Below, one piece after another: positions 1-64,000 of a DNA stretch of 64,000 nucleotides (position 1 is its first letter; every line of letters starts with the position of its first letter). The notes below the pieces were generated by a model. It was not told where the DNA came from and made no database searches. It saw only the letters and a program-made list of their open reading frames with translations. The translations under genes were made by a program, and so were the position numbers. The stretch is from Leeuwenhoekiella polynyae (lineage in GTDB: Bacteria; Bacteroidota; Bacteroidia; Flavobacteriales; Flavobacteriaceae). The stretch lies in the NCBI RefSeq assembly GCF_004104075.1, contig NZ_QOVK01000013.1, positions 1 through 64,000 on the forward strand, written 5' to 3'.

Positions 1-1416
1 GGTGACTATGCTCTTAAAGAGTTGCTGACTCTTGATAATGCAACCTTAGATAAACTTTTTCCTTCCCACAGCACTATTGACAACTCCCGGTATCAAGAGC
101 TGATGCTCTATTTTAAGGAGCTTAATCAAGCCCGTAACCATCCCGGGTTTACCTTTTTATATCATTATCAGGAGTATGTCTCCCAGTCTAAAAACCCGTA
201 TGGCTATACGCAGTTTATGGAGCATTACCGCCGTAAATATGCTAAAATCAAAGGCTCGATGAAGCTTGAGCACGACCCCGGCAAAGAGCTCTTCATTGAT
301 TTTGCGGGTAAAAAGCTTCACATTATTGATAAACAAACCGGAGAATTAGTTCCTGTCGAGGTGTTTGTAGCTATTTTGCCCAACAGTCATTACACCTATG
401 TCGAAGCCTGTAAAAGTCAGAAACGCGATGAGCTGATCAACTGTTGCCGTAACGCTTTAAATTTTTATGGCGGGGTACCTAAAGCTATTGTCTCTGACAA
501 CCTAAAATCAGCTGTTAACCGTGCCAGCAGGTATGAGCCCGAGATCAACCGCAGTTTTAAAGACTTTGCCCGGCATTACAACTGTGTGATCAACCCCACC
601 CGGGGCTATGCTCCACAGGACAAGGCTTTAGTAGAGAATGCCGTAAACCTGGCCTACCAGCGTATCTATTATCCTATGCGCAAGATGAGCTTCTTCTCTA
701 TAGAAGAACTCAACAGGGAGATAAAAAAGCAGCTGGAGCATTACAACAACTTGTTGTTCTCCCGCAAGGAATCCAGTCGCAGGGAACTGTTCCAATCCGT
801 GGAGCAACAATACTTGAAACCCCTTCCAGAGACAGCCTATGAGTTAAAAAGCTACCGAAGGGCAAAGGTCCAGAAAATAGGATATGTATACTTCTCCCCA
901 GATAAAAGCTATTACAGCGTACCCTACCGCTACATCGGAAAGGAAACCACCTTGCATTACACCCGTTCTTTAGTTGAAGTGTATTACCACTATCAACGCA
1001 TAGCCCTGCATCAGCGCAATCCCTCAAAAGGCAGCTAAAATACTAACAAAGAACACCTGAGCAGCACCCACAAGTACTATAGCGACTGGAGTCCTGAATT
1101 CTTTAAAAAGAAGGCAGCCGTGCACGGGAAGCACGTGGTGGATTGTGTCGAAAAAATAATCACTGCGGTAGATTATCCTGAAATAGGATATAAGCGTGCT
1201 ATGGGGCTTATTCAACTCCATAAATCCTACGGCTCCCAGCGGCTGGACAATGCCTGTAAAAGAGCTTTACAAGCAGATGCAGCCACCTATCAGCGCATCA
1301 AGAACATCCTGAAAAACAATCTGGACAAGAGCTCCCTGTTCTATCAGGATCTGGAAGAAAATAAAACACATATCCCGAAGCATACTAACATACGAGGTGC
1401 TTCAGCTTATCAGTAA
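1..1416 (+). pseudogene. istA: IS21 transposase IstA, 5' partial, one in-frame stop
   Basis: The frame is open from base 1 (GDYALKEL...), so the 5' end lies outside the window. It encodes an IS21-type transposase with the DDE integrase core (ELFIDFAGKK near base 290, AIVSDN near 487, an E after DKALVENA near 635). The frame is interrupted by TAA at 1036-1038 within KGS*NTNKEHL and then continues in the same frame through FFKKKAAVHGKHV to a stop at 1414-1416. Since the frame is unchanged, this is a nonsense substitution rather than an indel; a tyrosine codon (TAT or TAC) is the likely ancestor. The two pieces would be reported as 338 and 98 residues if read separately. Confidence 0.85.
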
Positions 1417-1439
1417 TATAACCTTTAAACACAGTAACT

Positions 1440-2177
1440 ATGAACAACAATCAGACTATTGAAAAATTAAAAGAAATGCGACTAGGGGCTATGGCTCAGC
1501 TGCACTTGCAGCATCTTAAAGACAACCGCATAGCAGGGATCACTGCCGATGAATACCTGGCATTATTGACCGATCACCAGTGGGAAGACCGACACAACCG
1601 TAAGATAGAAAGGCTTTTAAAACAGGCTGGCTTTAAACAACAAGCCAGCCTGGCTGACATTAACTACTCCCAGAACCGGAATCTGGATAAAAATATGTTT
1701 GCTCGATTAGGCAGTCTGGATTTTATAACCAGAAAAGAAAACATCATTCTTACCGGTGCTTCAGGAGTAGGTAAAAGCTATTTAGCTCAGGCTTTAGGGC
1801 ATCAGGGCTGCATGATGGAGTACAAAACCATATACACCAACACAGCCCGGCTTTTTAAAAAACTAAAACTTAGTAAGGTCGATGGCACCTATTTTAAAGA
1901 ACTGGGGAAAATCATCAAAGCAGACCTTCTAATCCTCGATGACTTTGGCCTGCAGAGTTTTGATAATCACGCAAGGGAAACCCTGATGGATATCATCGAT
2001 GAGCGGTACAACAAAGCTTCCACTATTATATCCTCACAAATACCCGTATCCGCCTGGTATGATATTATTGGGGAAGGGACTATTGCAGATGCAATTCTGG
2101 ACAGGATTGTAAATTCATCACACCGCATTGACCTAAAAGGAGAGTCGCTAAGAAAAGGAGCTTTAAAGAACGAGTAA
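1440..2177 (+). CDS. istB: IS21 helper ATPase IstB
   Basis: This 245-residue protein is a complete IstB, the DnaC-like AAA+ ATPase that assists IstA in target selection and strand transfer. Walker A is GASGVGKSYL near residue 106 and Walker B is LLILDDFGL near residue 163. The helical N-terminal domain typical of the family precedes them. It starts 23 bases after the istA frame ends, the usual istAB order. Unlike istA it is intact. Confidence 0.93.
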   Translation: MNNNQTIEKLKEMRLGAMAQLHLQHLKDNRIAGITADEYLALLTDHQWEDRHNRKIERLLKQAGFKQQASLADINYSQNRNLDKNMFARLGSLDFITRKENIILTGASGVGKSYLAQALGHQGCMMEYKTIYTNTARLFKKLKLSKVDGTYFKELGKIIKADLLILDDFGLQSFDNHARETLMDIIDERYNKASTIISSQIPVSAWYDIIGEGTIADAILDRIVNSSHRIDLKGESLRKGALKNE

Positions 2178-2185
2178 CATTAATT

Positions 2186-2401
2186 TTATATATAATTGCA
2201 GTATCTTTTAAAGTGGCACTGTTTGACCGAAACAGCTGGCACCATCACTCCGAAATAGCCACCTGTTCCACCTGAAGCTAAAATTCTAATCGGTAATCCA
2301 TAAATAAGAACTTTTTTACTGTTCATACTTATTTTTATGGTTTTGTTCATAATTTCAAATTGGGGAAGGTTTTTGTTGCCAGTCCATTCTTCAGGTAACA
2401 T
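2186..2401 (-). pseudogene. small gene probably truncated by IS21 insertion
   Basis: This minus-strand reading frame starts 11 bases after the SRAP gene stop and in the same direction, as a second operon gene would. The first 45 or so residues (MLPEEWTGNKNLPQFEIMNK...) lie outside the insertion sequence, while the rest reads through the IS terminus to a stop at 2186. The N-terminal part could be the surviving start of a gene whose 3' portion was displaced by the IS. I do not recognise the family. It may also be a chance frame. Confidence 0.35.
2214..2259. repeat. two 23-bp direct repeats at IS21 right end
   Basis: TGGCAC (six bases), then CCGAAA, then AGC recur with a 23-bp period from 2214 and from 2237, with divergent bases between. 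IS21-family termini carry such repeated transposase-binding sequences. The unit boundaries are approximate. Confidence 0.6.
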
Positions 2402-2412
2402 TAGGCGTGAAC

Positions 2413-3141
2413 CTAAAAAAGCGTCAGCTCGCCACCACCCAAAGCGGGGTCAATAGGTTCTACCGGTTTTAAAATTTCGGGGACATCGGTTTCTACCCCA
2501 CGCTGATAAATGGCATTGCTTACCGGATAGGTTTCAAAAGGCGTAGTGGTAAAGCCTACCCGCATCAATTCTTCCACCTGCTTTTGATTTAAATCCGGTT
2601 CAATCCAGTTATTTAGAAACTGATCGTCTAACACAAGGGGCATCCGTTTCTTTTTATTGTGTATCTGTTCAAACAGCTCATTTGCCGGTACCGTAATGAT
2701 ACTGGCACTATAGAGTTCATCATCCAGTGCAGTATACAATCCTGCAAAGGCGAAGAGTTTATGGCCTTCCAGTTTACAGTAATACGGTTGAGATTTACTT
2801 TTGTAATGATGCGGCTCATAAAACCCGTCTGCAAGAATCAGGCAGCGACTTTCTGCCGCACTCTTTTTATACGTCCTGCTACTAAAGATGCTTTCACTTC
2901 GGGCATTGAGCGTATTGTAATCCGCTTTAAAACCCGCCGGATCTTCAAATGCATATTCCGGGATCAGTCCCCAATTCGAGGGATAAATGCGGTCGGTTTC
3001 CATCGGAATGATATGCAGCATTCCGCTGCCAAAACCATTTAAATGATAATGCTTTTGATATTCCAAAGGCACGGCAAAATCCCGTTTAAAGGTTTCCTCT
3101 ATTTCTTTCTTAGACTTCGTCAAGCTGGTTGCATAACACAT
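2413..3141 (-). CDS. SOS response-associated peptidase (SRAP/YedK/HMCES family)
   Basis: This 242-residue protein is a SRAP domain protein of the YedK/HMCES type, which forms a thiazolidine crosslink with abasic sites in single-stranded DNA. Cys2 directly after the start Met is the catalytic residue. The family motifs are visible: NARSES near residue 80, ADGFYEP near 104 with the conserved Glu, and the IHNKKKRMPLVL segment with the active-site His. It is divergently transcribed from the small gene at 3183 and close to umuDC, so the segment forms a DNA-damage cargo set. In the chromosome this family often sits near SOS genes; here it rides on an ICE. Confidence 0.92.
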   Translation of the reverse strand: MCYATSLTKSKKEIEETFKRDFAVPLEYQKHYHLNGFGSGMLHIIPMETDRIYPSNWGLIPEYAFEDPAGFKADYNTLNARSESIFSSRTYKKSAAESRCLILADGFYEPHHYKSKSQPYYCKLEGHKLFAFAGLYTALDDELYSASIITVPANELFEQIHNKKKRMPLVLDDQFLNNWIEPDLNQKQVEELMRVGFTTTPFETYPVSNAIYQRGVETDVPEILKPVEPIDPALGGGELTLF

Positions 3142-3182
3142 ATCCTGTAAATTTTTATCTAATTTATTAATTTAGAAGCAGT

Positions 3183-3443
3183 ATGAGCCGTACCCGCAAA
3201 GAACTTTACGATCTCGCCAATCATTTCTACCTCAATGCCCAAATTGAGCGTATGGAAAACGATCCTACTTACAATCTGTATAAGGTAGTATATGAGGGTA
3301 ATTCGTATTTCTTCTGTCTGTGTAGCCGTAAACACAACTATACCGGCACCCACCCCAAATTCATCTTTACCAACAAATCAGAAAAGCTCGCCTTAAATCT
3401 CTGTTGGAAAAAATTAGTGGAACCCACTTTAAAGCAGAACTAA
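3183..3443 (+). CDS. conserved small protein, function unknown
   Basis: An 86-residue protein of unknown function, divergent from the SRAP gene with about 40 bases between the starts. It is predicted soluble, lysine- and aromatic-rich, with no signal peptide or recognised motif. The stop is about 57 bases before the umuD start, and a possible TAnnTTTG promoter box lies between them, so it may be transcribed separately from umuDC. Its reading frame has codon use like its neighbours. The opposite-strand frame over the same bases is treated as a shadow. Confidence 0.6.
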   Translation: MSRTRKELYDLANHFYLNAQIERMENDPTYNLYKVVYEGNSYFFCLCSRKHNYTGTHPKFIFTNKSEKLALNLCWKKLVEPTLKQN

Positions 3444-3449
3444 TTTAGC

Positions 3450-3457
3450 TAATTTTG
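3450..3457 (+). promoter_or_regulatory. candidate -7 promoter box for umuDC
   Basis: The sequence TAATTTTG matches the Bacteroidota -7 consensus TAnnTTTG, 43 bases before the umuD start. No clear -33 TTTG is visible. A short inverted repeat GGAA-TAT-TTCC directly follows at 3458-3468 and could be a repressor site. Confidence 0.4.
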
Positions 3458-3500
3458 GAATATTTCCTAATTAAAGGATTTAATCCATTTAACAAGCGCT

Positions 3501-3923
3501 ATGATAGTCCAATTAAGCCCCATTTCATCTGTACTCTATTCTTGTTTTATTCCCTTTGTATCTGGTTTATCGTGTGGATTCCCCTCCCCTGCAGACGATC
3601 ATTTAGACGATGGCATTGATTTAAATACCGCCTATATCCGCAATAAAGACGCAACGTTTTTTGGTCGGGTAAAAGGAGATTCCATGTTGGGTGCAGGATT
3701 AGCAGATGGTGATTTACTCATCATTGATAAAAGCCTGGAGCCCCGGGATGGGAAGATTGCGGTCTGTTTTATAGACGGCGAGTTTACCGTAAAACGCATT
3801 AAAATAGAAAAGGACACGATCTGGCTCGTAGCCGAGAACCGAAATTACCAACCCATAAAAGTTACTAAAGACAACGACTTTTTAATTTGGGGGGTAGTGA
3901 CAAACGTGATTAAAGACCTCTGA
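3501..3923 (+). CDS. umuD: UmuD-like DNA polymerase V accessory protein
   Basis: A 140-residue S24-family protein. Self-processing sites align with E. coli UmuD: the cleavage pair is Cys25-Gly26 in SCGFPSPA, the nucleophile is Ser61 in KGDSML, and the general base is Lys98 in FTVKR, each one position later than in E. coli. After RecA-assisted autocleavage, UmuD' would partner UmuC in translesion synthesis. It is separated from umuC by a single base, so the two are translationally coupled. The gene lies on the ICE rather than in a chromosomal SOS locus. Confidence 0.95.
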
Positions 3924-3924
3924 T

Positions 3925-5181
3925 ATGTTTGCCCTGATTGACTGCAATAACTTTTACGCTTCCTGCGAGCGCGTGTTTAATCCTAATTTGAATGGACAAC
4001 CCGTAGTGGTCTTAAGCAATAACGACGGCTGTGTGATCGCACGCTCTAATGAAGCCAAGGCATTAGGTATCCCTATGGGCGCTCCTGCCTTTAAAATTAA
4101 AGAACTGCTGCGTCAGCACAACATTCATGTGTTTTCATCTAATTATGCGCTGTATGGGGATATGAGCGCCCGGGTGATGAACATTCTGGGAAACTATTCC
4201 CCGGAGTTGGAAGTATACTCCATTGATGAGATTTTCCTAAAACTGGAGGGATTTGATTTGTTTGACTTAACCGAGTATGGACTTAAAATGATCGAAGTGG
4301 TCAAACGCAGTACCGGTATTCCCATCAGTGTTGGGATCGCACCAACTAAATCCCTGGCTAAGGTGGCTAACAAAATTGCCAAGAAGTTTCCTGCCCGCAC
4401 TCGGGGTGCATACGTAATCCAAACTCCCGATCAGATCGAAAAAGGGCTCAAGTGGACGCAGATTGGTGACGTCTGGGGCATTGGCAGACAATATGCCAAA
4501 AAGCTTCAAAATATACAGGTATTTAATGCCTGGCAGTTTACAAACCTGCCGGATGAATACGTGCGCAAAGAAATGAGTGTGGTAGGATTACGACTTAAGC
4601 GAGACCTTTCCGGCGAAGCTACCCTTGATCTGGAAGAAGTGGCTAAAAAGAAAAACATTGCTGTTACCCGTTCTTTTGAACGTATGTATACCGACTTTGA
4701 GGATATACGTGAACGGCTTGCCACCTATGCCGGTAAAGTAAGCTATAAACTGCGTAAACAGAACTCCTGCTGTAAACTGGCCTATATCTTTCTGCATACT
4801 AACGTACACCGCGATGATCTCGCGCAGTACCACAACGGCATCACGGTAAAGATGCCTTATGAGACCAATTCGTCTCTGGTGATTACCAAAGCCGTAATGA
4901 CTGGATTAAAACGCATCTATAAAGAAGGCTATCACTACAAAAAAGCAGGGATCATCGTTATGGGCCTGACCCCGGATACGCAAAAACAACTCACCTTTTT
5001 TTATAACGAAGATCCGCGGCATAAAGCACTGATGCAAACGATTGATAAACTCAACCGTACCTGTTTTGATCAGGTAAAGCTGGGCGCACAGGATTTACAG
5101 AAAGTCTGGAAAATGCAACAAAACCACCTTTCCCGCAGGTATTCTACCCGGCTAAATGAGGTGATTGAGGTAAAGGTCTAG
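3925..5181 (+). CDS. umuC: UmuC-like translesion DNA polymerase V catalytic subunit
   Basis: A 418-residue Y-family polymerase of normal UmuC length. The N-terminal palm begins [16 protein letters not shown] with the metal-binding Asp6 and the family signature, followed by [14 protein letters not shown] and [10 protein letters not shown] carrying the second acidic pair. The little-finger region and C-terminal domain follow. With the adjacent umuD it would form Pol V, giving mutagenic bypass of lesions after SOS induction. Mobile-element umuDC copies are known to raise mutation rates in recipients. The gene is intact. Confidence 0.96.
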
Positions 5182-5235
5182 CATCTGAAATACGAAGTGA
5201 GGTATCAAATTTCCCTTTATTCTTCGACAACCGTT

Positions 5236-5517
5236 CTATTCGGGATTTTCAAAACCTAAAGTTCTTAATCCTATACCTTCCAGATCTAATGCGACCACCC
5301 GGTTGCGCAATTCATACACCAGTTGGGTATTGGTTTTACAATTGAATTTTTTACGCAGGCTGCGAAGGTGTTTGTCAACAATGCCTATGGAGTTGGCTTC
5401 TATGGAGTAGAATTCCAAAATCACCGGTAATTTACCTACCGGTACTCCGTAGGCCAAAGCACTAAGAAGATAGCGTTCATAGGGACTGAGATTGGGCTTT
5501 TTAGAAGGGGCTTTCAT
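5236..5517 (-). CDS. LuxR/GerE-type helix-turn-helix regulator, small
   Basis: A 93-residue protein that is essentially one DNA-binding domain of the GerE/LuxR type: LSPYERYLLSALAYG at residues 10-24 for the first helix, and VDKHLRSLRKKFNCKTNTQLVYEL near 46-69 for the scaffold and recognition helices. No receiver or ligand domain is present. It converges on umuC from the right. Upstream of its start lies a 14-bp palindrome (5562-5575) that could be its own operator. Its targets are not visible from sequence; neighbouring rteC and ICE transfer genes are plausible. Confidence 0.72.
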   Translation of the reverse strand: MKAPSKKPNLSPYERYLLSALAYGVPVGKLPVILEFYSIEANSIGIVDKHLRSLRKKFNCKTNTQLVYELRNRVVALDLEGIGLRTLGFENPE

Positions 5518-5561
5518 CTTTATAATTTAGATAAAGATAGGTGAAGGCGTTTTATTTGACA

Positions 5562-5575
5562 ATTCTCAAGAGAAT
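5562..5575. promoter_or_regulatory. palindrome, candidate operator
   Basis: ATTCTC-AA-GAGAAT is a perfect 6-bp inverted repeat, 45 bases upstream of the LuxR-type gene start on the minus strand. Its position in the upstream region of a small DNA-binding protein fits autoregulation. That role is inferred. Confidence 0.4.
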
Positions 5576-5619
5576 AAGCATAAATGAATATACGGATTAA
5601 CAGGCTTACACCCTCCATT

Positions 5620-5687
5620 CCTAATGTATTAGGCTGGTAAGCAGGCCAACTGTAGGGAGTTGACCTGTTTTTAATTTCCTTACCAGC
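5620..5687 (+). ncRNA. hairpin cluster upstream of rteC-like gene, possible leader or sRNA
   Basis: Three inverted repeats sit together. CCTAAT/ATTAGG flanks GT at 5620-5633. GCTGGTAAG at 5633-5641 pairs with CTTACCAGC at 5679-5687. Inside that, CAGGCCAACT at 5642-5651 pairs (9 of 10) with AGTTGACCTG at 5658-5667, followed at once by TTTTT. The inner stem plus T-run has the form of an intrinsic terminator on the plus strand, so the whole may be an attenuated leader or a small RNA. No homology is claimed. Confidence 0.4.
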
Positions 5688-5811
5688 TGTTACAATTTAT
5701 AAAAGTAAACCGGCATTCGATGTTATTTTTATAAATCAATAGAAGCGCGATATCCAAATTACAGCAAAATCCATCAAATCCTATTAATTTCTTTTCTCTA
5801 GCGGAGCATAG

Positions 5812-6630
5812 ATGAAATGGGATCAACACATACAAAAGTTTAAAGCAGGTTTGAAATATCTGCAGCAAGAACATGCCTATAACACAGAGCTCAATGTATT
5901 GTGTTTAAACTATGCGGCCCAGGTTCAAAATCAACTGGAACAGGATTTTAAAGCTATTTCTGATGTACAAAAAACGGAGGAAATCAACTTTTTTAAGCAC
6001 ATTAAGCCGGTTGTTGATGGACAGCATTTATACTACCGTAAAATCATTCAATTGGAGCATGAGAAACCTGTAAAAGGGCTTAAAACACAAATACGATTTT
6101 ACAAAAATCAACTCGATATCGAATACCGCTTCAAACTGCGACATAAAGCCTTTGCCTACTACCTTAAGTCAAACCAAACCCATTTAGACGCAATCTACTT
6201 TACACGTCGGGACCCCCTCCCCTACGATCCCGATGATCTCAGGCTCCAATGCAATCCAGGTTATTCAACACCACGGGATTTTCTGACCGCCAAACTGCGG
6301 TGTGGTGAACTCCTCACAAATTATCTAACAGACCGGCTTAAGCACTTAATATCTCCCGGCATTCCAGTGGAGGCGGCCCGATTAGACTGGAGCGGGTCGC
6401 GTACCGATCTTATCGAACTTACCTACGCCTTGTATCACGCTAAAGTCATTCATAAAGGCAAAGCCGACATTATTGAGATCGCCCGGGCTTTGGGTAATTT
6501 CTTTAATATGGATCCCGGTGATGTCTATAAAACCTATTCTGAAATCAAATCCCGTAAAAAAAGCAGGACTAAATTCCTCGACGAGATGGCTATGAATCTG
6601 CAGGTGGCTATGGACCGTGAGGACTTTTAA
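5812..6630 (+). CDS. rteC: RteC-family ICE regulatory protein
   Basis: A 272-residue protein resembling RteC, the CTnDOT regulator that activates excision genes. The C-terminal half has the family's conserved segment LDWSGSRTDLIELTYALYHAKVIHKGKADI followed by IIEIARALGNFFNMDPGDVYKTYSEIKSRKKSRTKFLDEM (near residues 190-260), which matches the winged-helix part of RteC. The N-terminal half is helical and less conserved. No rteA/rteB two-component pair is in the window, so the upstream signal is unknown. A hairpin-rich stretch precedes the gene. Confidence 0.8.
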   Translation: MKWDQHIQKFKAGLKYLQQEHAYNTELNVLCLNYAAQVQNQLEQDFKAISDVQKTEEINFFKHIKPVVDGQHLYYRKIIQLEHEKPVKGLKTQIRFYKNQLDIEYRFKLRHKAFAYYLKSNQTHLDAIYFTRRDPLPYDPDDLRLQCNPGYSTPRDFLTAKLRCGELLTNYLTDRLKHLISPGIPVEAARLDWSGSRTDLIELTYALYHAKVIHKGKADIIEIARALGNFFNMDPGDVYKTYSEIKSRKKSRTKFLDEMAMNLQVAMDREDF

Positions 6631-6827
6631 ATCACCCCACTCCGGTATACCCCCGAAAAGAAAAATTAGCAGTTGTAACTGCCTGGCCATTTTCAGCAAT
6701 TCCCTTAATCCAGTGTTGAAATACTAGTTTTTGACGGCTGTTAAAGTTTGACCGGGTCTCCGGTTTCCTTGGGAACAAACGGGTACAAAACCCCTCAAAT
6801 TCGTAGAACGAAAGTCAAACCGGGATT

Positions 6828-6867
6828 GGGACTATCAAAAAAAAGATAACCACGATAGTCCCTTTCT
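6828..6867 (+). terminator. hairpin with T-rich tail before HTH gene
   Basis: GGGACTATC at 6828-6836 pairs perfectly with GATAGTCCC at 6854-6862 across a 17-base loop and is followed by TTTCTTTTT. It lies in the 255-base gap between rteC and the HTH gene, 23 bases before the latter. It may end rteC transcription or act in a leader. The remainder of the gap also holds GTTTGAC and GTCAAAC copies in inverted orientation. Confidence 0.5.
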
Positions 6868-6885
6868 TTTTAAAAACGTTCTACT

Positions 6886-7170
6886 ATGCCAGCAACACTC
6901 ATTACAACAGACGATCTGCGCGAGTTCAAACACGAACTGCTTAAAGAGATCAAAACCATTATCAACAATCAGGGAAGCCAAAAGCTCAAAAAATACCTCA
7001 AATCCTCTGAGGTGATGGACTTACTTCAGGTAAGCCCCGGCACGCTGCAAAACTTACGTATCAATGGTACGCTACCGTTTACCAAGGTGGGTGGCTTGAT
7101 CTACTATGATGCAGATGACATCCAAAAAGTAATGGAAGACAATCGGGTCAACTACGGTTTAAAACCTTGA
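6886..7170 (+). CDS. helix-turn-helix excisionase-like protein
   Basis: A 94-residue protein with a coiled N-terminus and a MerR/AlpA-like winged HTH from about residue 43: YLKSSEVMDLLQVSPGTLQNLRINGTLPFTKVGGLIYYDADDIQKVM. This is the helix_turn_helix_17 type typical of excisionases and mobile-element regulators in Bacteroidota. It begins the replication module, with the next gene starting at the base after its stop. A hairpin lies just upstream. Confidence 0.82.
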   Translation: MPATLITTDDLREFKHELLKEIKTIINNQGSQKLKKYLKSSEVMDLLQVSPGTLQNLRINGTLPFTKVGGLIYYDADDIQKVMEDNRVNYGLKP

Positions 7171-7902
7171 ATGATGAATTACATAAAGCTTATTCACGCA
7201 GCTTATACCCGATTCTACGATGATGAGCGGCTAAATCCTACCCACATCAGCCTCTATATGGCCTTGTTTCAGGAATGGAACAGTTCCCGTTTTAGCGAAG
7301 GCTTCTATGTAAGTCGCGGCGTATTGATGCGTGTGGCCAAATTAGGCTCTAAGACCACCTACCATCGCTGTATGACCGATCTGAATGATTGGGGCTATCT
7401 GACCTACCTACCCTCAAACAATCCCTATAAGGGCAGTGTCATCAAGATGACCTTATTTGAGACCAGTGATGAACCGGTAGCAGACGGGTCTGATACCAGA
7501 CTGGAACACGTAGCGGAACACTACCATCCCACCACGATACCGCAACTGGGACACTACCGTCCCGATAATGTACCAGTAGTGGGCAGGCACCGTCCCATAA
7601 ATGGACAAGCTCTGGTATCTACTACAAACAATACAAAACATGCAAACAATATAAAACAGCCAAAGGACTATTTGGCCGTTTTGGAATTTTTTGAAGAACA
7701 ACACGCAGATGCTGTAGAAGCTGAAAAATTTTACGATCACTTTCAGGCAACCAACTGGGAAGATGCCGGGGGGAAGCCCGTTCGCGATTGGCAGGCTTTA
7801 GCCCTAAGCTGGATTCAAAACGAGAAACCCGTTTCACAAGCAACCGACCCTACTGACAACCTGCGAACCGCCAAAAACAAGGATTATGGAAAACCCCTCT
7901 AA
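7171..7902 (+). CDS. putative ICE replication initiator-like protein
   Basis: A 243-residue protein found in Bacteroidota mobile elements beside a DnaC-like loader. The N-terminal half reads as a winged-helix replication/transcription domain (LNPTHISLYMALFQEWN...FYVSRGVLMRVAKLGSKTTYHRCMTDLNDWGYLTYLPS). A low-complexity linker rich in P, H and R follows. The C-terminal piece FYDHFQATNWEDAGGKPVRDWQALALSWI resembles the tail of DnaD/phage replication proteins. The next gene overlaps its end by 17 bases. A role in ICE replication after excision is inferred from context. Confidence 0.6.
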   Translation: MMNYIKLIHAAYTRFYDDERLNPTHISLYMALFQEWNSSRFSEGFYVSRGVLMRVAKLGSKTTYHRCMTDLNDWGYLTYLPSNNPYKGSVIKMTLFETSDEPVADGSDTRLEHVAEHYHPTTIPQLGHYRPDNVPVVGRHRPINGQALVSTTNNTKHANNIKQPKDYLAVLEFFEEQHADAVEAEKFYDHFQATNWEDAGGKPVRDWQALALSWIQNEKPVSQATDPTDNLRTAKNKDYGKPL

Positions 7903-8548
7903 AATCATCGAAGGCGGCGTGGAGTATAGCCTGGGAACCTTCAATGGCAAAAAAATGCTCTATGATTTTCCAAAAGTGCTCCTCTACCTCAATGCTAAAG
8001 GCAAACTTGAATTTGGAAATAAGTTCCGCATTTACGAGGAGGACCACGAGATCCTAAGGAAGCTCTGCTCCTACTTCATTCGCGATAAAGCCTTTTGCGA
8101 ATCCCAGGGCATCGATATTGAAAAAGGCATTCTGCTGTCCGGGCCGGTAGGCTGCGGTAAAACCAGCCTGATGAAACTATTGCGTTTTCTGGTACCCCTG
8201 CAAAAGCCTTACGAACTCATCCCTTGTCGTAACATCAGCTTTGCTTTTAACCATTTGGGTTTTAAATCGATTGAAGCATACGGGAATTCCAAATACTACT
8301 GCTTTGATGATCTGGGTGTAGAACCCGCCGGGCGGTATTACGGTAAAGATCTCAATGTAATGGGAGAAGTATTGCTATCACGCTACGAACTTTACCTAAG
8401 CACCAAACGCAAGCTAAAAACCCACGCCACTACCAACCTAAACGCAGACGAACTCGAAGCCCGCTACGGCAACCGCGTACGCAGTAGAATGCGGGAGTTG
8501 TTTAATCTGGTGGCGTTTGATCAAAATGCAGGAGATAAGAGGAATTAA
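7886..8548 (+). CDS. DnaC/IstB-like AAA+ ATPase, helicase loader
   Basis: A 220-residue ATPase. Walker A is GPVGCGKTSL near residue 87, Walker B is YYCFDDLG near 137, sensor 1 is THATTNL near 180, and the arginine-finger/sensor-2 region is YGNRVRSRMRELF near 193. It overlaps the upstream initiator-like gene and likely works with it in loading replicative helicase on the excised ICE. It is unrelated in position to the IS21 istB. Confidence 0.8.
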   Translation: MENPSKIIEGGVEYSLGTFNGKKMLYDFPKVLLYLNAKGKLEFGNKFRIYEEDHEILRKLCSYFIRDKAFCESQGIDIEKGILLSGPVGCGKTSLMKLLRFLVPLQKPYELIPCRNISFAFNHLGFKSIEAYGNSKYYCFDDLGVEPAGRYYGKDLNVMGEVLLSRYELYLSTKRKLKTHATTNLNADELEARYGNRVRSRMRELFNLVAFDQNAGDKRN

Positions 8549-8600
8549 TATTTTATTAATAATATTCCAAATTAAGAGAATGAAAACTTGGCAATTTTGC

Positions 8601-8608
8601 TATTTTTG
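8601..8608 (+). promoter_or_regulatory. candidate -7 promoter box for the ATPase-protease cassette
   Basis: TATTTTTG fits TAnnTTTG and lies 12 bases before the TTG start of the ATPase gene. Transcription would start within a few bases of the start codon, giving an almost leaderless mRNA. The cassette would thus have its own promoter and not depend on the upstream replication genes. Confidence 0.4.
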
Positions 8609-8619
8609 TTAAAAATAAT

Positions 8620-9603
8620 TTGGCAGCAGCAGAAAAAATAAAAGCATTGTTACAAAGTTATGGTGATAAAGATGACGCCCGTTTTTACACCACAGCAATG
8701 CAAATTGCAGCTTCTGAAGCAAAGAAAGGGCACATCAAACTTGCCGAAGAATTGAAAGTCTTAATTGATAAAATTAGGACTAAACGAAGTGTCGATTCAA
8801 TTTCAAAAACACGGATTCTTCCCGTTAATGAGGCTCAAAAAGAACTCAAGGATCTACTCGAAGTTTATAGGCCTCAAATTAAAACCAAAGATATGGTTTT
8901 GGCTCCTCAAGTTTCAGAAGCTATTGAACGAATACTATCAGAACAAAGAAAGTTTGACCAATTATTACAGCACAATCTAGAACCACGACGGAAGTTAATG
9001 CTGGTCGGTCCTCCTGGCTGCGGAAAGACTATGACTGCCAAAGCTATCGCTGGTGATTTAGAAATTCCATTATTCATAATTCGATTAGATGGGTTGATTA
9101 GCCGTTATATGGGTGAATCAATTTCTAAAGTGAAAATGATATTTGATTCTATGTACCAGCATCGAGCCGTATACCTTTTCGATGAGTTTGATTCTATTGG
9201 CTCCAATAGAAGTTATGGTAATGAGGTTGGAGAAATTAGAAGAGTATTAAATGGCTTTTTAATGAACATTGAAAAAGACGAATCAAATAGTTTATTGATA
9301 GTGGCTACTAATATTCCGGAATCACTGGACAAGGCATTATTTAGACGTTTTGATGATATTATTCAATACCCACTACCTAAAGAAAAGGAAATATCAGAAC
9401 TTTTGGAAGTTCAGTTAAAGGGATACGAACTATCTAAAGGAAAAACTATTAATACAATTACAAAAGAAGCCTTAGGGCTCAGCTTTGCTGATATTTCTAA
9501 CGCGTGTAAAGATGCAATCAAGGAAATGATTGTACAAAATTCCGATAAGATTTCATCCGCTACACTTTTCAAATTCATAAAAAGTAAAAAGACTTATTTC
9601 TAA
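8620..9603 (+). CDS. ietA: AAA+ ATPase of an IetAS-type phage defence system
   Basis: A 327-residue AAA+ ATPase. An N-terminal helical domain (EKIKALLQSYGDKDDARFY..AMQIAASEAKKGHIKLAEEL) precedes Walker A GPPGCGKT near residue 130, Walker B YLFDEFDSIG near 184, sensor 1 IVATNIPE near 227 and the arginine finger LFRRFDD near 240. It is followed 7 bases later by a subtilisin-like protease gene. This ATPase-protease pair is the IetAS architecture, reported as an anti-phage system and earlier as a plasmid stability pair. The TTG start was chosen because the N-terminal domain is conserved from there; no in-frame ATG lies nearby. The gene is more AT-rich than the ICE backbone. Confidence 0.85.
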   Translation: MAAAEKIKALLQSYGDKDDARFYTTAMQIAASEAKKGHIKLAEELKVLIDKIRTKRSVDSISKTRILPVNEAQKELKDLLEVYRPQIKTKDMVLAPQVSEAIERILSEQRKFDQLLQHNLEPRRKLMLVGPPGCGKTMTAKAIAGDLEIPLFIIRLDGLISRYMGESISKVKMIFDSMYQHRAVYLFDEFDSIGSNRSYGNEVGEIRRVLNGFLMNIEKDESNSLLIVATNIPESLDKALFRRFDDIIQYPLPKEKEISELLEVQLKGYELSKGKTINTITKEALGLSFADISNACKDAIKEMIVQNSDKISSATLFKFIKSKKTYF

Positions 9604-9610
9604 TTGTTGA

Positions 9611-12076
9611 ATGCCAAGAAATTTAGAACACATAATTCTTTCTGGCTATGTAACTACCGAGTCCTATACTAGTCCAAACACAGGTCGAGACCGGGTCATC
9701 GCGACTGGTCGAAATAGAAACACCCACGGAAACGTTCTACGAAATCAATTAAGTAACGCAATCGCATCTTTTAGACACGAAGTTGAAGCTGATTTGGTAT
9801 ATTTAGAATTCATTTCTGAAGAAGATTGTTTACTTGCCTTTGATAGCTTTGAAGATGGTAGAAAAGGTGATCACAGATTCGTTTCCTCAAAATTGGAGAA
9901 ATACACTATTGACGGGGTAGAACACAAAAGATATAGGGCTTGCGTTTACTTAAACAAAAAAGGTATTTCAAAGTTTCTTAATAAAATTGAAGTTTATCTT
10001 GACACTGAGAAGGATAGCCCTTCCGGTAATCCAAGGAATTCAAAACTACTCAATAATATTGCTGTAATTCAAAGAGCTACCCTAATTAGTTTTTGGCAAG
10101 AAGATGAAATTAACTTTCCCGAGCAAGATGAAATCGTTTGGTGGGAAGTTTGGTTAAGACGAGATATCGTCGAGAACGATTCATTCGAGGACCAAGATGT
10201 GGTCGATATGCTTGTAAGGAATACTATCGAAGTTGCCGAACGACGACTATTATTTCCTGAGCATATTGTAAGATTGATTAGATGTTCTGCAAGACAATTG
10301 TCTAAAACAATCTTATATTCAGATAGACTTGCAGAATTAAGGAAACCAAAGGAGATTGCGGATTATTTCACAGGTCTGGACGGAAATGATGCGAACGACT
10401 GGGTAAAAGAACTTAAAAATAGAACAGTTAATAGAACGACGGATGATTCCGTTGTAGTGTGCTTATTGGATACAGGTGTGAATCGTGGACATCCATTACT
10501 ACAAGATTTTCTTCCAGAAAAAAATATGGATTCTGTAAAACCGGAATGGGGTAATTCCGATAATGATAGGCACGGTCATGGAACACCCATGGCTGGGACA
10601 GCTTTATATGGAGACTTAACGGATTTACTCCAAGAATTTTCTAATATTGAAATATTTTATCGTCTAGAATCTGTAAAATTAATTCATCCCAACAATCCAC
10701 ATCATCCTGAGTTATATGGTGCTGTTACAGAGGAAGCTGTTGCTAGAGCTACAATTTTAAATCCAAAAAATAAGCGTGTTATTACAATGGCGGTTACAGC
10801 TACTGATGGACGCGACAAAGGCAAGCCCTCCTCATGGTCAAGTTCAGTAGACAAAATCGCCTTTGGGGAACAAGGTATCTCAAACGACAAAACACTTTTT
10901 TGTGTATCAGGTGGTAATACTAAAATACATTACCCCTCTGAATATCCCAGATCAAATCTTGAAGAATCAATTCATGATCCGGCTCAGGCATTCAATGCAC
11001 TATCTGTAGGTTCATACACGAAAAAAACTATTATTGACCAAGAACAATTTAGTGGTGCGACGCCTTTAGTACATGCTGGTGGTATGGCACCAAGCAACAG
11101 CACTTCCTTAATGTGGGAGAATTCTTGGCCTCTAAAACCAGAATTGGTTATGGAAGGTGGTAATTATGGTATTCACAATGGTGGCATTATAGACCCAGAT
11201 TCTTTGCGATTACTTTCTATAGGTAAAAATTTTAGAACTGAACCTCTACATAGCTTTGGTGACACTAGCGGTGCGACAGCTTTGGCATCAAGATATGCTG
11301 CAATGTTGACGTCCCAATACCCTACACTTTGGCCTGAAACAATTAAAGGGCTACTAGTGCATTCTGCTGATTGGACCTCAGAAATGTTATGTAAAAGAAG
11401 TATTCAGGATCTTAATAATATAGAGCAACGGAATCTTCTAAGAACCTTTGGATATGGCGTTCCCAATTATCAAAAAGCGGTTCATAGTGCCAATAACTCA
11501 CTAACTCTTATTTCGCAAGAACAATTAAAACCTTTTGTTCTTGATGGAAACACGGTTAAAACTAATGATATGCATTTGCATAATCTTCCTTGGCCAACTG
11601 AAGTTTTAACTGCACTATTCGATACCGAAGTAACTCTTACAGCAACTTTATCTTATTTCATTGAACCAAACCCAGGAAATAAACAATATAGTAAGTCTTA
11701 TTATTACCAATCACACGGTCTAAGGCTTAAAATGATTGATTCTGGTGAAAGTATTGAACAATTCCGAGAAAGAGTCAATAGGGAAGCACGTAGCGAAGTT
11801 GAAAGTAGCTCATATTCGGGTGAAAACTGGATAATTGGCAATAAAGTTCGAGACAAAGGTTCTATACATAAAGATATATGGAAGGGAACTGCAGCCGACC
11901 TTGCTACAAGAAACGTAGTCGCTATTTTTCCGGTAAATGGATGGTGGCGTACACGCAAAAAATTGATGCGTTACAACAATGATGTGCGATATAGCTTAAT
12001 ATTATCAATCGAATCACAAAATAACGATGTTGATCTCTACAATGCCATTATTAATAAAATAGACATTTTAATATAG
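9611..12076 (+). CDS. ietS: subtilisin-like serine protease of an IetAS-type defence system
   Basis: An 821-residue S8-family peptidase. The catalytic triad is visible: Asp in VVCLLDTGVNRGH near residue 287, His in DRHGHGTPMAG near 322, and Ser in GDTSGATALA near 553. There is no signal peptide, so it is intracellular. A roughly 280-residue N-terminal region and a C-terminal beta-rich region of about 190 residues flank the protease core. It is co-transcribed with the upstream AAA+ ATPase, which is thought to gate or partner the protease during infection. Base composition is AT-rich compared with the flanking replication and tra genes, which suggests separate acquisition as cargo. Confidence 0.88.
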   Translation: MPRNLEHIILSGYVTTESYTSPNTGRDRVIATGRNRNTHGNVLRNQLSNAIASFRHEVEADLVYLEFISEEDCLLAFDSFEDGRKGDHRFVSSKLEKYTIDGVEHKRYRACVYLNKKGISKFLNKIEVYLDTEKDSPSGNPRNSKLLNNIAVIQRATLISFWQEDEINFPEQDEIVWWEVWLRRDIVENDSFEDQDVVDMLVRNTIEVAERRLLFPEHIVRLIRCSARQLSKTILYSDRLAELRKPKEIADYFTGLDGNDANDWVKELKNRTVNRTTDDSVVVCLLDTGVNRGHPLLQDFLPEKNMDSVKPEWGNSDNDRHGHGTPMAGTALYGDLTDLLQEFSNIEIFYRLESVKLIHPNNPHHPELYGAVTEEAVARATILNPKNKRVITMAVTATDGRDKGKPSSWSSSVDKIAFGEQGISNDKTLFCVSGGNTKIHYPSEYPRSNLEESIHDPAQAFNALSVGSYTKKTIIDQEQFSGATPLVHAGGMAPSNSTSLMWENSWPLKPELVMEGGNYGIHNGGIIDPDSLRLLSIGKNFRTEPLHSFGDTSGATALASRYAAMLTSQYPTLWPETIKGLLVHSADWTSEMLCKRSIQDLNNIEQRNLLRTFGYGVPNYQKAVHSANNSLTLISQEQLKPFVLDGNTVKTNDMHLHNLPWPTEVLTALFDTEVTLTATLSYFIEPNPGNKQYSKSYYYQSHGLRLKMIDSGESIEQFRERVNREARSEVESSSYSGENWIIGNKVRDKGSIHKDIWKGTAADLATRNVVAIFPVNGWWRTRKKLMRYNNDVRYSLILSIESQNNDVDLYNAIINKIDILI

Positions 12077-12146
12077 TCAAAAATTGATCTGTAAGTTTGA
12101 CAGAAGCAAGCTTTAAAAAATTAATGATTTTCATTCCCAAGTCTAT

Positions 12147-12824
12147 CTAATAACAATCTAAATTTTTTAATAAGCATTCTAATATCAGAATTGCTACCGA
12201 GCTTAAAAATTCGGTTAATAAAAAATACATATTTTCATCCCTATTGCTCATAAAACCTAATTCCAATAATAATGAGGGCATTAGCCCACTCGTTTCCCGA
12301 AGCACCTGAAAATTGTCGAACTTTACACCCCGACTCTTAAACCCCAGTTTTTTATAAAAGTCCTCTTGAATTTGAAAGGCTAACCAGGTAGCAGGTTCTG
12401 TATTACTATTTGGTTTATCATATACATATACTTCCACCCCACGAGCTTTAGGATTGTCCGAATGATTGCAATGCAAGGATAGAAATACATCTGCTTGTAA
12501 TGAGCGTGCTAGTTTGCTTCGATCTGATAACGAAATCAATGTGTCGCTGCTCCGCGTAAAAAAAAGGTCTAAAGGATGACCCAATGTAGCATTTAAATGC
12601 TGTAGCGCTAAAGCTAAGTTTAAAACTACCTCCTTTTCCTGAATTCCAGTCACCCCTACTGCCCCGGAATCCATTCCTCCGTGTCCGGGATCAATGAGTA
12701 CCCGTAAAGGTCTGTTCAATTCCTGCCCAAAGATCAAACTAATTTGCAGCAGCAGCATCCAAATGACGTTTTGGAGCTTTTTTCTAAGTCTGGCATTTTG
12801 AGTTATTAACAACATGACGTTCAA
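12147..12824 (-). CDS. N-acetylmuramoyl-L-alanine amidase (Amidase_3)
   Basis: A 225-residue zinc amidase that cleaves the peptide stem from peptidoglycan. Zinc ligands and active-site segments are visible: DPGHGGMDSG near residue 48, a Glu in GIQEKEVVLN, SLHCNHS near 116 and LLELGFMSN near 199. A hydrophobic N-terminal segment (MLLLQISLIFGQ) looks like a signal peptide, so it acts in the periplasm. It is transcribed divergently from the tra operon, with 120-150 bases between starts. It probably opens the wall locally for the conjugation channel. The true start could be a Met a few codons downstream. Confidence 0.85.
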   Translation of the reverse strand: MNVMLLITQNARLRKKLQNVIWMLLLQISLIFGQELNRPLRVLIDPGHGGMDSGAVGVTGIQEKEVVLNLALALQHLNATLGHPLDLFFTRSSDTLISLSDRSKLARSLQADVFLSLHCNHSDNPKARGVEVYVYDKPNSNTEPATWLAFQIQEDFYKKLGFKSRGVKFDNFQVLRETSGLMPSLLLELGFMSNRDENMYFLLTEFLSSVAILILECLLKNLDCY

Positions 12825-12854
12825 TTTTAATAGGATTTAGTGTGGTTTAAAGTC

Positions 12855-12911
12855 ATTTGAAATCAAATAGAAACAAGAATTATTTTATTCACAATAAATT
12901 GATTTTCAATT
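12855..12911. promoter_or_regulatory. paired palindromes between amidase and tra operon
   Basis: ATTTGA-AA-TCAAAT at 12855-12868 and AATTGA-TTT-TCAATT at 12897-12911 are inverted repeats 42 bases apart in the divergent intergenic region. They are placed to control both the amidase and the tra operon. The first resembles the ATTTG...CAAAT repeats before the mobilisation genes. The role is inferred. Confidence 0.4.
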
Positions 12912-12974
12912 ATTTAAAAATAAATATAGGTAATTTTCTTCTCATTGATTTCCAATCTTTTAAATCTTAGAATT

Positions 12975-13262
12975 ATGAAAAAATCAAACGCTTTATTCGC
13001 CGGTATGGCTTTGCTATCTGCACCCCTATTTGCTCAAATAGGAGGTATTGAAGATTCTGTAAACGATGTTTCCGATACCATACGCACTGTATTCCCCATT
13101 CTCCTGGGCGTTATTTTCCTGGTCGGTTTTCTGTTTAATGCCGGACACTTCTTTGGAGAGAATGCCGACTTAAAAAAGGGCATCACTCGCGTACTGGTCT
13201 TTGTACTTATAGCCGGGGGTGTGGTAGGTATTTTCAGTTATTTAATAGACATCGTAGTCTAA
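12975..13262 (+). CDS. traE: conjugation protein TraE (VirB2-like, DUF4134)
   Basis: About 95 residues from the chosen Met (MKKSNALFAGMALLSAPLFAQ). The frame is open 10 codons further up, but the downstream ATG gives a clean signal peptide. After cleavage come two membrane helices (TVFPILLGVIFLVGFLFNAGHFF and RVLVFVLIAGGVVGIFSYLIDIVV). Size, topology and first position in the operon fit TraE of the CTnDOT group, the pilin-like VirB2 counterpart. The spacing to traF is 11 bases. Confidence 0.82.
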   Translation: MKKSNALFAGMALLSAPLFAQIGGIEDSVNDVSDTIRTVFPILLGVIFLVGFLFNAGHFFGENADLKKGITRVLVFVLIAGGVVGIFSYLIDIVV

Positions 13263-13273
13263 TTCGTTATCCA

Positions 13274-13558
13274 ATGAAAAGCTACGCGGTCTATAGAAAC
13301 ATCCGGAAACAGGCGGTCGTTTTCGGGCTGCCGGTTTCCCTGTTTGCGGTGCAGATGTGCGCGCTAATCGCCTCCTTGCTGATCGTCATCTTCTCCTTCA
13401 GCTTGCTGACCATCTTGGTTGCTTTAGTAATCAATGTCCTGCTTTACGTCTGTTTAACCCGACTACAAGGTCTGATGCAGTTTCTGCAGTTCGCCAGCGC
13501 CTTTCCGAGTCTCATCAGCACCAAACTAAACACCGGCCTTTCCTATGATCACGATTAA
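13274..13558 (+). CDS. traF: conjugation protein TraF (VirB3-like, DUF4133)
   Basis: A 94-residue inner-membrane protein with two adjacent hydrophobic helices from about residue 17 to 62. It sits between the TraE pilin-like gene and the VirB4-type ATPase and overlaps the latter by 14 bases. That arrangement is standard for CTnDOT-type elements and for VirB3 in general. It lacks a signal peptide. Confidence 0.82.
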   Translation: MKSYAVYRNIRKQAVVFGLPVSLFAVQMCALIASLLIVIFSFSLLTILVALVINVLLYVCLTRLQGLMQFLQFASAFPSLISTKLNTGLSYDHD

Positions 13559-15974
13559 AAACAAAAACTTCCATCCCATTGCATCCACCAGCGATCACCT
13601 GATGTTTTGCAGTAATGGTAATGTGGTGTTGGGCTATCGACTCGATTTGCCGGAGATCTATTCCCTTTCTGAAAAGGACTTTGAGGAATTGCATTCGGGT
13701 TGGTTTCAGGCCTTTAAAACGCTGCCAACCGGCACACTGATCCATAAACAGGATTACTATCACAACACCGCCTTTGATGCCTCTTCCCTACCGGATGAAT
13801 CCTTTCTGGGAAAGGCTACCCAAAGCTATTTCAACAGTCGGGAATATACCGCGCATACCAGCTACCTGTTTTTCGTGCTAACCCATAAATCCAATACCCA
13901 TGCAACCTACACCAATCCCTTCCGCAAAATCCTCAAAAACCTACCGAACACTCTGGAAGATGCTGTACGCCATTTTACGGGAGCTGTTGAAGATGCTGTT
14001 AGCTTCCTCAATTCGGGTAAAAAAATCAAACTGACTCCTCTAAAACCTTATGAGTACCAATCGCTGACACAAAACTATTTTAACGGATTTAATGAAAACC
14101 TGACTACCGATATACTGTTGGACAAAAACCGCATCAATATTGGTAAGCACCTGTTTGATGTACTGGCTGTAAATAGTGAGCTCTGCTTTGGAGAGCAGGT
14201 AAAAACCAGCAGTATTGACGAGCGCTTTACGGCAGATGATTTTCAGTTTCATAAGGGCTTTATTGACGGACTCGGACTCACCCTGAGTGAAAACCACGTC
14301 GTCAATCAGATTCTGATACTGGATGACAAACACAAGTGGCGTAAAATTTTAGATAAGAAAGTTGAAGAACTCGGCAAGAGTTCCAGTTTCGGATCCCAGA
14401 ATCGGGTTGTACTGAAAAAAATTCAGGAGATCCTGGAACAGACCAATACCGATGAGAGCTCCCGTGTGATCCGTGGGCAGCTGAGTGTGCTGTATTGGGC
14501 AGAGACCCAAAAGCAGCTGGATGCCATTGGGGCGAAAATCAAAACCGAATTTAAGGAGCTGGATATCGTTCCGTATTATCCTATTGGCGAAGCCAGAAAG
14601 AACTACTTCCTCAATTCCTGGTTCGGATTTGCTTCCCATTTTTCAGATGAAGACCTGTACGTTACCGATTTGAAGCACGCGCTGTGTCTGATGCTGAATA
14701 GCACCAATTACAAGACCGACCCCAAAGGCATCCTCTTTAACGACCGCCAATATACTATTCCGGTACTAAAAGATGTTTGGGATGAATCTAAAAAACGCAT
14801 CAAGGCTCGCAACTTTGCCATCTTTGCACCTACCGGGGAAGGCAAATCCTTCCTGGCCAATAACATCCTGCGGCAGTTTTACGAAGAGGGCGTGCGTCTG
14901 GTAATTATAGATCTGGGAGGCTCTTATACCAAATTTGCCAAACTCTATCCCGATGAGCACATCATCCTGCGTTATGAGGCCGGGAAGAATCTGGGGATTA
15001 ATCCCTTTTATACCTCTGAAGGTGAAATCCCTTCCGCAGAGCGACTGGAAGATCTTACCGTATTCCTTTTTGAACTCTACCATACCGAAGGCAGGCAGGC
15101 TAAAGCCCAGTCGGTTTCCCTAAAAAAAATACTTACCGCTTATTACAGAGCTAACCCATCGCTGCACTCGCTCAACGGATTCTACGACTTTGTTTTTAGC
15201 AATCGAAAAGACCTGCTGGCACAGCTTAAAATCCATCCCGATTACTTCGATATTCAGGAGTTCCTGCACGTAATGTCGGAGTATGTTGGCGATGGTCTAT
15301 ACAGCTACCTCTTTGAGGTAGACGAAGATCAGACCTATACGCTGGAAGATAAGCGTATGATCATCTTTGAGCTGGACGAGGTCAAGGATAATAAGGAAAT
15401 CCTTTCGGTAATGCTTAAGCTCATTAAAACCGCCATACAGCGCACCATCTGGAAAAATAAGGCCGAACGGGGAATCATCCTCTTTGATGAGTTTGCCAAG
15501 CAGCTCAAGTTTGAAAATGTGCTGGAGAGCGTTGAGTTTTACTATCAGGCGATCCGCAAACAAAACGGTGCGATTGGCATCATTCTGCAATCCATCAACC
15601 AACTGCCGGGCAACGCAACTTCAGCAAGTATCTTGGAAAACACGCAGGTGATTTACAGTCTGAATAATGAAAAAGGCTATGACGAACTCGCCCGCAGGCT
15701 GAACCTTTCGAGTCACGATCTCAATCAATTAAAATCCATCCGCAACAAGCTGAGCGGCTCCCGGAAGTACACTGAGATTTTTATCAAGATCGGTAAGGAG
15801 AGTAACATCTTCCGCCTGGAGGTACCCCCTGAAGTCTATGCCGCCTACCTGACAGACGGCAGTGAAAATGAACTCATTCTAAGCCTTTACGAGCAAACTC
15901 AGGATATGGAAGCGGCCATCAACCAATTTATTAGTCCCTCCCGGTCAGTACAGACAGCAATACAAAAACAATAA
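13545..15974 (+). CDS. traG: conjugation ATPase TraG (VirB4-like)
   Basis: An 809-residue VirB4-family ATPase that powers type IV secretion channel assembly. Walker A is FAPTGEGKSFLANN near residue 428 and Walker B is GIILFDEFAKQL near 643. The RIRNKLSGS and QSINQLPG segments belong to the C-terminal motor domain. The N-terminal domain of about 400 residues is the VirB4-type membrane-proximal part. The length is normal for Bacteroidota TraG. It overlaps traF and is followed 19 bases later by traI. Confidence 0.95.
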   Translation: MITIKNKNFHPIASTSDHLMFCSNGNVVLGYRLDLPEIYSLSEKDFEELHSGWFQAFKTLPTGTLIHKQDYYHNTAFDASSLPDESFLGKATQSYFNSREYTAHTSYLFFVLTHKSNTHATYTNPFRKILKNLPNTLEDAVRHFTGAVEDAVSFLNSGKKIKLTPLKPYEYQSLTQNYFNGFNENLTTDILLDKNRINIGKHLFDVLAVNSELCFGEQVKTSSIDERFTADDFQFHKGFIDGLGLTLSENHVVNQILILDDKHKWRKILDKKVEELGKSSSFGSQNRVVLKKIQEILEQTNTDESSRVIRGQLSVLYWAETQKQLDAIGAKIKTEFKELDIVPYYPIGEARKNYFLNSWFGFASHFSDEDLYVTDLKHALCLMLNSTNYKTDPKGILFNDRQYTIPVLKDVWDESKKRIKARNFAIFAPTGEGKSFLANNILRQFYEEGVRLVIIDLGGSYTKFAKLYPDEHIILRYEAGKNLGINPFYTSEGEIPSAERLEDLTVFLFELYHTEGRQAKAQSVSLKKILTAYYRANPSLHSLNGFYDFVFSNRKDLLAQLKIHPDYFDIQEFLHVMSEYVGDGLYSYLFEVDEDQTYTLEDKRMIIFELDEVKDNKEILSVMLKLIKTAIQRTIWKNKAERGIILFDEFAKQLKFENVLESVEFYYQAIRKQNGAIGIILQSINQLPGNATSASILENTQVIYSLNNEKGYDELARRLNLSSHDLNQLKSIRNKLSGSRKYTEIFIKIGKESNIFRLEVPPEVYAAYLTDGSENELILSLYEQTQDMEAAINQFISPSRSVQTAIQKQ

Positions 15975-15993
15975 TCTTTTAATTCATACCACC

Positions 15994-16593
15994 ATGAAAA
16001 CACACCTCACACGTCACATCAGGAAACTAGTCCTCGGACTAGCCCTAATCGTAATGCTATTTATGCCCTGCCGTGGCACGGCCCAGGGGATGCCGGTTTA
16101 TGATAATACCAACTTTGTAAGTCTGGTCAAGTCCCTCTTGGAATCAGCCAAACAAACCACCCAACTCCTGAAAACGGTCGAATTCCTGAAACAACAAAAA
16201 GAGAATCTGGAAAAGGTAAACAATGTGGTCAAGCAGCTCAAAGCCGTAAAGGAAATCGGGAAAAACAATGCCCGTCTTATTCAGGTGATGCGTCAGGACT
16301 TGCGGGAAATTCTGAACTCTCCGTACATCAAACCCGATGAAGTAGTACACATCACGGAAGCCTTTAATCAGTTTGTAGATAATTCGCTGGAGGCGATGGA
16401 CTTTATAGACGAGATCCTATCCAGTAACTATTTAAAAATGTCTGATGCAGACCGGGCGGCAATCTTAAAAGAAAAAGAAGCCGAGTCTAAAGAAATGGTG
16501 GCTACGATCAATTTAAAGACCAAACGCTATAAGGAGATCATCGCCTTTCGGAAACTGCAGGATAAAATCAATAACCGCGAAACCGGATTTTAA
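15994..16593 (+). CDS. traI: conjugation protein TraI-like (DUF4141, VirB5-like)
   Basis: A 199-residue secreted helical protein. A signal peptide (KLVLGLALIVMLFMPCRGTAQG) precedes a long alpha-helical, coiled-coil-rich body. Its position between the VirB4 ATPase and the polytopic TraJ, and its size, match TraI of the CTnDOT family. The stop is two bases before the traJ start. Confidence 0.78.
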   Translation: MKTHLTRHIRKLVLGLALIVMLFMPCRGTAQGMPVYDNTNFVSLVKSLLESAKQTTQLLKTVEFLKQQKENLEKVNNVVKQLKAVKEIGKNNARLIQVMRQDLREILNSPYIKPDEVVHITEAFNQFVDNSLEAMDFIDEILSSNYLKMSDADRAAILKEKEAESKEMVATINLKTKRYKEIIAFRKLQDKINNRETGF

Positions 16594-16595
16594 AG

Positions 16596-17438
16596 ATGGC
16601 TGCGCTTGTGATCTTAGGAATCGGTTTGGAGTATGTAGATACCATTTTTGATACCATCCTAGCCAGTCCGGTAGCCCAGTATACCATTACCGGTATGAAA
16701 ACCCTGGCGGTACTGTTCTTTCTGGTAAACATCCTGAAAAAATACAATGAAGGTATTGCAGACCGCTACGGTTATACCTGGGGACTGAGTCCGGGCGAAC
16801 TGGCTAAGAATTTTGCGGTGGTTCTGGTGGCTATCTTTTCCACGCAAATTCTGGGTTTCTTTGACGGTATTCTAGTCGCCATTGAATCTCAGTATCGCGA
16901 TACCGCTCCTGCCCTATTACCGCTACAGATGCAGGAAATCCCCATTGAAGAGGAAGTAGGCATGTACGAAGGGATGAAAGCTGCGATGGCCTTACTTTAT
17001 GAAGCGCTGGTTACCCCTTTGTTTGGTTTTAAAATCTTTGCATTTATCGGGGGCATCATCTTATGGATTCTGGATTTATTCATCTATCCCTTATTTCTGG
17101 CCGAGCGCTTCTTCCTGCTGGGCATTATGCAGGCCTTTTTTCCGCTCATCATCAGTCTGGCGGTATTTGAAAAATTCCGCTCTCTGGCTTACGGGTTCTT
17201 TAAACTCTATGCTGCAGTCTATATGCTGGTACCGGCATTCTTTCTGGTCAATGTTTTTATCAATGCCCTCTACACCGAAATCAACGAACACTTTTGGCAA
17301 AACCTATTGGGTTCTGATTACGGTCAGGATTTTTTTGCTCCGGTAATCCAATTAGGCTCAGTAGGCTTTATAGTGTTTTTAAAATTCAAGCTCTACCGCC
17401 GGGCCATCTCGTTTACCCTTCGCTTATTCACCACTTAA
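16596..17438 (+). CDS. traJ: conjugation protein TraJ (VirB6-like)
   Basis: A 280-residue polytopic membrane protein with about six hydrophobic segments, including FKIFAFIGGIILWILDLFIYPLFLAERFFLLGIMQAFFPLIISLAVF. It corresponds to TraJ, the VirB6-like inner-membrane channel component. It is packed tightly in the operon between traI and traK. Confidence 0.87.
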   Translation: MAALVILGIGLEYVDTIFDTILASPVAQYTITGMKTLAVLFFLVNILKKYNEGIADRYGYTWGLSPGELAKNFAVVLVAIFSTQILGFFDGILVAIESQYRDTAPALLPLQMQEIPIEEEVGMYEGMKAAMALLYEALVTPLFGFKIFAFIGGIILWILDLFIYPLFLAERFFLLGIMQAFFPLIISLAVFEKFRSLAYGFFKLYAAVYMLVPAFFLVNVFINALYTEINEHFWQNLLGSDYGQDFFAPVIQLGSVGFIVFLKFKLYRRAISFTLRLFTT

Positions 17439-17448
17439 AAGTATTTCT

Positions 17449-18066
17449 ATGAAAACACCTTATTCCTCCGTCTATTCCACCTTAAAGACCAACCGGCTTA
17501 TCGTTTGGCTGGTTGTAGTATGCGCTACCCTATCCAGTATGTTTTCGGGTTGGATGGCGTACAGCATTTATAAGGATTCCCTTCAAAATGCTTTTGCGAT
17601 CAGCACTACCGGAGAAGTCATTCCCTTAAAACTGGTTGATCAAAACGAAAATCTGGAGGTGGAAGCTTTGGCGCATCTTGAATTATTTCACGGGTATTTC
17701 TACGATATCGATGCCAGCAATTATGAAAGTAATTTAGAGAAAGCCCTGTGGTTAGGTAACAATTCAGTTGACAATACCTACCGCCAGAAAAAGACTGAAG
17801 GCGTTTACAACCGCCTGATTCAGTATTCTCTGGTGCAAAACCTACTACGCCTGAAATCAAAGGTAGATTTAAACACCTATCCCTATTCGTTTCAAACAAC
17901 ATTGGTTTTTGAAATCAATCGGGGCAGTATCACCGATACCTACGAACTCATCACGACCGGTAATCTCATTCAGGTAGACCGCAATTTTCCGCACAATCCG
18001 CACGGCTTGCTGATAACCGATTTCTTTGAAAAAAGCCTGCGCAAAATTGATGCAACAAGCAGATAA
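17449..18066 (+). CDS. traK: conjugation protein TraK (VirB8-like)
   Basis: A 205-residue bitopic protein: a short cytoplasmic N-terminus, one membrane helix (LIVWLVVVCATLSSMFSGWMAYSIY) and a periplasmic domain of about 160 residues. This is the VirB8-type layout, and the conserved TraK segment ENLEVEALAHLELFHGYFYDID is visible. It lies between traJ and traM. Confidence 0.88.
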   Translation: MKTPYSSVYSTLKTNRLIVWLVVVCATLSSMFSGWMAYSIYKDSLQNAFAISTTGEVIPLKLVDQNENLEVEALAHLELFHGYFYDIDASNYESNLEKALWLGNNSVDNTYRQKKTEGVYNRLIQYSLVQNLLRLKSKVDLNTYPYSFQTTLVFEINRGSITDTYELITTGNLIQVDRNFPHNPHGLLITDFFEKSLRKIDATSR

Positions 18067-18085
18067 ACCTATTAACTCCAAGACT

Positions 18086-19015
18086 ATGAAAATCCAAAAA
18101 AACAAACTCGTCTTTGCCTCGATTATCGCGGTAATCATTATGTTTTTAGTCTCCTATGCGATGATGCTGGCCAACCGGGATCAGGAGCCCGAACTTCTAA
18201 AAGAAACCCAGGTTCCCGAACTGGAAGAAGATCCGGAGATCTACCGGTCTAAACTGGATGCAATTAATGCGCTAAAAGAAGAACGGGAGAGCACGGCTCC
18301 CAGTGTGTATAATGAACTCCTGATGGATTCGTTGGGCTATTTTGATCCCGAATATCCGGAGGATCAAAAACAACGCATCATCGACAGCATCTATGCATCG
18401 GCCCGTATCAACTACAATACCGATACCTACTCCGAGTCTGCCGATGAAGAAAAACCACGCTCCTATCCTCAAACGGATTCAAGGCTGGATTCTATTGAAC
18501 GTACTCCAAACCGCAAAGTTGAAGTACAGGAATTGGGACTGGAACATCAGCTGTTCTTTGCAGCCCGACCTAAAATATTATCAAGTGCAGTTGCAGCAAT
18601 AGAGTCTATTCCAGTTGTAGTAGATGGCGATCAGATGGTAAAGGCCAACAGCCGCCTGCGCCTGCGAACCAATGAAGTATCTACTTATCAGGGCAGAACG
18701 ATTCCTAAGAATACTCCGGTGTTTGGCTTTGTAAACTTTCAGCCCAACCGGGTGCTGATCCGTATCGAGAGTATTGATCAGCAACCGGTAGACCTGGAGG
18801 CATTTGACCTGCAGGATTCACAGGAAGGAATTTATGTGGAAAACAATTTTCGGGCAGAGGCCACACGGGAAGTGCTGGACGATGTGCTTCAGGAAGTGAA
18901 TATCCCGGGAGTACCTCAAGTAAGCGGGGTCGGTCAGATCCTGCGCCGGGGAAATCGTACGGTTAAAGTCATCGTGCTCAATAATTATAAAATGCTACTC
19001 AAACCAGCTAACTAA
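18086..19015 (+). CDS. traM: conjugation protein TraM (VirB10-like)
   Basis: About 309 residues from the chosen ATG (MKIQKNKLVFASIIAVIIMF), 19 bases after the traK stop. A start 20 codons upstream is open but would overlap traK. One N-terminal membrane helix is followed by an acidic, disordered periplasmic spacer and a C-terminal beta-rich domain (SRLRLRTNEVSTYQGRTIPKNTPVFGFVNF...). This is the TraM/VirB10 layout, spanning the envelope to link the inner-membrane complex to the outer-membrane TraN. Confidence 0.87.
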   Translation: MKIQKNKLVFASIIAVIIMFLVSYAMMLANRDQEPELLKETQVPELEEDPEIYRSKLDAINALKEERESTAPSVYNELLMDSLGYFDPEYPEDQKQRIIDSIYASARINYNTDTYSESADEEKPRSYPQTDSRLDSIERTPNRKVEVQELGLEHQLFFAARPKILSSAVAAIESIPVVVDGDQMVKANSRLRLRTNEVSTYQGRTIPKNTPVFGFVNFQPNRVLIRIESIDQQPVDLEAFDLQDSQEGIYVENNFRAEATREVLDDVLQEVNIPGVPQVSGVGQILRRGNRTVKVIVLNNYKMLLKPAN

Positions 19016-19027
19016 AATCTGAAACCT

Positions 19028-19876
19028 ATGAAAAATCCAGTCTACTTTTCCGTTTGGATGGTATTGTTATCCTGCTTCAATGCCAAAGGGCAAAACCAGA
19101 ATGCTATACAATTAGACACCATCTATGCCAATGACTATACCAATGTGGCGCTGTTCTTTCCGGAACCCATCAGACAGGGAATCGTTGGTTCGTCAGATTA
19201 TGTATTCAGTTTTAACCGGGATGAAGCCCAGCATCTAGGCCTCTTACAGGCCAAACCCGGAAAACCCAGTAATTTACTGGTAATCAGCACCACGGGTTCT
19301 GTTTTTTCGTATATTGTTATGTTCAAAGAGTCAATGGATCAGTTCACTTATTTTATTGACACTTTAGATCGTATTGGTTTTGAGAACCACAACAGTATTG
19401 ACCCGATACACGTCTCTGAAGAAATTAAAACGTCTTCAGAGACAGCCCCTTTCCCCTACGAGCGGTATTGTAAATACCTGATTCAGAAAAAACAAAAGAT
19501 TGGTCGGTTAAAAACCCGGAATCAGGGAATTATCCTTAGCGTGGCAAACATCGTATTTCATAAAGAAGCCCTGTATTTTGTGATGGAAATCGAAAATCGG
19601 TCCGGTTTGGATTATGATTTTAATTACCTGAACCTATCTACTCAAACCCGTTTAAAAGGAAAACGAAAGTCCATGCAAAAACTTCCTAAAGAACCACTAT
19701 ATACCCATCAGGCACCCGAAAAAATAAAAGCCGGGGAAATTAAAAGCTTTGTTTATGTGGTGCCCAAATTTTCATTAAGCAGGGATCGCAGGCTGATTTT
19801 AGACTTAAGCGAAGCTCGCGGGGAGCGCGAACTGCAACTCAAAATCAACCCCCGCTTTATTAACTATCCAAACTAA
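19028..19876 (+). CDS. traN: conjugation protein TraN (VirB9-like)
   Basis: A 282-residue exported protein with a signal peptide (VYFSVWMVLLSCFNAKG). The conserved start of the mature part (IQLDTIYANDYTNVALFFPEPIRQGIVGSSDYVFSFN) is typical of TraN of Bacteroidota ICEs. It is the VirB9-like outer-membrane-associated partner of TraM. It follows traM by 12 bases. Confidence 0.88.
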   Translation: MKNPVYFSVWMVLLSCFNAKGQNQNAIQLDTIYANDYTNVALFFPEPIRQGIVGSSDYVFSFNRDEAQHLGLLQAKPGKPSNLLVISTTGSVFSYIVMFKESMDQFTYFIDTLDRIGFENHNSIDPIHVSEEIKTSSETAPFPYERYCKYLIQKKQKIGRLKTRNQGIILSVANIVFHKEALYFVMEIENRSGLDYDFNYLNLSTQTRLKGKRKSMQKLPKEPLYTHQAPEKIKAGEIKSFVYVVPKFSLSRDRRLILDLSEARGERELQLKINPRFINYPN

Positions 19877-19882
19877 CATATT

Positions 19883-20248
19883 ATGAAAACAATCTATTTA
19901 ATTTTCAGCCTTACGCTGTTCTCAGCCTGTTCCAATCCTAAAAGCAAAAGCCCGGAAGAAGTGACCCAAATGGTTTTGGAAAGCTTTTATGCACGGGATA
20001 ATGAGATGCTAAAAACCTATACCACCCAAACCGGTTATCAAGGTCTAATGCAGATTCAAAACTTCTTTGTGGAAGATACCGAAACAGAACTGGGTTTTAA
20101 AGTAGTACAGCAAACTCAGGAAGGAGATACCGCCTGGGTGAAATGTACCATCAACTATTTAGATAGACCGGAAACCTTTAAACTGGTCAAGGAAGATGGA
20201 CAATGGAAAGTCACGGAAAAAGAGCTTCGGGAGAAGAGTCCAATTTAG
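19883..20248 (+). CDS. small lipoprotein, last gene of tra operon (DUF4878-like)
   Basis: A 121-residue lipoprotein. The signal peptide ends in a lipobox LFSAC, and the mature domain ends in the WVKCTINYLDRPETFKLVKEDGQWKV pattern of the NTF2-like DUF4878 family. It lies 6 bases after traN and may function in the conjugation envelope complex or in entry exclusion; neither is shown. Its stop codon overlaps the stop of the convergent hipA by 4 bases. Confidence 0.7.
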   Translation: MKTIYLIFSLTLFSACSNPKSKSPEEVTQMVLESFYARDNEMLKTYTTQTGYQGLMQIQNFFVEDTETELGFKVVQQTQEGDTAWVKCTINYLDRPETFKLVKEDGQWKVTEKELREKSPI

Positions 20249-21495
20249 ATTCTAAAAGCCGATTCCATCAACTCAATTTCTGCATTTTTTATTCCAATTT
20301 CTTTAGCAATAACTTTCCAATCGTTGACTACAATTTGAATTTCATTCAGGATAGCATTCATCTCCTGTTCATTTAATCGAAAATAGACCCCAACACTTTT
20401 GGCCAAGTCAAAATCAAGGGCATTATCATCCATATCAATATTTAAAGAGAGCCCATTTTTATCGACAGACGGATTCAGATCATAAGCCGGAGCTAACTCC
20501 CAGCCCTTTTCACGGAGTATAAATCCGTGATTTCGCAAGTGATCATCTGTATTGGAAATCGCAATATTAAAAACCATTCGGCGCCAGAGCTGATGTAAAT
20601 TGGTTTCTACATGGACACCATAATTTTCAATAAATTCTACCAGTTCAAGGTAACTAGCTGTCTTACCCCTAAGAACATCTTCGGTATTTCCGGTCATGGT
20701 CATGGCGGAGGCAAAATGAATGCGCTCTGTATTTTCGCGATCAAATCGGCGGGTTAAAAAAGTATGATAGGGACCCTTGATTTTTTCCACTTTGGATTCA
20801 GCCATTTCAATTGCGGCAGCTGTAGCCAGTCGATAGGCTAAAAATTCCCATAAAGCTTTGTCCACGGTATCTGATTTCGACGGAAACTTGGCTATCCAGA
20901 GGTTTTTCTGAGAATCCAGAACATTGGCCTTGGGCCTGGCACCACCAAGAGAGGAACCTGGGGCTATCAGTACCGCAATCCATTTTCGTATGGTATCGTT
21001 TTGCTCATCATTTTCCAACTGGTTTACGGCTTTCTGCAATTCCCCTAATGAAGACCATGGAGGTGTTGGTGTTTGATTATCATTATCCAGAAACGGACCA
21101 TCCAATTCCGTCTTAAAACGTAAAGCCCCCATCCTACTTTCATCGAATACTCCCAGGAGGTAGTCTATTTCATAAAGTGTTCTAGGTCTTTCGTTGTTTT
21201 CCCTGGCTTCTTGTGCTGCCTTACGTTTCATTAAAGTTTTTCCCCATGTATCAGGCATACTATCCAGGAAAATTCCAAAATTCTCTTTTTCTGATGGAAA
21301 TTGAGGCCCTGAATAAAATTGAATATCCGGATCCAAAAGTCGCTGATTTTTAGTTTTCAACCACTCTGAAGCATATTCAAAACTGAAGGCTTTTTTGCCC
21401 TTTGCAAAATGCGCCGATAACGTACCAATTAATCGGGGCCCGCCCAGGCCAATCCAGTCTGCAAAAACATAAATATCAAATTTTCCTACTACCAT
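20245..21495 (-). CDS. hipA: HipA-family serine/threonine kinase toxin
   Basis: A 416-residue HipA-like kinase. The N-terminal Couple_hipA domain is followed by the ATP-binding segment GSSLGGARPKANV near residue 188, the catalytic segment NIAISNTDDHLRNHGF near 311 with the catalytic Asp, and the metal-binding LAPAYDLNP near 338. It is preceded by a HipB-like gene two bases upstream. HipA kinases phosphorylate tRNA synthetases or similar targets and cause growth arrest. The pair is oriented against the tra operon and probably stabilises the ICE as an addiction module. Confidence 0.9.
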   Translation of the reverse strand: MVVGKFDIYVFADWIGLGGPRLIGTLSAHFAKGKKAFSFEYASEWLKTKNQRLLDPDIQFYSGPQFPSEKENFGIFLDSMPDTWGKTLMKRKAAQEARENNERPRTLYEIDYLLGVFDESRMGALRFKTELDGPFLDNDNQTPTPPWSSLGELQKAVNQLENDEQNDTIRKWIAVLIAPGSSLGGARPKANVLDSQKNLWIAKFPSKSDTVDKALWEFLAYRLATAAAIEMAESKVEKIKGPYHTFLTRRFDRENTERIHFASAMTMTGNTEDVLRGKTASYLELVEFIENYGVHVETNLHQLWRRMVFNIAISNTDDHLRNHGFILREKGWELAPAYDLNPSVDKNGLSLNIDMDDNALDFDLAKSVGVYFRLNEQEMNAILNEIQIVVNDWKVIAKEIGIKNAEIELMESAFRI

Positions 21496-21497
21496 AA

Positions 21498-21785
21498 TTA
21501 TAATAGATCCAGATCTTGTAATTTTCTACCGAAAGCATCATCATTGGCCAGTTTCAAAAAATCCTCTTCAAGGTTATAAACTCTTAATACATTAAAGTAA
21601 ATACCCAGGGCCACGGACGGATCCCCCTTCTCAATTCGGTAAAGGGTAGCCCGGTGAATTCCGGCACGCTCTGAAACCTGCTCTGTGGTAAGCTTTCTTC
21701 TTTTTCGTGCCAGCTTTATGTTTTCGCCTATTTGCTCAAACATTTTTTGATGTTTTGGTAATACCGTGGCTTTTTTCGAATTCAT
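21498..21785 (-). CDS. hipB: HipB-like Xre antitoxin
   Basis: A 95-residue protein with an HTH_3 domain (IGENIKLARKRRKLTTEQVSERAGIHRATLYRIEKGDPSVALGIYFNVLRVYNL) at residues 17-70. It sits directly upstream of hipA, as HipB antitoxins do, and would bind the kinase and repress the pair. The start ATG overlaps a copy of an ATTTGTCGC motif that also occurs twice before the mobilisation genes. Confidence 0.88.
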   Translation of the reverse strand: MNSKKATVLPKHQKMFEQIGENIKLARKRRKLTTEQVSERAGIHRATLYRIEKGDPSVALGIYFNVLRVYNLEEDFLKLANDDAFGRKLQDLDLL

Positions 21786-21851
21786 TTGTCGCTAATTTAC
21801 AACAAATATAATATTTTTAACGTATATAAACGACATTGCAGAAAATGGCTT

Positions 21852-23420
21852 TTATGTTTTAAACCGTCTCATCACTTCCCAGTGAATACGTTTAAAATTG
21901 GTTTCATAATCTTCCTCTGAAAAGCGTTCTGCAGCTTGAGGAAGCTGTCTTTTGATTTTATCCAGTTTAAACTGAACTTTGCGGTCTAAACCATCCGCAT
22001 AGGTAATGAATTCTCCCTGTTTTAATCGGAAAAACACATCCGCCCGCACTTTAGAAACCTCGCGCTCACCAGTAGTCACGCGCGTATCAAAGTCCAGCGT
22101 ATAGCCTTTACTCACGCTTTTAGTTGGGTTTTTGACAATTTCAAAAAAACGTTCGTAGTATTTTGCAGTATCAGGATCGTTGACCTTTCCAAAAAACTGA
22201 TAGGACAGATTGGCCAGAATGGCCCTGCTGGCTTTATCCCCGTACATCATATCGTTCTGCACCTTATCCTGCATCACATAAATAGTTGCCACATCGTAGC
22301 TGCGCAAGGTTGCGGGAATGCGGTGCATATTTAGTAAACGGATTGTGGGTGCTTCTTCCATCATTACAAAAGACGATTGCTGTCCCCTTACACTCATTTG
22401 TTTAATCGCGGTATGCAGAATGGTAGCGATTACGGGTGAATAAGCCGATTCGTACTTGGGGTTATTGACCACACTGATTACCGATGGATTTTTGGGGTTA
22501 TTGAGATCCAGCGGTACTTCGTCTGCAGATAAGGCCATAAAGATGCGTTTGGTACTGATGCGTTTTAAGGCATTGGCCAGGGTACTCATCACTCCGGCTG
22601 TTTGCTTTTCAGAATCTATCCCGCTGATAAAGGCACTGGCCATAATGCGCGAAGTACGATTTTCAGAAAGCCAAAGTACCAGTTGTTTGGTATCCAGGTG
22701 CTGGTATAGCGCAATCATATGAGGCAGTGTACACAAAGCGGGTAAATCTTCTTTTAGACGCCAGATCATTCCACATAAAAGCCCTTCAGCGGCATCATTA
22801 AAGAATTTTGAAGAACCGGTAACTACCTGTTCCTTTTGCTCGAGCAGGTTCTCCAGTAAAACACGAGCGACTTCATTGACGCTTTCTTCATTGGGTAAAT
22901 AGCGTGGAGCAATGGGATTTACTTTATGAATGACTTCATCAAAAGCGATGGTGTAAAAAGGTATGTCTGTGTTTTTAAAAAGCGGATAGGCAATCTCGGT
23001 CAGTTCAAAATTTTTGTAATCGTGGATGATGCCACAAAACTGATGCTTTTGAAAATGCTTGAGAAACTGATAGACCACGCTTTCAGTTTTCCCGCTTCCG
23101 GCAGAGGCGATTACCGAGGCCCCACGTTTGATGTTTTCAATTTGGAAACGCTTGCTGTGGGTCTCAAACTGTACCCGGTATTTTGATCGAATTGCGGTGT
23201 CTACTGTTGGAGTAAATACTTCGATACAGGTTCCCAGAAAGAGCAACGGACAGGTATAGCACAACAGAATTAAATACCAATTCACCTGTAGGATCAATAT
23301 TACTGTTGAGCTCCCCAAAAATAAAAGACCAACTATCCAGGATTGACTATAGAATCGTTTGGCCAGAACATAAATTGACAGAATTGACACCTCTATTACT
23401 TGTATTTCAATTATCTCCAT
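21852..23420 (-). CDS. mobC: type IV coupling protein (MobC/TraG/VirD4-like)
   Basis: A 522-residue coupling ATPase that links the relaxosome to the secretion channel. Two or three N-terminal membrane segments (residues about 10-65) precede Walker A IASAGSGKTESV near 107 and Walker B SSFVMMEEAPTI near 351. The RGASVIASAG and AILANLSYQFFGKV segments match TraG/VirD4 enzymes of Bacteroidota. It lies six bases after the relaxase gene in the mob operon. Length is short for the family but complete. Confidence 0.85.
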   Translation of the reverse strand: MEIIEIQVIEVSILSIYVLAKRFYSQSWIVGLLFLGSSTVILILQVNWYLILLCYTCPLLFLGTCIEVFTPTVDTAIRSKYRVQFETHSKRFQIENIKRGASVIASAGSGKTESVVYQFLKHFQKHQFCGIIHDYKNFELTEIAYPLFKNTDIPFYTIAFDEVIHKVNPIAPRYLPNEESVNEVARVLLENLLEQKEQVVTGSSKFFNDAAEGLLCGMIWRLKEDLPALCTLPHMIALYQHLDTKQLVLWLSENRTSRIMASAFISGIDSEKQTAGVMSTLANALKRISTKRIFMALSADEVPLDLNNPKNPSVISVVNNPKYESAYSPVIATILHTAIKQMSVRGQQSSFVMMEEAPTIRLLNMHRIPATLRSYDVATIYVMQDKVQNDMMYGDKASRAILANLSYQFFGKVNDPDTAKYYERFFEIVKNPTKSVSKGYTLDFDTRVTTGEREVSKVRADVFFRLKQGEFITYADGLDRKVQFKLDKIKRQLPQAAERFSEEDYETNFKRIHWEVMRRFKT

Positions 23421-23426
23421 ACCAAA

Positions 23427-24458
23427 CTAAATACTAATTGAACTTGATTTCACGGCAATACCCACTCCCCTTTTCAGGGCATTAAATGCTTTATATGCCA
23501 GTTGTACCTGATTTACCGGAACAGTTGGTGGCAATTTAATTCCGGCTTCCCGCATCAGTTTAAATGCGGCAGTACGCTCGGGATAAGGGAGCTTAAGGAG
23601 GTTTTTGTAAAACTGACTGGTATCCTTAACAAAATCCCTGCGGGAGGTATAGTGCTCCATAAAGTTACGCTCGTAGTTGAAAAGCCTGTCAAAGGTTTTC
23701 TCAGCCTGACTGAAAAAATAATCCCGATCAAAGCCACGCTTGATCTGTTTCCCGTTAAATTCCACCTCTGATGCTTTATACTTACTTCCCGGAGACAGAC
23801 TAATCGAATTCGACTGATCCTTCCTGCTTACGATTATATGGATGTGACTTTGCGGCCCGGGCTTTTCCATTCCCTGCACAATGCGTTTGCCATTAAGTTG
23901 GTGGGGTGCTTCCAGTTCCAAACATTTGATTTTATCGTGAAGTGCCTTTAGATTACCGGTGGTGGTACCGGTCTGAATACGATAGACTTCATCTTTTAGA
24001 GTTTGGATTTTGGTAGCAATAGGCTGATTGCCGATCACCTCCCGATCTGTGCCTTTAAAGCGCCGGGTATATTCAATCTTTGCAAAGTACTTGATGTCTT
24101 CGACCCGTATAGGTCTGCCGTTGATCTCCCGATTAAAAGCTTTGACATAATCCTGCATCAGCTCGCGGGTATACTGCTTAAGTGCTTCGGGGTGATTTTT
24201 TAAATGCTGTAATTCCCTTTCGGAAGGATTAACAGTGATCGAATAAAACCGGGGTTCGTTACGCTTAAGTTTTGCGGTGTTGGAATCGATTTCCGCCACT
24301 ACCCGATCCGGTTTGATATCATTCTCCGTCTGGTTAAAGAAGTACTCAAAATTTTCAAGCGTACGTTCTTCGTTTTCCTTTTCCAGGTAATTGACAAAAT
24401 CCTGTGAACTCTGATTGAAATGGGTTCCTAATTTCTGAGGGGTGATGGTGATGTACAT
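23427..24458 (-). CDS. mobB: relaxase MobB-like (DUF5712 family)
   Basis: About 343 residues from the chosen Met (MYITITPQKLGTHFNQSS), 12 bases after the stop of the upstream mob gene. A start 11 codons further up would overlap that gene. The HxH metal-binding motif is in GPQSHIHIIVSRKD near residue 204, and the N-terminal part has conserved Tyr residues that could be the nicking nucleophile. This is the MOBP-type relaxase found in Bacteroidota ICEs and annotated as DUF5712. It should nick at oriT, for which the region at 24962-25034 is the candidate. Confidence 0.83.
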   Translation of the reverse strand: MYITITPQKLGTHFNQSSQDFVNYLEKENEERTLENFEYFFNQTENDIKPDRVVAEIDSNTAKLKRNEPRFYSITVNPSERELQHLKNHPEALKQYTRELMQDYVKAFNREINGRPIRVEDIKYFAKIEYTRRFKGTDREVIGNQPIATKIQTLKDEVYRIQTGTTTGNLKALHDKIKCLELEAPHQLNGKRIVQGMEKPGPQSHIHIIVSRKDQSNSISLSPGSKYKASEVEFNGKQIKRGFDRDYFFSQAEKTFDRLFNYERNFMEHYTSRRDFVKDTSQFYKNLLKLPYPERTAAFKLMREAGIKLPPTVPVNQVQLAYKAFNALKRGVGIAVKSSSISI

Positions 24459-24469
24459 AATGTTCGCAA

Positions 24470-24841
24470 TTAAAAATCCTTTCCATCCCAATCCTCAAAC
24501 TTCTCATCATCCAGTTCGTCATCCCGCTTCATTATAAGTGGCTTTTCTTCCGGAGTTTCCGTCTGGGTAAATAGCGCTTCGAGCATGGCCTGGGTGGGTT
24601 TGGTTTGGTTCTTTTCCACGTCCTTGATAATCGCAATGACCGCATTGATGCGTTTCAGGAGTTTGGCTTCCAGCGTACGTCCGGTTGGACCTAACTGTTC
24701 TTTGGGAGAAATCTCATTATACAGGAAAAAGTCGAGCATCGTCTCCATCGCTTCCGTGTGCGTTTTGAAGTGTTTTCGGGAGAATTCCTGAAAACGTTTG
24801 GCTGTTGGTTTCTTAAATCGAATGCCTAAAAATGAGTCCAT
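24470..24841 (-). CDS. mobA: BfmA/BtgA-type mobilisation accessory protein
   Basis: A 123-residue protein with an N-terminal ribbon-helix-helix-like start (LGIRFKKPTAKRFQEFSRKHFKTHTEAMETMLDFF), then a helical segment and an acidic tail (DDELDDEKFEDWDGKDF). It is the first gene of the mob operon and matches the BfmA/BtgA relaxosome accessory family. It probably binds oriT to aid nicking and may repress its own operon through the twin ATTTGTCGCAAATT repeats upstream. Confidence 0.8.
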   Translation of the reverse strand: MDSFLGIRFKKPTAKRFQEFSRKHFKTHTEAMETMLDFFLYNEISPKEQLGPTGRTLEAKLLKRINAVIAIIKDVEKNQTKPTQAMLEALFTQTETPEEKPLIMKRDDELDDEKFEDWDGKDF

Positions 24842-24850
24842 AATTCGCTG

Positions 24851-24906
24851 ATTTGTCGCAAATTCTTCCCATAAAACAGGCGCTTTGAAGGCATTTGTCG
24901 CAAATT
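24851..24906. promoter_or_regulatory. twin 14-bp operator-like repeats before mob operon
   Basis: ATTTGTCGCAAATT occurs at 24851-24864 and 24893-24906, exactly 42 bp (four helical turns) apart. Each has ATTTG/CAAAT inverted arms around TCG. They lie 10 and 52 bases upstream of the mobA start. The core ATTTGTCGC occurs again across the hipB start at 21784-21792. Binding by MobA or HipB is a possibility. Confidence 0.6.
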
Positions 24907-24961
24907 ATTGAAAATCAATGTATTGTTATAATTTTAAACTGCTGATTTTCAAAGAGTTGAA

Positions 24962-25034
24962 AACGAAAAGGAATCCGTAACACCGCATCGCGTGTTACCC
25001 TCTTGCTATTCCTTTTCGTTCGCCGCAGGCGAAC
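24962..25034. other. oriT: candidate origin of transfer (oriT)
   Basis: Three perfect inverted repeats are nested or adjacent. AACGAAAAGGAAT at 24962-24974 pairs with ATTCCTTTTCGTT at 25008-25020 (13 bp). Inside, GTAACAC at 24977-24983 pairs with GTGTTAC at 24992-24998 around CGCATCGC. Next to them, GTTCGCC at 25018-25024 pairs with GGCGAAC at 25028-25034. The location upstream of the mob operon is where relaxases act. The nick site was not determined. Confidence 0.6.
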
Positions 25035-25283
25035 CAAAATCCCTACAATTTGGTTACAAGATTATCATCTGCAACCATTGCTTTTTCTCTGGAAAAATTT
25101 CCGAAATGTTAGTATTTGCTGTGTAGGTTTATCAGCGAAAGTCAAAAAATTGGATACCCCTACTTTAAAAATGTGTGCTGCTTTCCAGCCTTTTAAAGAT
25201 ACGTTATTTTTAAAATTTAGAACTTATGAAAAACAATAAACGCCCCATTTTTTGGAGCGCATTTCATATTTAATTTTGAGTTA
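25035..25283. other. non-coding stretch between oriT candidate and RadC-side genes
   Basis: About 250 bases with no convincing gene. A 78-codon plus-strand frame here overlaps the oriT stems, starts within them and has no recognisable domain, so I treat it as chance. The stretch is AT-rich towards 25200-25283 and contains TTTTTTGG and short T and A runs that could include promoters. I see no clear repeat beyond those described. Confidence 0.4.
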
Positions 25284-25484
25284 TTAAATGTTGAATACAT
25301 AGGTATATGAATATAAATTCCGCATCGCTTCTTCGTCCAGTATTTTATCGATATTGGTGCGATGCTTTAGGGCGTGATTCATCAGCTCCCTGCCGTTTTT
25401 CTTCTTGACATCTTCTTTGGAATTTGCCAAAAGCCGTTATCGTGCTTCCTCGCTTGAATCGGTAAAATTTTGATAAATCATCAT
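25284..25484 (-). pseudogene. small gene broken by an in-frame stop
   Basis: The minus strand reads MMIYQNFTDSSEEAR, TAA at 25437-25439, then in the same frame RLLANSKEDVKKKNGRELMN...TYVFNI and a stop. Without the internal TAA this would be a 66-residue charged protein directly after the RadC gene in the same direction. The coding-like composition on both sides and the unbroken frame suggest a recent nonsense change. An alternative is translation of only the downstream part from an internal start. The family is unknown to me. Confidence 0.45.
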
Positions 25485-25492
25485 ATTGATTT

Positions 25493-25963
25493 TTAGAGGA
25501 GGCCTTCATCTGCAAAACTGAAGTATTGACCTGTGGGCGTTAAAATGATGTGGTCTAAAACTTTGATGTCCAGAAACTCCCCTGCACTTTTGATCTTACG
25601 GGTGATGCTCTTGTCGGCTTCACTGGGTTTTAAAGTTCCGCTGGGGTGGTTGTGGGTTAAGATCATCCCAACTGCCAATGATTTTAAAGCAACGGCAAAT
25701 ATTAAACGAACATCTACAACCGTTCCGGTGATACCACCCTGCGATACCTGAAATACCCCTTTGATCTGGTTGCTGTTGTTGAGCAGTACGATTTTAAAGC
25801 ATTCAAAAGTGGCGATATGGTCTTTATCCCAGTTCTTAAAAATAGCTTCGGCAGCATTGGCAGAAGAACTGATTTTAATCCAGTCTGTAGCTTTCTGTCT
25901 GGTGGAATACCGGAGCTTGATTTCGTTGAGTTGTGTCTCCATAGCAATCGATTTAATATTCAT
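25493..25963 (-). CDS. RadC-like JAB domain protein
   Basis: A 156-residue RadC/JAMM family protein. The metal-binding motif HNHPSGTLKPSEAD is near residues 103-116, and the C-terminal sequence KVLDHIILTPTGQYFSFADEGLL is the usual RadC end. It lacks the N-terminal HhH domain of full RadC, as is normal for copies on mobile elements. Two starts are possible: the first Met overlaps the upstream gene by 11 bases, and METQL eight codons in leaves a small gap. The role on ICEs is unclear. Confidence 0.88.
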   Translation of the reverse strand: MNIKSIAMETQLNEIKLRYSTRQKATDWIKISSSANAAEAIFKNWDKDHIATFECFKIVLLNNSNQIKGVFQVSQGGITGTVVDVRLIFAVALKSLAVGMILTHNHPSGTLKPSEADKSITRKIKSAGEFLDIKVLDHIILTPTGQYFSFADEGLL

Positions 25964-26333
25964 TCGGTAACATCAGGGTATCGTCTACAAAAAACAGGCG
26001 CAGTTCATCTAAGGGAAAATCGGTGACGGTATATTGCTGCTCAAAAAGGGTAATACCGTTTCCGTCTCCATAGCTGATAGCAGCTTCGTGTTGGTTCCGT
26101 TGTTGCTCGGCTTCGCTATAACGTCTAAACAGGGTAACTATAAATCCGTGCTTGGCTCGAAAGCGTCTTACGACGGCTCCGATATCGGTAAGCATCCAGT
26201 AACAGGCAGCTTTCTCCGCCAGATAGTGTACTCCTTCGGTGTATTTGTAATTGAACAGCGGTAAGGTATATACTACTTCACTTCCGCAGAACTGCTTTAG
26301 GTTTTGGGATAAATTGATATTTGAATTTTCCAT
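25953..26333 (-). CDS. DUF6876 family protein
   Basis: A 126-residue protein with the family pattern NLKQFCGSEVVYTLPLFNYKYTEGVHYLAEKAACYWMLTDIG near the N-terminus. Members are common in Bacteroidota ICEs beside radC and ssb and have no assigned function. It shares the mob-side transcription direction and overlaps the RadC frame. Confidence 0.7.
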   Translation of the reverse strand: MENSNINLSQNLKQFCGSEVVYTLPLFNYKYTEGVHYLAEKAACYWMLTDIGAVVRRFRAKHGFIVTLFRRYSEAEQQRNQHEAAISYGDGNGITLFEQQYTVTDFPLDELRLFFVDDTLMLPNEY

Positions 26334-26405
26334 TGTGATACGAATTAAGAATTAGAAAAAGATTGGGCTCTGCTTTGGTCAACAGCGCCCAATCTTTAAA
26401 CCTGT

Positions 26406-26744
26406 TTAAGATTTACTACCCATTAAAAGGATTTCCGAAGCTTCGATTTCGGTTACATAGCGGGTTACCCCTTCTTTATCCTCATAGCTACGGGATTTGA
26501 GTTTTCCACTTAAGGCCAGTTCTTTACCTTTGGTCACGTAGTTCTCAATGAGGTCTGCCGTTTTACCCCAGGCGACAACGGTGTGCCACTCGGTAGTCTG
26601 TAGTTTTTCGCCATTATCCTTTTTATAAAATTCATTGGTGGCGAGGGAAAAGCGTGCGACTTTGCGGCCGCTTTCCAGATTGGTAATCGTTGGCTCCTGA
26701 CCAACATTTCCGATTAACTGTACATGGTTTCTTAAAGTTCCCAT
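26406..26744 (-). CDS. ssb: single-stranded DNA-binding protein (ICE copy)
   Basis: A 112-residue SSB with a single OB fold: NHVQLIGNVGQEPTITNLESGRKVARFSLATNEFYKK, EWHTVVAWGKTADLIENYVTKGKELALSGKL, then RYVTEIEASEILLM. It ends in GSKS and lacks the acidic C-terminal tip (DDDIPF type) of chromosomal SSBs, so it may not recruit the usual partners. It is the rightmost ICE gene and probably coats transferred single strands. The long gene-free stretch lies upstream of it. Confidence 0.92.
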   Translation of the reverse strand: MGTLRNHVQLIGNVGQEPTITNLESGRKVARFSLATNEFYKKDNGEKLQTTEWHTVVAWGKTADLIENYVTKGKELALSGKLKSRSYEDKEGVTRYVTEIEASEILLMGSKS

Positions 26745-26775
26745 AATTGAAAGAGTTTAATGCCCGTAATTAGGC

Positions 26776-26807
26776 GATTACTAATTCCCTTTTCCATTTA
26801 AGTAATC
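26776..26807. repeat. inverted repeat upstream of ssb
   Basis: GATTACT at 26776-26782 and AGTAATC at 26801-26807 are perfect complements around an 18-base loop, about 30 bases upstream of the ssb start on its strand. It may be an operator or the first stem of the structured stretch that follows. Confidence 0.4.
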
Positions 26808-26890
26808 CCGATTTTAGGAACTGAACTTAAATTTTAAGGGGTGTTTGTTTGCCTTCTTACGTGCGTAGCACAATGGATCAGGTGGGTTTT

Positions 26891-27371
26891 GTCAAGGCTT
26901 TCCGGGAACAAATCAGGAGTGTCTGCGACGTAGTAATCCCGATAGTCATCGGGATTCAAGGAAGTAGAAACCTTATTTTTCCTGGAAACTCCGTATAGCC
27001 TTGACAAGTTCCATAAGGACCTTAGCAATTCTCTTAAAACCGGAAGCGCAGTAAGCGTACGGGAAGTTAAGCGAGCGGAGCAGTCGGGTTTATTCTAGAA
27101 TTGGTTAGGTTCTGCCTGTTTTTCGCTGTCCCGAAAAACAAGCAAGGCCTTAGCCATTAGAAACCCCTTAAAATGACTAAGACGGCACCTGATTTTTCAG
27201 GATTTTCGAGCAGGGGCTCAAGAAGAACCTGCCGCAAAATCCGGTTAAGAAAATCAGGATGCCGGCTTTCCTATTTCAAAAAGCGGACTAATCTGTTTTT
27301 TGGGAGTGAATGCAATGCACCCAAAAGCGCAGCGAGCGGGTAAATGCAATGAAGGAATCAAAATAACAGAT
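26891..27371. ncRNA. candidate large structured RNA at ICE right end
   Basis: About 480 bases without a plausible gene contain a series of long stems: GTCAAGGCT 26891-26899 with AGCCTTGAC 26997-27005 (extended by TTCCGGG/CCTGGAA with one G-U); AATCCCGAT 26935-26943 with ATCGGGATT 26948-26956; GGACCT 27017-27022 plus CAATTCT 27026-27032 plus AAACC 27037-27041 with GGTTT 27087-27091, AGAATTG 27097-27103 and AGGTTC 27107-27112; TGTTTTTCG 27117-27125 with CGAAAAACA 27132-27140; CTTAGCCATT 27149-27158 with AATGACTAAG 27172-27181; CGGCA/TGCCG and CCTGATTTT/AAAATCAGG enclosing GGATTTT/AAAATCC and GCAGG/CCTGC (27183-27264); ATCTGTT 27291-27297 with AACAGAT 27365-27371. The strand is not settled. Confidence 0.5.
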
Positions 27372-27919
27372 GGGTCCAAGACTTCGAGTGAAGCTCTTTT
27401 ACCGAAATGAAGCTTAGCGGAATGTAGGGAAATGGGATGAGCGACTGGATTACTAAATATTAAAGTTAAAAGTCCTGTTAAGGAACTTGATGAATCTTTT
27501 TCATATTTACACCTTTTGGCAAAAAATATCAAATAGCTTTTATCTTATTGATCCAGTTGCCTAAAATCCATATAAAAAATATTATGCAAAACAGAATTAA
27601 AGTCATTATAGCCTAACCATAAATTTGGAGTTTACTTTAATGTCAGAGTGGAGGAACCAAACGCAAAATAAAATCTTGAATCAAAAGCAAACAAAATAAA
27701 TAGGAAAAAAAGAAGTCCAATAGCTTAATGACTTAGTCTTTTGATAGAGGTAATTTAAGAATTTAACCTGCAGAGATGTTATGTGATTTTAAACTTTTAA
27801 TCGAAGAATTATAAGCTGAGAAAAACTAAATTCTAAAATTCATATTAATAAATATATTGCTTGCTACTAAATATAAGTATCTAACATCAAATTATAGTTT
27901 ATCCTGAAAACATGCGAAA
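27372..27919. other. gene-free AT-rich ICE end
   Basis: About 550 bases with no supported gene. A minus-strand frame across 27254-27532 lies partly in the stems and looks accidental. From 27530 on the sequence becomes strongly AT-rich. I see no clear repeat here apart from short hairpins such as AAGCT/AGCTT near 27391-27415. The ICE-chromosome junction is expected in or just after this stretch. Confidence 0.4.
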
Positions 27920-27940
27920 TGTTGTACCTATGTTGTACCT
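27920..27940. repeat. tandem 10-bp direct repeat near tRNA-Leu
   Basis: TGTTGTACCT occurs at 27920-27929 and 27931-27940 with an 11-bp period, just outside the tRNA-Leu terminator on the ICE side. Such paired short repeats near a tRNA 3' end can be recombinase arm sites or part of an attachment region. Confidence 0.45.
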
Positions 27941-27945
27941 GGAGC

Positions 27946-27974
27946 AAAAAAAGGCTTAGGTTTTAACCTAAGCC
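27946..27974 (-). terminator. intrinsic terminator of tRNA-Leu
   Basis: On the minus strand GGCTTAGGTT and AACCTAAGCC form a 10-bp stem with a two-base loop followed by seven T. It lies 8 bases after the tRNA 3' end, so it is the tRNA terminator. Confidence 0.85.
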
Positions 27975-27981
27975 CTTTCAG

Positions 27982-28061
27982 TACCCCGGGTGGGAATCGA
28001 ACCCACACTCGTAAGAACTGGGTTTTGAATCCAGCGCGTCTACCAATTCCGCCACCGAGGC
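27982..28061 (-). tRNA. tRNA-Leu(CAA)
   Basis: On the minus strand the sequence GCCTCGG...CCGGGGTA folds as an 80-base class II tRNA without an encoded CCA. The acceptor stem has two G-U pairs; the D region is TGGCGGAATTGGTAGACG; the anticodon loop TTCAAAA gives CAA (Leu, codon UUG); the T arm is GTGGG TTCGATT CCCAC. The lowest pair of the anticodon stem is A-C by my reading. Its 3' end faces the ICE, so it is a possible integration site. Confidence 0.93.
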
Positions 28062-28062
28062 A

Positions 28063-28299
28063 TTATAATAAAGTCTTCAGTTTTTCTTTACCAACTCCAG
28101 ACTTCCAATATTTTTCTCTTTTGCGAGCCTCAACACGTGTTGAAACCTCTTCAACCATTATCAATTTAAAAGGGCGATAAGGTCTTGTTGTCTTTTCCCT
28201 TCCTGCATTATGCCTTGCAAATCTATTTTCAACATCACCAGTAAGCCCCACATAAATGTAAGAGCGTGTTTGACTAGAAATAGCATAAACATAAAACAT
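28063..28299 (-). CDS. GIY-YIG nuclease domain protein next to tRNA-Leu
   Basis: A 78-residue single-domain GIY-YIG protein of the UPF0213/YhbQ type. The variant signature is YVYAISSQTRSYIYVGLTGDVENRFARHNAG at residues 3-33, with conserved Arg and His, and a Glu in the VEARKREKYWKSG segment. The gene ends two bases before the tRNA-Leu 5' end and lies between it and a relic of the same tRNA's 5' half. Proteins of this type in Bacteroidota are often found beside tRNA genes. Small size and placement suggest a selfish or homing-like cassette. Confidence 0.85.
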   Translation of the reverse strand: MFYVYAISSQTRSYIYVGLTGDVENRFARHNAGREKTTRPYRPFKLIMVEEVSTRVEARKREKYWKSGVGKEKLKTLL

Positions 28300-28308
28300 A
28301 ATTTCAAA

Positions 28309-28389
28309 ACTGGGTTTTAAATCCAGCGCGCCTGCCTGCCGGCAGAGGCAGGTCTACCTCCCGATAGCTATCGGGACCGCTACCGAGGC
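28309..28389 (-). pseudogene. relic of tRNA-Leu 5' half carrying two palindromes
   Basis: On the minus strand the order is GCCTCGGTAGCGG, a palindrome of the CCCGATAGCTATCGGG type, GGTAGAC, a second palindrome (TGCCTCTGCCGGCAGGCAGG), then CGCGCTGGATTTAAAACCCAG. Outside the two insertions it matches the intact tRNA-Leu from its 5' end through the anticodon stem, with a few substitutions (anticodon loop TTTAAAA). The T arm and 3' acceptor strand are absent. The bases GGCATTA follow the 5' end in both copies. Confidence 0.8.
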
Positions 28390-28474
28390 ATTAATGGAGG
28401 GCAAAATTAATAAAATTTCTCATTATTTAATCAAAATACTGCTAAAATAAAGTCCGTCAAGCCAATTTAATTTA

Positions 28475-28482
28475 TACTTTTG
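28475..28482 (+). promoter_or_regulatory. -7 promoter box for prs
   Basis: TACTTTTG fits TAnnTTTG, 42 bases before the prs start and followed by the usual C at the end of the box region. The -33 element is weak. Confidence 0.55.
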
Positions 28483-28523
28483 CACCCTCTTATAAATTTA
28501 GCGAATCTAAACATAAGATAACC

Positions 28524-29465
28524 ATGTCATTATCAGCCCCTGATGCAAAAATTTTCCCGTGTACACAAAGCCGGGATTTAGCCGAAAAAATAGCGAAAGC
28601 TTACGGGCAACCGCTGGGCAAGATAATCACGTCTACCTATAGCGATGGCGAGTTTCAGCCTTCTTTTGAAGAGTCTATACGAGGATCGCGGGTTTTTATC
28701 ATTGGCTCAACAATGCCAAGCAGTGAAAACCTAATGGAAATGTTATTAATGCTTGATGCTGCAAAACGTGCTTCTGCGCGTCATATCACTGCTGTTTTAC
28801 CTTATTTTGGGTGGGCACGTCAGGATCGTAAAGACAAGCCACGAGTACCTATTGCAGCGAAACTAGTCGCTAATTTATTAGAAACTGCCGGAGCAACCCG
28901 TATCATAACGATGGACTTGCACGCAGATCAGATTCAGGGATTCTTTGAGCGCCCGGTTGATCATCTTTTTGCTTCAACTGTATTTTTGCCTTATTTAGAG
29001 TCACTTAATCTGCCTAATATGACAATCGCCTCTCCAGATATGGGAGGTTCTAAAAGAGCTTATGCGTATTCTAAAGCTTTAGATTGCGATGTGGTAATCT
29101 GCTACAAGCAGCGTGAAAAAGCTAATGTTATCAGCCATATGGAGTTGATAGGTGATGTAAAAGGCCGCAACGTTATTCTGGCAGATGATATGGTAGATAC
29201 CGCAGGAACACTAACTAAAGCCGCAGACCTTATGATGGAACGCGGTGCACTAAGTGTTAGAGCGATCTGTACGCACGCACTTTTAAGCGGCAACGCTTAT
29301 GAGCGTCTTCAAAACAGTAAGCTTGAAGAACTTATTGTAACAGATAGTATCCCGCCAAAACAACAAAGCGATAAAGTACGCATATTGAGTTGTGCAGATT
29401 TATTTGCCGATGTAATGCACCGCGTGCACAGTAACACGTCTATTGCATCAAAATTTTTAATGTAA
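28524..29465 (+). CDS. prs: ribose-phosphate pyrophosphokinase
   Basis: A 313-residue PRPP synthase converting ribose 5-phosphate and ATP to PRPP for nucleotide, His and Trp synthesis. Visible are WARQDRKDKPRVPIAAKLVANLLE (flexible loop region), ITMDLHADQIQGFF near residue 130 and the PRPP loop ILADDMVDTAGTLTKAA near 218. Length is normal. It is followed 26 bases later by rplY, a common pairing in Flavobacteriia. Confidence 0.97.
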   Translation: MSLSAPDAKIFPCTQSRDLAEKIAKAYGQPLGKIITSTYSDGEFQPSFEESIRGSRVFIIGSTMPSSENLMEMLLMLDAAKRASARHITAVLPYFGWARQDRKDKPRVPIAAKLVANLLETAGATRIITMDLHADQIQGFFERPVDHLFASTVFLPYLESLNLPNMTIASPDMGGSKRAYAYSKALDCDVVICYKQREKANVISHMELIGDVKGRNVILADDMVDTAGTLTKAADLMMERGALSVRAICTHALLSGNAYERLQNSKLEELIVTDSIPPKQQSDKVRILSCADLFADVMHRVHSNTSIASKFLM

Positions 29466-29491
29466 TTTATTAATACTTAATATATAATTAA

Positions 29492-30121
29492 ATGAAGTCA
29501 ATCACGATCACAGGATCTAAAAGAGAAAGCGTGGGCAAAAAGGCAACTCAAGCCCTACGTAATGCTGGACAGGTTCCTTGCGTATTATACGGAGGGGATG
29601 AGCCAGTACACTTTAACGCACCAGAAATTGCGTTTAAAGATTTGGTTTACACTCCAGATGCGCATACCGCGACTTTGGAACTTGACGGAAACACCTATAT
29701 GGCTATCCTTCAAGACATCCAATTTCACCCGGTAACAGATCGCATACTTCACGTAGATTTCTATCAAATCTTTGAAGGTAAAGAAGTTACCATGACTATT
29801 CCTGTTCACTTTGAAGGAAACTCTAGAGGGGTACGTAATGGTGGTGTTTTACGTAAAACATATCGTACACTTCGCGTTAAGGCATTGCCTAAAAACCTTC
29901 CTGATTATGTTGTTGCAGATATCACTAAACTTAAAATTGGTGATAAATTGTACATCACAGATGTAGAACAAGGAGAATGGAAATTCCTTCACCCAGACAA
30001 CACTGTGGTTTGTCAAGTTAGAACTTCTCGTAACGTTGTTGAAGATATTGATGACGAAGATGAAGAAGGAGAAACTGAAGGTACAGAAGCTACTGAACAA
30101 GCTGCTGACGCTGCAGAATAA
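29492..30121 (+). CDS. rplY: 50S ribosomal protein L25/general stress protein Ctc
   Basis: A 209-residue CTC-type L25 that binds 5S rRNA. The N-terminal L25 domain ([30 protein letters not shown]) is followed by the TL5 C-terminal beta domain and a very acidic tail ([16 protein letters not shown]). It lies downstream of prs and ends before a strong terminator. Confidence 0.95.
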
Positions 30122-30143
30122 ATTGGGAAACCAATTTTATTAT

Positions 30144-30172
30144 AAAACACCCGCATTAGTGGGTGTTTTTTT
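30144..30172 (+). terminator. intrinsic terminator after rplY
   Basis: AAAACACCC at 30144-30152 pairs with GGGTGTTTT at 30161-30169 and is followed by more T. It ends the prs-rplY transcript. Confidence 0.88.
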
Positions 30173-30318
30173 ATACCCTAATTTTGAGATAAGCTTAACC
30201 CTTATATTCAAGCAAAACGCAACAAAATCTTAAATTTGCGCTTTAATCACCTTTAAGAAGTGTTTTAGTTTTAAAAAGCGAATAGTAAACCTCTTTCATT
30301 TAATTAGATTTTAATCCT

Positions 30319-30939
30319 ATGTCAGGTTTTTTCAGCAAGCTTTTTAAAGCATCAAAAGAACGTGAAGATCCCATGAAAAAATACCTTATTGTAGGCCTGG
30401 GAAACATTGGCCCCAAATATCACAATACCCGTCACAACATAGGTTTTAAACTAGTCGACGCTTACGCAGAAGAACAAGCTGCATCCTGGTCTACCGAAAG
30501 ACTAGGAGATGTTGCTTACACTAAAGTCCGTGGCAGAACAGTAGTACTGCTCAAGCCCAATACATATATGAATTTGAGCGGAAAAGCAGTAAAGTACTGG
30601 ATGCAAAAAGAAAAAATAAGTATTGAAAACATTCTGATTATAACAGATGATCTCAATCTCGATTTTGGTACCATACGTGTAAAAACCAAAGGAAGCGACG
30701 GCGGCCACAACGGACTCAAAGACATTCAGAATCAATTGATGACCAGCAGCTACCCGCGTTTTAGATTTGGTATTGGCGACCGGTTTAGCAAAGGCAAGCA
30801 AATAGATTATGTGCTGGGTGAATGGGACAAAAATGAAGATCTTGATATGCCAGAAAGAATAGATATCTCGTGCAAGGTAATTGAAAGTTTTATAGCTTCG
30901 GGAGTATCTAATACCATGAACGCTTACAACGGCAAATAA
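30319..30939 (+). CDS. pth: peptidyl-tRNA hydrolase
   Basis: A 206-residue Pth that releases peptides from drop-off peptidyl-tRNA. An 18-residue N-terminal extension (MSGFFSKLFKASKEREDP) precedes the catalytic domain and is usual in this group. Active-site residues are visible in GPKYHNTRHNIGF (Asn, His) near residue 34, with the conserved LLKPNTYMNLSGKAV and DDLNLDFG segments. It is followed by ribF with one base between. Confidence 0.95.
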   Translation: MSGFFSKLFKASKEREDPMKKYLIVGLGNIGPKYHNTRHNIGFKLVDAYAEEQAASWSTERLGDVAYTKVRGRTVVLLKPNTYMNLSGKAVKYWMQKEKISIENILIITDDLNLDFGTIRVKTKGSDGGHNGLKDIQNQLMTSSYPRFRFGIGDRFSKGKQIDYVLGEWDKNEDLDMPERIDISCKVIESFIASGVSNTMNAYNGK

Positions 30940-30940
30940 A

Positions 30941-31876
30941 TTGAAACAACATACCTCAGCAGAAAAATTTGACGGGCAAAAAGGCTCTGTGGTTACCATT
31001 GGCACTTTTGACGGCGTGCATCTGGGTCATCGCAAAATCATTAACCGTCTGCTAGACAGCGCTCAGAGTAACGATTTAGAATCTGTAGTACTTACCTTTT
31101 TTCCGCATCCGCGTATGGTACTTCAGAAAGATACAGGCATCAAGCTAATCAATTCTATTCAGGAACGTGTTGCCTTATTAGAAGCTTGTGATCTGGATCA
31201 CCTGGTGATTCATCCATTTACGCAAGAATTTTCAAGACTTACCGCAGAAGAGTTCGTAAAAGGTATTTTAGTAGATCAGCTAAAAGCCCGTAAAGTGATA
31301 ATTGGCTATGATCATCGTTTTGGTCGCAATCGCAATGCGAATATTGAAGATCTGAGAGCCTTTGGCGAACGTTATAATTTTGAGGTTGAAGAGATCTCAA
31401 AACAAGATGTAGATGATGTAGCTGTTAGCTCTACCAAGGTAAGAAAAGCACTTAACGAAGGAAATCTGGATCTGGCGAATGAATACCTTGGCTACCCTTT
31501 TATGCTCAACGGAATAGTTTCCAAAGGAAAAGGACTGGGTAGAAAATTCAATTACCCTACTGCAAATTTAAAAGTTGAAGAACCCTACAAGCTTATTCCG
31601 GCAAAAGGCGTTTATGTTGTGCAATCCGATCTTGCCGGCAAAACCGTTTACGGAATGATGAGCATAGGTACAAACCCAACCGTTGGCGGCAATGCGCTCA
31701 CCATTGAAACTTTCTTTTTTGATTTTGATCAGGATTTGTACGACCAACATTTACAAATAGAGTTGCTCACCCGCATACGCGATGAGAAAAAATTCAATTC
31801 TGTAGACGAACTTATTGCAGCCATGCAGGCTGATGAACAATTTTCTAAAGCATTCATTCAAAAACTAGATGCTTAA
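30941..31876 (+). CDS. ribF: bifunctional riboflavin kinase/FMN adenylyltransferase
   Basis: A 311-residue RibF making FMN and FAD. The nucleotidyltransferase motif TIGTFDGVHLGHRKI is near residue 20 and the kinase motif KGLGRKFNYPTANL near 200. It starts at TTG one base after the pth stop; the next Met is well inside the conserved domain, so the TTG is taken as start. It overlaps the next gene by 8 bases. Confidence 0.95.
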   Translation: MKQHTSAEKFDGQKGSVVTIGTFDGVHLGHRKIINRLLDSAQSNDLESVVLTFFPHPRMVLQKDTGIKLINSIQERVALLEACDLDHLVIHPFTQEFSRLTAEEFVKGILVDQLKARKVIIGYDHRFGRNRNANIEDLRAFGERYNFEVEEISKQDVDDVAVSSTKVRKALNEGNLDLANEYLGYPFMLNGIVSKGKGLGRKFNYPTANLKVEEPYKLIPAKGVYVVQSDLAGKTVYGMMSIGTNPTVGGNALTIETFFFDFDQDLYDQHLQIELLTRIRDEKKFNSVDELIAAMQADEQFSKAFIQKLDA

Positions 31877-33227
31877 TAAATGGCTTTTTAAACAGGTAGA
31901 CAACAGTGCGCTCGTCGTATTTAGAGTACTGTTTGGTTTTTTGATAACCCTAGAAGCCTGGGGAGCCATCGCTACAGGGTGGATCAACGAAACTCTGCTT
32001 GAGGGTGATTTTACTTTTAATTTTATAGGCTTAGATTTTTTACAACCACTTCCCGGAGATGGCATGTATTATTATTATGCCATAATGGGTTTATTTGGTG
32101 TCTTTGTGATGCTCGGGCTTAAATATCGGTTTAGTGTGTTAGCTTATGCCGTGATGTGGTCAGCGGTTTATTTGATGCAAAAATCTTCTTACAACAACCA
32201 CTATTACCTTTTGATGCTTTTATTAGGCATTATGGCATGTTTACCGGCACACCGCTATCTTTCTTTAGATGTAAAATACAACCCTAAACTCAAAAAACTG
32301 AGCATGTCACGCTGGGTGTATGTGATCATCATTGCCCAACTATGGATTGTTTACACCTACGCTTCCATAGCAAAATTGTACCCGGACTGGCTAGACGCAA
32401 GTATGGCCGGTGAGCTTATGGAAGCTCGCAAAAATTACTGGCTGGTGGGTGATTTTCTTCAGCAAAAATGGGTACACTGGTGTATCGCTTATTTTGGGAT
32501 TCTGTTTGACGGACTCATCATTCCGGCTTTGCTGTATAAACCTACACGGAAAATGGCGTTTATAATTTCGATCTTTTTCCACCTGTTCAATTCGTTCATT
32601 TTTCATATTGGCATATTCCCGTATATGTCATTAGCGTTCACGCTATTCTTTTTTCCGCCAGAAACCATACAGCGTATTTTTCTACAGGGAAAAAAATTAT
32701 ACACAAAAAATGAAATCATCAGACCCAAGCACTACAAACCCGCTCTTGTATGCTTTATAATTTATTTCTTAATTCAAATTGGGCTCCCTTTAAGACATTG
32801 GGTCATACAAGATGACGTCCTCTGGACGGAAGAAGGACATCGCCTCAGTTGGCGCATGATGCTGCGATCAAAAGGCGGAAGAATCAGTTTTAAAGTTGTT
32901 GATAAAGCAACAGGTTTAGAATTACCATTTAATTATCGTAAAATGCTCTCTCGCAAGCAGCAACGAGCCGTGGGCACAAAACCCGATGTGATCTGGCAAT
33001 TTTGTCAACGTGTGAAGAATGATTTTGCTGAAAAAGGCAAGGATGTTGCTATCTATGTAGATTGTAAAATACGTATCAACGGGGGTGACCTGCACACCTT
33101 AATAGATCCTAAAGTAGATATGGCAACTGCAAAATGGGACTACTTCTGGCATAATGAGTGGCTCTTACCCTCGCCACTAAATAAAGAAGTTAAAAAAGCA
33201 CCCTATTCAAAAGTTTCTTTTGAATAG
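31869..33227 (+). CDS. HTTM/vitamin K-dependent gamma-carboxylase-like membrane protein
   Basis: A 452-residue HTTM-domain protein. The N-terminal half has about four to six membrane helices, with the family pattern ALVVFRVLFGFLITLEAWG and the SSYNNHYYLLMLLLGIMACLPAHRYLSLD segment. The C-terminal half (RLSWRMMLRSKGGRISFKVVDKATG...) is soluble and resembles the VKGC-like C-terminus. Bacterial members are common in Flavobacteriia, with no settled substrate. It is translationally coupled to ribF. Confidence 0.82.
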   Translation: MLNKWLFKQVDNSALVVFRVLFGFLITLEAWGAIATGWINETLLEGDFTFNFIGLDFLQPLPGDGMYYYYAIMGLFGVFVMLGLKYRFSVLAYAVMWSAVYLMQKSSYNNHYYLLMLLLGIMACLPAHRYLSLDVKYNPKLKKLSMSRWVYVIIIAQLWIVYTYASIAKLYPDWLDASMAGELMEARKNYWLVGDFLQQKWVHWCIAYFGILFDGLIIPALLYKPTRKMAFIISIFFHLFNSFIFHIGIFPYMSLAFTLFFFPPETIQRIFLQGKKLYTKNEIIRPKHYKPALVCFIIYFLIQIGLPLRHWVIQDDVLWTEEGHRLSWRMMLRSKGGRISFKVVDKATGLELPFNYRKMLSRKQQRAVGTKPDVIWQFCQRVKNDFAEKGKDVAIYVDCKIRINGGDLHTLIDPKVDMATAKWDYFWHNEWLLPSPLNKEVKKAPYSKVSFE

Positions 33228-33292
33228 GCAACACGCATTTCTCGCCGAATAAATCAGAAGAATTTACCTGTTAATTTTAAAAGGCATTTACG

Positions 33293-33300
33293 TACTTTTG
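33293..33300 (+). promoter_or_regulatory. -7 promoter box for serS
   Basis: TACTTTTG followed by CC lies 20 bases before the serS ATG, matching TAnnTTTG. The same eight bases precede prs. Confidence 0.55.
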
Positions 33301-33319
33301 CCGTCTAAAATCTAAGCCA

Positions 33320-34588
33320 ATGCTACACGTTACAGACATTCGTGACCATAAAGAAGAATACATAAAAGCGCTTACCAAGCGTAATTTTGATGCCACTGAA
33401 GTATTTGAAAACGTTCTTTCGCTAGACGAAAAACGCCGTAGCACGCAAGCTTCTTTAGATAATACTCTAGCCGAAAGCAACAAGCTTTCTAAAGAGATCG
33501 GGATGCTTTATAAAAATGGAGAAACTCAAAAAGCCAACATTTTAAAAGAGCGTACCGGTAAATTAAAAGAAGAATCTAAGAATTTACAGGAAGTACTCAC
33601 AACTACCGTTGAAGAATTAGAGCAGTTGCTGTACACCATACCAAATATTCCGCAAGACACTGTTCCTGCAGGAAAAAGCGAAGATGATAATGAAGAGGTT
33701 TTCCGTAAAGGAGCTATTCCTGTTTTAGCAGCAGGCAGTTTACCGCACTGGGAACTGGCTAAGAAATACGACATCATAGATTTTGAGCTGGGCAACAAGA
33801 TTACCGGCGCCGGTTTCCCGGTTTATAAAGGGAAAGGTTCTCGCTTGCAACGCGCGCTTATCAACTACTTTTTAGATAAAAATACTGCAGCGGGTTATAC
33901 TGAATATCAGGTTCCACATTTAGTAAATGAAGCTTCTGGTTTTGGTACGGGGCAGCTTCCTGACAAAGAAGGTCAGATGTACCACGTAGGTGTTGATGAT
34001 TTGTATTTAATTCCAACTGCAGAAGTGCCGGTTACAAATATGTTTCGCGACAGCCTTTTAGATGAAAAAGACTTGCCAATAACATGCACGGGTTATACGC
34101 CGTGTTTTAGACGCGAGGCCGGTTCTTACGGTGCTCACGTACGCGGACTAAATAGATTGCATCAGTTTGATAAGGTAGAGATTGTTCGTCTTGAAAAAGC
34201 AGAAGACAGTGACGCCGCTCTTGAAGGAATGGTTGAGCACGTAAAAACAATTCTTGACGAGTTGAAACTTCCGTATAGAATATTGAGACTTTGCGGTGGA
34301 GATCTAGGTTTCACCTCTACGCTAACTTATGATTTTGAAGTCTTTTCTACAGCTCAGGATCGCTGGTTAGAAATAAGTAGTGTATCTAATTTCAAGACTT
34401 TTCAGGCCAATCGCCTAAAACTGCGTTACAAAGATAAAGACGGTAACAAAAAACTAACACACACTCTTAACGGAAGTGCCCTTGCATTACCGCGTGTTTT
34501 AGCAGGTATATTAGAGAACTATCAAACCGAAGATGGTATCAATATCCCGGAAGTTTTGGTGCCTTATTGCGGTTTTGACAAAATTTAA
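33320..34588 (+). CDS. serS: seryl-tRNA synthetase
   Basis: A 422-residue class II synthetase charging tRNA-Ser. An N-terminal coiled-coil arm (residues about 25-110) precedes the core with motif 2 PCFRREAGSYGAHVRGLNRLHQF near residue 257 and motif 3 with ANRLKLRYKD near 370. Length is normal. It has its own promoter and no close downstream partner. Confidence 0.97.
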   Translation: MLHVTDIRDHKEEYIKALTKRNFDATEVFENVLSLDEKRRSTQASLDNTLAESNKLSKEIGMLYKNGETQKANILKERTGKLKEESKNLQEVLTTTVEELEQLLYTIPNIPQDTVPAGKSEDDNEEVFRKGAIPVLAAGSLPHWELAKKYDIIDFELGNKITGAGFPVYKGKGSRLQRALINYFLDKNTAAGYTEYQVPHLVNEASGFGTGQLPDKEGQMYHVGVDDLYLIPTAEVPVTNMFRDSLLDEKDLPITCTGYTPCFRREAGSYGAHVRGLNRLHQFDKVEIVRLEKAEDSDAALEGMVEHVKTILDELKLPYRILRLCGGDLGFTSTLTYDFEVFSTAQDRWLEISSVSNFKTFQANRLKLRYKDKDGNKKLTHTLNGSALALPRVLAGILENYQTEDGINIPEVLVPYCGFDKI

Positions 34589-34739
34589 AAATCCATACAC
34601 GTTTATAGAATTCCTTGCGTTTCATACGCAGTACAATAAACCATCTTGGGTCCCGCCTAAAGAGCATAAAAGGAAACAACTTTTGACTTTAAGGCAAGTC
34701 TGATAACATTTAAATTTCGATTATCGAGTAAAGATCTAA

Positions 34740-34770
34740 TTGAAGCACTTGCACATGTAAAGTGCTTCAA
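34740..34770 (+). terminator. hairpin between serS and the TPR gene
   Basis: TTGAAGCACTT at 34740-34750 pairs perfectly with AAGTGCTTCAA at 34760-34770, followed by CTTTAG. It could end serS transcription, though the T-run is poor. The 212-base gap holds little else. Confidence 0.5.
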
Positions 34771-34800
34771 CTTTAGTATCTTTAGCTAAAATCATACCCT

Positions 34801-36585
34801 GTGTCACGCGCGCTACTTTTAAGTTTTTTTTGCTTTATAACTCTTGCTGCCCAAGCTCAGGAAGAAATACTCGCACGCAATTATATGGAGCAAGGCGCTT
34901 ATCAAAAAGCAGCTTTGATATATGAGGAATTGGTTGAAAAAAATCCGGCGAATACCAATATGATATCGAGTCTCGTTGAAGCCTATCAACAGCTTGAAGC
35001 GTATGGTAAAGTCAAAACCTTATTAGAAAAATCGCTCAACTTATCTAATAGTTTAGTTCATCTGGAAGTAGATTTGGGTTACAATTACCAGTTACAAGGT
35101 AATACCGAAGCAGCAACCTTACATTATAACAAAGCCCTTACAGCCGTTGCTCAGGAAGCTCGTTTTGCGTATTTGGTAGGGCGTACGTTTCAAAAATACA
35201 GCCTGCTGGATGAAGCGGCACAAGCTTATAATACGGCTGCTGAGGCAGACCCCAGATATAATTTTGACCCGCAACTGGCGCTCATTTATGGTGAACAAGG
35301 GGATATCGAAAAAATGCTGAGCACTTATATCAATCTTATTGAACGTAATGAGAAATACCAAAGCATCGCCCAGCGCTATTTTAATGAGTTCATAACTGAA
35401 GATCCTGAGAACGAGGCCAACCAGATCTTTAGAAAGCTGTTGCTCACGCGTATGCAAGAAGAGCCCAACCTGCTTTACAATAGATTGCTGAGTTGGTTAT
35501 TTATTCAACAAAAAGAATACAACAAAGCTTTTTTACAGGAAAAAGCTATTGCAAAGCGTAGTGATAACGAGCTTAACGGAATTATCATGCTTGCCGAAGT
35601 AGCCGAAAATAACAACGAGTTTGAGCTTGCCACTTCGATTTATGAGTATTTGATCAGTCAGACTATTTCTGCAGATCTTAATTTATTTGCCAATCAGAAA
35701 TTATTAGAACTACGTATAAAAAGCGCTGAACATAAAGAATATGCTGAGATAGCATCAACTTTTGAGAATTTATTGGAGCATTATAATTATGATTCTGAAA
35801 CGCTGGAGCTACAAATTACATTTGCCCATTTTTTAGCATTTAAAAATATTGATTTACAAAAGGCTTCCTCATTATTGAAAAAAAACCTACAAAAACCTCT
35901 AAGCCGATTTCAGCAAGCTCGTATAAAAATGGAACTCGCAGATATTTTGGTTCTTGAAGAACGCTTTAATGCAGCTTTGCTCTATTACACACAAATTCAA
36001 AAGAACTTACAAGGTACTGCTATTGCTCAGGAAGCCCGCTTTAAAGTAGCTAAAACCAGTTATTATAAAGGTGATTTTGAATGGGCAAAAACCCAATTGA
36101 AAGTTTTAAAATCTTCTGCAGAGCAACTCATAGCAAATGACGCACAAGATTTATACCTGCTCATCACAGACAATACGGTTCACGATTCGACTCAGACAGC
36201 TTTACAAGAATATGCCCGTGCAGACCTGTTGCTTTTTCAGAATAAAGACCAAGAAGCACTTGCTGTTTACACAGATATTTTGCAAAAACACGAGGGCAAA
36301 GCAATAGAAGATGAAACTTTATTGGCTCAGGCTATTTTATTTGAAAAAGCTAAAAATTTTGAAGCTGCTGCAGCCAATTACATTAAAATTATAGAATTAC
36401 ATGGCGAAGATATTCTCGCCGATGACGCCCATTACAGACTGGGTAATTTATATGCAGAAGAACTGCAACAACCCGAAAAAGCAAAAGAACAATTTGAAGA
36501 AATCATCTTCAAATTTGCAGATAGTATCTTTTATGTGGATGCCCAGCAAAAATACCGGAAATTAAGAGGTGACGCGATTAACTAA
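34801..36585 (+). CDS. secreted tetratricopeptide repeat protein
   Basis: A 594-residue protein with a signal peptide (MSRALLLSFFCFITLAAQAQEE) and a mature body of TPR-like helical repeats throughout, for example ARNYMEQGAYQKAALIYEELVEKNPAN and DDAHYRLGNLYAEELQQPEKAKEQFEEII. It starts at GTG, chosen because it gives the signal peptide directly. It is probably periplasmic or outer-membrane associated, in protein-protein scaffolding. No enzymatic domain is seen. Confidence 0.85.
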   Translation: MSRALLLSFFCFITLAAQAQEEILARNYMEQGAYQKAALIYEELVEKNPANTNMISSLVEAYQQLEAYGKVKTLLEKSLNLSNSLVHLEVDLGYNYQLQGNTEAATLHYNKALTAVAQEARFAYLVGRTFQKYSLLDEAAQAYNTAAEADPRYNFDPQLALIYGEQGDIEKMLSTYINLIERNEKYQSIAQRYFNEFITEDPENEANQIFRKLLLTRMQEEPNLLYNRLLSWLFIQQKEYNKAFLQEKAIAKRSDNELNGIIMLAEVAENNNEFELATSIYEYLISQTISADLNLFANQKLLELRIKSAEHKEYAEIASTFENLLEHYNYDSETLELQITFAHFLAFKNIDLQKASSLLKKNLQKPLSRFQQARIKMELADILVLEERFNAALLYYTQIQKNLQGTAIAQEARFKVAKTSYYKGDFEWAKTQLKVLKSSAEQLIANDAQDLYLLITDNTVHDSTQTALQEYARADLLLFQNKDQEALAVYTDILQKHEGKAIEDETLLAQAILFEKAKNFEAAAANYIKIIELHGEDILADDAHYRLGNLYAEELQQPEKAKEQFEEIIFKFADSIFYVDAQQKYRKLRGDAIN

Positions 36586-36587
36586 CG

Positions 36588-36595
36588 TATCTTTG
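36588..36595 (+). promoter_or_regulatory. -7 promoter box for DUF4286 gene
   Basis: TATCTTTG followed by CCGAC fits TAnnTTTG, three bases after the TPR gene stop. It predicts a leader of about 120 bases before the DUF4286 ATG that contains the repeated element at 36605-36716. Confidence 0.5.
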
Positions 36596-36604
36596 CCGAC
36601 CAAA

Positions 36605-36716
36605 AAAAAGTAAATTGCCTCTGGGCCTTACCCTTGAGGAAATTATAAAAATTTTAATTTAAAATTAGAGGTAAACCTCGGGGGTATTATACCCTTTGGC
36701 GGTGCCAATAAAATTG
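36605..36716 (+). repeat. repeated non-coding element, copy 1
   Basis: This leader contains a CCT/GGG...CCC/AGG hairpin, then AGGTAAACCT, GGGTA-TTA-TACCC and TTTGGCGGTGCCAATAAA. Copy 2 at about 39495-39596 shares the same blocks in the same order. Copy 1 ends 4 bases before the DUF4286 start codon. It may be a structured leader or a mobile non-coding repeat. Confidence 0.5.
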
Positions 36717-36720
36717 CCTT

Positions 36721-37047
36721 ATGATAATATACAATGTTACTGTTAATGTAGACGATAGTGTACATGCAGATTGGCTGTACTGGATTCGTAATGAGCACAT
36801 CCCAGATATGCTTGCGACCGGTAAATTTGTAAAAGCCCTGATGACTAAAGTTTTAGCAGAAGAAGAGATGGGCGGTCAAAGCTATTCTATTCAATATACC
36901 GCAAAAAGTAAAGATTCTTTGGAGCGCTATAAGAAAGAAGATGCCCCTCGCTTACGAGAAGAAGCGGGTCGTTTTGGTGATAAAATCCTTTCGTTTAGAA
37001 CAGAATTAGAGATCATAACAGAGCAAACTGAGTTTAAGCCGCAATAA
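36721..37047 (+). CDS. DUF4286 family protein
   Basis: A 108-residue protein with the family pattern MIIYNVTVNVDDSVHADWLYWIRNEHIPDMLATGKF, a ferredoxin-like dimeric alpha-beta barrel fold. It is nearly always upstream of rsmA in Flavobacteriia. The function is not established. It is followed 35 bases later by rsmA. Confidence 0.85.
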   Translation: MIIYNVTVNVDDSVHADWLYWIRNEHIPDMLATGKFVKALMTKVLAEEEMGGQSYSIQYTAKSKDSLERYKKEDAPRLREEAGRFGDKILSFRTELEIITEQTEFKPQ

Positions 37048-37082
37048 CCTTTATGGACCCTTCGGAATTCTAAAAAATCCAG

Positions 37083-37940
37083 ATGAAAAAAAAGTTTACC
37101 CGTACGCATAAAAAAGCCGCTTCAGATGATCCTGTAAAGGCAAAAAAGCATTTGGGTCAACATTTTTTAAAGGATGAAAGTATCGCAAAAAAAATTGCTG
37201 ATACGCTTACTTATGAAGGATACTCTGAAGTTTTAGAAATAGGTCCCGGTACCGGTGTACTTACTAAATATTTGCTACGCAAAGACAGTAATGTAACGGC
37301 AATGGATCTTGATAGCGAGTCTATTGTGTATCTCAATCACAGCTTTCCGCTGGATTATGCAGAACAGATGGAAGGTTGTAATCTTAGTGTGCTTGAAGCA
37401 GATTTTCTAAAGTTTGATCTAAGTACGCTTTATGGCGAAAAGCCATTTGCAATCACAGGTAACTTCCCGTATAACATATCTACACAAATCGTTTTTAAAA
37501 TGCTTGAGTGGCGCGATCAGGTGCCTGAGTTTAGTGGTATGTTTCAAAAAGAAGTTGCCCAGCGTATTTGCGAAAAGGAAGGCAGTAAAGCCTACGGAAT
37601 TCTTTCGGTATTAGCACAGGCTTTTTACGATGCAGAATATTTATTTACCGTTCCACCAACGGTCTTCAATCCGCCGCCTAAAGTAGATAGTGGGGTTTTA
37701 AAATTAACCAGAAAATCCAATTTTAAAGATCTCGCCTGTGAGCCAGACCAACTTTATAAAGTGGTTAAAATGGCGTTTCAGCAGCGCCGAAAAACATTGA
37801 GAAACAGCCTCAAACAATTAGAGCTCAGTGATTCGTTCCGCGAAAGTGAAACCTTCAATATGCGACCAGAACAGTTGAGTGTAGCAGCTTTTATAAAGCT
37901 TACACAAGACATTGCAAATGACCTGAACAAGAAGAGCTAA
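37083..37940 (+). CDS. rsmA: 16S rRNA (adenine-N6,N6)-dimethyltransferase
   Basis: A 285-residue RsmA/KsgA that dimethylates A1518 and A1519 (E. coli numbering) late in 30S assembly. The SAM motif [13 protein letters not shown] is near residue 52 and the catalytic NFPYNIS near 127. A lysine-rich N-terminal extension ([15 protein letters not shown]) precedes KKHLGQHFL. Length is normal. Confidence 0.97.
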
Positions 37941-38078
37941 ATACAATTCTTAACAGCTTTTGATCTAAAAACATTTAAAACTAGAGCCATTCAACTTCAG
38001 TTTTAATAGAAGTGAAGTTTAATCTCAATTATCGAGTTAATCTGTCTTAAAGCCGCTTTACGCTCTGTTGAGTTTAAT

Positions 38079-38086
38079 TATATTTG
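38079..38086 (+). promoter_or_regulatory. -7 promoter box for mgtE
   Basis: TATATTTG followed by CC fits TAnnTTTG, 42 bases before the mgtE start. Confidence 0.5.
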
Positions 38087-38127
38087 CCTGACTTAAAAAA
38101 ATATGAACCCTCGATAAAGTAGCGACT

Positions 38128-39480
38128 ATGGCTTTTGAACTTACCGAAGACCTTATAGAGCAGATTGAAAACTTTATCGAAGTTGGGGATAACGCTTCGA
38201 TTCTTGAGCTCCTAAACGAAGTACACCACGCCGATATCGCAGAGATCCTGGACGAGGTCACTACAGAAGAAGCTACCTATCTGGTAAAACTTCTGGATAG
38301 TGAGACCACATCTGAAGCTCTAATGGAACTGGATGAGGATTACCGGGAAGAAATTCTTGATAACCTCTCTCCTCAGGAAATTGCAGACGAGCTTAATGAG
38401 CTGGACACCGATGATGCGGTTGACTTTTTATCTGAACTTAACGAAGACATACAGCGACAGGTAATAGATGCCATTGAAGATGAGCAGCATGCGCAAGATA
38501 TCATTGAGATGTTGCGTTATGATGAGGATTCTGCCGGTGGTCTAATGGCAAAAGAATTGGTACGCGTTCGCGAAACCTGGACGGTTGCGGGTTGCGTACG
38601 TAAAATGCGGGCGCAGGCACAAAATGTAACCCGGGTGCATTCGGTTTATGTGGTTGATAAAAACGATCATTTAATAGGCAGATTATCGCTTAAAGATTTA
38701 CTTACTGCGGAAGCAAAATCAAAAATTTCAGACATTTATATTCCAAATGTAGATTCGGTCAATGTGCATGACACTGCAGAAGATGTTGCCCGAATTATGC
38801 AAAAATATGATCTGGAGGCCGTACCGGTTGTAAACGACTCAGGTGTGCTTTTAGGTCGGGTTACCGTTGATGATATTCTTGATTTTATACGAGACGAAGC
38901 TGATGAAGATTACCGAATGGCAGCGGGTATCTCACAGGTAGTAGAAGCAGATGATAATCTGCTTAAACTTACCCGTGCACGTTTGCCTTGGTTGATGATT
39001 GGCATGTTTGGCGGCCTGAGTGCAGCGAGTATCATCACCGGTTTCAACAGTATCTTTGAAACCTTCCCTAAGCTCTTAGTTTTTGTTCCCTTGATTCAGG
39101 CGACTGCCGGAAATGTAGGTGTGCAATCTAGCGCGATCGTAGTACAAGGTCTTGCCAATGATTCCCTAAAAGGAAATATCGTAAGCAGACTTTTAAAAGA
39201 ATGTGCTCTGGCACTTATAAACGGTGTTTCGATCGCTACTGTGGTTTTAATTATCAGCCATTTCTTTTTTGGTACCACCTATTTAGAATCTATAAGTATT
39301 GGGATAGCTATTATTGCTGTTATCATTCTCGCAGCCTTAATCGGTACATTTATTCCTATTATTCTAGACAAAAAAGGCATTGATCCTGCTGTTGCAACCG
39401 GACCGTTTATTACAACAAGCAATGATGTTTTTGGAATCCTCACCTATTTCTTAATCGCCAAGCTGATTCTGGGCTTTTAA
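38128..39480 (+). CDS. mgtE: MgtE-type magnesium transporter
   Basis: A 450-residue Mg2+ channel. The acidic N-terminal superhelical domain (residues about 1-130), two CBS domains (about 135-255) and a five-helix membrane domain (from LPWLMIGMFGGLSAAS) are all present. The family signature PLIQATAGNVGVQSSAIVVQG near residue 322 is intact. The cytoplasmic domains gate the pore with intracellular Mg2+. Confidence 0.96.
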   Translation: MAFELTEDLIEQIENFIEVGDNASILELLNEVHHADIAEILDEVTTEEATYLVKLLDSETTSEALMELDEDYREEILDNLSPQEIADELNELDTDDAVDFLSELNEDIQRQVIDAIEDEQHAQDIIEMLRYDEDSAGGLMAKELVRVRETWTVAGCVRKMRAQAQNVTRVHSVYVVDKNDHLIGRLSLKDLLTAEAKSKISDIYIPNVDSVNVHDTAEDVARIMQKYDLEAVPVVNDSGVLLGRVTVDDILDFIRDEADEDYRMAAGISQVVEADDNLLKLTRARLPWLMIGMFGGLSAASIITGFNSIFETFPKLLVFVPLIQATAGNVGVQSSAIVVQGLANDSLKGNIVSRLLKECALALINGVSIATVVLIISHFFFGTTYLESISIGIAIIAVIILAALIGTFIPIILDKKGIDPAVATGPFITTSNDVFGILTYFLIAKLILGF

Positions 39481-39494
39481 GCATTACCAAGTAA

Positions 39495-39596
39495 ACTACC
39501 TGGGAGCATGCCCACAAGGCATTGGTTAGAAGCAATTTTTCAATTTTTAAGGCAAACCTGGGGACGTTAAACCCTTTTGGCGGTGCTAATAAATCT
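39495..39596 (+). repeat. repeated non-coding element, copy 2
   Basis: Blocks CCTGGG/CCC/AAGG, AGGCAAACCT, GGGG, ACCC and TTTTGGCGGTGCTAATAAA match copy 1 at 36605-36716 in order and spacing, with differing linkers. It lies between mgtE and the promoter of the thioesterase gene, so unlike copy 1 it is not obviously in a leader. Confidence 0.5.
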
Positions 39597-39636
39597 CAAA
39601 ACAAGCTTAGACATATATAAGCTGCGTTAAGTTTAG

Positions 39637-39644
39637 TATTTTTG
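39637..39644 (+). promoter_or_regulatory. -7 promoter box, possibly leaderless thioesterase mRNA
   Basis: TATTTTTG fits TAnnTTTG and ends 4 bases before the thioesterase ATG at 39649, so the mRNA would start at or next to the start codon. Confidence 0.5.
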
Positions 39645-39648
39645 AAGT

Positions 39649-40056
39649 ATGAATGCGAAAACTTTCAAACTAGAATTCACTGTTCCTCCTGAGGCAATTG
39701 ATGGCTTGGGTCACGTAAATAATGTGGTGTATGTTCAGTGGGTTCAGGATGTTGCCGAAGCTCATTGGCAGCATAACTCTACCGAAGAAATGCTTGAGAA
39801 ATATGCCTGGGTAGCGTTAGAAAACCATATGAAATATTTTGCTCCTGCTTTTGAAGGAGAAAAGATCGTTGCAGAAACCTGGGTTCAAAAATTTGAGGGT
39901 GTACGGTCTATAAGAGAAGTTCAAATCTACAGAGCTTCAGATGGTAAAAAGCTCGCCAGCTCCATAACAAATTGGTGTCTTCTGGATATGCAAACGCGAA
40001 AACCATTACGCATTCCTAAAAATTTCTCTTCATATTACGAAGAAGTCAATACCTAA
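39649..40056 (+). CDS. acyl-CoA thioesterase, 4HBT family
   Basis: A 135-residue hotdog-fold thioesterase of the YbgC/4HBT group. The N-terminal motif GLGHVNNVVYVQWVQDVAEAHW carries the usual catalytic region, and the beta-sheet part with GEKIVAETWV follows. The substrate is not predictable. It is followed by a hydroxyacid dehydrogenase after 21 bases, probably in one transcript. Confidence 0.87.
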   Translation: MNAKTFKLEFTVPPEAIDGLGHVNNVVYVQWVQDVAEAHWQHNSTEEMLEKYAWVALENHMKYFAPAFEGEKIVAETWVQKFEGVRSIREVQIYRASDGKKLASSITNWCLLDMQTRKPLRIPKNFSSYYEEVNT

Positions 40057-40077
40057 TCTCCACCCATTTTTTAGTCC

Positions 40078-41013
40078 ATGAAAATTCTACATATAGACAG
40101 CAACCACGATTTAATGATTGAGCAATTAAAAGCAGCCGGTCATACCAATCACGAAGATTACACTTCCTGTAAAGAGGAGATCGAAGCTAAAATTGATCAA
40201 TATGAAGGGGTTGTTATCAGAAGTAGATTTAAAATTGATAAACAATTTCTGGATGCTGCAACTAATCTTAAATTCATCGCTCGCGTAGGTGCAGGTCTCG
40301 AAAGTATTGATATCTCATATGCAGAATCTAAAGGAATCGCTCTTATCGCTGCTCCTGAAGGCAATCGCAATGCGGTAGGTGAACACTCCTTAGGCATGTT
40401 GCTTATGCTTTTTAATAAACTGAAACTGGCTGATGCCGAAGTACGCTCCGGGCAATGGAATCGTGAGAAAAACCGTGGAGTAGAACTCGAAGGAAAAACA
40501 GTTGGACTCATCGGTTATGGAAATATGGGGAATGCTTTTTCTAAAAAATTAAAAGGTTTTGACTGTGAGGTAATTTGTTATGATTTGAAGCCTAATTTAG
40601 GCAATGAAAACGCCAGACAAGTCTCTCTTGAAGAATTGCAGGAACAAGCAGATGTATTGAGTTTGCATACTCCCTGGACACCGCTTACCGATAAAATGGT
40701 AAATACCGATTTTATTAAACGATTTAAGAAGCCGTTCTGGTTTATAAACACAGCTCGAGGTAAAAGCGTAGTTACTTCAGACCTTGTTGAAGCCTTGAAA
40801 ACCGGTAAAATTTTAGGTGCTGGTCTGGATGTTCTGGAATATGAAAAACTTTCTTTTGAAAACCTGTTCACAGCAAAAGAAGAAATGCCAAAACCATTGC
40901 AATACCTCATCACTGCAGACAATGTCGTGCTTACTCCGCACATCGCCGGGTGGACGGTGGAAAGCAAAATCAAACTCGCGCAAACCATTGTAGATAAGAT
41001 ATTGCAACTATAA
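40078..41013 (+). CDS. D-isomer-specific 2-hydroxyacid dehydrogenase
   Basis: A 311-residue NAD-dependent dehydrogenase of the SerA/LdhA superfamily. The Rossmann motif VGLIGYGNMG is near residue 142. Catalytic Arg in FINTARGKS near 223, Glu in GLDVLEYEK and His in LTPHIAGWT near 285 are in place. No ACT or regulatory C-terminal domain is present, unlike long SerA. Phosphoglycerate dehydrogenase is possible, but the substrate is not certain. Confidence 0.9.
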   Translation: MKILHIDSNHDLMIEQLKAAGHTNHEDYTSCKEEIEAKIDQYEGVVIRSRFKIDKQFLDAATNLKFIARVGAGLESIDISYAESKGIALIAAPEGNRNAVGEHSLGMLLMLFNKLKLADAEVRSGQWNREKNRGVELEGKTVGLIGYGNMGNAFSKKLKGFDCEVICYDLKPNLGNENARQVSLEELQEQADVLSLHTPWTPLTDKMVNTDFIKRFKKPFWFINTARGKSVVTSDLVEALKTGKILGAGLDVLEYEKLSFENLFTAKEEMPKPLQYLITADNVVLTPHIAGWTVESKIKLAQTIVDKILQL

Positions 41014-41099
41014 TTCCCTATTCAGGATTCCTTACTATCGGATTAAACGTTTTGATTTTCAGGGTTTTTTAGTAATTTAGAAATGAAAACCTCATTTCT

Positions 41100-41702
41100 A
41101 TGCAACACCTTTACAATCCCGATTATCAAAACCAAGATCTAGCTGTACGTTCTGCTGCGGCGTTAGACAAAATTTCAGATACTCTGAAAGCCCTGCTTTG
41201 GACCGGGCAAAAAGAAAGTGGCTTCTCCCCGCTTCAGCTTAAGCTTTTGCTGTTTATTGCCTATCACGAGTCAAAATACAACACAGTCAGTCAGCTCGTT
41301 GAAGAATTTCAAGTCACAAAAGCAACAATAAGTGACTGCATCAAAGCCTTAGAAAAACAAAAACTACTGACTAAGGTTTTGAATCACCGGGACAATCGTA
41401 GATTCCATATTGAATTGACTGAAAAAGGCACTCAGACCGTTTCAGAAATCAAGCCTTTTGCCAATCCCTTAATTCAAGTACTTCAATCTGAAAAAAGTGA
41501 AGATTTAGAAAACTTATACAGTAGTATGTTTTCCATACTATCTAAAATGAATAAAAGCAAACAGCTGAATCTTAAACGATCGTGTAGCGATTGCAATGCC
41601 TATCGCTCAGATGGGATCAATCATGCATTTTGCATGCAGTTACGCATTCAATTGCGTGATAAAGATCGCAGAATAGACTGCCCAAAGTATCAATCTAATT
41701 AA
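41100..41702 (+). CDS. MarR-family regulator with C-terminal cysteine cluster
   Basis: A 200-residue regulator. The winged HTH (KYNTVSQLVEEFQVTKATISDCIKALEKQKLLTKVLNHRDNRRFHIELTEKG) spans about residues 58-110. The C-terminal 45 residues carry four cysteines, CSDC, FCMQL and DCPKY, spaced like a metal or Fe-S site, which ordinary MarR proteins lack. It starts a cluster with a VOC protein (7 bases on) and a GNAT enzyme (one base on). Redox or metal sensing is an inference. Confidence 0.8.
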   Translation: MQHLYNPDYQNQDLAVRSAAALDKISDTLKALLWTGQKESGFSPLQLKLLLFIAYHESKYNTVSQLVEEFQVTKATISDCIKALEKQKLLTKVLNHRDNRRFHIELTEKGTQTVSEIKPFANPLIQVLQSEKSEDLENLYSSMFSILSKMNKSKQLNLKRSCSDCNAYRSDGINHAFCMQLRIQLRDKDRRIDCPKYQSN

Positions 41703-41709
41703 ATATATT

Positions 41710-42111
41710 ATGAAAAATAGAGTCACTGGTTTAGGCGGATTTTTTTTTAAAACTAAAAATCCCGATCAAATCAAAGAATGGTATAAAAACCACTTAGGCA
41801 TTCCCACAGATCAATACGGTTGGACGTTTTGGTGGAAAGATGAGCATGGCAATAAATGTTCTACACAATGGAGTCCGTTTAAAGAGGACACTACTTATTT
41901 TTCGCCTAGCGAAAAACAGTTTATGATGAACTTTAGAGTGGAAAACCTGAAAGAGCTTTTAAAAGTATTAAAGGAGGAAGGTGTTACAATCGTAGGTGAG
42001 ATAGAAGAATATGATTATGGTAAATTCGGTTGGATTCTGGATCCGGAAGGCAATAAAATAGAATTATGGGAGCCTGTAGATTCCGTGTTTTTAGAAGATA
42101 AAGATTCTTAG
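41710..42111 (+). CDS. VOC/glyoxalase-fold protein
   Basis: A 133-residue protein of the vicinal oxygen chelate family: two beta-alpha-beta-beta-beta modules, ending in FGWILDPEGNKIELWEP, which supplies the usual Glu metal ligand. It could be a dioxygenase, glyoxalase or antibiotic-binding protein. It is tightly linked to the preceding MarR gene and the following GNAT gene. Confidence 0.83.
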   Translation: MKNRVTGLGGFFFKTKNPDQIKEWYKNHLGIPTDQYGWTFWWKDEHGNKCSTQWSPFKEDTTYFSPSEKQFMMNFRVENLKELLKVLKEEGVTIVGEIEEYDYGKFGWILDPEGNKIELWEPVDSVFLEDKDS

Positions 42112-42112
42112 A

Positions 42113-42604
42113 ATGTTATTAAGCATTCGTGATTTTCAAGAAGCAGATTATCCTGAGGTTTCCAAAATCTATAAGGATGGTATAGACACCGGGATCGCTA
42201 CATTTGAAACCGAAGTCCCAGACTTTATAAACTGGAATCTCAGGTTTTACCAATCGTGTAGATTAGTGGCAATTTTAGATAATGAAGTTGTAGGGTGGGC
42301 AGCTCTCAGTCTGGTTTCAAAAAGAAATGTATATAGCGGGGTTGCCGAAGTAACCATTTATATATCACAAAAACATCAAGGACAAAAAATAGGATCTCTA
42401 ATCCTGGAAAAGCTTATAGCAAAAAGTGAGGCAGAAGGTTTCTGGACCCTAACTGCTCATATTTTTCCGCAAAATAAAAGCAGTATTCATTTACATCTAA
42501 AATATAATTTTAAGGTTTTAGGTGTTCACGAGAAAATTGCTAAAAGAGATAACAAATGGGAAGATAACATACTTCTGGAACGCCGCAGTACTAAGATTTT
42601 TTAG
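42113..42604 (+). CDS. GNAT N-acetyltransferase (phosphinothricin acetyltransferase-like)
   Basis: A 163-residue GNAT enzyme close to the Pat/Bar-like YncA group: IRDFQEADYPEVSKIYKDGIDTGIATFETEVP at the N-terminus and the acetyl-CoA site VTIYISQKHQGQKIGSLILEKLI near residue 83. It lies one base after the VOC gene, so the MarR-VOC-GNAT genes form one unit that may deal with a toxic small molecule. The substrate is unknown. Confidence 0.85.
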   Translation: MLLSIRDFQEADYPEVSKIYKDGIDTGIATFETEVPDFINWNLRFYQSCRLVAILDNEVVGWAALSLVSKRNVYSGVAEVTIYISQKHQGQKIGSLILEKLIAKSEAEGFWTLTAHIFPQNKSSIHLHLKYNFKVLGVHEKIAKRDNKWEDNILLERRSTKIF

Positions 42605-42746
42605 CTTTTTATTCTTGGTCTTTTGTCAACTATGCTGAACATCAATTTCAGAGAATGATCAGTATTATTTCATCACAAAACAAATTGAATCGAGATTATC
42701 CTTTCTACTGAATTGTTTTAGTTTTGTTCCAAACAATCAAATCTAA

Positions 42747-43094
42747 ATGGAAGAAAACAAAAATTTTAACGATCGTGCTCGCGATACTGCTAGTAATTTT
42801 GGAGAAGAAGCAAAAAACACGGCTAACGAATTTAAAGAAAACTGGAACGAAACTACCAATTCAGGAAATAACTTAAAATTAGCTTGTGGGCTATTAGGTA
42901 TTTTTCTTGGCTATCTGGGTATTCATAAATTTGTATTAGGCTACACAAAAGAGGGTATTATACAATTAGTTGCCTCTATAATAACGTGCGGCTTTGCTGG
43001 AATCATAGGATTTATTGAAGGTATCATTTACCTTACTAAATCTGATGATGAATTCTACCGCACCTATCAACAAGGAAGAAGACCTTGGTTTTAA
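42747..43094 (+). CDS. TM2 domain-containing membrane protein
   Basis: A 115-residue protein. A charged, disordered N-terminal 45 residues precede a TM2 domain with two membrane helices (LKLACGLLGIFLGYLGIHKFVLGYTKEGIIQLVASIITCGFAGIIGFIEGIIYLTKS). Function is unknown. It is convergent with the OlsF-like gene, the two sharing the terminator at 43104-43134. Confidence 0.85.
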   Translation: MEENKNFNDRARDTASNFGEEAKNTANEFKENWNETTNSGNNLKLACGLLGIFLGYLGIHKFVLGYTKEGIIQLVASIITCGFAGIIGFIEGIIYLTKSDDEFYRTYQQGRRPWF

Positions 43095-43103
43095 TAATTA
43101 CAA

Positions 43104-43134
43104 GAAGAGCAATTGATTAATCCAATTGCTCTTC
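43104..43134. terminator. bidirectional terminator overlapping OlsF-like gene end
   Basis: GAAGAGCAATTG at 43104-43115 pairs perfectly with CAATTGCTCTTC at 43123-43134. It sits between the TM2 gene and the convergent acyltransferase gene and includes the latter's stop codon and last codons. Confidence 0.8.
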
Positions 43135-44943
43135 ATCTTTTCTAGCCTGCTCCACCTTCTGTTCCAGTTCTGCCTGAAATTCTTCCATAACCGGTTTTAC
43201 TGTACTTTCTGGCAAGTCTTCTATACGAATATACATCAAGCCGTCTATCGCATCATTAAAAAGCGGATCTACATTAAATGCAACCACTTTTGCATTCTGC
43301 TTGATATACTTTTTAATCAGCACAGGTAAACGCAGGTTACCGGTTTCCATCTCTTCGATGATACGGTCAAATTTATTCAGGTCTGCCTCAGTCTCATCAA
43401 AAACAAACTCTTTGTCAGCATCTTTCAGCTTGACCTTAAATTCTTTTTTCGGTCTGATGTATTGTGCCACATAGGGATCATAGTAATGCGAGCGCATAAA
43501 CTCAATCATCAATGACTTAGAAAAATTAGAAAACTGGTTACTAATACTCACCCCCCCAATTAAATATTTATGCTCAGGGAAGCGTAAAGTGGTATGCACA
43601 ATACCGCGCCATAATAAAAATAACGGCATTGGTTTCTGCTGATACTCTTTAATGACAAAGGCACGGCCCATTTCAATACTTTCGCCCATCATTTTGTGCA
43701 ATTCTGGCTCAAAACGAAATAAGCTTTGCAGGTAAAAACCATTGATGCCATGCTCAGGCATGATCTGAGAACCCAGTCCCATACGGTATGCTCCGGCAAT
43801 TTTCTTATTATCCTCATCCCATAAAAACAGATGGTGATAATGATGATCATAAGGATCTAAATCTGTAGGCTCATTGGTACCCTCACCTACTTCTCTAAAG
43901 GTGATCTCACGTAAACGCCCTATCTCATTTAGGATATTTGGTATGATTTCGGCAGAGGCCAAAAAGACCTCATAATTTTTGCTTTGCAACAAGCGACGCT
44001 CATTATCCCGCAGAAAATCTACTTCTTTTTCTATAAGTTCTCCTTTAACCTCTTTTACAATCTTTTTAGGCTCTTTTGGCACTTTTAAAGATTGCGGAAT
44101 CGTACTGAGAATTGAAGATTTTTTCTCGAAAGGCTTAGCCAGCATATACGTCTTACGGCGTAAGAAATCTGTAAAATCATCCAGACTTTCATGCTCTTTC
44201 TGTGAATTTACACTTATGGGATTCCCAATACGCACGTGAATGGTACGCTTTTTCTGAGTGAGTAATTCTGAAGGTAATTTTGCTGTACGCAGCGTGTCGC
44301 TAATACGGGAGAGCTGGTAAAATAAACGGCTGTTTTTTGCGTGAAAATAAATAGGAACCACAGGTACTTCAGCGCGCTTAACCAATTTCATAGCGGCTTC
44401 CTCCCAAGGTTTATCAATTATTAATTTATCGTCTTTATAAGTCGAAACTTCACCCGCAGGAAAAATCCCCAAAGGGTGACCGTTTCTAATATGTGTTATT
44501 GCCTGTTTAAAACCTGCAATGCTAGACTTGGCATCTTTATGCTCTTCAAAAGGATTGACCGGCATCACATAGGGCATAAGCGGCTTGATACGATGCAGTA
44601 AAAAATTAGCAATTATTTTAAAATCAGGACGCTGCTCAATCATTAATTTAAGTAGCAAAATACCATCTATTCCGCCTAGCGGATGATTGCTTATCGTGAT
44701 ATAACTGCCCTTTTTAGGCAATCGTTTTAGATCTTCTTCTGGGATGTCAAAATCAATCTCAAACTCAGCTAAGATCGCATTTAAAAACTCCAGATCACTC
44801 AGGTGTTTATTGCGATCGTAGATCTCATTAGCTTTTGAGATCTTGAGTACCTTCATCAGGGTCCACCCCATAAAGGTGCCCGCAAAACCAAATTTATCTA
44901 CGTTAATTGCTTTTGCAACTTCTTTTGCGGTAACTAATCCCAT
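43117..44943 (-). CDS. olsF: OlsF-like bifunctional acyltransferase (ornithine lipid synthesis)
   Basis: A 608-residue fusion. The N-terminal half is a PlsC-type acyltransferase (ISNHPLGGIDG near residue 80 and FPAGEVSTYK near 162). The C-terminal half resembles OlsB/hemolysin-type GNAT N-acyltransferases (LRYREEIT-like REITFREVGEGTNEPTDLDPYDHHYHHLFLWDEDNKKIAGAYRMG near 340-385). This matches OlsF, a bifunctional enzyme that makes ornithine lipid and is known from Bacteroidota. The enzyme is cytoplasmic or membrane-peripheral. The assignment rests on domain order. Confidence 0.75.
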   Translation of the reverse strand: MGLVTAKEVAKAINVDKFGFAGTFMGWTLMKVLKISKANEIYDRNKHLSDLEFLNAILAEFEIDFDIPEEDLKRLPKKGSYITISNHPLGGIDGILLLKLMIEQRPDFKIIANFLLHRIKPLMPYVMPVNPFEEHKDAKSSIAGFKQAITHIRNGHPLGIFPAGEVSTYKDDKLIIDKPWEEAAMKLVKRAEVPVVPIYFHAKNSRLFYQLSRISDTLRTAKLPSELLTQKKRTIHVRIGNPISVNSQKEHESLDDFTDFLRRKTYMLAKPFEKKSSILSTIPQSLKVPKEPKKIVKEVKGELIEKEVDFLRDNERRLLQSKNYEVFLASAEIIPNILNEIGRLREITFREVGEGTNEPTDLDPYDHHYHHLFLWDEDNKKIAGAYRMGLGSQIMPEHGINGFYLQSLFRFEPELHKMMGESIEMGRAFVIKEYQQKPMPLFLLWRGIVHTTLRFPEHKYLIGGVSISNQFSNFSKSLMIEFMRSHYYDPYVAQYIRPKKEFKVKLKDADKEFVFDETEADLNKFDRIIEEMETGNLRLPVLIKKYIKQNAKVVAFNVDPLFNDAIDGLMYIRIEDLPESTVKPVMEEFQAELEQKVEQARKDEEQLD

Positions 44944-45075
44944 GAATTATTAATGTTCAAAATCTTTGTTCAATACAAAGATGATATAAATTTTACGATT
45001 AAATTCTGAAGGTGGGTTTATCCTATACCTACCCGATAAGTAGGAGGCAAATATAGAAAAAACACACCAAGCAAC

Positions 45076-46329
45076 TTATAGTGTTACCAGTTGAACGGTA
45101 TTTTGCATCACTTGCTTTAACAGCACTTCTTTATTTTTTTCAAGTTGAGCGAGCGCTTTATCTGTTGCATGCCTTAGTGTATATAAGGAAACATCCTGGT
45201 GCACGGTTACTTTAAAATCTGCACGCAGCTTAACCACCAGCGCATCAAGATTTTTATATTTATTATCTACACATACCGAAAAACTAATCGCAGAATTCTG
45301 AATTAGATCTACTTTCATTTTATAATGACCAAGAAGCTTAAAAATCTCCCCAATGTTTTCTTCCGCCATAAAAGAAAAATCAAGTGAAGATAAAGCAATT
45401 AACACCTGATTGGTTTTTATAATGTAACACGGCACTTGTGGCTCTATCAACTGCCCTATACTCACTTGTGTGCCGGAGTTTTCAGGATTTAAAAATGACT
45501 TTACAAATAACGGAATCTCCTTGCGTTGTAATGGCTGTAATGTCTTAGGATGAATAACCGATGCTCCATAAAAAGCCAACTCAATAGCTTCCTGATACGA
45601 GATGAAATTCAGCAGAACAGCATCTTCAAAATACCGTGGATCTGCACTCAATACTCCCGGAACATCTTTCCAGATTGTTACGCGTTCTGCATTTAAACAA
45701 TACGCAATAATCGCTGCGGTATAGTCACTGCCTTCTCTACCTAAAGTAGTTGAAAATCCGTTAGCGTCAGAAGCGATAAAACCTTGAGTAAGCTGTATTC
45801 CTTTTCGTGGCAATTTTCGACTTAGGTTACGCATCGTCACTTCCCAGTTCACTTTTCCTTCGCGATAACTTGTGTCAGTTTTTAGATAATCTCGTATGTC
45901 ATACCACGTACTTCTATAACCTTCCTGCTCTAGGTAGGCATTTACAATAGTAGTGCTCAACAACTCTCCATAACAAACTACCTGATCATAGACAAAATCA
46001 TAATCCGGAGATTTATTGCGTTGTAAAAACCCTTTAAGTTCACTGAGTAAAGTTTGAATTTCTTTAAATACCGGAGCTGAAGGGTTTTCAAAAAGTTCCA
46101 GTGCGATATTGTGGTGAAAAGCTTCAACAAGCTCTAACGTATCAGATTTTAGTGTCGCTTCAAAATAACCAGCGACAACATCCTCTAATGCGTTAGTCAT
46201 TTTACCCATCGCCGAAATCACAATGACCAGATCTCCGATTTCAGTTTTCCGTAAAACTTCAACCAGATTTTTTACACCAGTTGCATTTTGCACAGAAGCT
46301 CCTCCAAATTTATAAACTTCAAAACCCAT
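45076..46329 (-). CDS. lysC: aspartate kinase
   Basis: A 417-residue aspartokinase, first step from Asp to Lys, Thr and Met. The N-terminal motif EVYKFGGASV, the segment GFIASDANGFSTTLGREGSDYTAAI near residue 188 and C-terminal ACT-type regulatory domains are present. It is not fused to homoserine dehydrogenase. The GNAT gene upstream ends 9 bases before its start, so the two may be co-transcribed. Confidence 0.93.
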   Translation of the reverse strand: MGFEVYKFGGASVQNATGVKNLVEVLRKTEIGDLVIVISAMGKMTNALEDVVAGYFEATLKSDTLELVEAFHHNIALELFENPSAPVFKEIQTLLSELKGFLQRNKSPDYDFVYDQVVCYGELLSTTIVNAYLEQEGYRSTWYDIRDYLKTDTSYREGKVNWEVTMRNLSRKLPRKGIQLTQGFIASDANGFSTTLGREGSDYTAAIIAYCLNAERVTIWKDVPGVLSADPRYFEDAVLLNFISYQEAIELAFYGASVIHPKTLQPLQRKEIPLFVKSFLNPENSGTQVSIGQLIEPQVPCYIIKTNQVLIALSSLDFSFMAEENIGEIFKLLGHYKMKVDLIQNSAISFSVCVDNKYKNLDALVVKLRADFKVTVHQDVSLYTLRHATDKALAQLEKNKEVLLKQVMQNTVQLVTL

Positions 46330-46338
46330 GAGTTCTTT

Positions 46339-46827
46339 TTATGCCAGACCTTTTTCAGATAAAAATTGCTTCATCGCTGCTACATCCATCTGCACCGTAT
46401 TCCATTCTTGCATCACATTGGCGCCAGAAGCTTTATAGAAATCAACCGCAGAAGTATTCCAGTCCAGTACGACCCATTCTATACGCTTTAAGCCTAATTC
46501 ATAGGTGTATTTTATAACTTCTGTATACAACGCCATCCCTATACCTTTTCCGCGATATTGCTCGCGCACAATAAGATCTTCAAGGTGTACAGTGCGTCCT
46601 TTCCACGTAGAAAACCTATAATAAAGCAGTGCAATTCCTAAAATATCACCTTCTTGCTCTGCAACAAAACAGGTGAAATCAGGATTATTACCCGTGCCGT
46701 AAGCTATAAGATCATCTACAGTAACCTCAACAGCATCTGGCTCTTTCTCATAAACAGCCAGTTCTTTAATTAAACGTAAAACCTGAGCCATGTCATTTGC
46801 CTCAGCCCTGCGAATTGTTGCATCCAT
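46339..46827 (-). CDS. GNAT N-acetyltransferase
   Basis: A 162-residue GNAT enzyme: IRRAEANDMAQVLRLIKELAVYEKEPDAVEVT at the start and the acetyl-CoA site VREQYRGKGIGMALYTEVIKY near residue 93, followed by VLDWNTSAVDFYKASGAN. This is the diamine acetyltransferase-like group (SSAT-related), common in Bacteroidota. The substrate is not certain. It precedes lysC in the same direction. Confidence 0.88.
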   Translation of the reverse strand: MDATIRRAEANDMAQVLRLIKELAVYEKEPDAVEVTVDDLIAYGTGNNPDFTCFVAEQEGDILGIALLYYRFSTWKGRTVHLEDLIVREQYRGKGIGMALYTEVIKYTYELGLKRIEWVVLDWNTSAVDFYKASGANVMQEWNTVQMDVAAMKQFLSEKGLA

Positions 46828-46890
46828 ATCAAAAAAATATCTCTGTTAAATATACAGTTTTAAGACTGTAAATATTCACAGTCTAAAACA

Positions 46891-46922
46891 AAAAGCCCAT
46901 CACTTAGCAGTGATGGGCTTTT
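46891..46922. terminator. bidirectional terminator between GNAT and TerB-like genes
   Basis: AAAAGCCCATCACT at 46891-46904 pairs perfectly (14 bp) with AGTGATGGGCTTTT at 46909-46922 around a TAGC loop. Flanking A and T runs allow function in both directions; it serves the TerB-like gene upstream on the minus strand. Confidence 0.88.
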
Positions 46923-46940
46923 AAAAACAAGTATCTGTTT

Positions 46941-47366
46941 TTAGTTTTTATCTAAAAGATATAAGTAATCTTCAAAATCTACACCTCCTTGAAAAATATC
47001 TATAGAACGCTCTATTAAATGTTTAGCGCGTTCTGCACTAAAGCCTAAACCTATTGCATATTTCTCGATTAAAAAACGCTCGTGATCATCTATGGTGTGA
47101 TCAACAAAAATCATTCTAAATAAATCGTGCAAGCGCTCTAAACGCTTTTCTGAAGTATTTGGTGGGTTTATAGGGTATCTTTTTGCGTTTTCAACGATAT
47201 CAACATACTCAGACTCGTCAATATCAAGTTTAATTGCAAATCGCTTAAGCAGCTTTGTTTCTTCGGCATTTAATTCTCCGTCTACGGTTGCCATATTAGC
47301 AATCGCCGCAAAGTGTCCGAGGTTACGTCTGTGCTCGCCGCTATCAAATAAATCTGTGAAAGACAT
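46941..47366 (-). CDS. TerB-like protein
   Basis: A 141-residue all-helical protein of the TerB family (LGHFAAIANMATVDGELNAEETKLLKRFAIKLDIDESEY and TIDDHERFLIEKYAIGLGFSAE), with repeated acidic segments that could bind metal. Bacteroidota carry many such single-domain proteins with no proven link to tellurite. It has its own terminator downstream. Confidence 0.8.
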   Translation of the reverse strand: MSFTDLFDSGEHRRNLGHFAAIANMATVDGELNAEETKLLKRFAIKLDIDESEYVDIVENAKRYPINPPNTSEKRLERLHDLFRMIFVDHTIDDHERFLIEKYAIGLGFSAERAKHLIERSIDIFQGGVDFEDYLYLLDKN

Positions 47367-47459
47367 GGTTTAATTTTTAAGTCGTCAAAGATAATTATTA
47401 TGCTCACTTTAAAACAAATAAAAGTGATTATTTGGGGGATTGTAATTTCGGCTTAAAAA

Positions 47460-47650
47460 AGCTTCAATCGCACCGGGCTATACGCGCTATAAGGCAGCTT
47501 GCTGCTATCCCTATCCCGGAATTTCAGTAGGCAATAGACAATAAGCAATAGCAGTATTCAGTATTCAGTCGCAGTTTGCGGTTCGTTGTGAAATCATTTA
47601 AGTATCATTTTTCAACTTTTTCTGTCCAATGAGAGTGCTAACTACCCTAA
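47460..47650. repeat. intergenic repeat fragments
   Basis: The roughly 390-base gap upstream of the exonuclease gene has no gene. It holds GGCAATAGACAATAAGCAATAG, and CAGTATTCAGTATTCAGTC in direct repeat (47551-47572), next to a GGGCTATACGCGCTATAAGG stretch of the kind scattered in flavobacterial intergenic regions. Palindrome TTTTGGC/GCCAAAA lies at 47665-47690. I see no RNA gene. Confidence 0.35.
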
Positions 47651-47759
47651 GGCAGCTGAGTGATTTTTTTGGCTTAGCCAAAAAATTGTACCGAAGCTAA
47701 TATTTTCTTAATCACACAAAAGCTTTCTGCTAGGCATTGTAACTTTAAACGAAAAGGCT

Positions 47760-48788
47760 ATAATCATCGCAGAACCACTTCTACAATTTAACGACAAAGG
47801 CATTTATTGCGCCGCTGCAGACGTCTATTTGGACCCCTGGAAACCGGTGGACAAAGCAATCATTTCACACGGTCATGCAGATCACAGCCGCTGGGGACAC
47901 AAGTCATATATCACCCATCATACTAATGTGCCTATCATTCAGCACCGGCTGGGCGAAATCAACGTAACAGGTAAAGAATGGGGAGAAACTTTTGTCATCA
48001 ATAACGTTAAATTCAGTTTGCATCCTGCCGGGCATATCATTGGCAGTTCGCAGATACGGGTAGAGCATAAAGGTGAAGTCTGGGTGTTTACGGGCGATTA
48101 TAAAACCGAAGACGACGGCATCGCGGTTCCTTACGAACCTGTAAAATGCCACACCTTTATCACCGAATGTACCTTTGGCCTTCCGGCATTTACCTGGCGG
48201 CCGCAAAGCGAAGTATTTACAGACATCAACAACTGGTGGGCAGAAAATAAAGCCGAAGGCAAAACCTCGGTTATTTTTGGCTATTCGCTGGGAAAAGCCC
48301 AGCGCTTGTTGCGCTATCTGGATACCGACATCGGGAAAATTTACACCCACGGCGCCATCGAAAATATGACCGAAGTCATCAGGCCGCTTACCGCAATGCC
48401 TGAAACAACCCGGGTAACCCGCGAAACCAAAAAAGAAGAGCTTAAAGGGAACATTGTAGTCGCCCCACCCAGTGCACACGGCAGCACATGGATTCGTAAA
48501 ATGGTTCCGTATGTGACCGCTTCAGCCAGTGGCTGGATGACCTTTCGTGGAGCACGCCGCAGAAGGGCGATTGATAAAGGATTTGTATTGAGCGATCATT
48601 GCGATTGGCAGGGACTTTTAGAAAGCATCAAAGCAACCGGCGCCGAAAAAATCATCAGTACCCACGGTTACACCGATATTTTTACCCGCTTTTTACTTGA
48701 GCAGGGTTACGATGCCCGCACAGAGGCCACCCAATATGAAGGCGAACTCGGGGAAGAAAACAAAAAAGAAGAATCAGAAGACAATTAG
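47760..48788 (+). CDS. ligase-associated DNA exonuclease (MBL fold)
   Basis: An MBL-fold nuclease of the ligase-associated DNA repair set, with the metal motif SHGHADHSRWG. Conserved coding sequence (AEPLLQFNDKGIYCAAADVYLDPWKPVDKA) extends about 20-25 codons upstream of the first usual start, TTG at 47829. The frame upstream has no ATG, GTG or TTG before a stop at 47709-47711. I place the start near 47760 (ATA, then ATC, ATC) as a guess; a rare start such as ATT at 47736 or ATC is possible. The gene precedes the DNA ligase by 55 bases. Confidence 0.8.
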   Translation: MIIAEPLLQFNDKGIYCAAADVYLDPWKPVDKAIISHGHADHSRWGHKSYITHHTNVPIIQHRLGEINVTGKEWGETFVINNVKFSLHPAGHIIGSSQIRVEHKGEVWVFTGDYKTEDDGIAVPYEPVKCHTFITECTFGLPAFTWRPQSEVFTDINNWWAENKAEGKTSVIFGYSLGKAQRLLRYLDTDIGKIYTHGAIENMTEVIRPLTAMPETTRVTRETKKEELKGNIVVAPPSAHGSTWIRKMVPYVTASASGWMTFRGARRRRAIDKGFVLSDHCDWQGLLESIKATGAEKIISTHGYTDIFTRFLLEQGYDARTEATQYEGELGEENKKEESEDN

Positions 48789-48802
48789 AGAACACAGAGA
48801 TT

Positions 48803-48819
48803 CTCTCCCTCTGGGAGAG
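48803..48819. repeat. small hairpin between exonuclease and ligase genes
   Basis: CTCTCCC at 48803-48809 pairs with GGGAGAG at 48813-48819. The spacer also contains GGTCTGAAGGATAGCGAGGGGAC just before the ligase start. It looks like the palindrome family that recurs beside the DUF559 gene. Confidence 0.45.
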
Positions 48820-48843
48820 AGGTCTGAAGGATAGCGAGGGGAC

Positions 48844-50454
48844 ATGAAAGCATTTGCAGAACTAATCCGGAAAATAGACAGCACCAACAAGACCAATGTC
48901 AAGGTTGATGCGCTTACGCAGTATTTTCGCGAAGCGCCAGCCAAAGACAAGGTCTGGACGATTGCTATTCTCTCGCATCGGCGTCCACCACGACCTGTCA
49001 ATACCACCTTGCTACGCACATGGGCGACTGAACTCGCTCAGATTCCGTTGTGGTTGTTTGAAGAAAGCTATCACATTGTAGGCGATCTTGCAGAGACGAT
49101 TGCGCTGATCATTCCGGCTTCCGAAGAATCTTCCGAAAAAAGCCTGACTCAGTTTTTGGAAGAAATCATTGCGCTCAAGAAAAAATCTGACGAAGAAAAA
49201 CGCGACTATTTACACGAAAACTGGACCGCACTCAACTATTACGAGCGCTTTGTATTTAGCAAACTCATTACGGGAAGTTTCCGCATTGGCGTGAGTCAGA
49301 AACTGATGACCCGCGCCCTGGCCAAAGCAACCGATATTGATATTGATGTGCTGGCCTATAAATTGATGGGAAACTGGGATCCTAAAACCGTTACGTTTCA
49401 GGAATTAATTTTAGAAGAAAACGCTGCAGACTACCTCAGCAAACCCTATCCGTTTTATCTCGCCTATGCCATTGAAGACGCACCCGAAGATCTCGGCGAT
49501 GTCAACGAGTGGTTTGCCGAGCATAAATGGGATGGCATCCGCTCACAGGTCATTATTCGCGAAGACGAACTCTTTGTCTGGAGCCGTGGTGAAGAACTGG
49601 TGACCGATAAATACCCGGAGTTTGAAGCATTTGTAGAAGACTTGCCTGATGGAACCGTTTTAGATGGGGAGATTCTTCCCTTTAAAAATGGAGCCATCGG
49701 CACCTTTAATGATTTGCAAACCCGCATCGGTAGAAAAAATATTACCAAAGCCCAACTCAACAAAACGCCGGTCATCCTCAAAGCCTACGATATTCTGGAA
49801 TGGGAAGGAAAAGACATTCGGGATAAGGCTTTCGCCGAACGGCGGGAAATTTTAGAGAAGTTGTATACTAAAGTTCAATCTGAAGAATTGCCGTTGCACC
49901 TCTCAGAAACTATTGAATTTTCAAATTGGGAAGAGGCTGCACAGGAGCGTGAACGTAGCCGTGAAGTAATGTCTGAGGGATTGATGCTCAAACGCAAGGA
50001 TTCGCCCTATCTCGTAGGTCGTAAAAAAGGCGACTGGTGGAAATGGAAAGTAGATCCGCTCACCATCGACGCTGTACTCACCTATGCGATGCGAGGTCAC
50101 GGCCGCCGCAGCAATCTGTTTACCGATTATACTTTCGGACTTTGGGATGAAGAAAAGGAAGAACTCGTGACTTTTGCCAAAGCCTATTCAGGGCTTACCG
50201 ATGCGGAATTTCGCAGTTTGGATGCGTGGATTAAAAAGAACACTCTGGAGCGTTTTGGACCTGTACGCAGTGTAACGCCGCATCACGTGTTTGAAATCGC
50301 TTTTGAAGGCATCGCATTATCTAAACGCCACAAGAGTGGCGTCGCGACCCGATTCCCAAGAATGCTACGCTGGCGAAAAGATAAAAAAATTGAGGATGCG
50401 AATACCTTAGAAGATCTTAAGCAATTGATTCCGAAGCCTGGCAAAGCCGGCTGA
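48844..50454 (+). CDS. ATP-dependent DNA ligase (ligase-associated repair set)
   Basis: A 536-residue ATP-dependent ligase. The N-terminal domain of about 220 residues precedes the nucleotidyltransferase core with the adenylated Lys in EHKWDGIRSQV near residue 226 and LDGEILPF near 275. An OB-fold domain ends the protein (RSNLFTDYTFGLWDEE...). It groups with the MBL exonuclease, helicase and PdeM as the known ligase-associated DNA damage response set. The intervening DUF559 gene separates it from the helicase. Confidence 0.93.
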   Translation: MKAFAELIRKIDSTNKTNVKVDALTQYFREAPAKDKVWTIAILSHRRPPRPVNTTLLRTWATELAQIPLWLFEESYHIVGDLAETIALIIPASEESSEKSLTQFLEEIIALKKKSDEEKRDYLHENWTALNYYERFVFSKLITGSFRIGVSQKLMTRALAKATDIDIDVLAYKLMGNWDPKTVTFQELILEENAADYLSKPYPFYLAYAIEDAPEDLGDVNEWFAEHKWDGIRSQVIIREDELFVWSRGEELVTDKYPEFEAFVEDLPDGTVLDGEILPFKNGAIGTFNDLQTRIGRKNITKAQLNKTPVILKAYDILEWEGKDIRDKAFAERREILEKLYTKVQSEELPLHLSETIEFSNWEEAAQERERSREVMSEGLMLKRKDSPYLVGRKKGDWWKWKVDPLTIDAVLTYAMRGHGRRSNLFTDYTFGLWDEEKEELVTFAKAYSGLTDAEFRSLDAWIKKNTLERFGPVRSVTPHHVFEIAFEGIALSKRHKSGVATRFPRMLRWRKDKKIEDANTLEDLKQLIPKPGKAG

Positions 50455-50529
50455 ATGAATCTCACCAATGAAATTTAAATACTTAGTACTATTTTTAAAT
50501 TGAACGAAAATTTTATAAGCCCCAAGGCT

Positions 50530-50550
50530 CCCCTCCTTTGAGAGGAGGGG
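50530..50550. repeat. hairpin upstream of DUF559 gene
   Basis: CCCCTCCT at 50530-50537 pairs with AGGAGGGG at 50543-50550. The G-rich block TTGGGGTGGTTATA follows at 50571-50584, repeated in kind downstream of the gene as GGGGGTGGTATAATA. Confidence 0.6.
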
Positions 50551-50597
50551 GAAATTTGGACTCGTCAAAATTGGGGTGGTTATACCCCCGCTAGTTT

Positions 50598-50960
50598 ATG
50601 AAAAAACAAATACACAACATCAAGGCTCTGGAGTCCAGAAGAAAGTATTTGCGGTCTCATTTAACCCCGGCAGAGGCTTTTCTTTGGAGGCATCTGCAGC
50701 GCTCGCAACTGGCAGGTCGAAAATTCAGGAGACAACACAGCATTATGTATTTCATAGTTGACTTCTATTGTCCTCGGGAAAAATTGATTATTGAATTGGA
50801 TGGTCAATACCATCTAAATCCTGATGTTGCAGAATACGATGCATACAGAACTGAAAAACTGGAAGAACTCGGTTTGAAAGTCATCCGCTTTGAAAATAAG
50901 ATGGTGTTTGACTTTTTACCAAGTGTATTAAAAGAAATTGAAGATAATTTTAGAACTTAA
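50598..50960 (+). CDS. DUF559 endonuclease-like protein
   Basis: A 120-residue single-domain protein of the DUF559 (Vsr-like restriction endonuclease fold) group. Conserved elements are RSHLTPAEAFLWRHLQ, KFRRQHSIMYFIVDFYCPREKLIIELDG (nuclease core with Asp and Glu) and LGLKVIRFEN near the C-terminus. It is inserted between the ligase and helicase genes of a repair operon, flanked by hairpin repeats. Genes of this kind appear scattered with such repeats in flavobacterial genomes, suggesting a mobile cassette. Confidence 0.82.
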   Translation: MKKQIHNIKALESRRKYLRSHLTPAEAFLWRHLQRSQLAGRKFRRQHSIMYFIVDFYCPREKLIIELDGQYHLNPDVAEYDAYRTEKLEELGLKVIRFENKMVFDFLPSVLKEIEDNFRT

Positions 50961-50963
50961 AAG

Positions 50964-51080
50964 TTCCCCTCCTTTTAAAGGAGGGGAATGAATTTACCGA
51001 AGGTAAAAAAGGGGGTGGTATAATAACCCTTCCGTCTTTCGCTAATGCGAAATCCACCTTCCCTTAAAAGGGAAGGAGCT
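50964..51080. repeat. hairpin repeats downstream of DUF559 gene
   Basis: At 50964-50988 arms TTCCCCTCCTTT and AAAGGAGGGGAA form a 12-bp palindrome. A G-rich block GGGGGTGGT follows, then TTTCGC/GCGAAA near 51037-51052 and CTTCCCTT/AAGGGAAG near 51059-51076, ending before the helicase start. Confidence 0.65.
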
Positions 51081-51088
51081 TTTTAACC

Positions 51089-53557
51089 ATGACAAAAAAA
51101 CAACTCCATACTCTCGCAAAGTCCTGGTTTAAAAATCAGGGATGGAAACCTTTTGCGTTTCAGGAAGAGACCTGGGAGGCATTTTTGGATGGCAAAAACG
51201 GGTTGCTCAATGCACCTACCGGGAGCGGAAAAACCTATGCACTTTGGGTGGCGTTCGTACTCGATTACATCAAAAATAACCCGAATTATAAAACGAAGCA
51301 CAAAGCCGGATTAAAAGCTATTTGGATTACACCGCTGCGTGCACTTTCGGTGGAAATTGCGCAGGCGGCACAGCGCTTTGCAGATGGTTTGGAAACCCAA
51401 CTAACGGTTGGGATTCGCACAGGAGATACACCGCAGGCTGAACGGGCCAAGCAAAAACGCAAAATGCCCGATTTGCTCATCACCACACCTGAAAGTCTGC
51501 AGTTGCTATTAACCGCAAAAGGCTATGAGAAGGTTTTTAAAGACTGTACTGCTATTGTTATTGACGAATGGCACGAATTGCTGGGCAGTAAACGAGGTGT
51601 GCAAACCGAACTCGGACTTTCAAGGCTTAAAGCCATCGCTCCAAAATTACGCATCTGGGGAATTTCGGCGACCATTGGCAATCTGGATCAGGCGCGGGAG
51701 GTACTTTTAGGACCCAATTCTCAAGCTTTTAAAAATTCGATTTTAGTCAAAGCCAATTTGGGAAAAACCTACAAAGTAGAAAGCATCATCCCCGAAACGA
51801 TGGAGAAATTCCCGTGGCGGGGTCATATGGGCTTGCATTTACTGGAAGAAGTCGTGCCTATCATCAACAACAGCAAAACCACTCTGCTGTTTACCAATAC
51901 CCGCGCGCAGTGCGAACTCTGGTTTCAAAAGATGATGAATAAGCATCCCGAGTTTGCCGGTGAGATGGCGATGCACCATGGCAGCATCAATAAAGAAACC
52001 CGCCTTTGGGTGGAGCAAGCGATCCGTAATGAAAGCCTAAAAGCGGTGATTTGCACCTCAAGTCTTGATCTTGGGGTTGATTTTGCTCCGGTTGAAAGCA
52101 TTATTCAAATTGGCGGCCCCAAAGGTGTTGCCCGCTTTCTGCAACGAGCTGGGCGTAGCGGTCACCAGCCCGGTAAAGAAAGTGTGATTTACTTTTTACC
52201 CACACATGCCATCGAACTCATTGAAGCTTCGGCGTTGGGCAAAGCGGCCATCAATCAGGTGGTGGAAGACCGTATTCCCTATTTACTGAGTTTTGATGTG
52301 TTGATTCAGTATTTAACAACGCTGGCGGTTGCAGACGGTTTTTACCCGGCTGAAATCTGGAAAGAGGTGAAGCAAACCTTTTGTTTTCAGGCAATGACCG
52401 AAGACCAATGGCGGTGGATTCTCAATTTTATTACCAAGGGCAGTCAATCGCTGCAGGCTTACGACGAGTATAAAAAAATAGAGATTGAGGAGGACGGCAC
52501 GTTTAAAGTACATAGCAAAGCCGTTGCGATGCGACACCGGCTTCAGATTGGGACCATTGTTGGCGACGCGGCGCTTCAGGTTAAATATTTGAAAGGCGGC
52601 TATATTGGTACCGTTGAAGAATGGTTTATCTCCAAGCTTTCGCCCGGTGATGTGTTTACTTTTGCCGGAAAAAATCTGGAGCTCTACCGCATTAAAGGCA
52701 TGCAGGTTCTGGTTAAAAAAGCGAAAACCAAAAAACAGGCACGCGTTGTGAGTTGGATGGGTGGCAGACTGACGCTTTCCGCACAAATGAGTGAATTGCT
52801 GCGTGAAGAATTGTATTCGGCAAACTTGCCTTTGGAGCAACAAACCCGCGAGCTTCAGGCTTTGAAAGATATTTTTGACCGGCAGCGCCTGGAATCTATC
52901 GTTCCCAATAACGACCAGTTCCTGATCGAAACCTTTAAAAGTCGGGAAGGCTATCATCATATTTTTTATCCGTTTGAAGGACGCTTTGTTCACGAAGCGC
53001 TGGGCAGTTTGCTGGCTTACCGCATCAGTTTGCTTTCCCCCATAACCTTCAGCATTGCTTTTAACGATTACGGATTCGAAATTCTTTCCGACCAAAAAAT
53101 TGATATGCAGCAGGTGCTGGATAACGACTTATTTACTTCGGCCTATTTATTTGAAGACTTGCAACGAAGTCTCAACAGTACCGAAATGGCCCGAAGGAAA
53201 TTCCGGGATATTGCAGTAATCAGCGGGATGGTCTTTACCGGTTTCCCGGGGAAAATCGTCAAAAACAAACACCTGCAAAGTAACTCCCAATTGCTATTTG
53301 AAGTTTTTCGGGATTATGAAGCTGAAAACCTTTTATTTCAACAGGCATATCGGGAGACTTTTGAACATCAGCTTGAGGAGGGCCGTTTGCGTATCGCTCT
53401 GGAGCGTATTGAAAAACAAGAAATCATTGTCAAAAACTGTGAGAAAGCCACTCCGTTTTCATTCCCGATTATTACCGACAGGCTTCGGGAGAAACTCAGT
53501 AGTGAAAAGCTGGAAGACCGCATTAAAAATATGCTGAAGTATCTTGATAAAATTTAG
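51089..53557 (+). CDS. ligase-associated DEXH-box DNA helicase (Lhr-like)
   Basis: An 822-residue superfamily 2 helicase. Walker A APTGSGKTYALW is near residue 38, DEWHELLGSKRG (DExH) near 162, SAT-like GISATIGN near 193 and motif VI LQRAGRSGHQPGKES near 353. The winged-helix and C-terminal domains of Lhr-core helicases follow. It is the helicase of the ligase-associated damage response set. It is separated from the ligase by the DUF559 cassette. Confidence 0.92.
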   Translation: MTKKQLHTLAKSWFKNQGWKPFAFQEETWEAFLDGKNGLLNAPTGSGKTYALWVAFVLDYIKNNPNYKTKHKAGLKAIWITPLRALSVEIAQAAQRFADGLETQLTVGIRTGDTPQAERAKQKRKMPDLLITTPESLQLLLTAKGYEKVFKDCTAIVIDEWHELLGSKRGVQTELGLSRLKAIAPKLRIWGISATIGNLDQAREVLLGPNSQAFKNSILVKANLGKTYKVESIIPETMEKFPWRGHMGLHLLEEVVPIINNSKTTLLFTNTRAQCELWFQKMMNKHPEFAGEMAMHHGSINKETRLWVEQAIRNESLKAVICTSSLDLGVDFAPVESIIQIGGPKGVARFLQRAGRSGHQPGKESVIYFLPTHAIELIEASALGKAAINQVVEDRIPYLLSFDVLIQYLTTLAVADGFYPAEIWKEVKQTFCFQAMTEDQWRWILNFITKGSQSLQAYDEYKKIEIEEDGTFKVHSKAVAMRHRLQIGTIVGDAALQVKYLKGGYIGTVEEWFISKLSPGDVFTFAGKNLELYRIKGMQVLVKKAKTKKQARVVSWMGGRLTLSAQMSELLREELYSANLPLEQQTRELQALKDIFDRQRLESIVPNNDQFLIETFKSREGYHHIFYPFEGRFVHEALGSLLAYRISLLSPITFSIAFNDYGFEILSDQKIDMQQVLDNDLFTSAYLFEDLQRSLNSTEMARRKFRDIAVISGMVFTGFPGKIVKNKHLQSNSQLLFEVFRDYEAENLLFQQAYRETFEHQLEEGRLRIALERIEKQEIIVKNCEKATPFSFPIITDRLREKLSSEKLEDRIKNMLKYLDKI

Positions 53558-54621
53558 TCTTCTACTTTAAGAGCTTCTGCAATGCCACCTTTTAAACTAT
53601 ATCTTTTTTGTTCTGAAAATAAATCTTGAAGTTGATTGACAACCCTGGCACTTCGCTTTCCGGATGCACAATAAAACACCACCGCATCAAATTCAGCAAT
53701 TTGATGCGGTTTCTTTAGCAATTGATCTAAAGGAATATGCAACCCGCCAATATTTGATGTTTCGCGCTCCGGTTTACTCCTAATATCAATCAACGTATAC
53801 GTATTTTTATTTTTTTTAAAATCCCTATAATCCATCTCGTTAGCAGAATGTATTGAACAGCTTAAATCCAGTTCGATCAATTCAGAGATTTCTATTGATT
53901 CATTTTTGTTAAATGGAAGTAGCATTTGAGAAGCTTCAAGACTGTTATAAATCAAAAGTTTTCCGGAGAGAATATTTCCCAAATCCAAGATAATTTTAAC
54001 CACTTCATTTGCCTGAAACATTCCAATGATTCCGGGTAAAATACCCAAAACCCCCACTTCACTGCACGTAGGCATATCTGCTTCGGCAACAGGCTCTGGA
54101 TACAAACAACGATAGGTCGGTCCGTTTTTATAATTAAATACCGATACTTGTCCTTCAAACTTAAAAATAGAGCCGAAAACCAGAGGTTTCCCGGTCAAAA
54201 CAGCAGCATCATTGGCCAAATATTTGGTGCTAAAACTATCGCTTCCTTCTACGATAACATCGTATTTTTTAAATAAATTAGGGGCATTCGCAACTGATAA
54301 ACGTTCACTATAGATTTGAATTTTTATGGAAGAATTTAATGCATTCAGAACTTCCTGAGCAGCTTCAACTTTAGGCATCCCCACGTGAGATTCTTTAAAC
54401 AAAATCTGTCGTTGCAAATTGCTCAAAGCCACCGTATCGTCATCTATTATGCCAAGCTCTCCAATTCCGGCAGCCGCTAAATATTGAAGAATGGGACATC
54501 CCAAACCACCGCAACCAATAACCAAAACACGCGCTTTTTTTAGCTTTTGCTGGCCTTCAACACCTACTTCACTAAGCAAGGTGTGCCTCGAGTAACGCTC
54601 TTTTTCTATAGTTGTAAACAT
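53554..54621 (-). CDS. thiF: ThiF/MoeB-type adenylyltransferase with rhodanese domain
   Basis: A 355-residue E1-like enzyme that adenylates the ThiS C-terminus. The ATP motif GCGGLGCPILQYLAAAGIG is near residue 36 and the catalytic Cys region MPTCSEVGVLGILPG near 184. A C-terminal rhodanese domain carries an active Cys in VVFYCASGKRS near 323. The second CxxC zinc pair usual in E. coli ThiF is not evident. The fusion fits sulfur transfer to ThiS. It closes the thi operon and slightly overlaps the convergent helicase end. Confidence 0.88.
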   Translation of the reverse strand: MFTTIEKERYSRHTLLSEVGVEGQQKLKKARVLVIGCGGLGCPILQYLAAAGIGELGIIDDDTVALSNLQRQILFKESHVGMPKVEAAQEVLNALNSSIKIQIYSERLSVANAPNLFKKYDVIVEGSDSFSTKYLANDAAVLTGKPLVFGSIFKFEGQVSVFNYKNGPTYRCLYPEPVAEADMPTCSEVGVLGILPGIIGMFQANEVVKIILDLGNILSGKLLIYNSLEASQMLLPFNKNESIEISELIELDLSCSIHSANEMDYRDFKKNKNTYTLIDIRSKPERETSNIGGLHIPLDQLLKKPHQIAEFDAVVFYCASGKRSARVVNQLQDLFSEQKRYSLKGGIAEALKVED

Positions 54622-54624
54622 CGC

Positions 54625-55734
54625 TTACCAATTTTGATCCCAATCTTTCCAGATCGGTTCCAGATTGCTTTCTTGCAGCATACGCGCAATGGTTTCTGTA
54701 CTGCGCTCATCAGAAATCTCAAATTGCTCCAGAGATTGAGGCTCTACTACATATCCACCGGGATTGGTTTTTGATTCAGCACTCATCGATGTGATTCCCA
54801 AATGCACAATATGGTTTCTAAAATTTTCTTCTTCACGCGTAGAAATAGACAGTTCTACATCTTCATCAAGCATACGATAGGCGCAAATAAGCTGTAACAA
54901 ATCTGCATCTTCCATTGCCACTTTGGGTTCTAAACCACCACTAAAAGGTCTCAATCTGGGAAACGAAATGGAATACTTTGTTTTCCAATAGGTCTTCTGA
55001 AGGTATTTCAAATGCAAGGCTGTAAAAAAACTGTCTGCACGCCAGTCTTCTAAGCCGAACAAAGCCCCAATTCCTATTTTGTGGATTCCGGCTTTGCCGA
55101 GACGATCTGGAGTTTCCAGACGATAATCAAAATTTGATTTTTTCCCCTTAGGATGATGCGATTTATACGTTGCTTCGTGATAGGTTTCCTGATAGACTAA
55201 AACCGCATAGAGCCCTTCTTTGATCAAGAGTTCATATTCGTCTTGATCCAAAGGCTGTACTTCAATAGAGATATTTGCAAAATGAGGTTTTAATAACCGG
55301 ATTGCATTTACAAAATAATCTACACCAACCGTTTTATTAGCTTCTCCCGTGACCAATAAAATATGCTGAAAGCCCTTATCTTTTAAAAACTGTGCTTCCT
55401 TCAAAATTTCAGCATCTGTAAGCGTTCTCCGCGGAATTTTATTCGTCAAACTGAAACCACAATAGGTGCAAATATTTTGGCACTCATTACTCAAGTACAT
55501 CGGTGCAAACATCTGCATGGTATTGCCAAAACGCTTTTTGGTAATCGCTTTACTTTTTGCTGCCATTTGCTCCAAATACGGTTTGGCAGAAGGTGAAATC
55601 AAGGCTTTAAAATCTTCAAGCGTGGGCTTCGGGCTAGCAATCGCATGCTCTACCTCTCGTTCTGTTTTTAAAAAAATAGAATCAAGAACCTCATCCCAAT
55701 TGTAGCTATTTAAATGTGCTTTAAAATTATTCAT
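54625..55734 (-). CDS. thiH: 2-iminoacetate synthase ThiH (radical SAM)
   Basis: A 369-residue radical SAM enzyme cleaving tyrosine to dehydroglycine for the thiazole ring. The Fe-S motif [10 protein letters not shown] (CxxxCxxC) is near residue 84. The conserved [15 protein letters not shown] segment follows near 235. It lies between thiG and thiF and overlaps the former by 8 bases. Confidence 0.95.
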
Positions 55735-56497
55735 ACAAAAACCGGGTTAATGGGCTGCTGGCTTGGGCTTGAGTCGCTCGTGGAGCAAGGCGCGCTTCAA
55801 AAGCCATGCGCCCAGCTTCAACAGCAAGTTTAAATGCTTTTGCAATGCTAACGGGATTTGGCGAAACGGCAATCGCTGTATTTACCAAAACAGCATCCGC
55901 TCCTAATTCCATAGCATCTGCGGCGTGTGAAGGCCTACCAATACCGGCATCAACAATCACAGGCACATTGCTTTGTTCTATAATAATCTCCAGAAAATTA
56001 CGTGTTTTGAGTCCGTTATTACTGCCGATAGGCGAACCCAAAGGCATCACACATTGGGCACCAACTTCCTCAAGTCGCTTGCACAATACCGGATCAGCCT
56101 GAATATAAGGCATCACCACAAAGCCAAGTTTCACTAATTCTTCACACGCTTTCAAGGTCTCTACAGGGTCGGGCAGTAAATATTTAGGATCTGGATGAAT
56201 CTCCACTTTTACCCAGTTGGTTTCTAAAGCTTCACGCGCCATTTGAGCCGCAAACACCGCCTCTTTAGCGGTGCGGACTCCGGATGTGTTAGGTAGTAAA
56301 CTCAGGGATTCATGTGTCAGACTGCTGAGCAAGGCGTCCTTCTGATTACCAACCTCCACACGCTTTAAAGCAACAGTTACCAGTTCGCTTTCTGAAGCGA
56401 GAATAGCATCCCTCATTGTTTCAGAATTACTGAATTTCCCGGTCCCTGTAAACAACCTCGAGTTAAAGGTTTTGTCTGCTATTTTTAATTGTTCCAT
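55727..56497 (-). CDS. thiG: thiazole synthase ThiG
   Basis: About 256 residues from the chosen Met ([24 protein letters not shown]), placed 14 bases after the thiE stop. A longer frame of 15 more codons would overlap thiE. The active-site Lys is in ALKRVEVGN, and the phosphate-binding glycine segment [33 protein letters not shown] follows. The enzyme forms thiazole phosphate from DXP, dehydroglycine and ThiS-thiocarboxylate. Confidence 0.96.
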
Positions 56498-56510
56498 TTT
56501 TAGTAGTCTT

Positions 56511-57176
56511 TTAATTTGACCAAAGCTTGCTGGCCTTTTCAATAATTTCTTTTTGATTTAAGGATTGCGTCAATAAACCCGAAACAGCGATGCCGTATAA
56601 TCCGATTTGTTGCAAAGGCTGAAAATCTGCTTCGGTTATTCCGCCTATGGCAATAATTGGTGTGTTTATATTATCTGCGGAAAACTTCTGAGTCAAATTT
56701 GTGTATCCTTCAAAACCTAAAACCGGACTTAGCTTTTTTTTAGTGGAAGTAAAACGCAACGGGCCCATACCTAAATAATTTACCCCATTTTTTATATGAT
56801 TAAGAGCTTGCTCAAACGTATTGGCCGTTCCTCCAATTATTTTCTCTGACCCCAGAATTTTACGCGCATGAGCAGTAGATAGATCTTCCTGTCCCAGATG
56901 CACGCCACAAGCATCTACTTCTTGCGCTACACTAACATTGTCGTTTATTATTAGAGTTGTACGAAAAGCATCGCATAAAGCTTTTGCCTGGTGAGCGGTT
57001 TCCAACGCCACTTCATAATTGGTATTTTTCATACGCAACTGCACCCAGGAGCATCCTGCTTGCAACACTCGTTCAATATTTTCTAAATGAGCCTTTTGAT
57101 CTATTCCCTGAGAAATATAATGCAGGTGAGCGATCGCTTTATTTTCAAGAACCTGTGCACTTATAGCTTTTTTCAT
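56511..57176 (-). CDS. thiE: thiamine phosphate synthase ThiE
   Basis: A 221-residue TIM barrel coupling HMP-pyrophosphate and thiazole phosphate. Conserved segments are WVQLRMKN near residue 44, [25 protein letters not shown] near 76-100 and [12 protein letters not shown] near 175. The C-terminal part is complete. It overlaps the upstream paralog by 32 bases. Confidence 0.93.
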
Positions 57177-57756
57177 ATGCGTTTTTAATTTTTAAAAAGG
57201 AATTAAACGGATTTGCTGCGAGCCAGACAGCTCCTAAAACTGCAACTCCATCAAAACCTTTCTGCTTTGCCAGATTTATAGTTTCTGAAGTTATTCCGCC
57301 CAGTGCAATCACTTGCTTATCAAAATCAAGTACTTCAAAAGATTTTCCGGTATATCCTTTTTTTGAAATGGACGTAAACACGGGACTCAAAAAATAGTAA
57401 TCATATAAAGCAGCTTGTTCTCTCAGGGTTTCTAAATCATGGAAACCGGTACTTATTTTTGAACCGCTCTTTTGTAATTTCAGTAAATGCTCTTTAAAAA
57501 TAGTCCCTTCTGATTTTCGATCTTTTTCCTTAAAATGAACTCCTAAACAATCTAAATCAACCGCCAAATCGTGATGTTGATGTAACATCATTTTTTGGCG
57601 ATATACAGTATTAAATTCCTCAAGCCACATTTGCATTTGCTTTCTGGATGCTTTGGGTTTCCTTACGTGCAAAAACTCCAATCCAGAGTCTATGATTTGC
57701 TTTATTGAAGAAATTTCATTCTTCTGAAAATCTTCTGAAGTAATTACGACAAGCAT
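57145..57756 (-). CDS. second ThiE/TenI-like protein
   Basis: A 203-residue ThiE/TenI-superfamily protein. It keeps FLHVRKPKASRKQM near residue 29, DCLGVHFKE near 69 and IALGGITSE near 150, but the phosphate-binding segments are less complete than in the neighbouring ThiE. TenI-like members isomerise thiazole phosphate tautomers rather than join them, so that role is likely. It lies between thiC and thiE. Confidence 0.8.
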   Translation of the reverse strand: MLVVITSEDFQKNEISSIKQIIDSGLEFLHVRKPKASRKQMQMWLEEFNTVYRQKMMLHQHHDLAVDLDCLGVHFKEKDRKSEGTIFKEHLLKLQKSGSKISTGFHDLETLREQAALYDYYFLSPVFTSISKKGYTGKSFEVLDFDKQVIALGGITSETINLAKQKGFDGVAVLGAVWLAANPFNSFLKIKNAYEKSYKCTGS

Positions 57757-57767
57757 AAACTGAGTGA

Positions 57768-59666
<1,899 letters not shown>

Positions 59667-59870
59667 CTACCCTCCCTGAGTTGCCTGAATAACAAGCACC
59701 TGAGCATTCTGCTGTAAGACATAGGTTTCCCAGTCGCGTCTTGAGACAATGGCATTATCAACAGCCACAGCAATTCCTTTTTTAGGAAAATTGAGATGTT
59801 TTAATGCAGCTTCAAGAGCAATTTCTTTAGGAAAGGAATACGGGTGATTGTTGATGTTTACAGTGATCAT
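59667..59870 (-). CDS. thiS: sulfur carrier protein ThiS
   Basis: A 67-residue ubiquitin-like carrier ending in GG (VIQATQGG), the residue pair adenylated by ThiF and loaded with sulfur. It is the first gene of the thi operon, with the riboswitch about 100 bases upstream. Confidence 0.95.
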   Translation of the reverse strand: MITVNINNHPYSFPKEIALEAALKHLNFPKKGIAVAVDNAIVSRRDWETYVLQQNAQVLVIQATQGG

Positions 59871-59971
59871 AAGATAGTTTTTACTGTAAACTGAAGGAGG
59901 CTTGAAACCTCGAATTCACCTTATAAAACTTCCTGAACAGAATTTTTTTATAAGATGAAATGTTTTTCACT

Positions 59972-60048
59972 TTTCCCTTCGCTGGTACTAACCAGATCAG
60001 GTTCAAAGGGTACTATCTCAGCCGATATACGTATCAGCGCCCCTAAAG
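59972..60048 (-). promoter_or_regulatory. TPP riboswitch (THI element) of thi operon
   Basis: On the minus strand the THI core reads GGGGCGCT, then GGCTGAGATAGTACCCTTTGAACCTGATCTGGTTAGTACCAGCGAAGGGAA, including the universally conserved CTGAGA and ACCTGATCTGG segments. Binding of thiamine pyrophosphate would lower thi expression. Downstream, CATCTTATAAAA can pair with TTTTATAAGGTG (59912-59960), a possible expression-platform stem. A TAGCTTTA box lies upstream. Confidence 0.95.
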
Positions 60049-60259
60049 TTTACTACGTAAAGCTATAAATAAATAACTGAATTTTTAAAGTCTATCTGTT
60101 TAATTTTAAAAACATATGATCTGTACTTAACAGATTTTAGCCTTTCCTTAAGGACAAAATAACAGGATTCATAGGGATATAAGTCTTATGCTTACTTAAC
60201 TTGTGAACATCAAAGAATACTAATCATTCTGCTTTGCGGAAGACCAAAAAATAAAAAAT

Positions 60260-60667
60260 ATGAAAAGTGTACAGCCTTATTTAACCTTTAGAGGAAATTG
60301 TCAAGAAGCTTTAAATTTCTATCAAAACTGTTTTGGTGGAGAAATTAAAAATAAGGACACCTACGAAGGAAAAGACATAGATATTCCCGGGAATTATCGT
60401 AACAAATTGCAACATGCAGAATTGAAAGGCAAAGGCATTCATATTATGGCCTATGATGCTTCGCCAGATACACCGCTTACTGAAGGAAACCAAGTACAGC
60501 TAAGCGTTGATTTAGAAAGCAAAGAAGAAACCGACGAATTGTTTGAAAAACTTTCCGCTGGTGGACAAGTTGTAACTCAATTACAAGAAACTAGCTGGAA
60601 GGCATATTACGGCCGTTTACGCGATCAATATGGCGTGACTTGGATGCTTAATTATCAAATGGACTAA
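60260..60667 (+). CDS. PhnB-like VOC-family protein
   Basis: A 135-residue glyoxalase-fold protein of the PhnB/YjdN group (VQPYLTFRGNCQEALNFYQNCFGGEI... at the start, YGRLRDQYGVTWMLNY at the end). It is a dimeric VOC protein with no proven substrate in this group. It is transcribed from its own region upstream of the perfect palindrome at 60673-60736. Confidence 0.85.
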   Translation: MKSVQPYLTFRGNCQEALNFYQNCFGGEIKNKDTYEGKDIDIPGNYRNKLQHAELKGKGIHIMAYDASPDTPLTEGNQVQLSVDLESKEETDELFEKLSAGGQVVTQLQETSWKAYYGRLRDQYGVTWMLNYQMD

Positions 60668-60672
60668 ACGTC

Positions 60673-60736
60673 CGTTTATAAAAACAAAAAAAATCTGCTT
60701 CAGAAATGAAGCAGATTTTTTTTGTTTTTATAAACG
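60673..60736. terminator. perfect 30-bp inverted repeat, terminator-like
   Basis: Arms at 60673-60702 and 60707-60736 are exact complements around a GAAA loop. The inner part (AATCTGCTTCA/TGAAGCAGATT) flanked by A and T runs is a typical bidirectional terminator, but the perfect pairing extends to 30 bp including CGTTTATAAAAAC. It lies between two co-oriented genes. Confidence 0.8.
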
Positions 60737-60771
60737 CTGCTTTCTCTTCTAATAGCTGAAATTTGCAAAGA

Positions 60772-61407
60772 ATGACTCAAGAAATCTCTATACTAGGCAA
60801 TACCTTTACGCTACACCCTTCTGGTGGAATACTGTGGCACGAGAAGAAAATGCTGCTTATTGCTGATGTGCATCTGGGTAAGATTTCACATTTTAGAAAA
60901 CATGGCAGTGCTGTACCTTTAAAAGCTGTTTCTGCGAATTTTGACCAACTCAGTAGAGTTGCAGATTACTATCAGGCGCAATCTATTTGTTTTCTAGGTG
61001 ATCTTTTTCACAGTAGCCTCAACACTGAATGGAAGCTTTTTGAAAAGTGGGTACAATCTCGTGAGGAACAAATTTTGCTTATCGCCGGAAATCACGACAT
61101 TATTTCGCCTTTAAAATATGACTCGCTTAAGATAAGTACTTACAGTGAATTTCAATCCAAAGGTTTTCTACTTACACATCATCCAGAAGAACGAGAAGGT
61201 TTTTTCAATTTTTGCGGACATATACATCCGGGTTTTCGTCTGGGCGGAATTGGGAGACAAGTACTGAAACTTTCGTGTTTCTTTAAGACTGAAAACCAAT
61301 TGATCTTACCGGCTTTTGGTACATTTACAGGGAATTATTACCTGGAACCTAAATCAGGCGATCAGGTATTTGCCGTGACTAAAAATGAGGTGATACAGGT
61401 GTGTTAG
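60772..61407 (+). CDS. pdeM: ligase-associated DNA damage response endonuclease PdeM
   Basis: About 212 residues from ATG (MTQEISILGN), with an upstream TTG also in frame. Metallophosphoesterase motifs are visible: IADVHLGKISHFRKHG near residue 30, GDLFHS near 76, GNHD near 105 and FCGHIHPG near 146. This is the fourth member of the repair set that includes the MBL exonuclease, ligase and helicase at 47.7-53.6 kb. The thi operon separates them here. Confidence 0.88.
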   Translation: MTQEISILGNTFTLHPSGGILWHEKKMLLIADVHLGKISHFRKHGSAVPLKAVSANFDQLSRVADYYQAQSICFLGDLFHSSLNTEWKLFEKWVQSREEQILLIAGNHDIISPLKYDSLKISTYSEFQSKGFLLTHHPEEREGFFNFCGHIHPGFRLGGIGRQVLKLSCFFKTENQLILPAFGTFTGNYYLEPKSGDQVFAVTKNEVIQVC

Positions 61408-61418
61408 AGCCCAATACC

Positions 61419-61502
61419 TATGTCACATTGAGCCTGTTGAAATGCTGCCGAAGTTTGAATGTTTCTAATTACCAAATAGTCTTCGACAAGCTCAGACTGA
61501 CA
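61419..61502. repeat. scattered intergenic repeat upstream of TspO-like gene
   Basis: CACATTGAGCCTGTTGAAATGC and CTTCGACAAGCTCAGACTGACA occur in this spacer. These sequences belong to a repeat type common between genes in Flavobacteriia, in inverted relation to one another (TTGAGCCTGTTGAA and TTCGACAAGCTCA). No gene is present. Confidence 0.55.
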
Positions 61503-61512
61503 ATAAAAAAAT

Positions 61513-62313
61513 ATGAAAAAGAAACTCGCAATATTCAATTTGCTTTCTGTTATTCTGGTTTTAGCCGTTAACGGACTTTCCCAAGCGCAACGCTGGAATG
61601 ACACCACAATCGGTGAAATGAGCGCTCGCTATGACAATTTGTTTACTCCTGCGGGGTACGCTTTTTCGATCTGGGGATTTATTTTTTTAGGACTGATTGG
61701 CTATGCGATTTTTGGAATTCGCAGGGCATACTTCAGTACTAAGAAGACGCCACATATTGAACAAACCGGTTATTGGTTTGCAATTGCAAATGTGCTCAAT
61801 GCTGCCTGGGTTGCCGCTTTTACCTACGACTATGTGTGGCTTTCGGTCTTGATCATGTTGGGATTGTTGGTTTCGCTCTTAAAAATCATTCTTAAAACCA
61901 ATATGGAACGTTGGGACGCCCCCATAGCCATAATCGCTTTTGTCTGGTGGCCTATCTGTTTTTACAGCGGGTGGATTGCCGTGGCGACTATCGCTAATAT
62001 TTCGGCATTTCTAGTCAGTATAGGGATCGAGTTTTCCCAACTCACCCAGATCGTAATTACAATGGTGATGATTACCATCGCGGTCTACCTCAACAATCTA
62101 ATGATCAACCTGCGCAATATGCGCGAATTTGCACTGGTAGGTGCCTGGGCGCTTTTTGCCATTTTTATCAGGCATAATGGTGAAATTGCTGCCATCGCCT
62201 ATTATGCGCTTGCCGGAGCTGTGGTTTTGACTGTGGCTGCAGGTTTACACGGGTATCGAAATAGAGAAACTAATCCTGTAAAAAAACTTCAGGAACGTTT
62301 TTTTAAGCATTAA
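61513..62313 (+). CDS. TspO/tryptophan-rich sensory protein-like membrane protein
   Basis: A 266-residue polytopic protein with about six to seven helices. The signature NLFTPAGYAFSIWGFIFLGL near residue 44 and Trp-rich helices match the bacterial relatives of TspO that are longer than the classic 160-residue form. Its ligand is unknown. It converges with the RES toxin gene, overlapping by 11 bases. Confidence 0.8.
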   Translation: MKKKLAIFNLLSVILVLAVNGLSQAQRWNDTTIGEMSARYDNLFTPAGYAFSIWGFIFLGLIGYAIFGIRRAYFSTKKTPHIEQTGYWFAIANVLNAAWVAAFTYDYVWLSVLIMLGLLVSLLKIILKTNMERWDAPIAIIAFVWWPICFYSGWIAVATIANISAFLVSIGIEFSQLTQIVITMVMITIAVYLNNLMINLRNMREFALVGAWALFAIFIRHNGEIAAIAYYALAGAVVLTVAAGLHGYRNRETNPVKKLQERFFKH

Positions 62314-62761
62314 TAGCGAAGGGAATCTCTTCTTCTGAGAGTACTTTAATTTTTTTTAGAAAGTCTGGATGAAAAGGATTAATCAAAACATTATACTCTT
62401 GTTCAAAATAATTCAAAGGTATTCTGGAAGAAGGCACTGCTAAAACCAACGATTCTTTTTTTAGTGCCCACCGGCTGCCCAGTTCCTGAGTGCTTCTTGG
62501 GTGCGGGCGATAATCCCAGTCTTTAGGCAGCCCTTTCAAATCTATCCGTTGCGGTTCTGCATCAAGTTCCAATACAGCGATTTTCCACCTAAAATCAGAA
62601 ACCGCAGCCCCACGAATGGAAAGGTGTTCAAGCATAGTCAATGAAACAGCACTGGCAGCGTAAATCACTGGGGTATATGCTTTATTCCATCTTGCACCGG
62701 CAAGGCCATAACCTAAGGCAGAGTAGCCTTCCCGATCTATATAGATTCTATAAACCTGCAT
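62303..62761 (-). CDS. RES-domain toxin
   Basis: About 152 residues from MQVYRIYIDREG, the ATG that overlaps the antitoxin stop (TAATG). RES toxins of this type (ParT, MbcT and Res) degrade NAD or ADP-ribosylate targets. Conserved features are YRIY at the start, GARWNKAYTPVIYAASAVSLTMLEHL (Arg, Tyr and Glu of the fold) and the PSSRIPLNYFEQEYNVLINP end. It forms a pair with the upstream antitoxin. Confidence 0.9.
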   Translation of the reverse strand: MQVYRIYIDREGYSALGYGLAGARWNKAYTPVIYAASAVSLTMLEHLSIRGAAVSDFRWKIAVLELDAEPQRIDLKGLPKDWDYRPHPRSTQELGSRWALKKESLVLAVPSSRIPLNYFEQEYNVLINPFHPDFLKKIKVLSEEEIPFAINA

Positions 62762-63180
62762 TATACAACTGCTCCCCAAGCTAGCGCATCAAGCGCTTCA
62801 TCTACATAACCAAGACCATTAGGATCCTGTATCATCTCTTTAGGAGTAACATTACTTAAAGCGTAATTAGGAGTTTCTAACCAATTTAAAAAGTTTTGCT
62901 CATCGCCAAAAATGCCGATGCCCTTTTTAATGACCTCGTTTACATCATACACCATTTTTGAACTCAACTTGCTCAAGGTGCCATTTCCCGATTTCCAACG
63001 GGAAATTGTAGATGGATTTACGTCTAAAAAATGAGCGCTTTCTTCCTGATTAAACTCTAAAAAATCTAACACTCGTTTGGCTTTTTGATACGGTAAGGTC
63101 TCTTGCCGCCAATACGCCACAGCCGCCTCATTCACTGTTGGAGTGCTTAGTGATTCTTCAATAGCTTTATAAGACTTCAT
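62761..63180 (-). CDS. Xre/MbcA/ParS-type antitoxin
   Basis: About 139 residues from MKSYKAIEESLS; an earlier Met nine codons up is open but lies closer to the operator palindrome. The N-terminal HTH (ESAHFLDVNPSTISRWKSG) is followed by the MbcA/ParS toxin-binding domain (VNEVIKKGIGIFGDEQNFLNWLETPNYALSNVTPKEMI). It is the first gene of the pair and likely an autorepressor at the palindrome just upstream. Confidence 0.88.
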   Translation of the reverse strand: MKSYKAIEESLSTPTVNEAAVAYWRQETLPYQKAKRVLDFLEFNQEESAHFLDVNPSTISRWKSGNGTLSKLSSKMVYDVNEVIKKGIGIFGDEQNFLNWLETPNYALSNVTPKEMIQDPNGLGYVDEALDALAWGAVV

Positions 63181-63190
63181 AACACTAACA

Positions 63191-63234
63191 ATTAATTGCA
63201 TTTGCAATATACAAAATATTTAAATGCAATTAAT
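63191..63234. promoter_or_regulatory. 13-bp palindromic operator of RES toxin-antitoxin pair
   Basis: ATTAATTGCATTT at 63191-63203 and AAATGCAATTAAT at 63222-63234 are perfect complements across 18 bases, directly upstream of the antitoxin start. A dimeric HTH antitoxin would fit such paired half-sites and shut off the promoter between them. Confidence 0.75.
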
Positions 63235-63311
63235 CGTAAGCGATCAATTATATTTTACTGAATATTCACACTTAAAGGTCTAATACAGTGTCATGTATTA
63301 AACGAAAAAGT

Positions 63312-64000
63312 CTAAATCATAGACTTAATATCGCTCGCCCAACTCGGGTAGGTAAATACCATCCCTTTTAAAGTGTTTACATCAAGCTTACCGCACATAG
63401 CCATGACAAACATATTGATGGTTTCGGCGGCATCCCAGCTGAGGAGATGAGCGCCCAGTACATAACCCGTCTCTTTATCTACAATGGTTTTAAACGCATA
63501 ACAGTTTTGATTCATGCGCTTGGAGTTGTACCAGTCGGGTACATTTTGCTCTTTGACCACAAAATCATAACCCGCTTCACGTGCCTGCTTTTCGTTCATC
63601 CCAACCATCGCTAATTGCGGTTGTGTAAATACTACTGAAGGTGTAGGCGGCACATTGAGTTTCATATAGTTTATACCCTTAAGGATATTTTTTGCGGTAA
63701 TGCGTGCTTCCTGATGTGCAATGGGCGTAAGCGGTAATTCTCCGCTGGCAGCAACGTCTCCGCAGGCATACACATTTGGGTTGGTAGTACTTTGAGTATA
63801 TTCATTAATGGTGATTCCACGATTTGAGAAGGCAACATTTCCTTTTTCTAAATCCAGATCAGCAATTGCCGGTACCCTCCCCGCTGTATTAAAAACCATC
63901 TCGGCTTTAATCTCTTTTTCTTCGCCATCAACATCTAGGGTAAGCCTGTAATTCTTTCGCAATTTTTCTACTGCTGTGGCACGTGCATTAAAAATAAACC
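63312..64000 (-). CDS. FAD-dependent pyridine nucleotide-disulfide oxidoreductase, 5' part outside window
   Basis: The frame is open to base 64000 (FIFNARATAVEKLRKNYR...), so only the C-terminal part of about 230 residues is here. It shows the FAD segment NPNVYACGDVAASGELPLTPIAHQEARITAKNIL and the dimerisation domain (SVVFTQPQLAMVGMNEKQAREAGYDF...). The protein resembles the glutathione reductase/mercuric reductase group. The redox-active CxxxxC pair would lie in the missing N-terminal part. Confidence 0.88.
   Translation of the reverse strand, partial: FIFNARATAVEKLRKNYRLTLDVDGEEKEIKAEMVFNTAGRVPAIADLDLEKGNVAFSNRGITINEYTQSTTNPNVYACGDVAASGELPLTPIAHQEARITAKNILKGINYMKLNVPPTPSVVFTQPQLAMVGMNEKQAREAGYDFVVKEQNVPDWYNSKRMNQNCYAFKTIVDKETGYVLGAHLLSWDAAETINMFVMAMCGKLDVNTLKGMVFTYPSWASDIKSMI

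What the first reader, a model, noticed from the sequence alone, without database searches (positions are those of the whole stretch)
26760..27375. Large ornate RNA-like structure at the ICE right end
About 600 bases with no gene hold at least seven perfect or near-perfect long stems, several of them nested multi-part helices: 9+7 bp at 26891/27005; 6+7+5 bp at 27017/27112; 9 bp at 27117/27140; 10 bp at 27149/27181; 14+7+5 bp at 27183/27264; 7 bp at 27291/27371. Chance would not give so many stems arranged one after another. Two G-U pairs favour a plus-strand RNA and at least one favours the minus strand, so the transcribed strand is unresolved. It may be an undescribed ICE-borne non-coding RNA.
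Basis: seen in the sequence. Interest (0 to 1): 0.75.

Follow-up and report, generated by a model that had tools for sequence, protein, structure and literature searches.

The report
Folded leading-region element upstream of ssb
A transferable DNA element common in marine flavobacteria carries, just before its single-strand-binding-protein gene, a 450 + 190 base stretch whose elaborate fold has been preserved by evolution on the strand predicted to enter a new cell first, so it is probably a switch that works while the incoming DNA is still single-stranded, or else an undescribed large RNA.

Summary
The stems are real and conserved. The element is larger than reported: a core (26828-27281) plus a tail module (27283-27440). 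In 41 core homologues, 64 of 132 consensus pairs show compensatory change and 96.4% of cells pair, against 36-53% when slid; 0 of 500 shuffles reach this. The structure holds on 47 further sequences not used to derive it (95.9%). Wobble evidence puts the fold on the plus strand.

That it is an RNA is not established. A divergent ssb start lies close to 50 of 51 and 75 of 80 cores. The element sits in the leading region of MobB-relaxase ICEs, where an oriT-like site in 22 aligned rows predicts plus as the transferred strand. Sister ICEs carry a different hairpin there, again on plus. F-plasmid Frpo, a published single-stranded-DNA promoter upstream of ssb, shows the same wobble signature, so wobbles do not prove RNA. 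Against this: Frpo is one long hairpin, and no promoter boxes were recognised.

Best reading: a folded T-strand (Frpo/ssi/sso-like) establishment element, 0.55. Plus-strand RNA remains a serious rival, 0.33. No Rfam match.

The parts
26828..27281 (+). Core: conserved multibranch fold of the plus strand, about 450 nt
   Evidence: (profile hit 26828-27274)
26831..26842 (+). 5' arm of closing helix (helix 1)
   Evidence: Pairs with 27163-27174
27163..27174 (+). 3' arm of closing helix (helix 1)
   Evidence: 98.8% of cells paired
26884..27014 (+). Long arm (helices 4-7) ending in the fast-changing hairpin 26935-26956
   Evidence: the hairpin sequence is replaced many times
27018..27111 (+). Second arm (helices 8-12)
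27117..27140 (+). Nearly invariant hairpin (helix 13)
   Evidence: 99.5% of cells paired, 7 of 9 pairs never vary
27183..27264 (+). Third arm outside the closing helix (helices 14-16)
   Evidence: 17 of 27 pairs with changes on both sides
27283..27440 (+). Tail module; recurs alone elsewhere in related ICEs
27652..27771 (-). Stretch similar to DNA that in sister elements lies just before a small minus-strand ORF; no such ORF was seen here
26406..26744 (-). ssb, first gene of the neighbouring minus-strand group
   Evidence: Pfam SSB
25953..26333 (-). DUF6876 gene
25493..25963 (-). RadC gene
24977..25011 (+). oriT candidate: inverted repeat followed on plus by CCTCTTGCT
   Evidence: CCTCTTGCT present in all 22 aligned rows; nick not mapped
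24470..24841 (-). BfmA/BtgA-like mobilization gene (called MobA in my scripts)
   Evidence: NCBIfam
23427..24491 (-). MobB-family relaxase (DUF5712)

Best explanation
A folded leading-region control site of an ICE with a MobB-type relaxase. During conjugation the plus strand enters the recipient single-stranded, leading with RadC, DUF6876, ssb and then this site. While single-stranded it folds into the conserved structure. The folded DNA presents duplex or protein-binding parts to the recipient's RNA polymerase (or another initiator), which copies the T-strand. This gives early mRNA for ssb and its neighbours, which read towards oriT, and possibly a primer for second-strand synthesis (sso-like). 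When the DNA becomes double-stranded the fold is lost and the site goes quiet. Tail modules may do the same for further leading genes. Shown here: conserved fold, strand, position, orientation, and a different fold on the same strand at the same place in sister ICEs. Inferred: which strand is transferred (from oriT anatomy), and the action as promoter or primer.
For: Covariation: 64 of 132 pairs, 96.4% paired against 36-53% slid; 95.9% on 47 new sequences. Strand: folded on minus, GU departures fall below AC departures (52/168 core, 32/157 tail, 12/40 head B), unlike the coding controls ssb 91/16 and MobA 19/11. Frpo shows the same pattern, 30 GU and 7 AC on its T-strand, 8 and 17 on the other. 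oriT anatomy predicts plus as T-strand in 22 of 22 rows (rule recalled, rows not independent). Position: divergent ssb start 50-92 nt from 50 of 51 cores and 42-186 nt from 75 of 80. Tails are opposite to ssb in 125 of 125 and 95 of 95 comparisons (some loci overlap). Neighbours DUF932 and ParB_N have counterparts in the F leading region. In sister ICEs with ssb, head B stands in place of the core in 5 of 6. In L170 the core precedes a minus-strand PRTRC operon instead of ssb by 33 nt.
Against: Frpo is mainly one long hairpin, the core is multibranched with many invariant unpaired bases, which is RNA-like. No -33/-7 promoter was found on either strand in 51 homologues. No sequence similarity to any held plasmid, F included. 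In L098 tails and a core fragment lie among plus-strand ORFs without ssb, and some tails stand in tandem with no gene between. The second core of L099 and L209 lack adjacent ssb. The excess of compensatory pairs in the tail is moderate, 29 against 19-25 slid. No expression data.
Confidence: 0.55

Rival explanations
1. An undescribed large ornate non-coding RNA transcribed from the plus strand, divergent from ssb, acting in trans or as a scaffold during ICE maintenance or transfer.
For: Multibranch form, invariant loops and invariant G-U pairs in all 41 sequences at three places; plus-strand wobbles; strong covariation.
Against: Frpo DNA gives the same wobble pattern. No plus promoter motif (weak: control) and no terminator (0 of 51; 0 in window). 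Folded strand coincides with the predicted T-strand in three different modules. No Rfam match.
Confidence: 0.33
2. A structured site acting in DNA but not in strand transfer, for example in ICE replication, partition, or recombination between tail repeats.
For: ParB_N genes nearby; several tails in one orientation in 33 loci.
Against: One-strand wobble signature needs a single-stranded molecule; place next to ssb and oriT.
Confidence: 0.06
3. A structured 5' leader of the ssb mRNA (minus strand), like the regulatory sequences before establishment genes of pLS20 (EGeRS1).
For: Position directly before ssb; EGeRS1 is also multibranched and repeated (passages).
Against: The preserved fold is on the opposite strand.
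Confidence: 0.04
4. Chance palindromes, decayed transposon or REP sequence, or a coding region.
For: REP-like palindromes occur in a variable hairpin; many homologues have a 35-44 codon plus ORF in the core.
Against: Covariation against slid and shuffled controls; the window copy has no ATG there and a stop in that frame (by eye); no Pfam match for the 92-codon minus ORF.
Confidence: 0.02

Closest known systems
Frpo / ssi single-stranded-DNA promoters of F and ColIb-P9
   Same: Several-hundred-nt T-strand fold in the leading region, directly upstream of ssb; more than one copy per element; T-strand is template for the genes (passages of PMC9849209, and PMC11541004).
   Different: No sequence match to any held plasmid; multibranched core instead of a long hairpin; no promoter boxes recognised; in Bacteroidota ICEs. 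Head B of sister ICEs is closer in form.
Single-strand origins (sso), e.g. sso1 of ICEBs1
   Same: Orientation-specific folded site on the transferred strand of an ICE (passages of PMC4595007).
   Different: Much larger; similarity to known sso families not tested.
EGeRS1 of pLS20-type plasmids
   Same: About 600 bp, multibranched, repeated before establishment genes (passages of PMC8708921).
   Different: There the transferred strand is the non-template strand; here the folded, predicted transferred strand is the template.
Large ornate RNAs GOLLD, ROOL, OLE
   Same: Size and multibranch, covarying fold (comparison recalled; only the listing and abstract starts seen).
   Different: No Rfam match; no transcript known.

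Membership tests
Frpo/ssi ssDNA promoter | Lies in the leading region upstream of ssb or other establishment genes | tested here: met
   50 of 51, 75 of 80; gene content
Frpo/ssi ssDNA promoter | Fold lies on the transferred strand, which is template for the genes | tested here: met
   Fold on plus; plus predicted as T-strand from oriT anatomy, nick not mapped
Frpo/ssi ssDNA promoter | Sequence similarity to known Frpo/ssi | tested here: not met
   No match in 72,556 plasmid records, F included
Frpo/ssi ssDNA promoter | Fold rebuilds promoter boxes of the host polymerase | tested here: inconclusive
   0 motifs in 51 homologues, weak positive control; TATTTTT in 45 of 51 cores and TATTTTGC in 15 of 16 head B copies are only hints
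Frpo/ssi ssDNA promoter | Drives transcription from single-stranded DNA | not testable with these tools
   Needs in vitro or mating assay
sso | Orientation fixed relative to transfer | tested here: met
sso | Orientation-specific second-strand synthesis | not testable with these tools
   Needs plasmid assay
EGeRS1 | Structure upstream of establishment genes where the transferred strand is non-template | tested here: not met
   Predicted transferred strand is template here (feature from passages)
Known Rfam RNA family | Covariance-model score above gathering cut-off | tested here: not met
Large ornate ncRNA | Discrete transcript from the folded strand | not testable with these tools
   No expression data; promoter and terminator scans empty or weak

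The most novel reading that the evidence does not exclude
A natural single-stranded DNA of RNA-like complexity: a 450-nt multibranched, strongly covarying T-strand fold with invariant loops, unrelated to Frpo in sequence, that switches on establishment genes of Bacteroidota ICEs while the incoming DNA is still single-stranded, built from exchangeable core, head B and tail modules.
Probability: 0.42. Interest if true: 0.85.

Novelty: new variant of a known kind. Interest (0 to 1): 0.7.

Why it matters
In the passages I saw, single-stranded-DNA promoters are demonstrated for enterobacterial plasmids. I found nothing on how conjugative elements of Bacteroidota express establishment genes on entry (searches, openly licensed papers only). 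A common element (104 of 397 sampled genomes of the family match core or tail) with the fitting strand, place and orientation makes that question directly testable. If it proves instead to be an RNA, it is a large new RNA class on a common ICE type of marine flavobacteria.

Tried and rejected
Rejected or set aside: (a) ssb mRNA leader: the preserved fold is on the other strand. (b) Rfam families. (c) Protein coding: a small plus ORF in many homologues is not open in the window copy (by eye). (d) Plasmid or phage relatives of the window stretch: none found. (e) My early idea that G-U excess proves RNA was dropped after the Frpo control and the coding controls, which show GU above AC on whichever strand is folded. 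(f) Absence of a promoter motif as evidence: only 1 of its 12 window hits lay before a listed gene. (g) Pseudoknot search by corrected mutual information: 12 of the top 60 pairs were in the structure, with about 16 effective sequences; nothing usable. (h) Integron-like cassette sites: considered because tails flank genes in one orientation; no recombinase link tested.

Known flaws: joined core and downstream DNA with a few bases duplicated; their pair counts are not used, only helix positions before the join. A1 holds 41 of the 48 distinct cores. L014 (duplicate) and L022 (partial) were left out, L020 (partial core) also out. Tail counts use 81 of 85 near-full-length copies. Many sequences are closely related and some loci overlap, so counts are not independent events. 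Consensus structures were derived from the same rows except for the 47. The 13 Frpo rows are about 90% identical, so Frpo served for wobbles, not for covariation (9 of 163 T-strand pairs with two Watson-Crick types).

Full report
What is there. The gap between ssb (26406-26744, minus; Pfam SSB) and tRNA-Leu (27981-28061) holds many inverted repeats and one listed ORF of 90 codons or more (27254-27532, minus), which has no Pfam match. The plus strand of 26745-27480 folds far better than shuffles (z -8.37 as RNA; minus -5.47). The 466-nt core alone has z -7.50 (plus) and -6.61 (minus) as DNA and -7.40 (plus) as RNA.

Homologues. Matches were found in 25 of 149 relatives, in 104 of 397 genomes of the same family (some match only the tail) and in 14 of 296 genomes drawn from the order, where the three matches outside the family are short and weak. 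None was found in the plasmid and phage collections. Nearly all the titles I read are Flavobacteriaceae names (Maribacter, Aquimarina, Leeuwenhoekiella, Flagellimonas and others); a few say Saprospirales, Cytophaga or only Bacteroidetes.

Structure test. In 41 of 48 distinct cores the consensus has 132 pairs, 64 of them with changes on both sides in at least one sequence. 96.4% of cells pair. Sliding partners by 1-3 columns gives 36-53%, and pairs with changes on both sides fall to 26-39; 0 of 500 shuffles reach any of the five measures. On 47 further sequences, less than 97% identical to those and to each other by an ungapped same-length comparison, the same structure gives 95.9% paired and 68 such pairs, against 36-53% and 32-42 slid. 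The tail (81 copies) gives 91.3% against 35-49%, with 29 such pairs against 19-25. Head B (16 copies) gives 91.7% against 42-52%, with 13 against 4-11. A coding control (ssb, 41 sequences) shows no excess of such pairs: 8, against 5-11 slid.

Which strand. With the core folded on plus, departures from pairs whose commonest form is Watson-Crick are GU 235 and AC 53; folded on minus they are GU 52 and AC 168. Tail: 228/49 on plus, 32/157 on minus. Head B: 51/14 on plus, 12/40 on minus. Coding controls give more GU than AC on whichever strand is folded (ssb 191/77 and 91/16; MobA 34/12 and 19/11), so the plus result alone means little. The informative fact is the reversal on minus. The preserved molecule is the plus strand.

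RNA or single-stranded DNA. As a control I used Frpo of F and 12 plasmid homologues. Frpo shows 30 GU and 7 AC departures on its T-strand fold and 8 and 17 on the other strand; wobbles are 9.8% of standard pairs, against 10.3% in the core. This signature therefore marks the folded strand and does not tell RNA from DNA.

Which strand is transferred. Between the mobilization gene and the next leading gene, all 22 aligned rows (21 stretches and the window; L086 and L087 are nearly the same element) keep an inverted repeat followed on plus by CCTCTTGCT. In well-studied oriTs the repeat lies 5' of the nick on the transferred strand (recalled, not from a call). Plus is therefore the predicted T-strand, and the ssb side leads. 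The relaxase is MobB-family and its neighbour BfmA/BtgA-like. The nick was not mapped.

Context. Of 20 larger stretches, 18 have a divergent SSB match next to a core (partial SSB in L092), and 15 of these also show the mobilization gene on the far side of ssb. L097 has tails without a core, and L098 has tails and a core fragment without ssb. A divergent ssb start lies 50-92 nt from 50 of 51 distinct cores; the exception is the second core of L099. It lies within 200 nt (42-186) of 75 of 80 further cores. Of the other five, L209 and L170 lack ssb, and three lie within 400 nt of the stretch's end and were not judged. In L170 the core lies 33 nt from a minus-strand ORF followed by DUF6908, PRTRC and RadC genes. 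In L209 the nearest ORF has no tested family, and the locus looks decayed to me. Tails are opposite to ssb in 125 of 125 and 95 of 95 comparisons, and share one orientation in 61 of 61 pairs and in 24 of 24 loci (some loci overlap).

Leading genes and sister elements. Beyond the tails, minus-strand genes include DUF932 and ParB_N proteins. F has SSB, a ParB-family and a DUF932 gene in its leading region, and its second Frpo copy (15553-16012 of L103) lies before a small gene and the DUF932 gene. Of 10 further relaxase-bearing stretches, none has a core; six have ssb. Four of these have head B and tail (in L134 the head B nearest ssb is partial), one has head B alone, and one ends about 310 nt after ssb. 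One of the four, L137, is from another family of the class.

Against my reading. The core is multibranched, while Frpo is mainly one long hairpin. No -33/-7 motif was found in 51 homologues, and the -7 box alone is rarer than in shuffles; but the motif's control was weak, with 1 of 12 window hits before a listed gene. A TATTTTT box in 45 of 51 cores and TATTTTGC in 15 of 16 head B copies are only hints. Some tails stand in tandem or among plus-strand genes. For the RNA reading, no plus-strand terminator was seen (0 of 51; 0 in the window).

Verdict. Position, orientation, strand and modular replacement fit a T-strand control site of the Frpo/ssi/sso sort better than a free RNA. The multibranch form and invariant loops fit an RNA at least as well. 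I put 0.55 on the folded T-strand site (promoter, primer or both), 0.33 on a plus-strand RNA and 0.12 on the rest.

Literature. Passages seen, not whole papers: PMC11541004 (no word beginning 'bacteroid' in its main text), PMC8708921, PMC9849209, PMC4595007. Listing only: the ornate-RNA papers. I found no paper describing this element in the searches, which cover only openly licensed papers.

Noticed in passing
28310-28395: Partial second copy of tRNA-Leu-like sequence with two short palindromic inserts, near the intact tRNA-Leu (27981-28061); a possible scar of integration.
   Followed up: no
59957-60054: TPP riboswitch on the minus strand.
   Followed up: no
24977-25011: oriT candidate with an inverted repeat and invariant CCTCTTGCT in 22 aligned rows.
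   Followed up: partly
26780-26842: Conserved TTCCC(C) before the core could pair with the GGGG of the closing helix, a possible alternative fold.
   Followed up: no
20245-21785: HipA-type toxin gene with an HTH partner inside the ICE.
   Followed up: no
3925-5181: ImpB/MucB-type polymerase gene, with an SRAP gene at 2413-3141 and IS21-type genes at 22-2177.
   Followed up: no
L134, L131, L130, L132, L133 (own genome): Six relaxase-family matches in the window's own genome, so several related elements coexist; those with readable ssb surroundings carry head B instead of the core.
   Followed up: partly
L170:1317-6994: Core placed before a PRTRC operon (ubiquitin-like, E2-like and ThiF proteins) instead of ssb.
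   Followed up: partly
L023:1205-1460: Head B: a long hairpin that stands in the place of the core in sister ICEs, reaching into the start of a small minus-strand ORF in some.
   Followed up: partly
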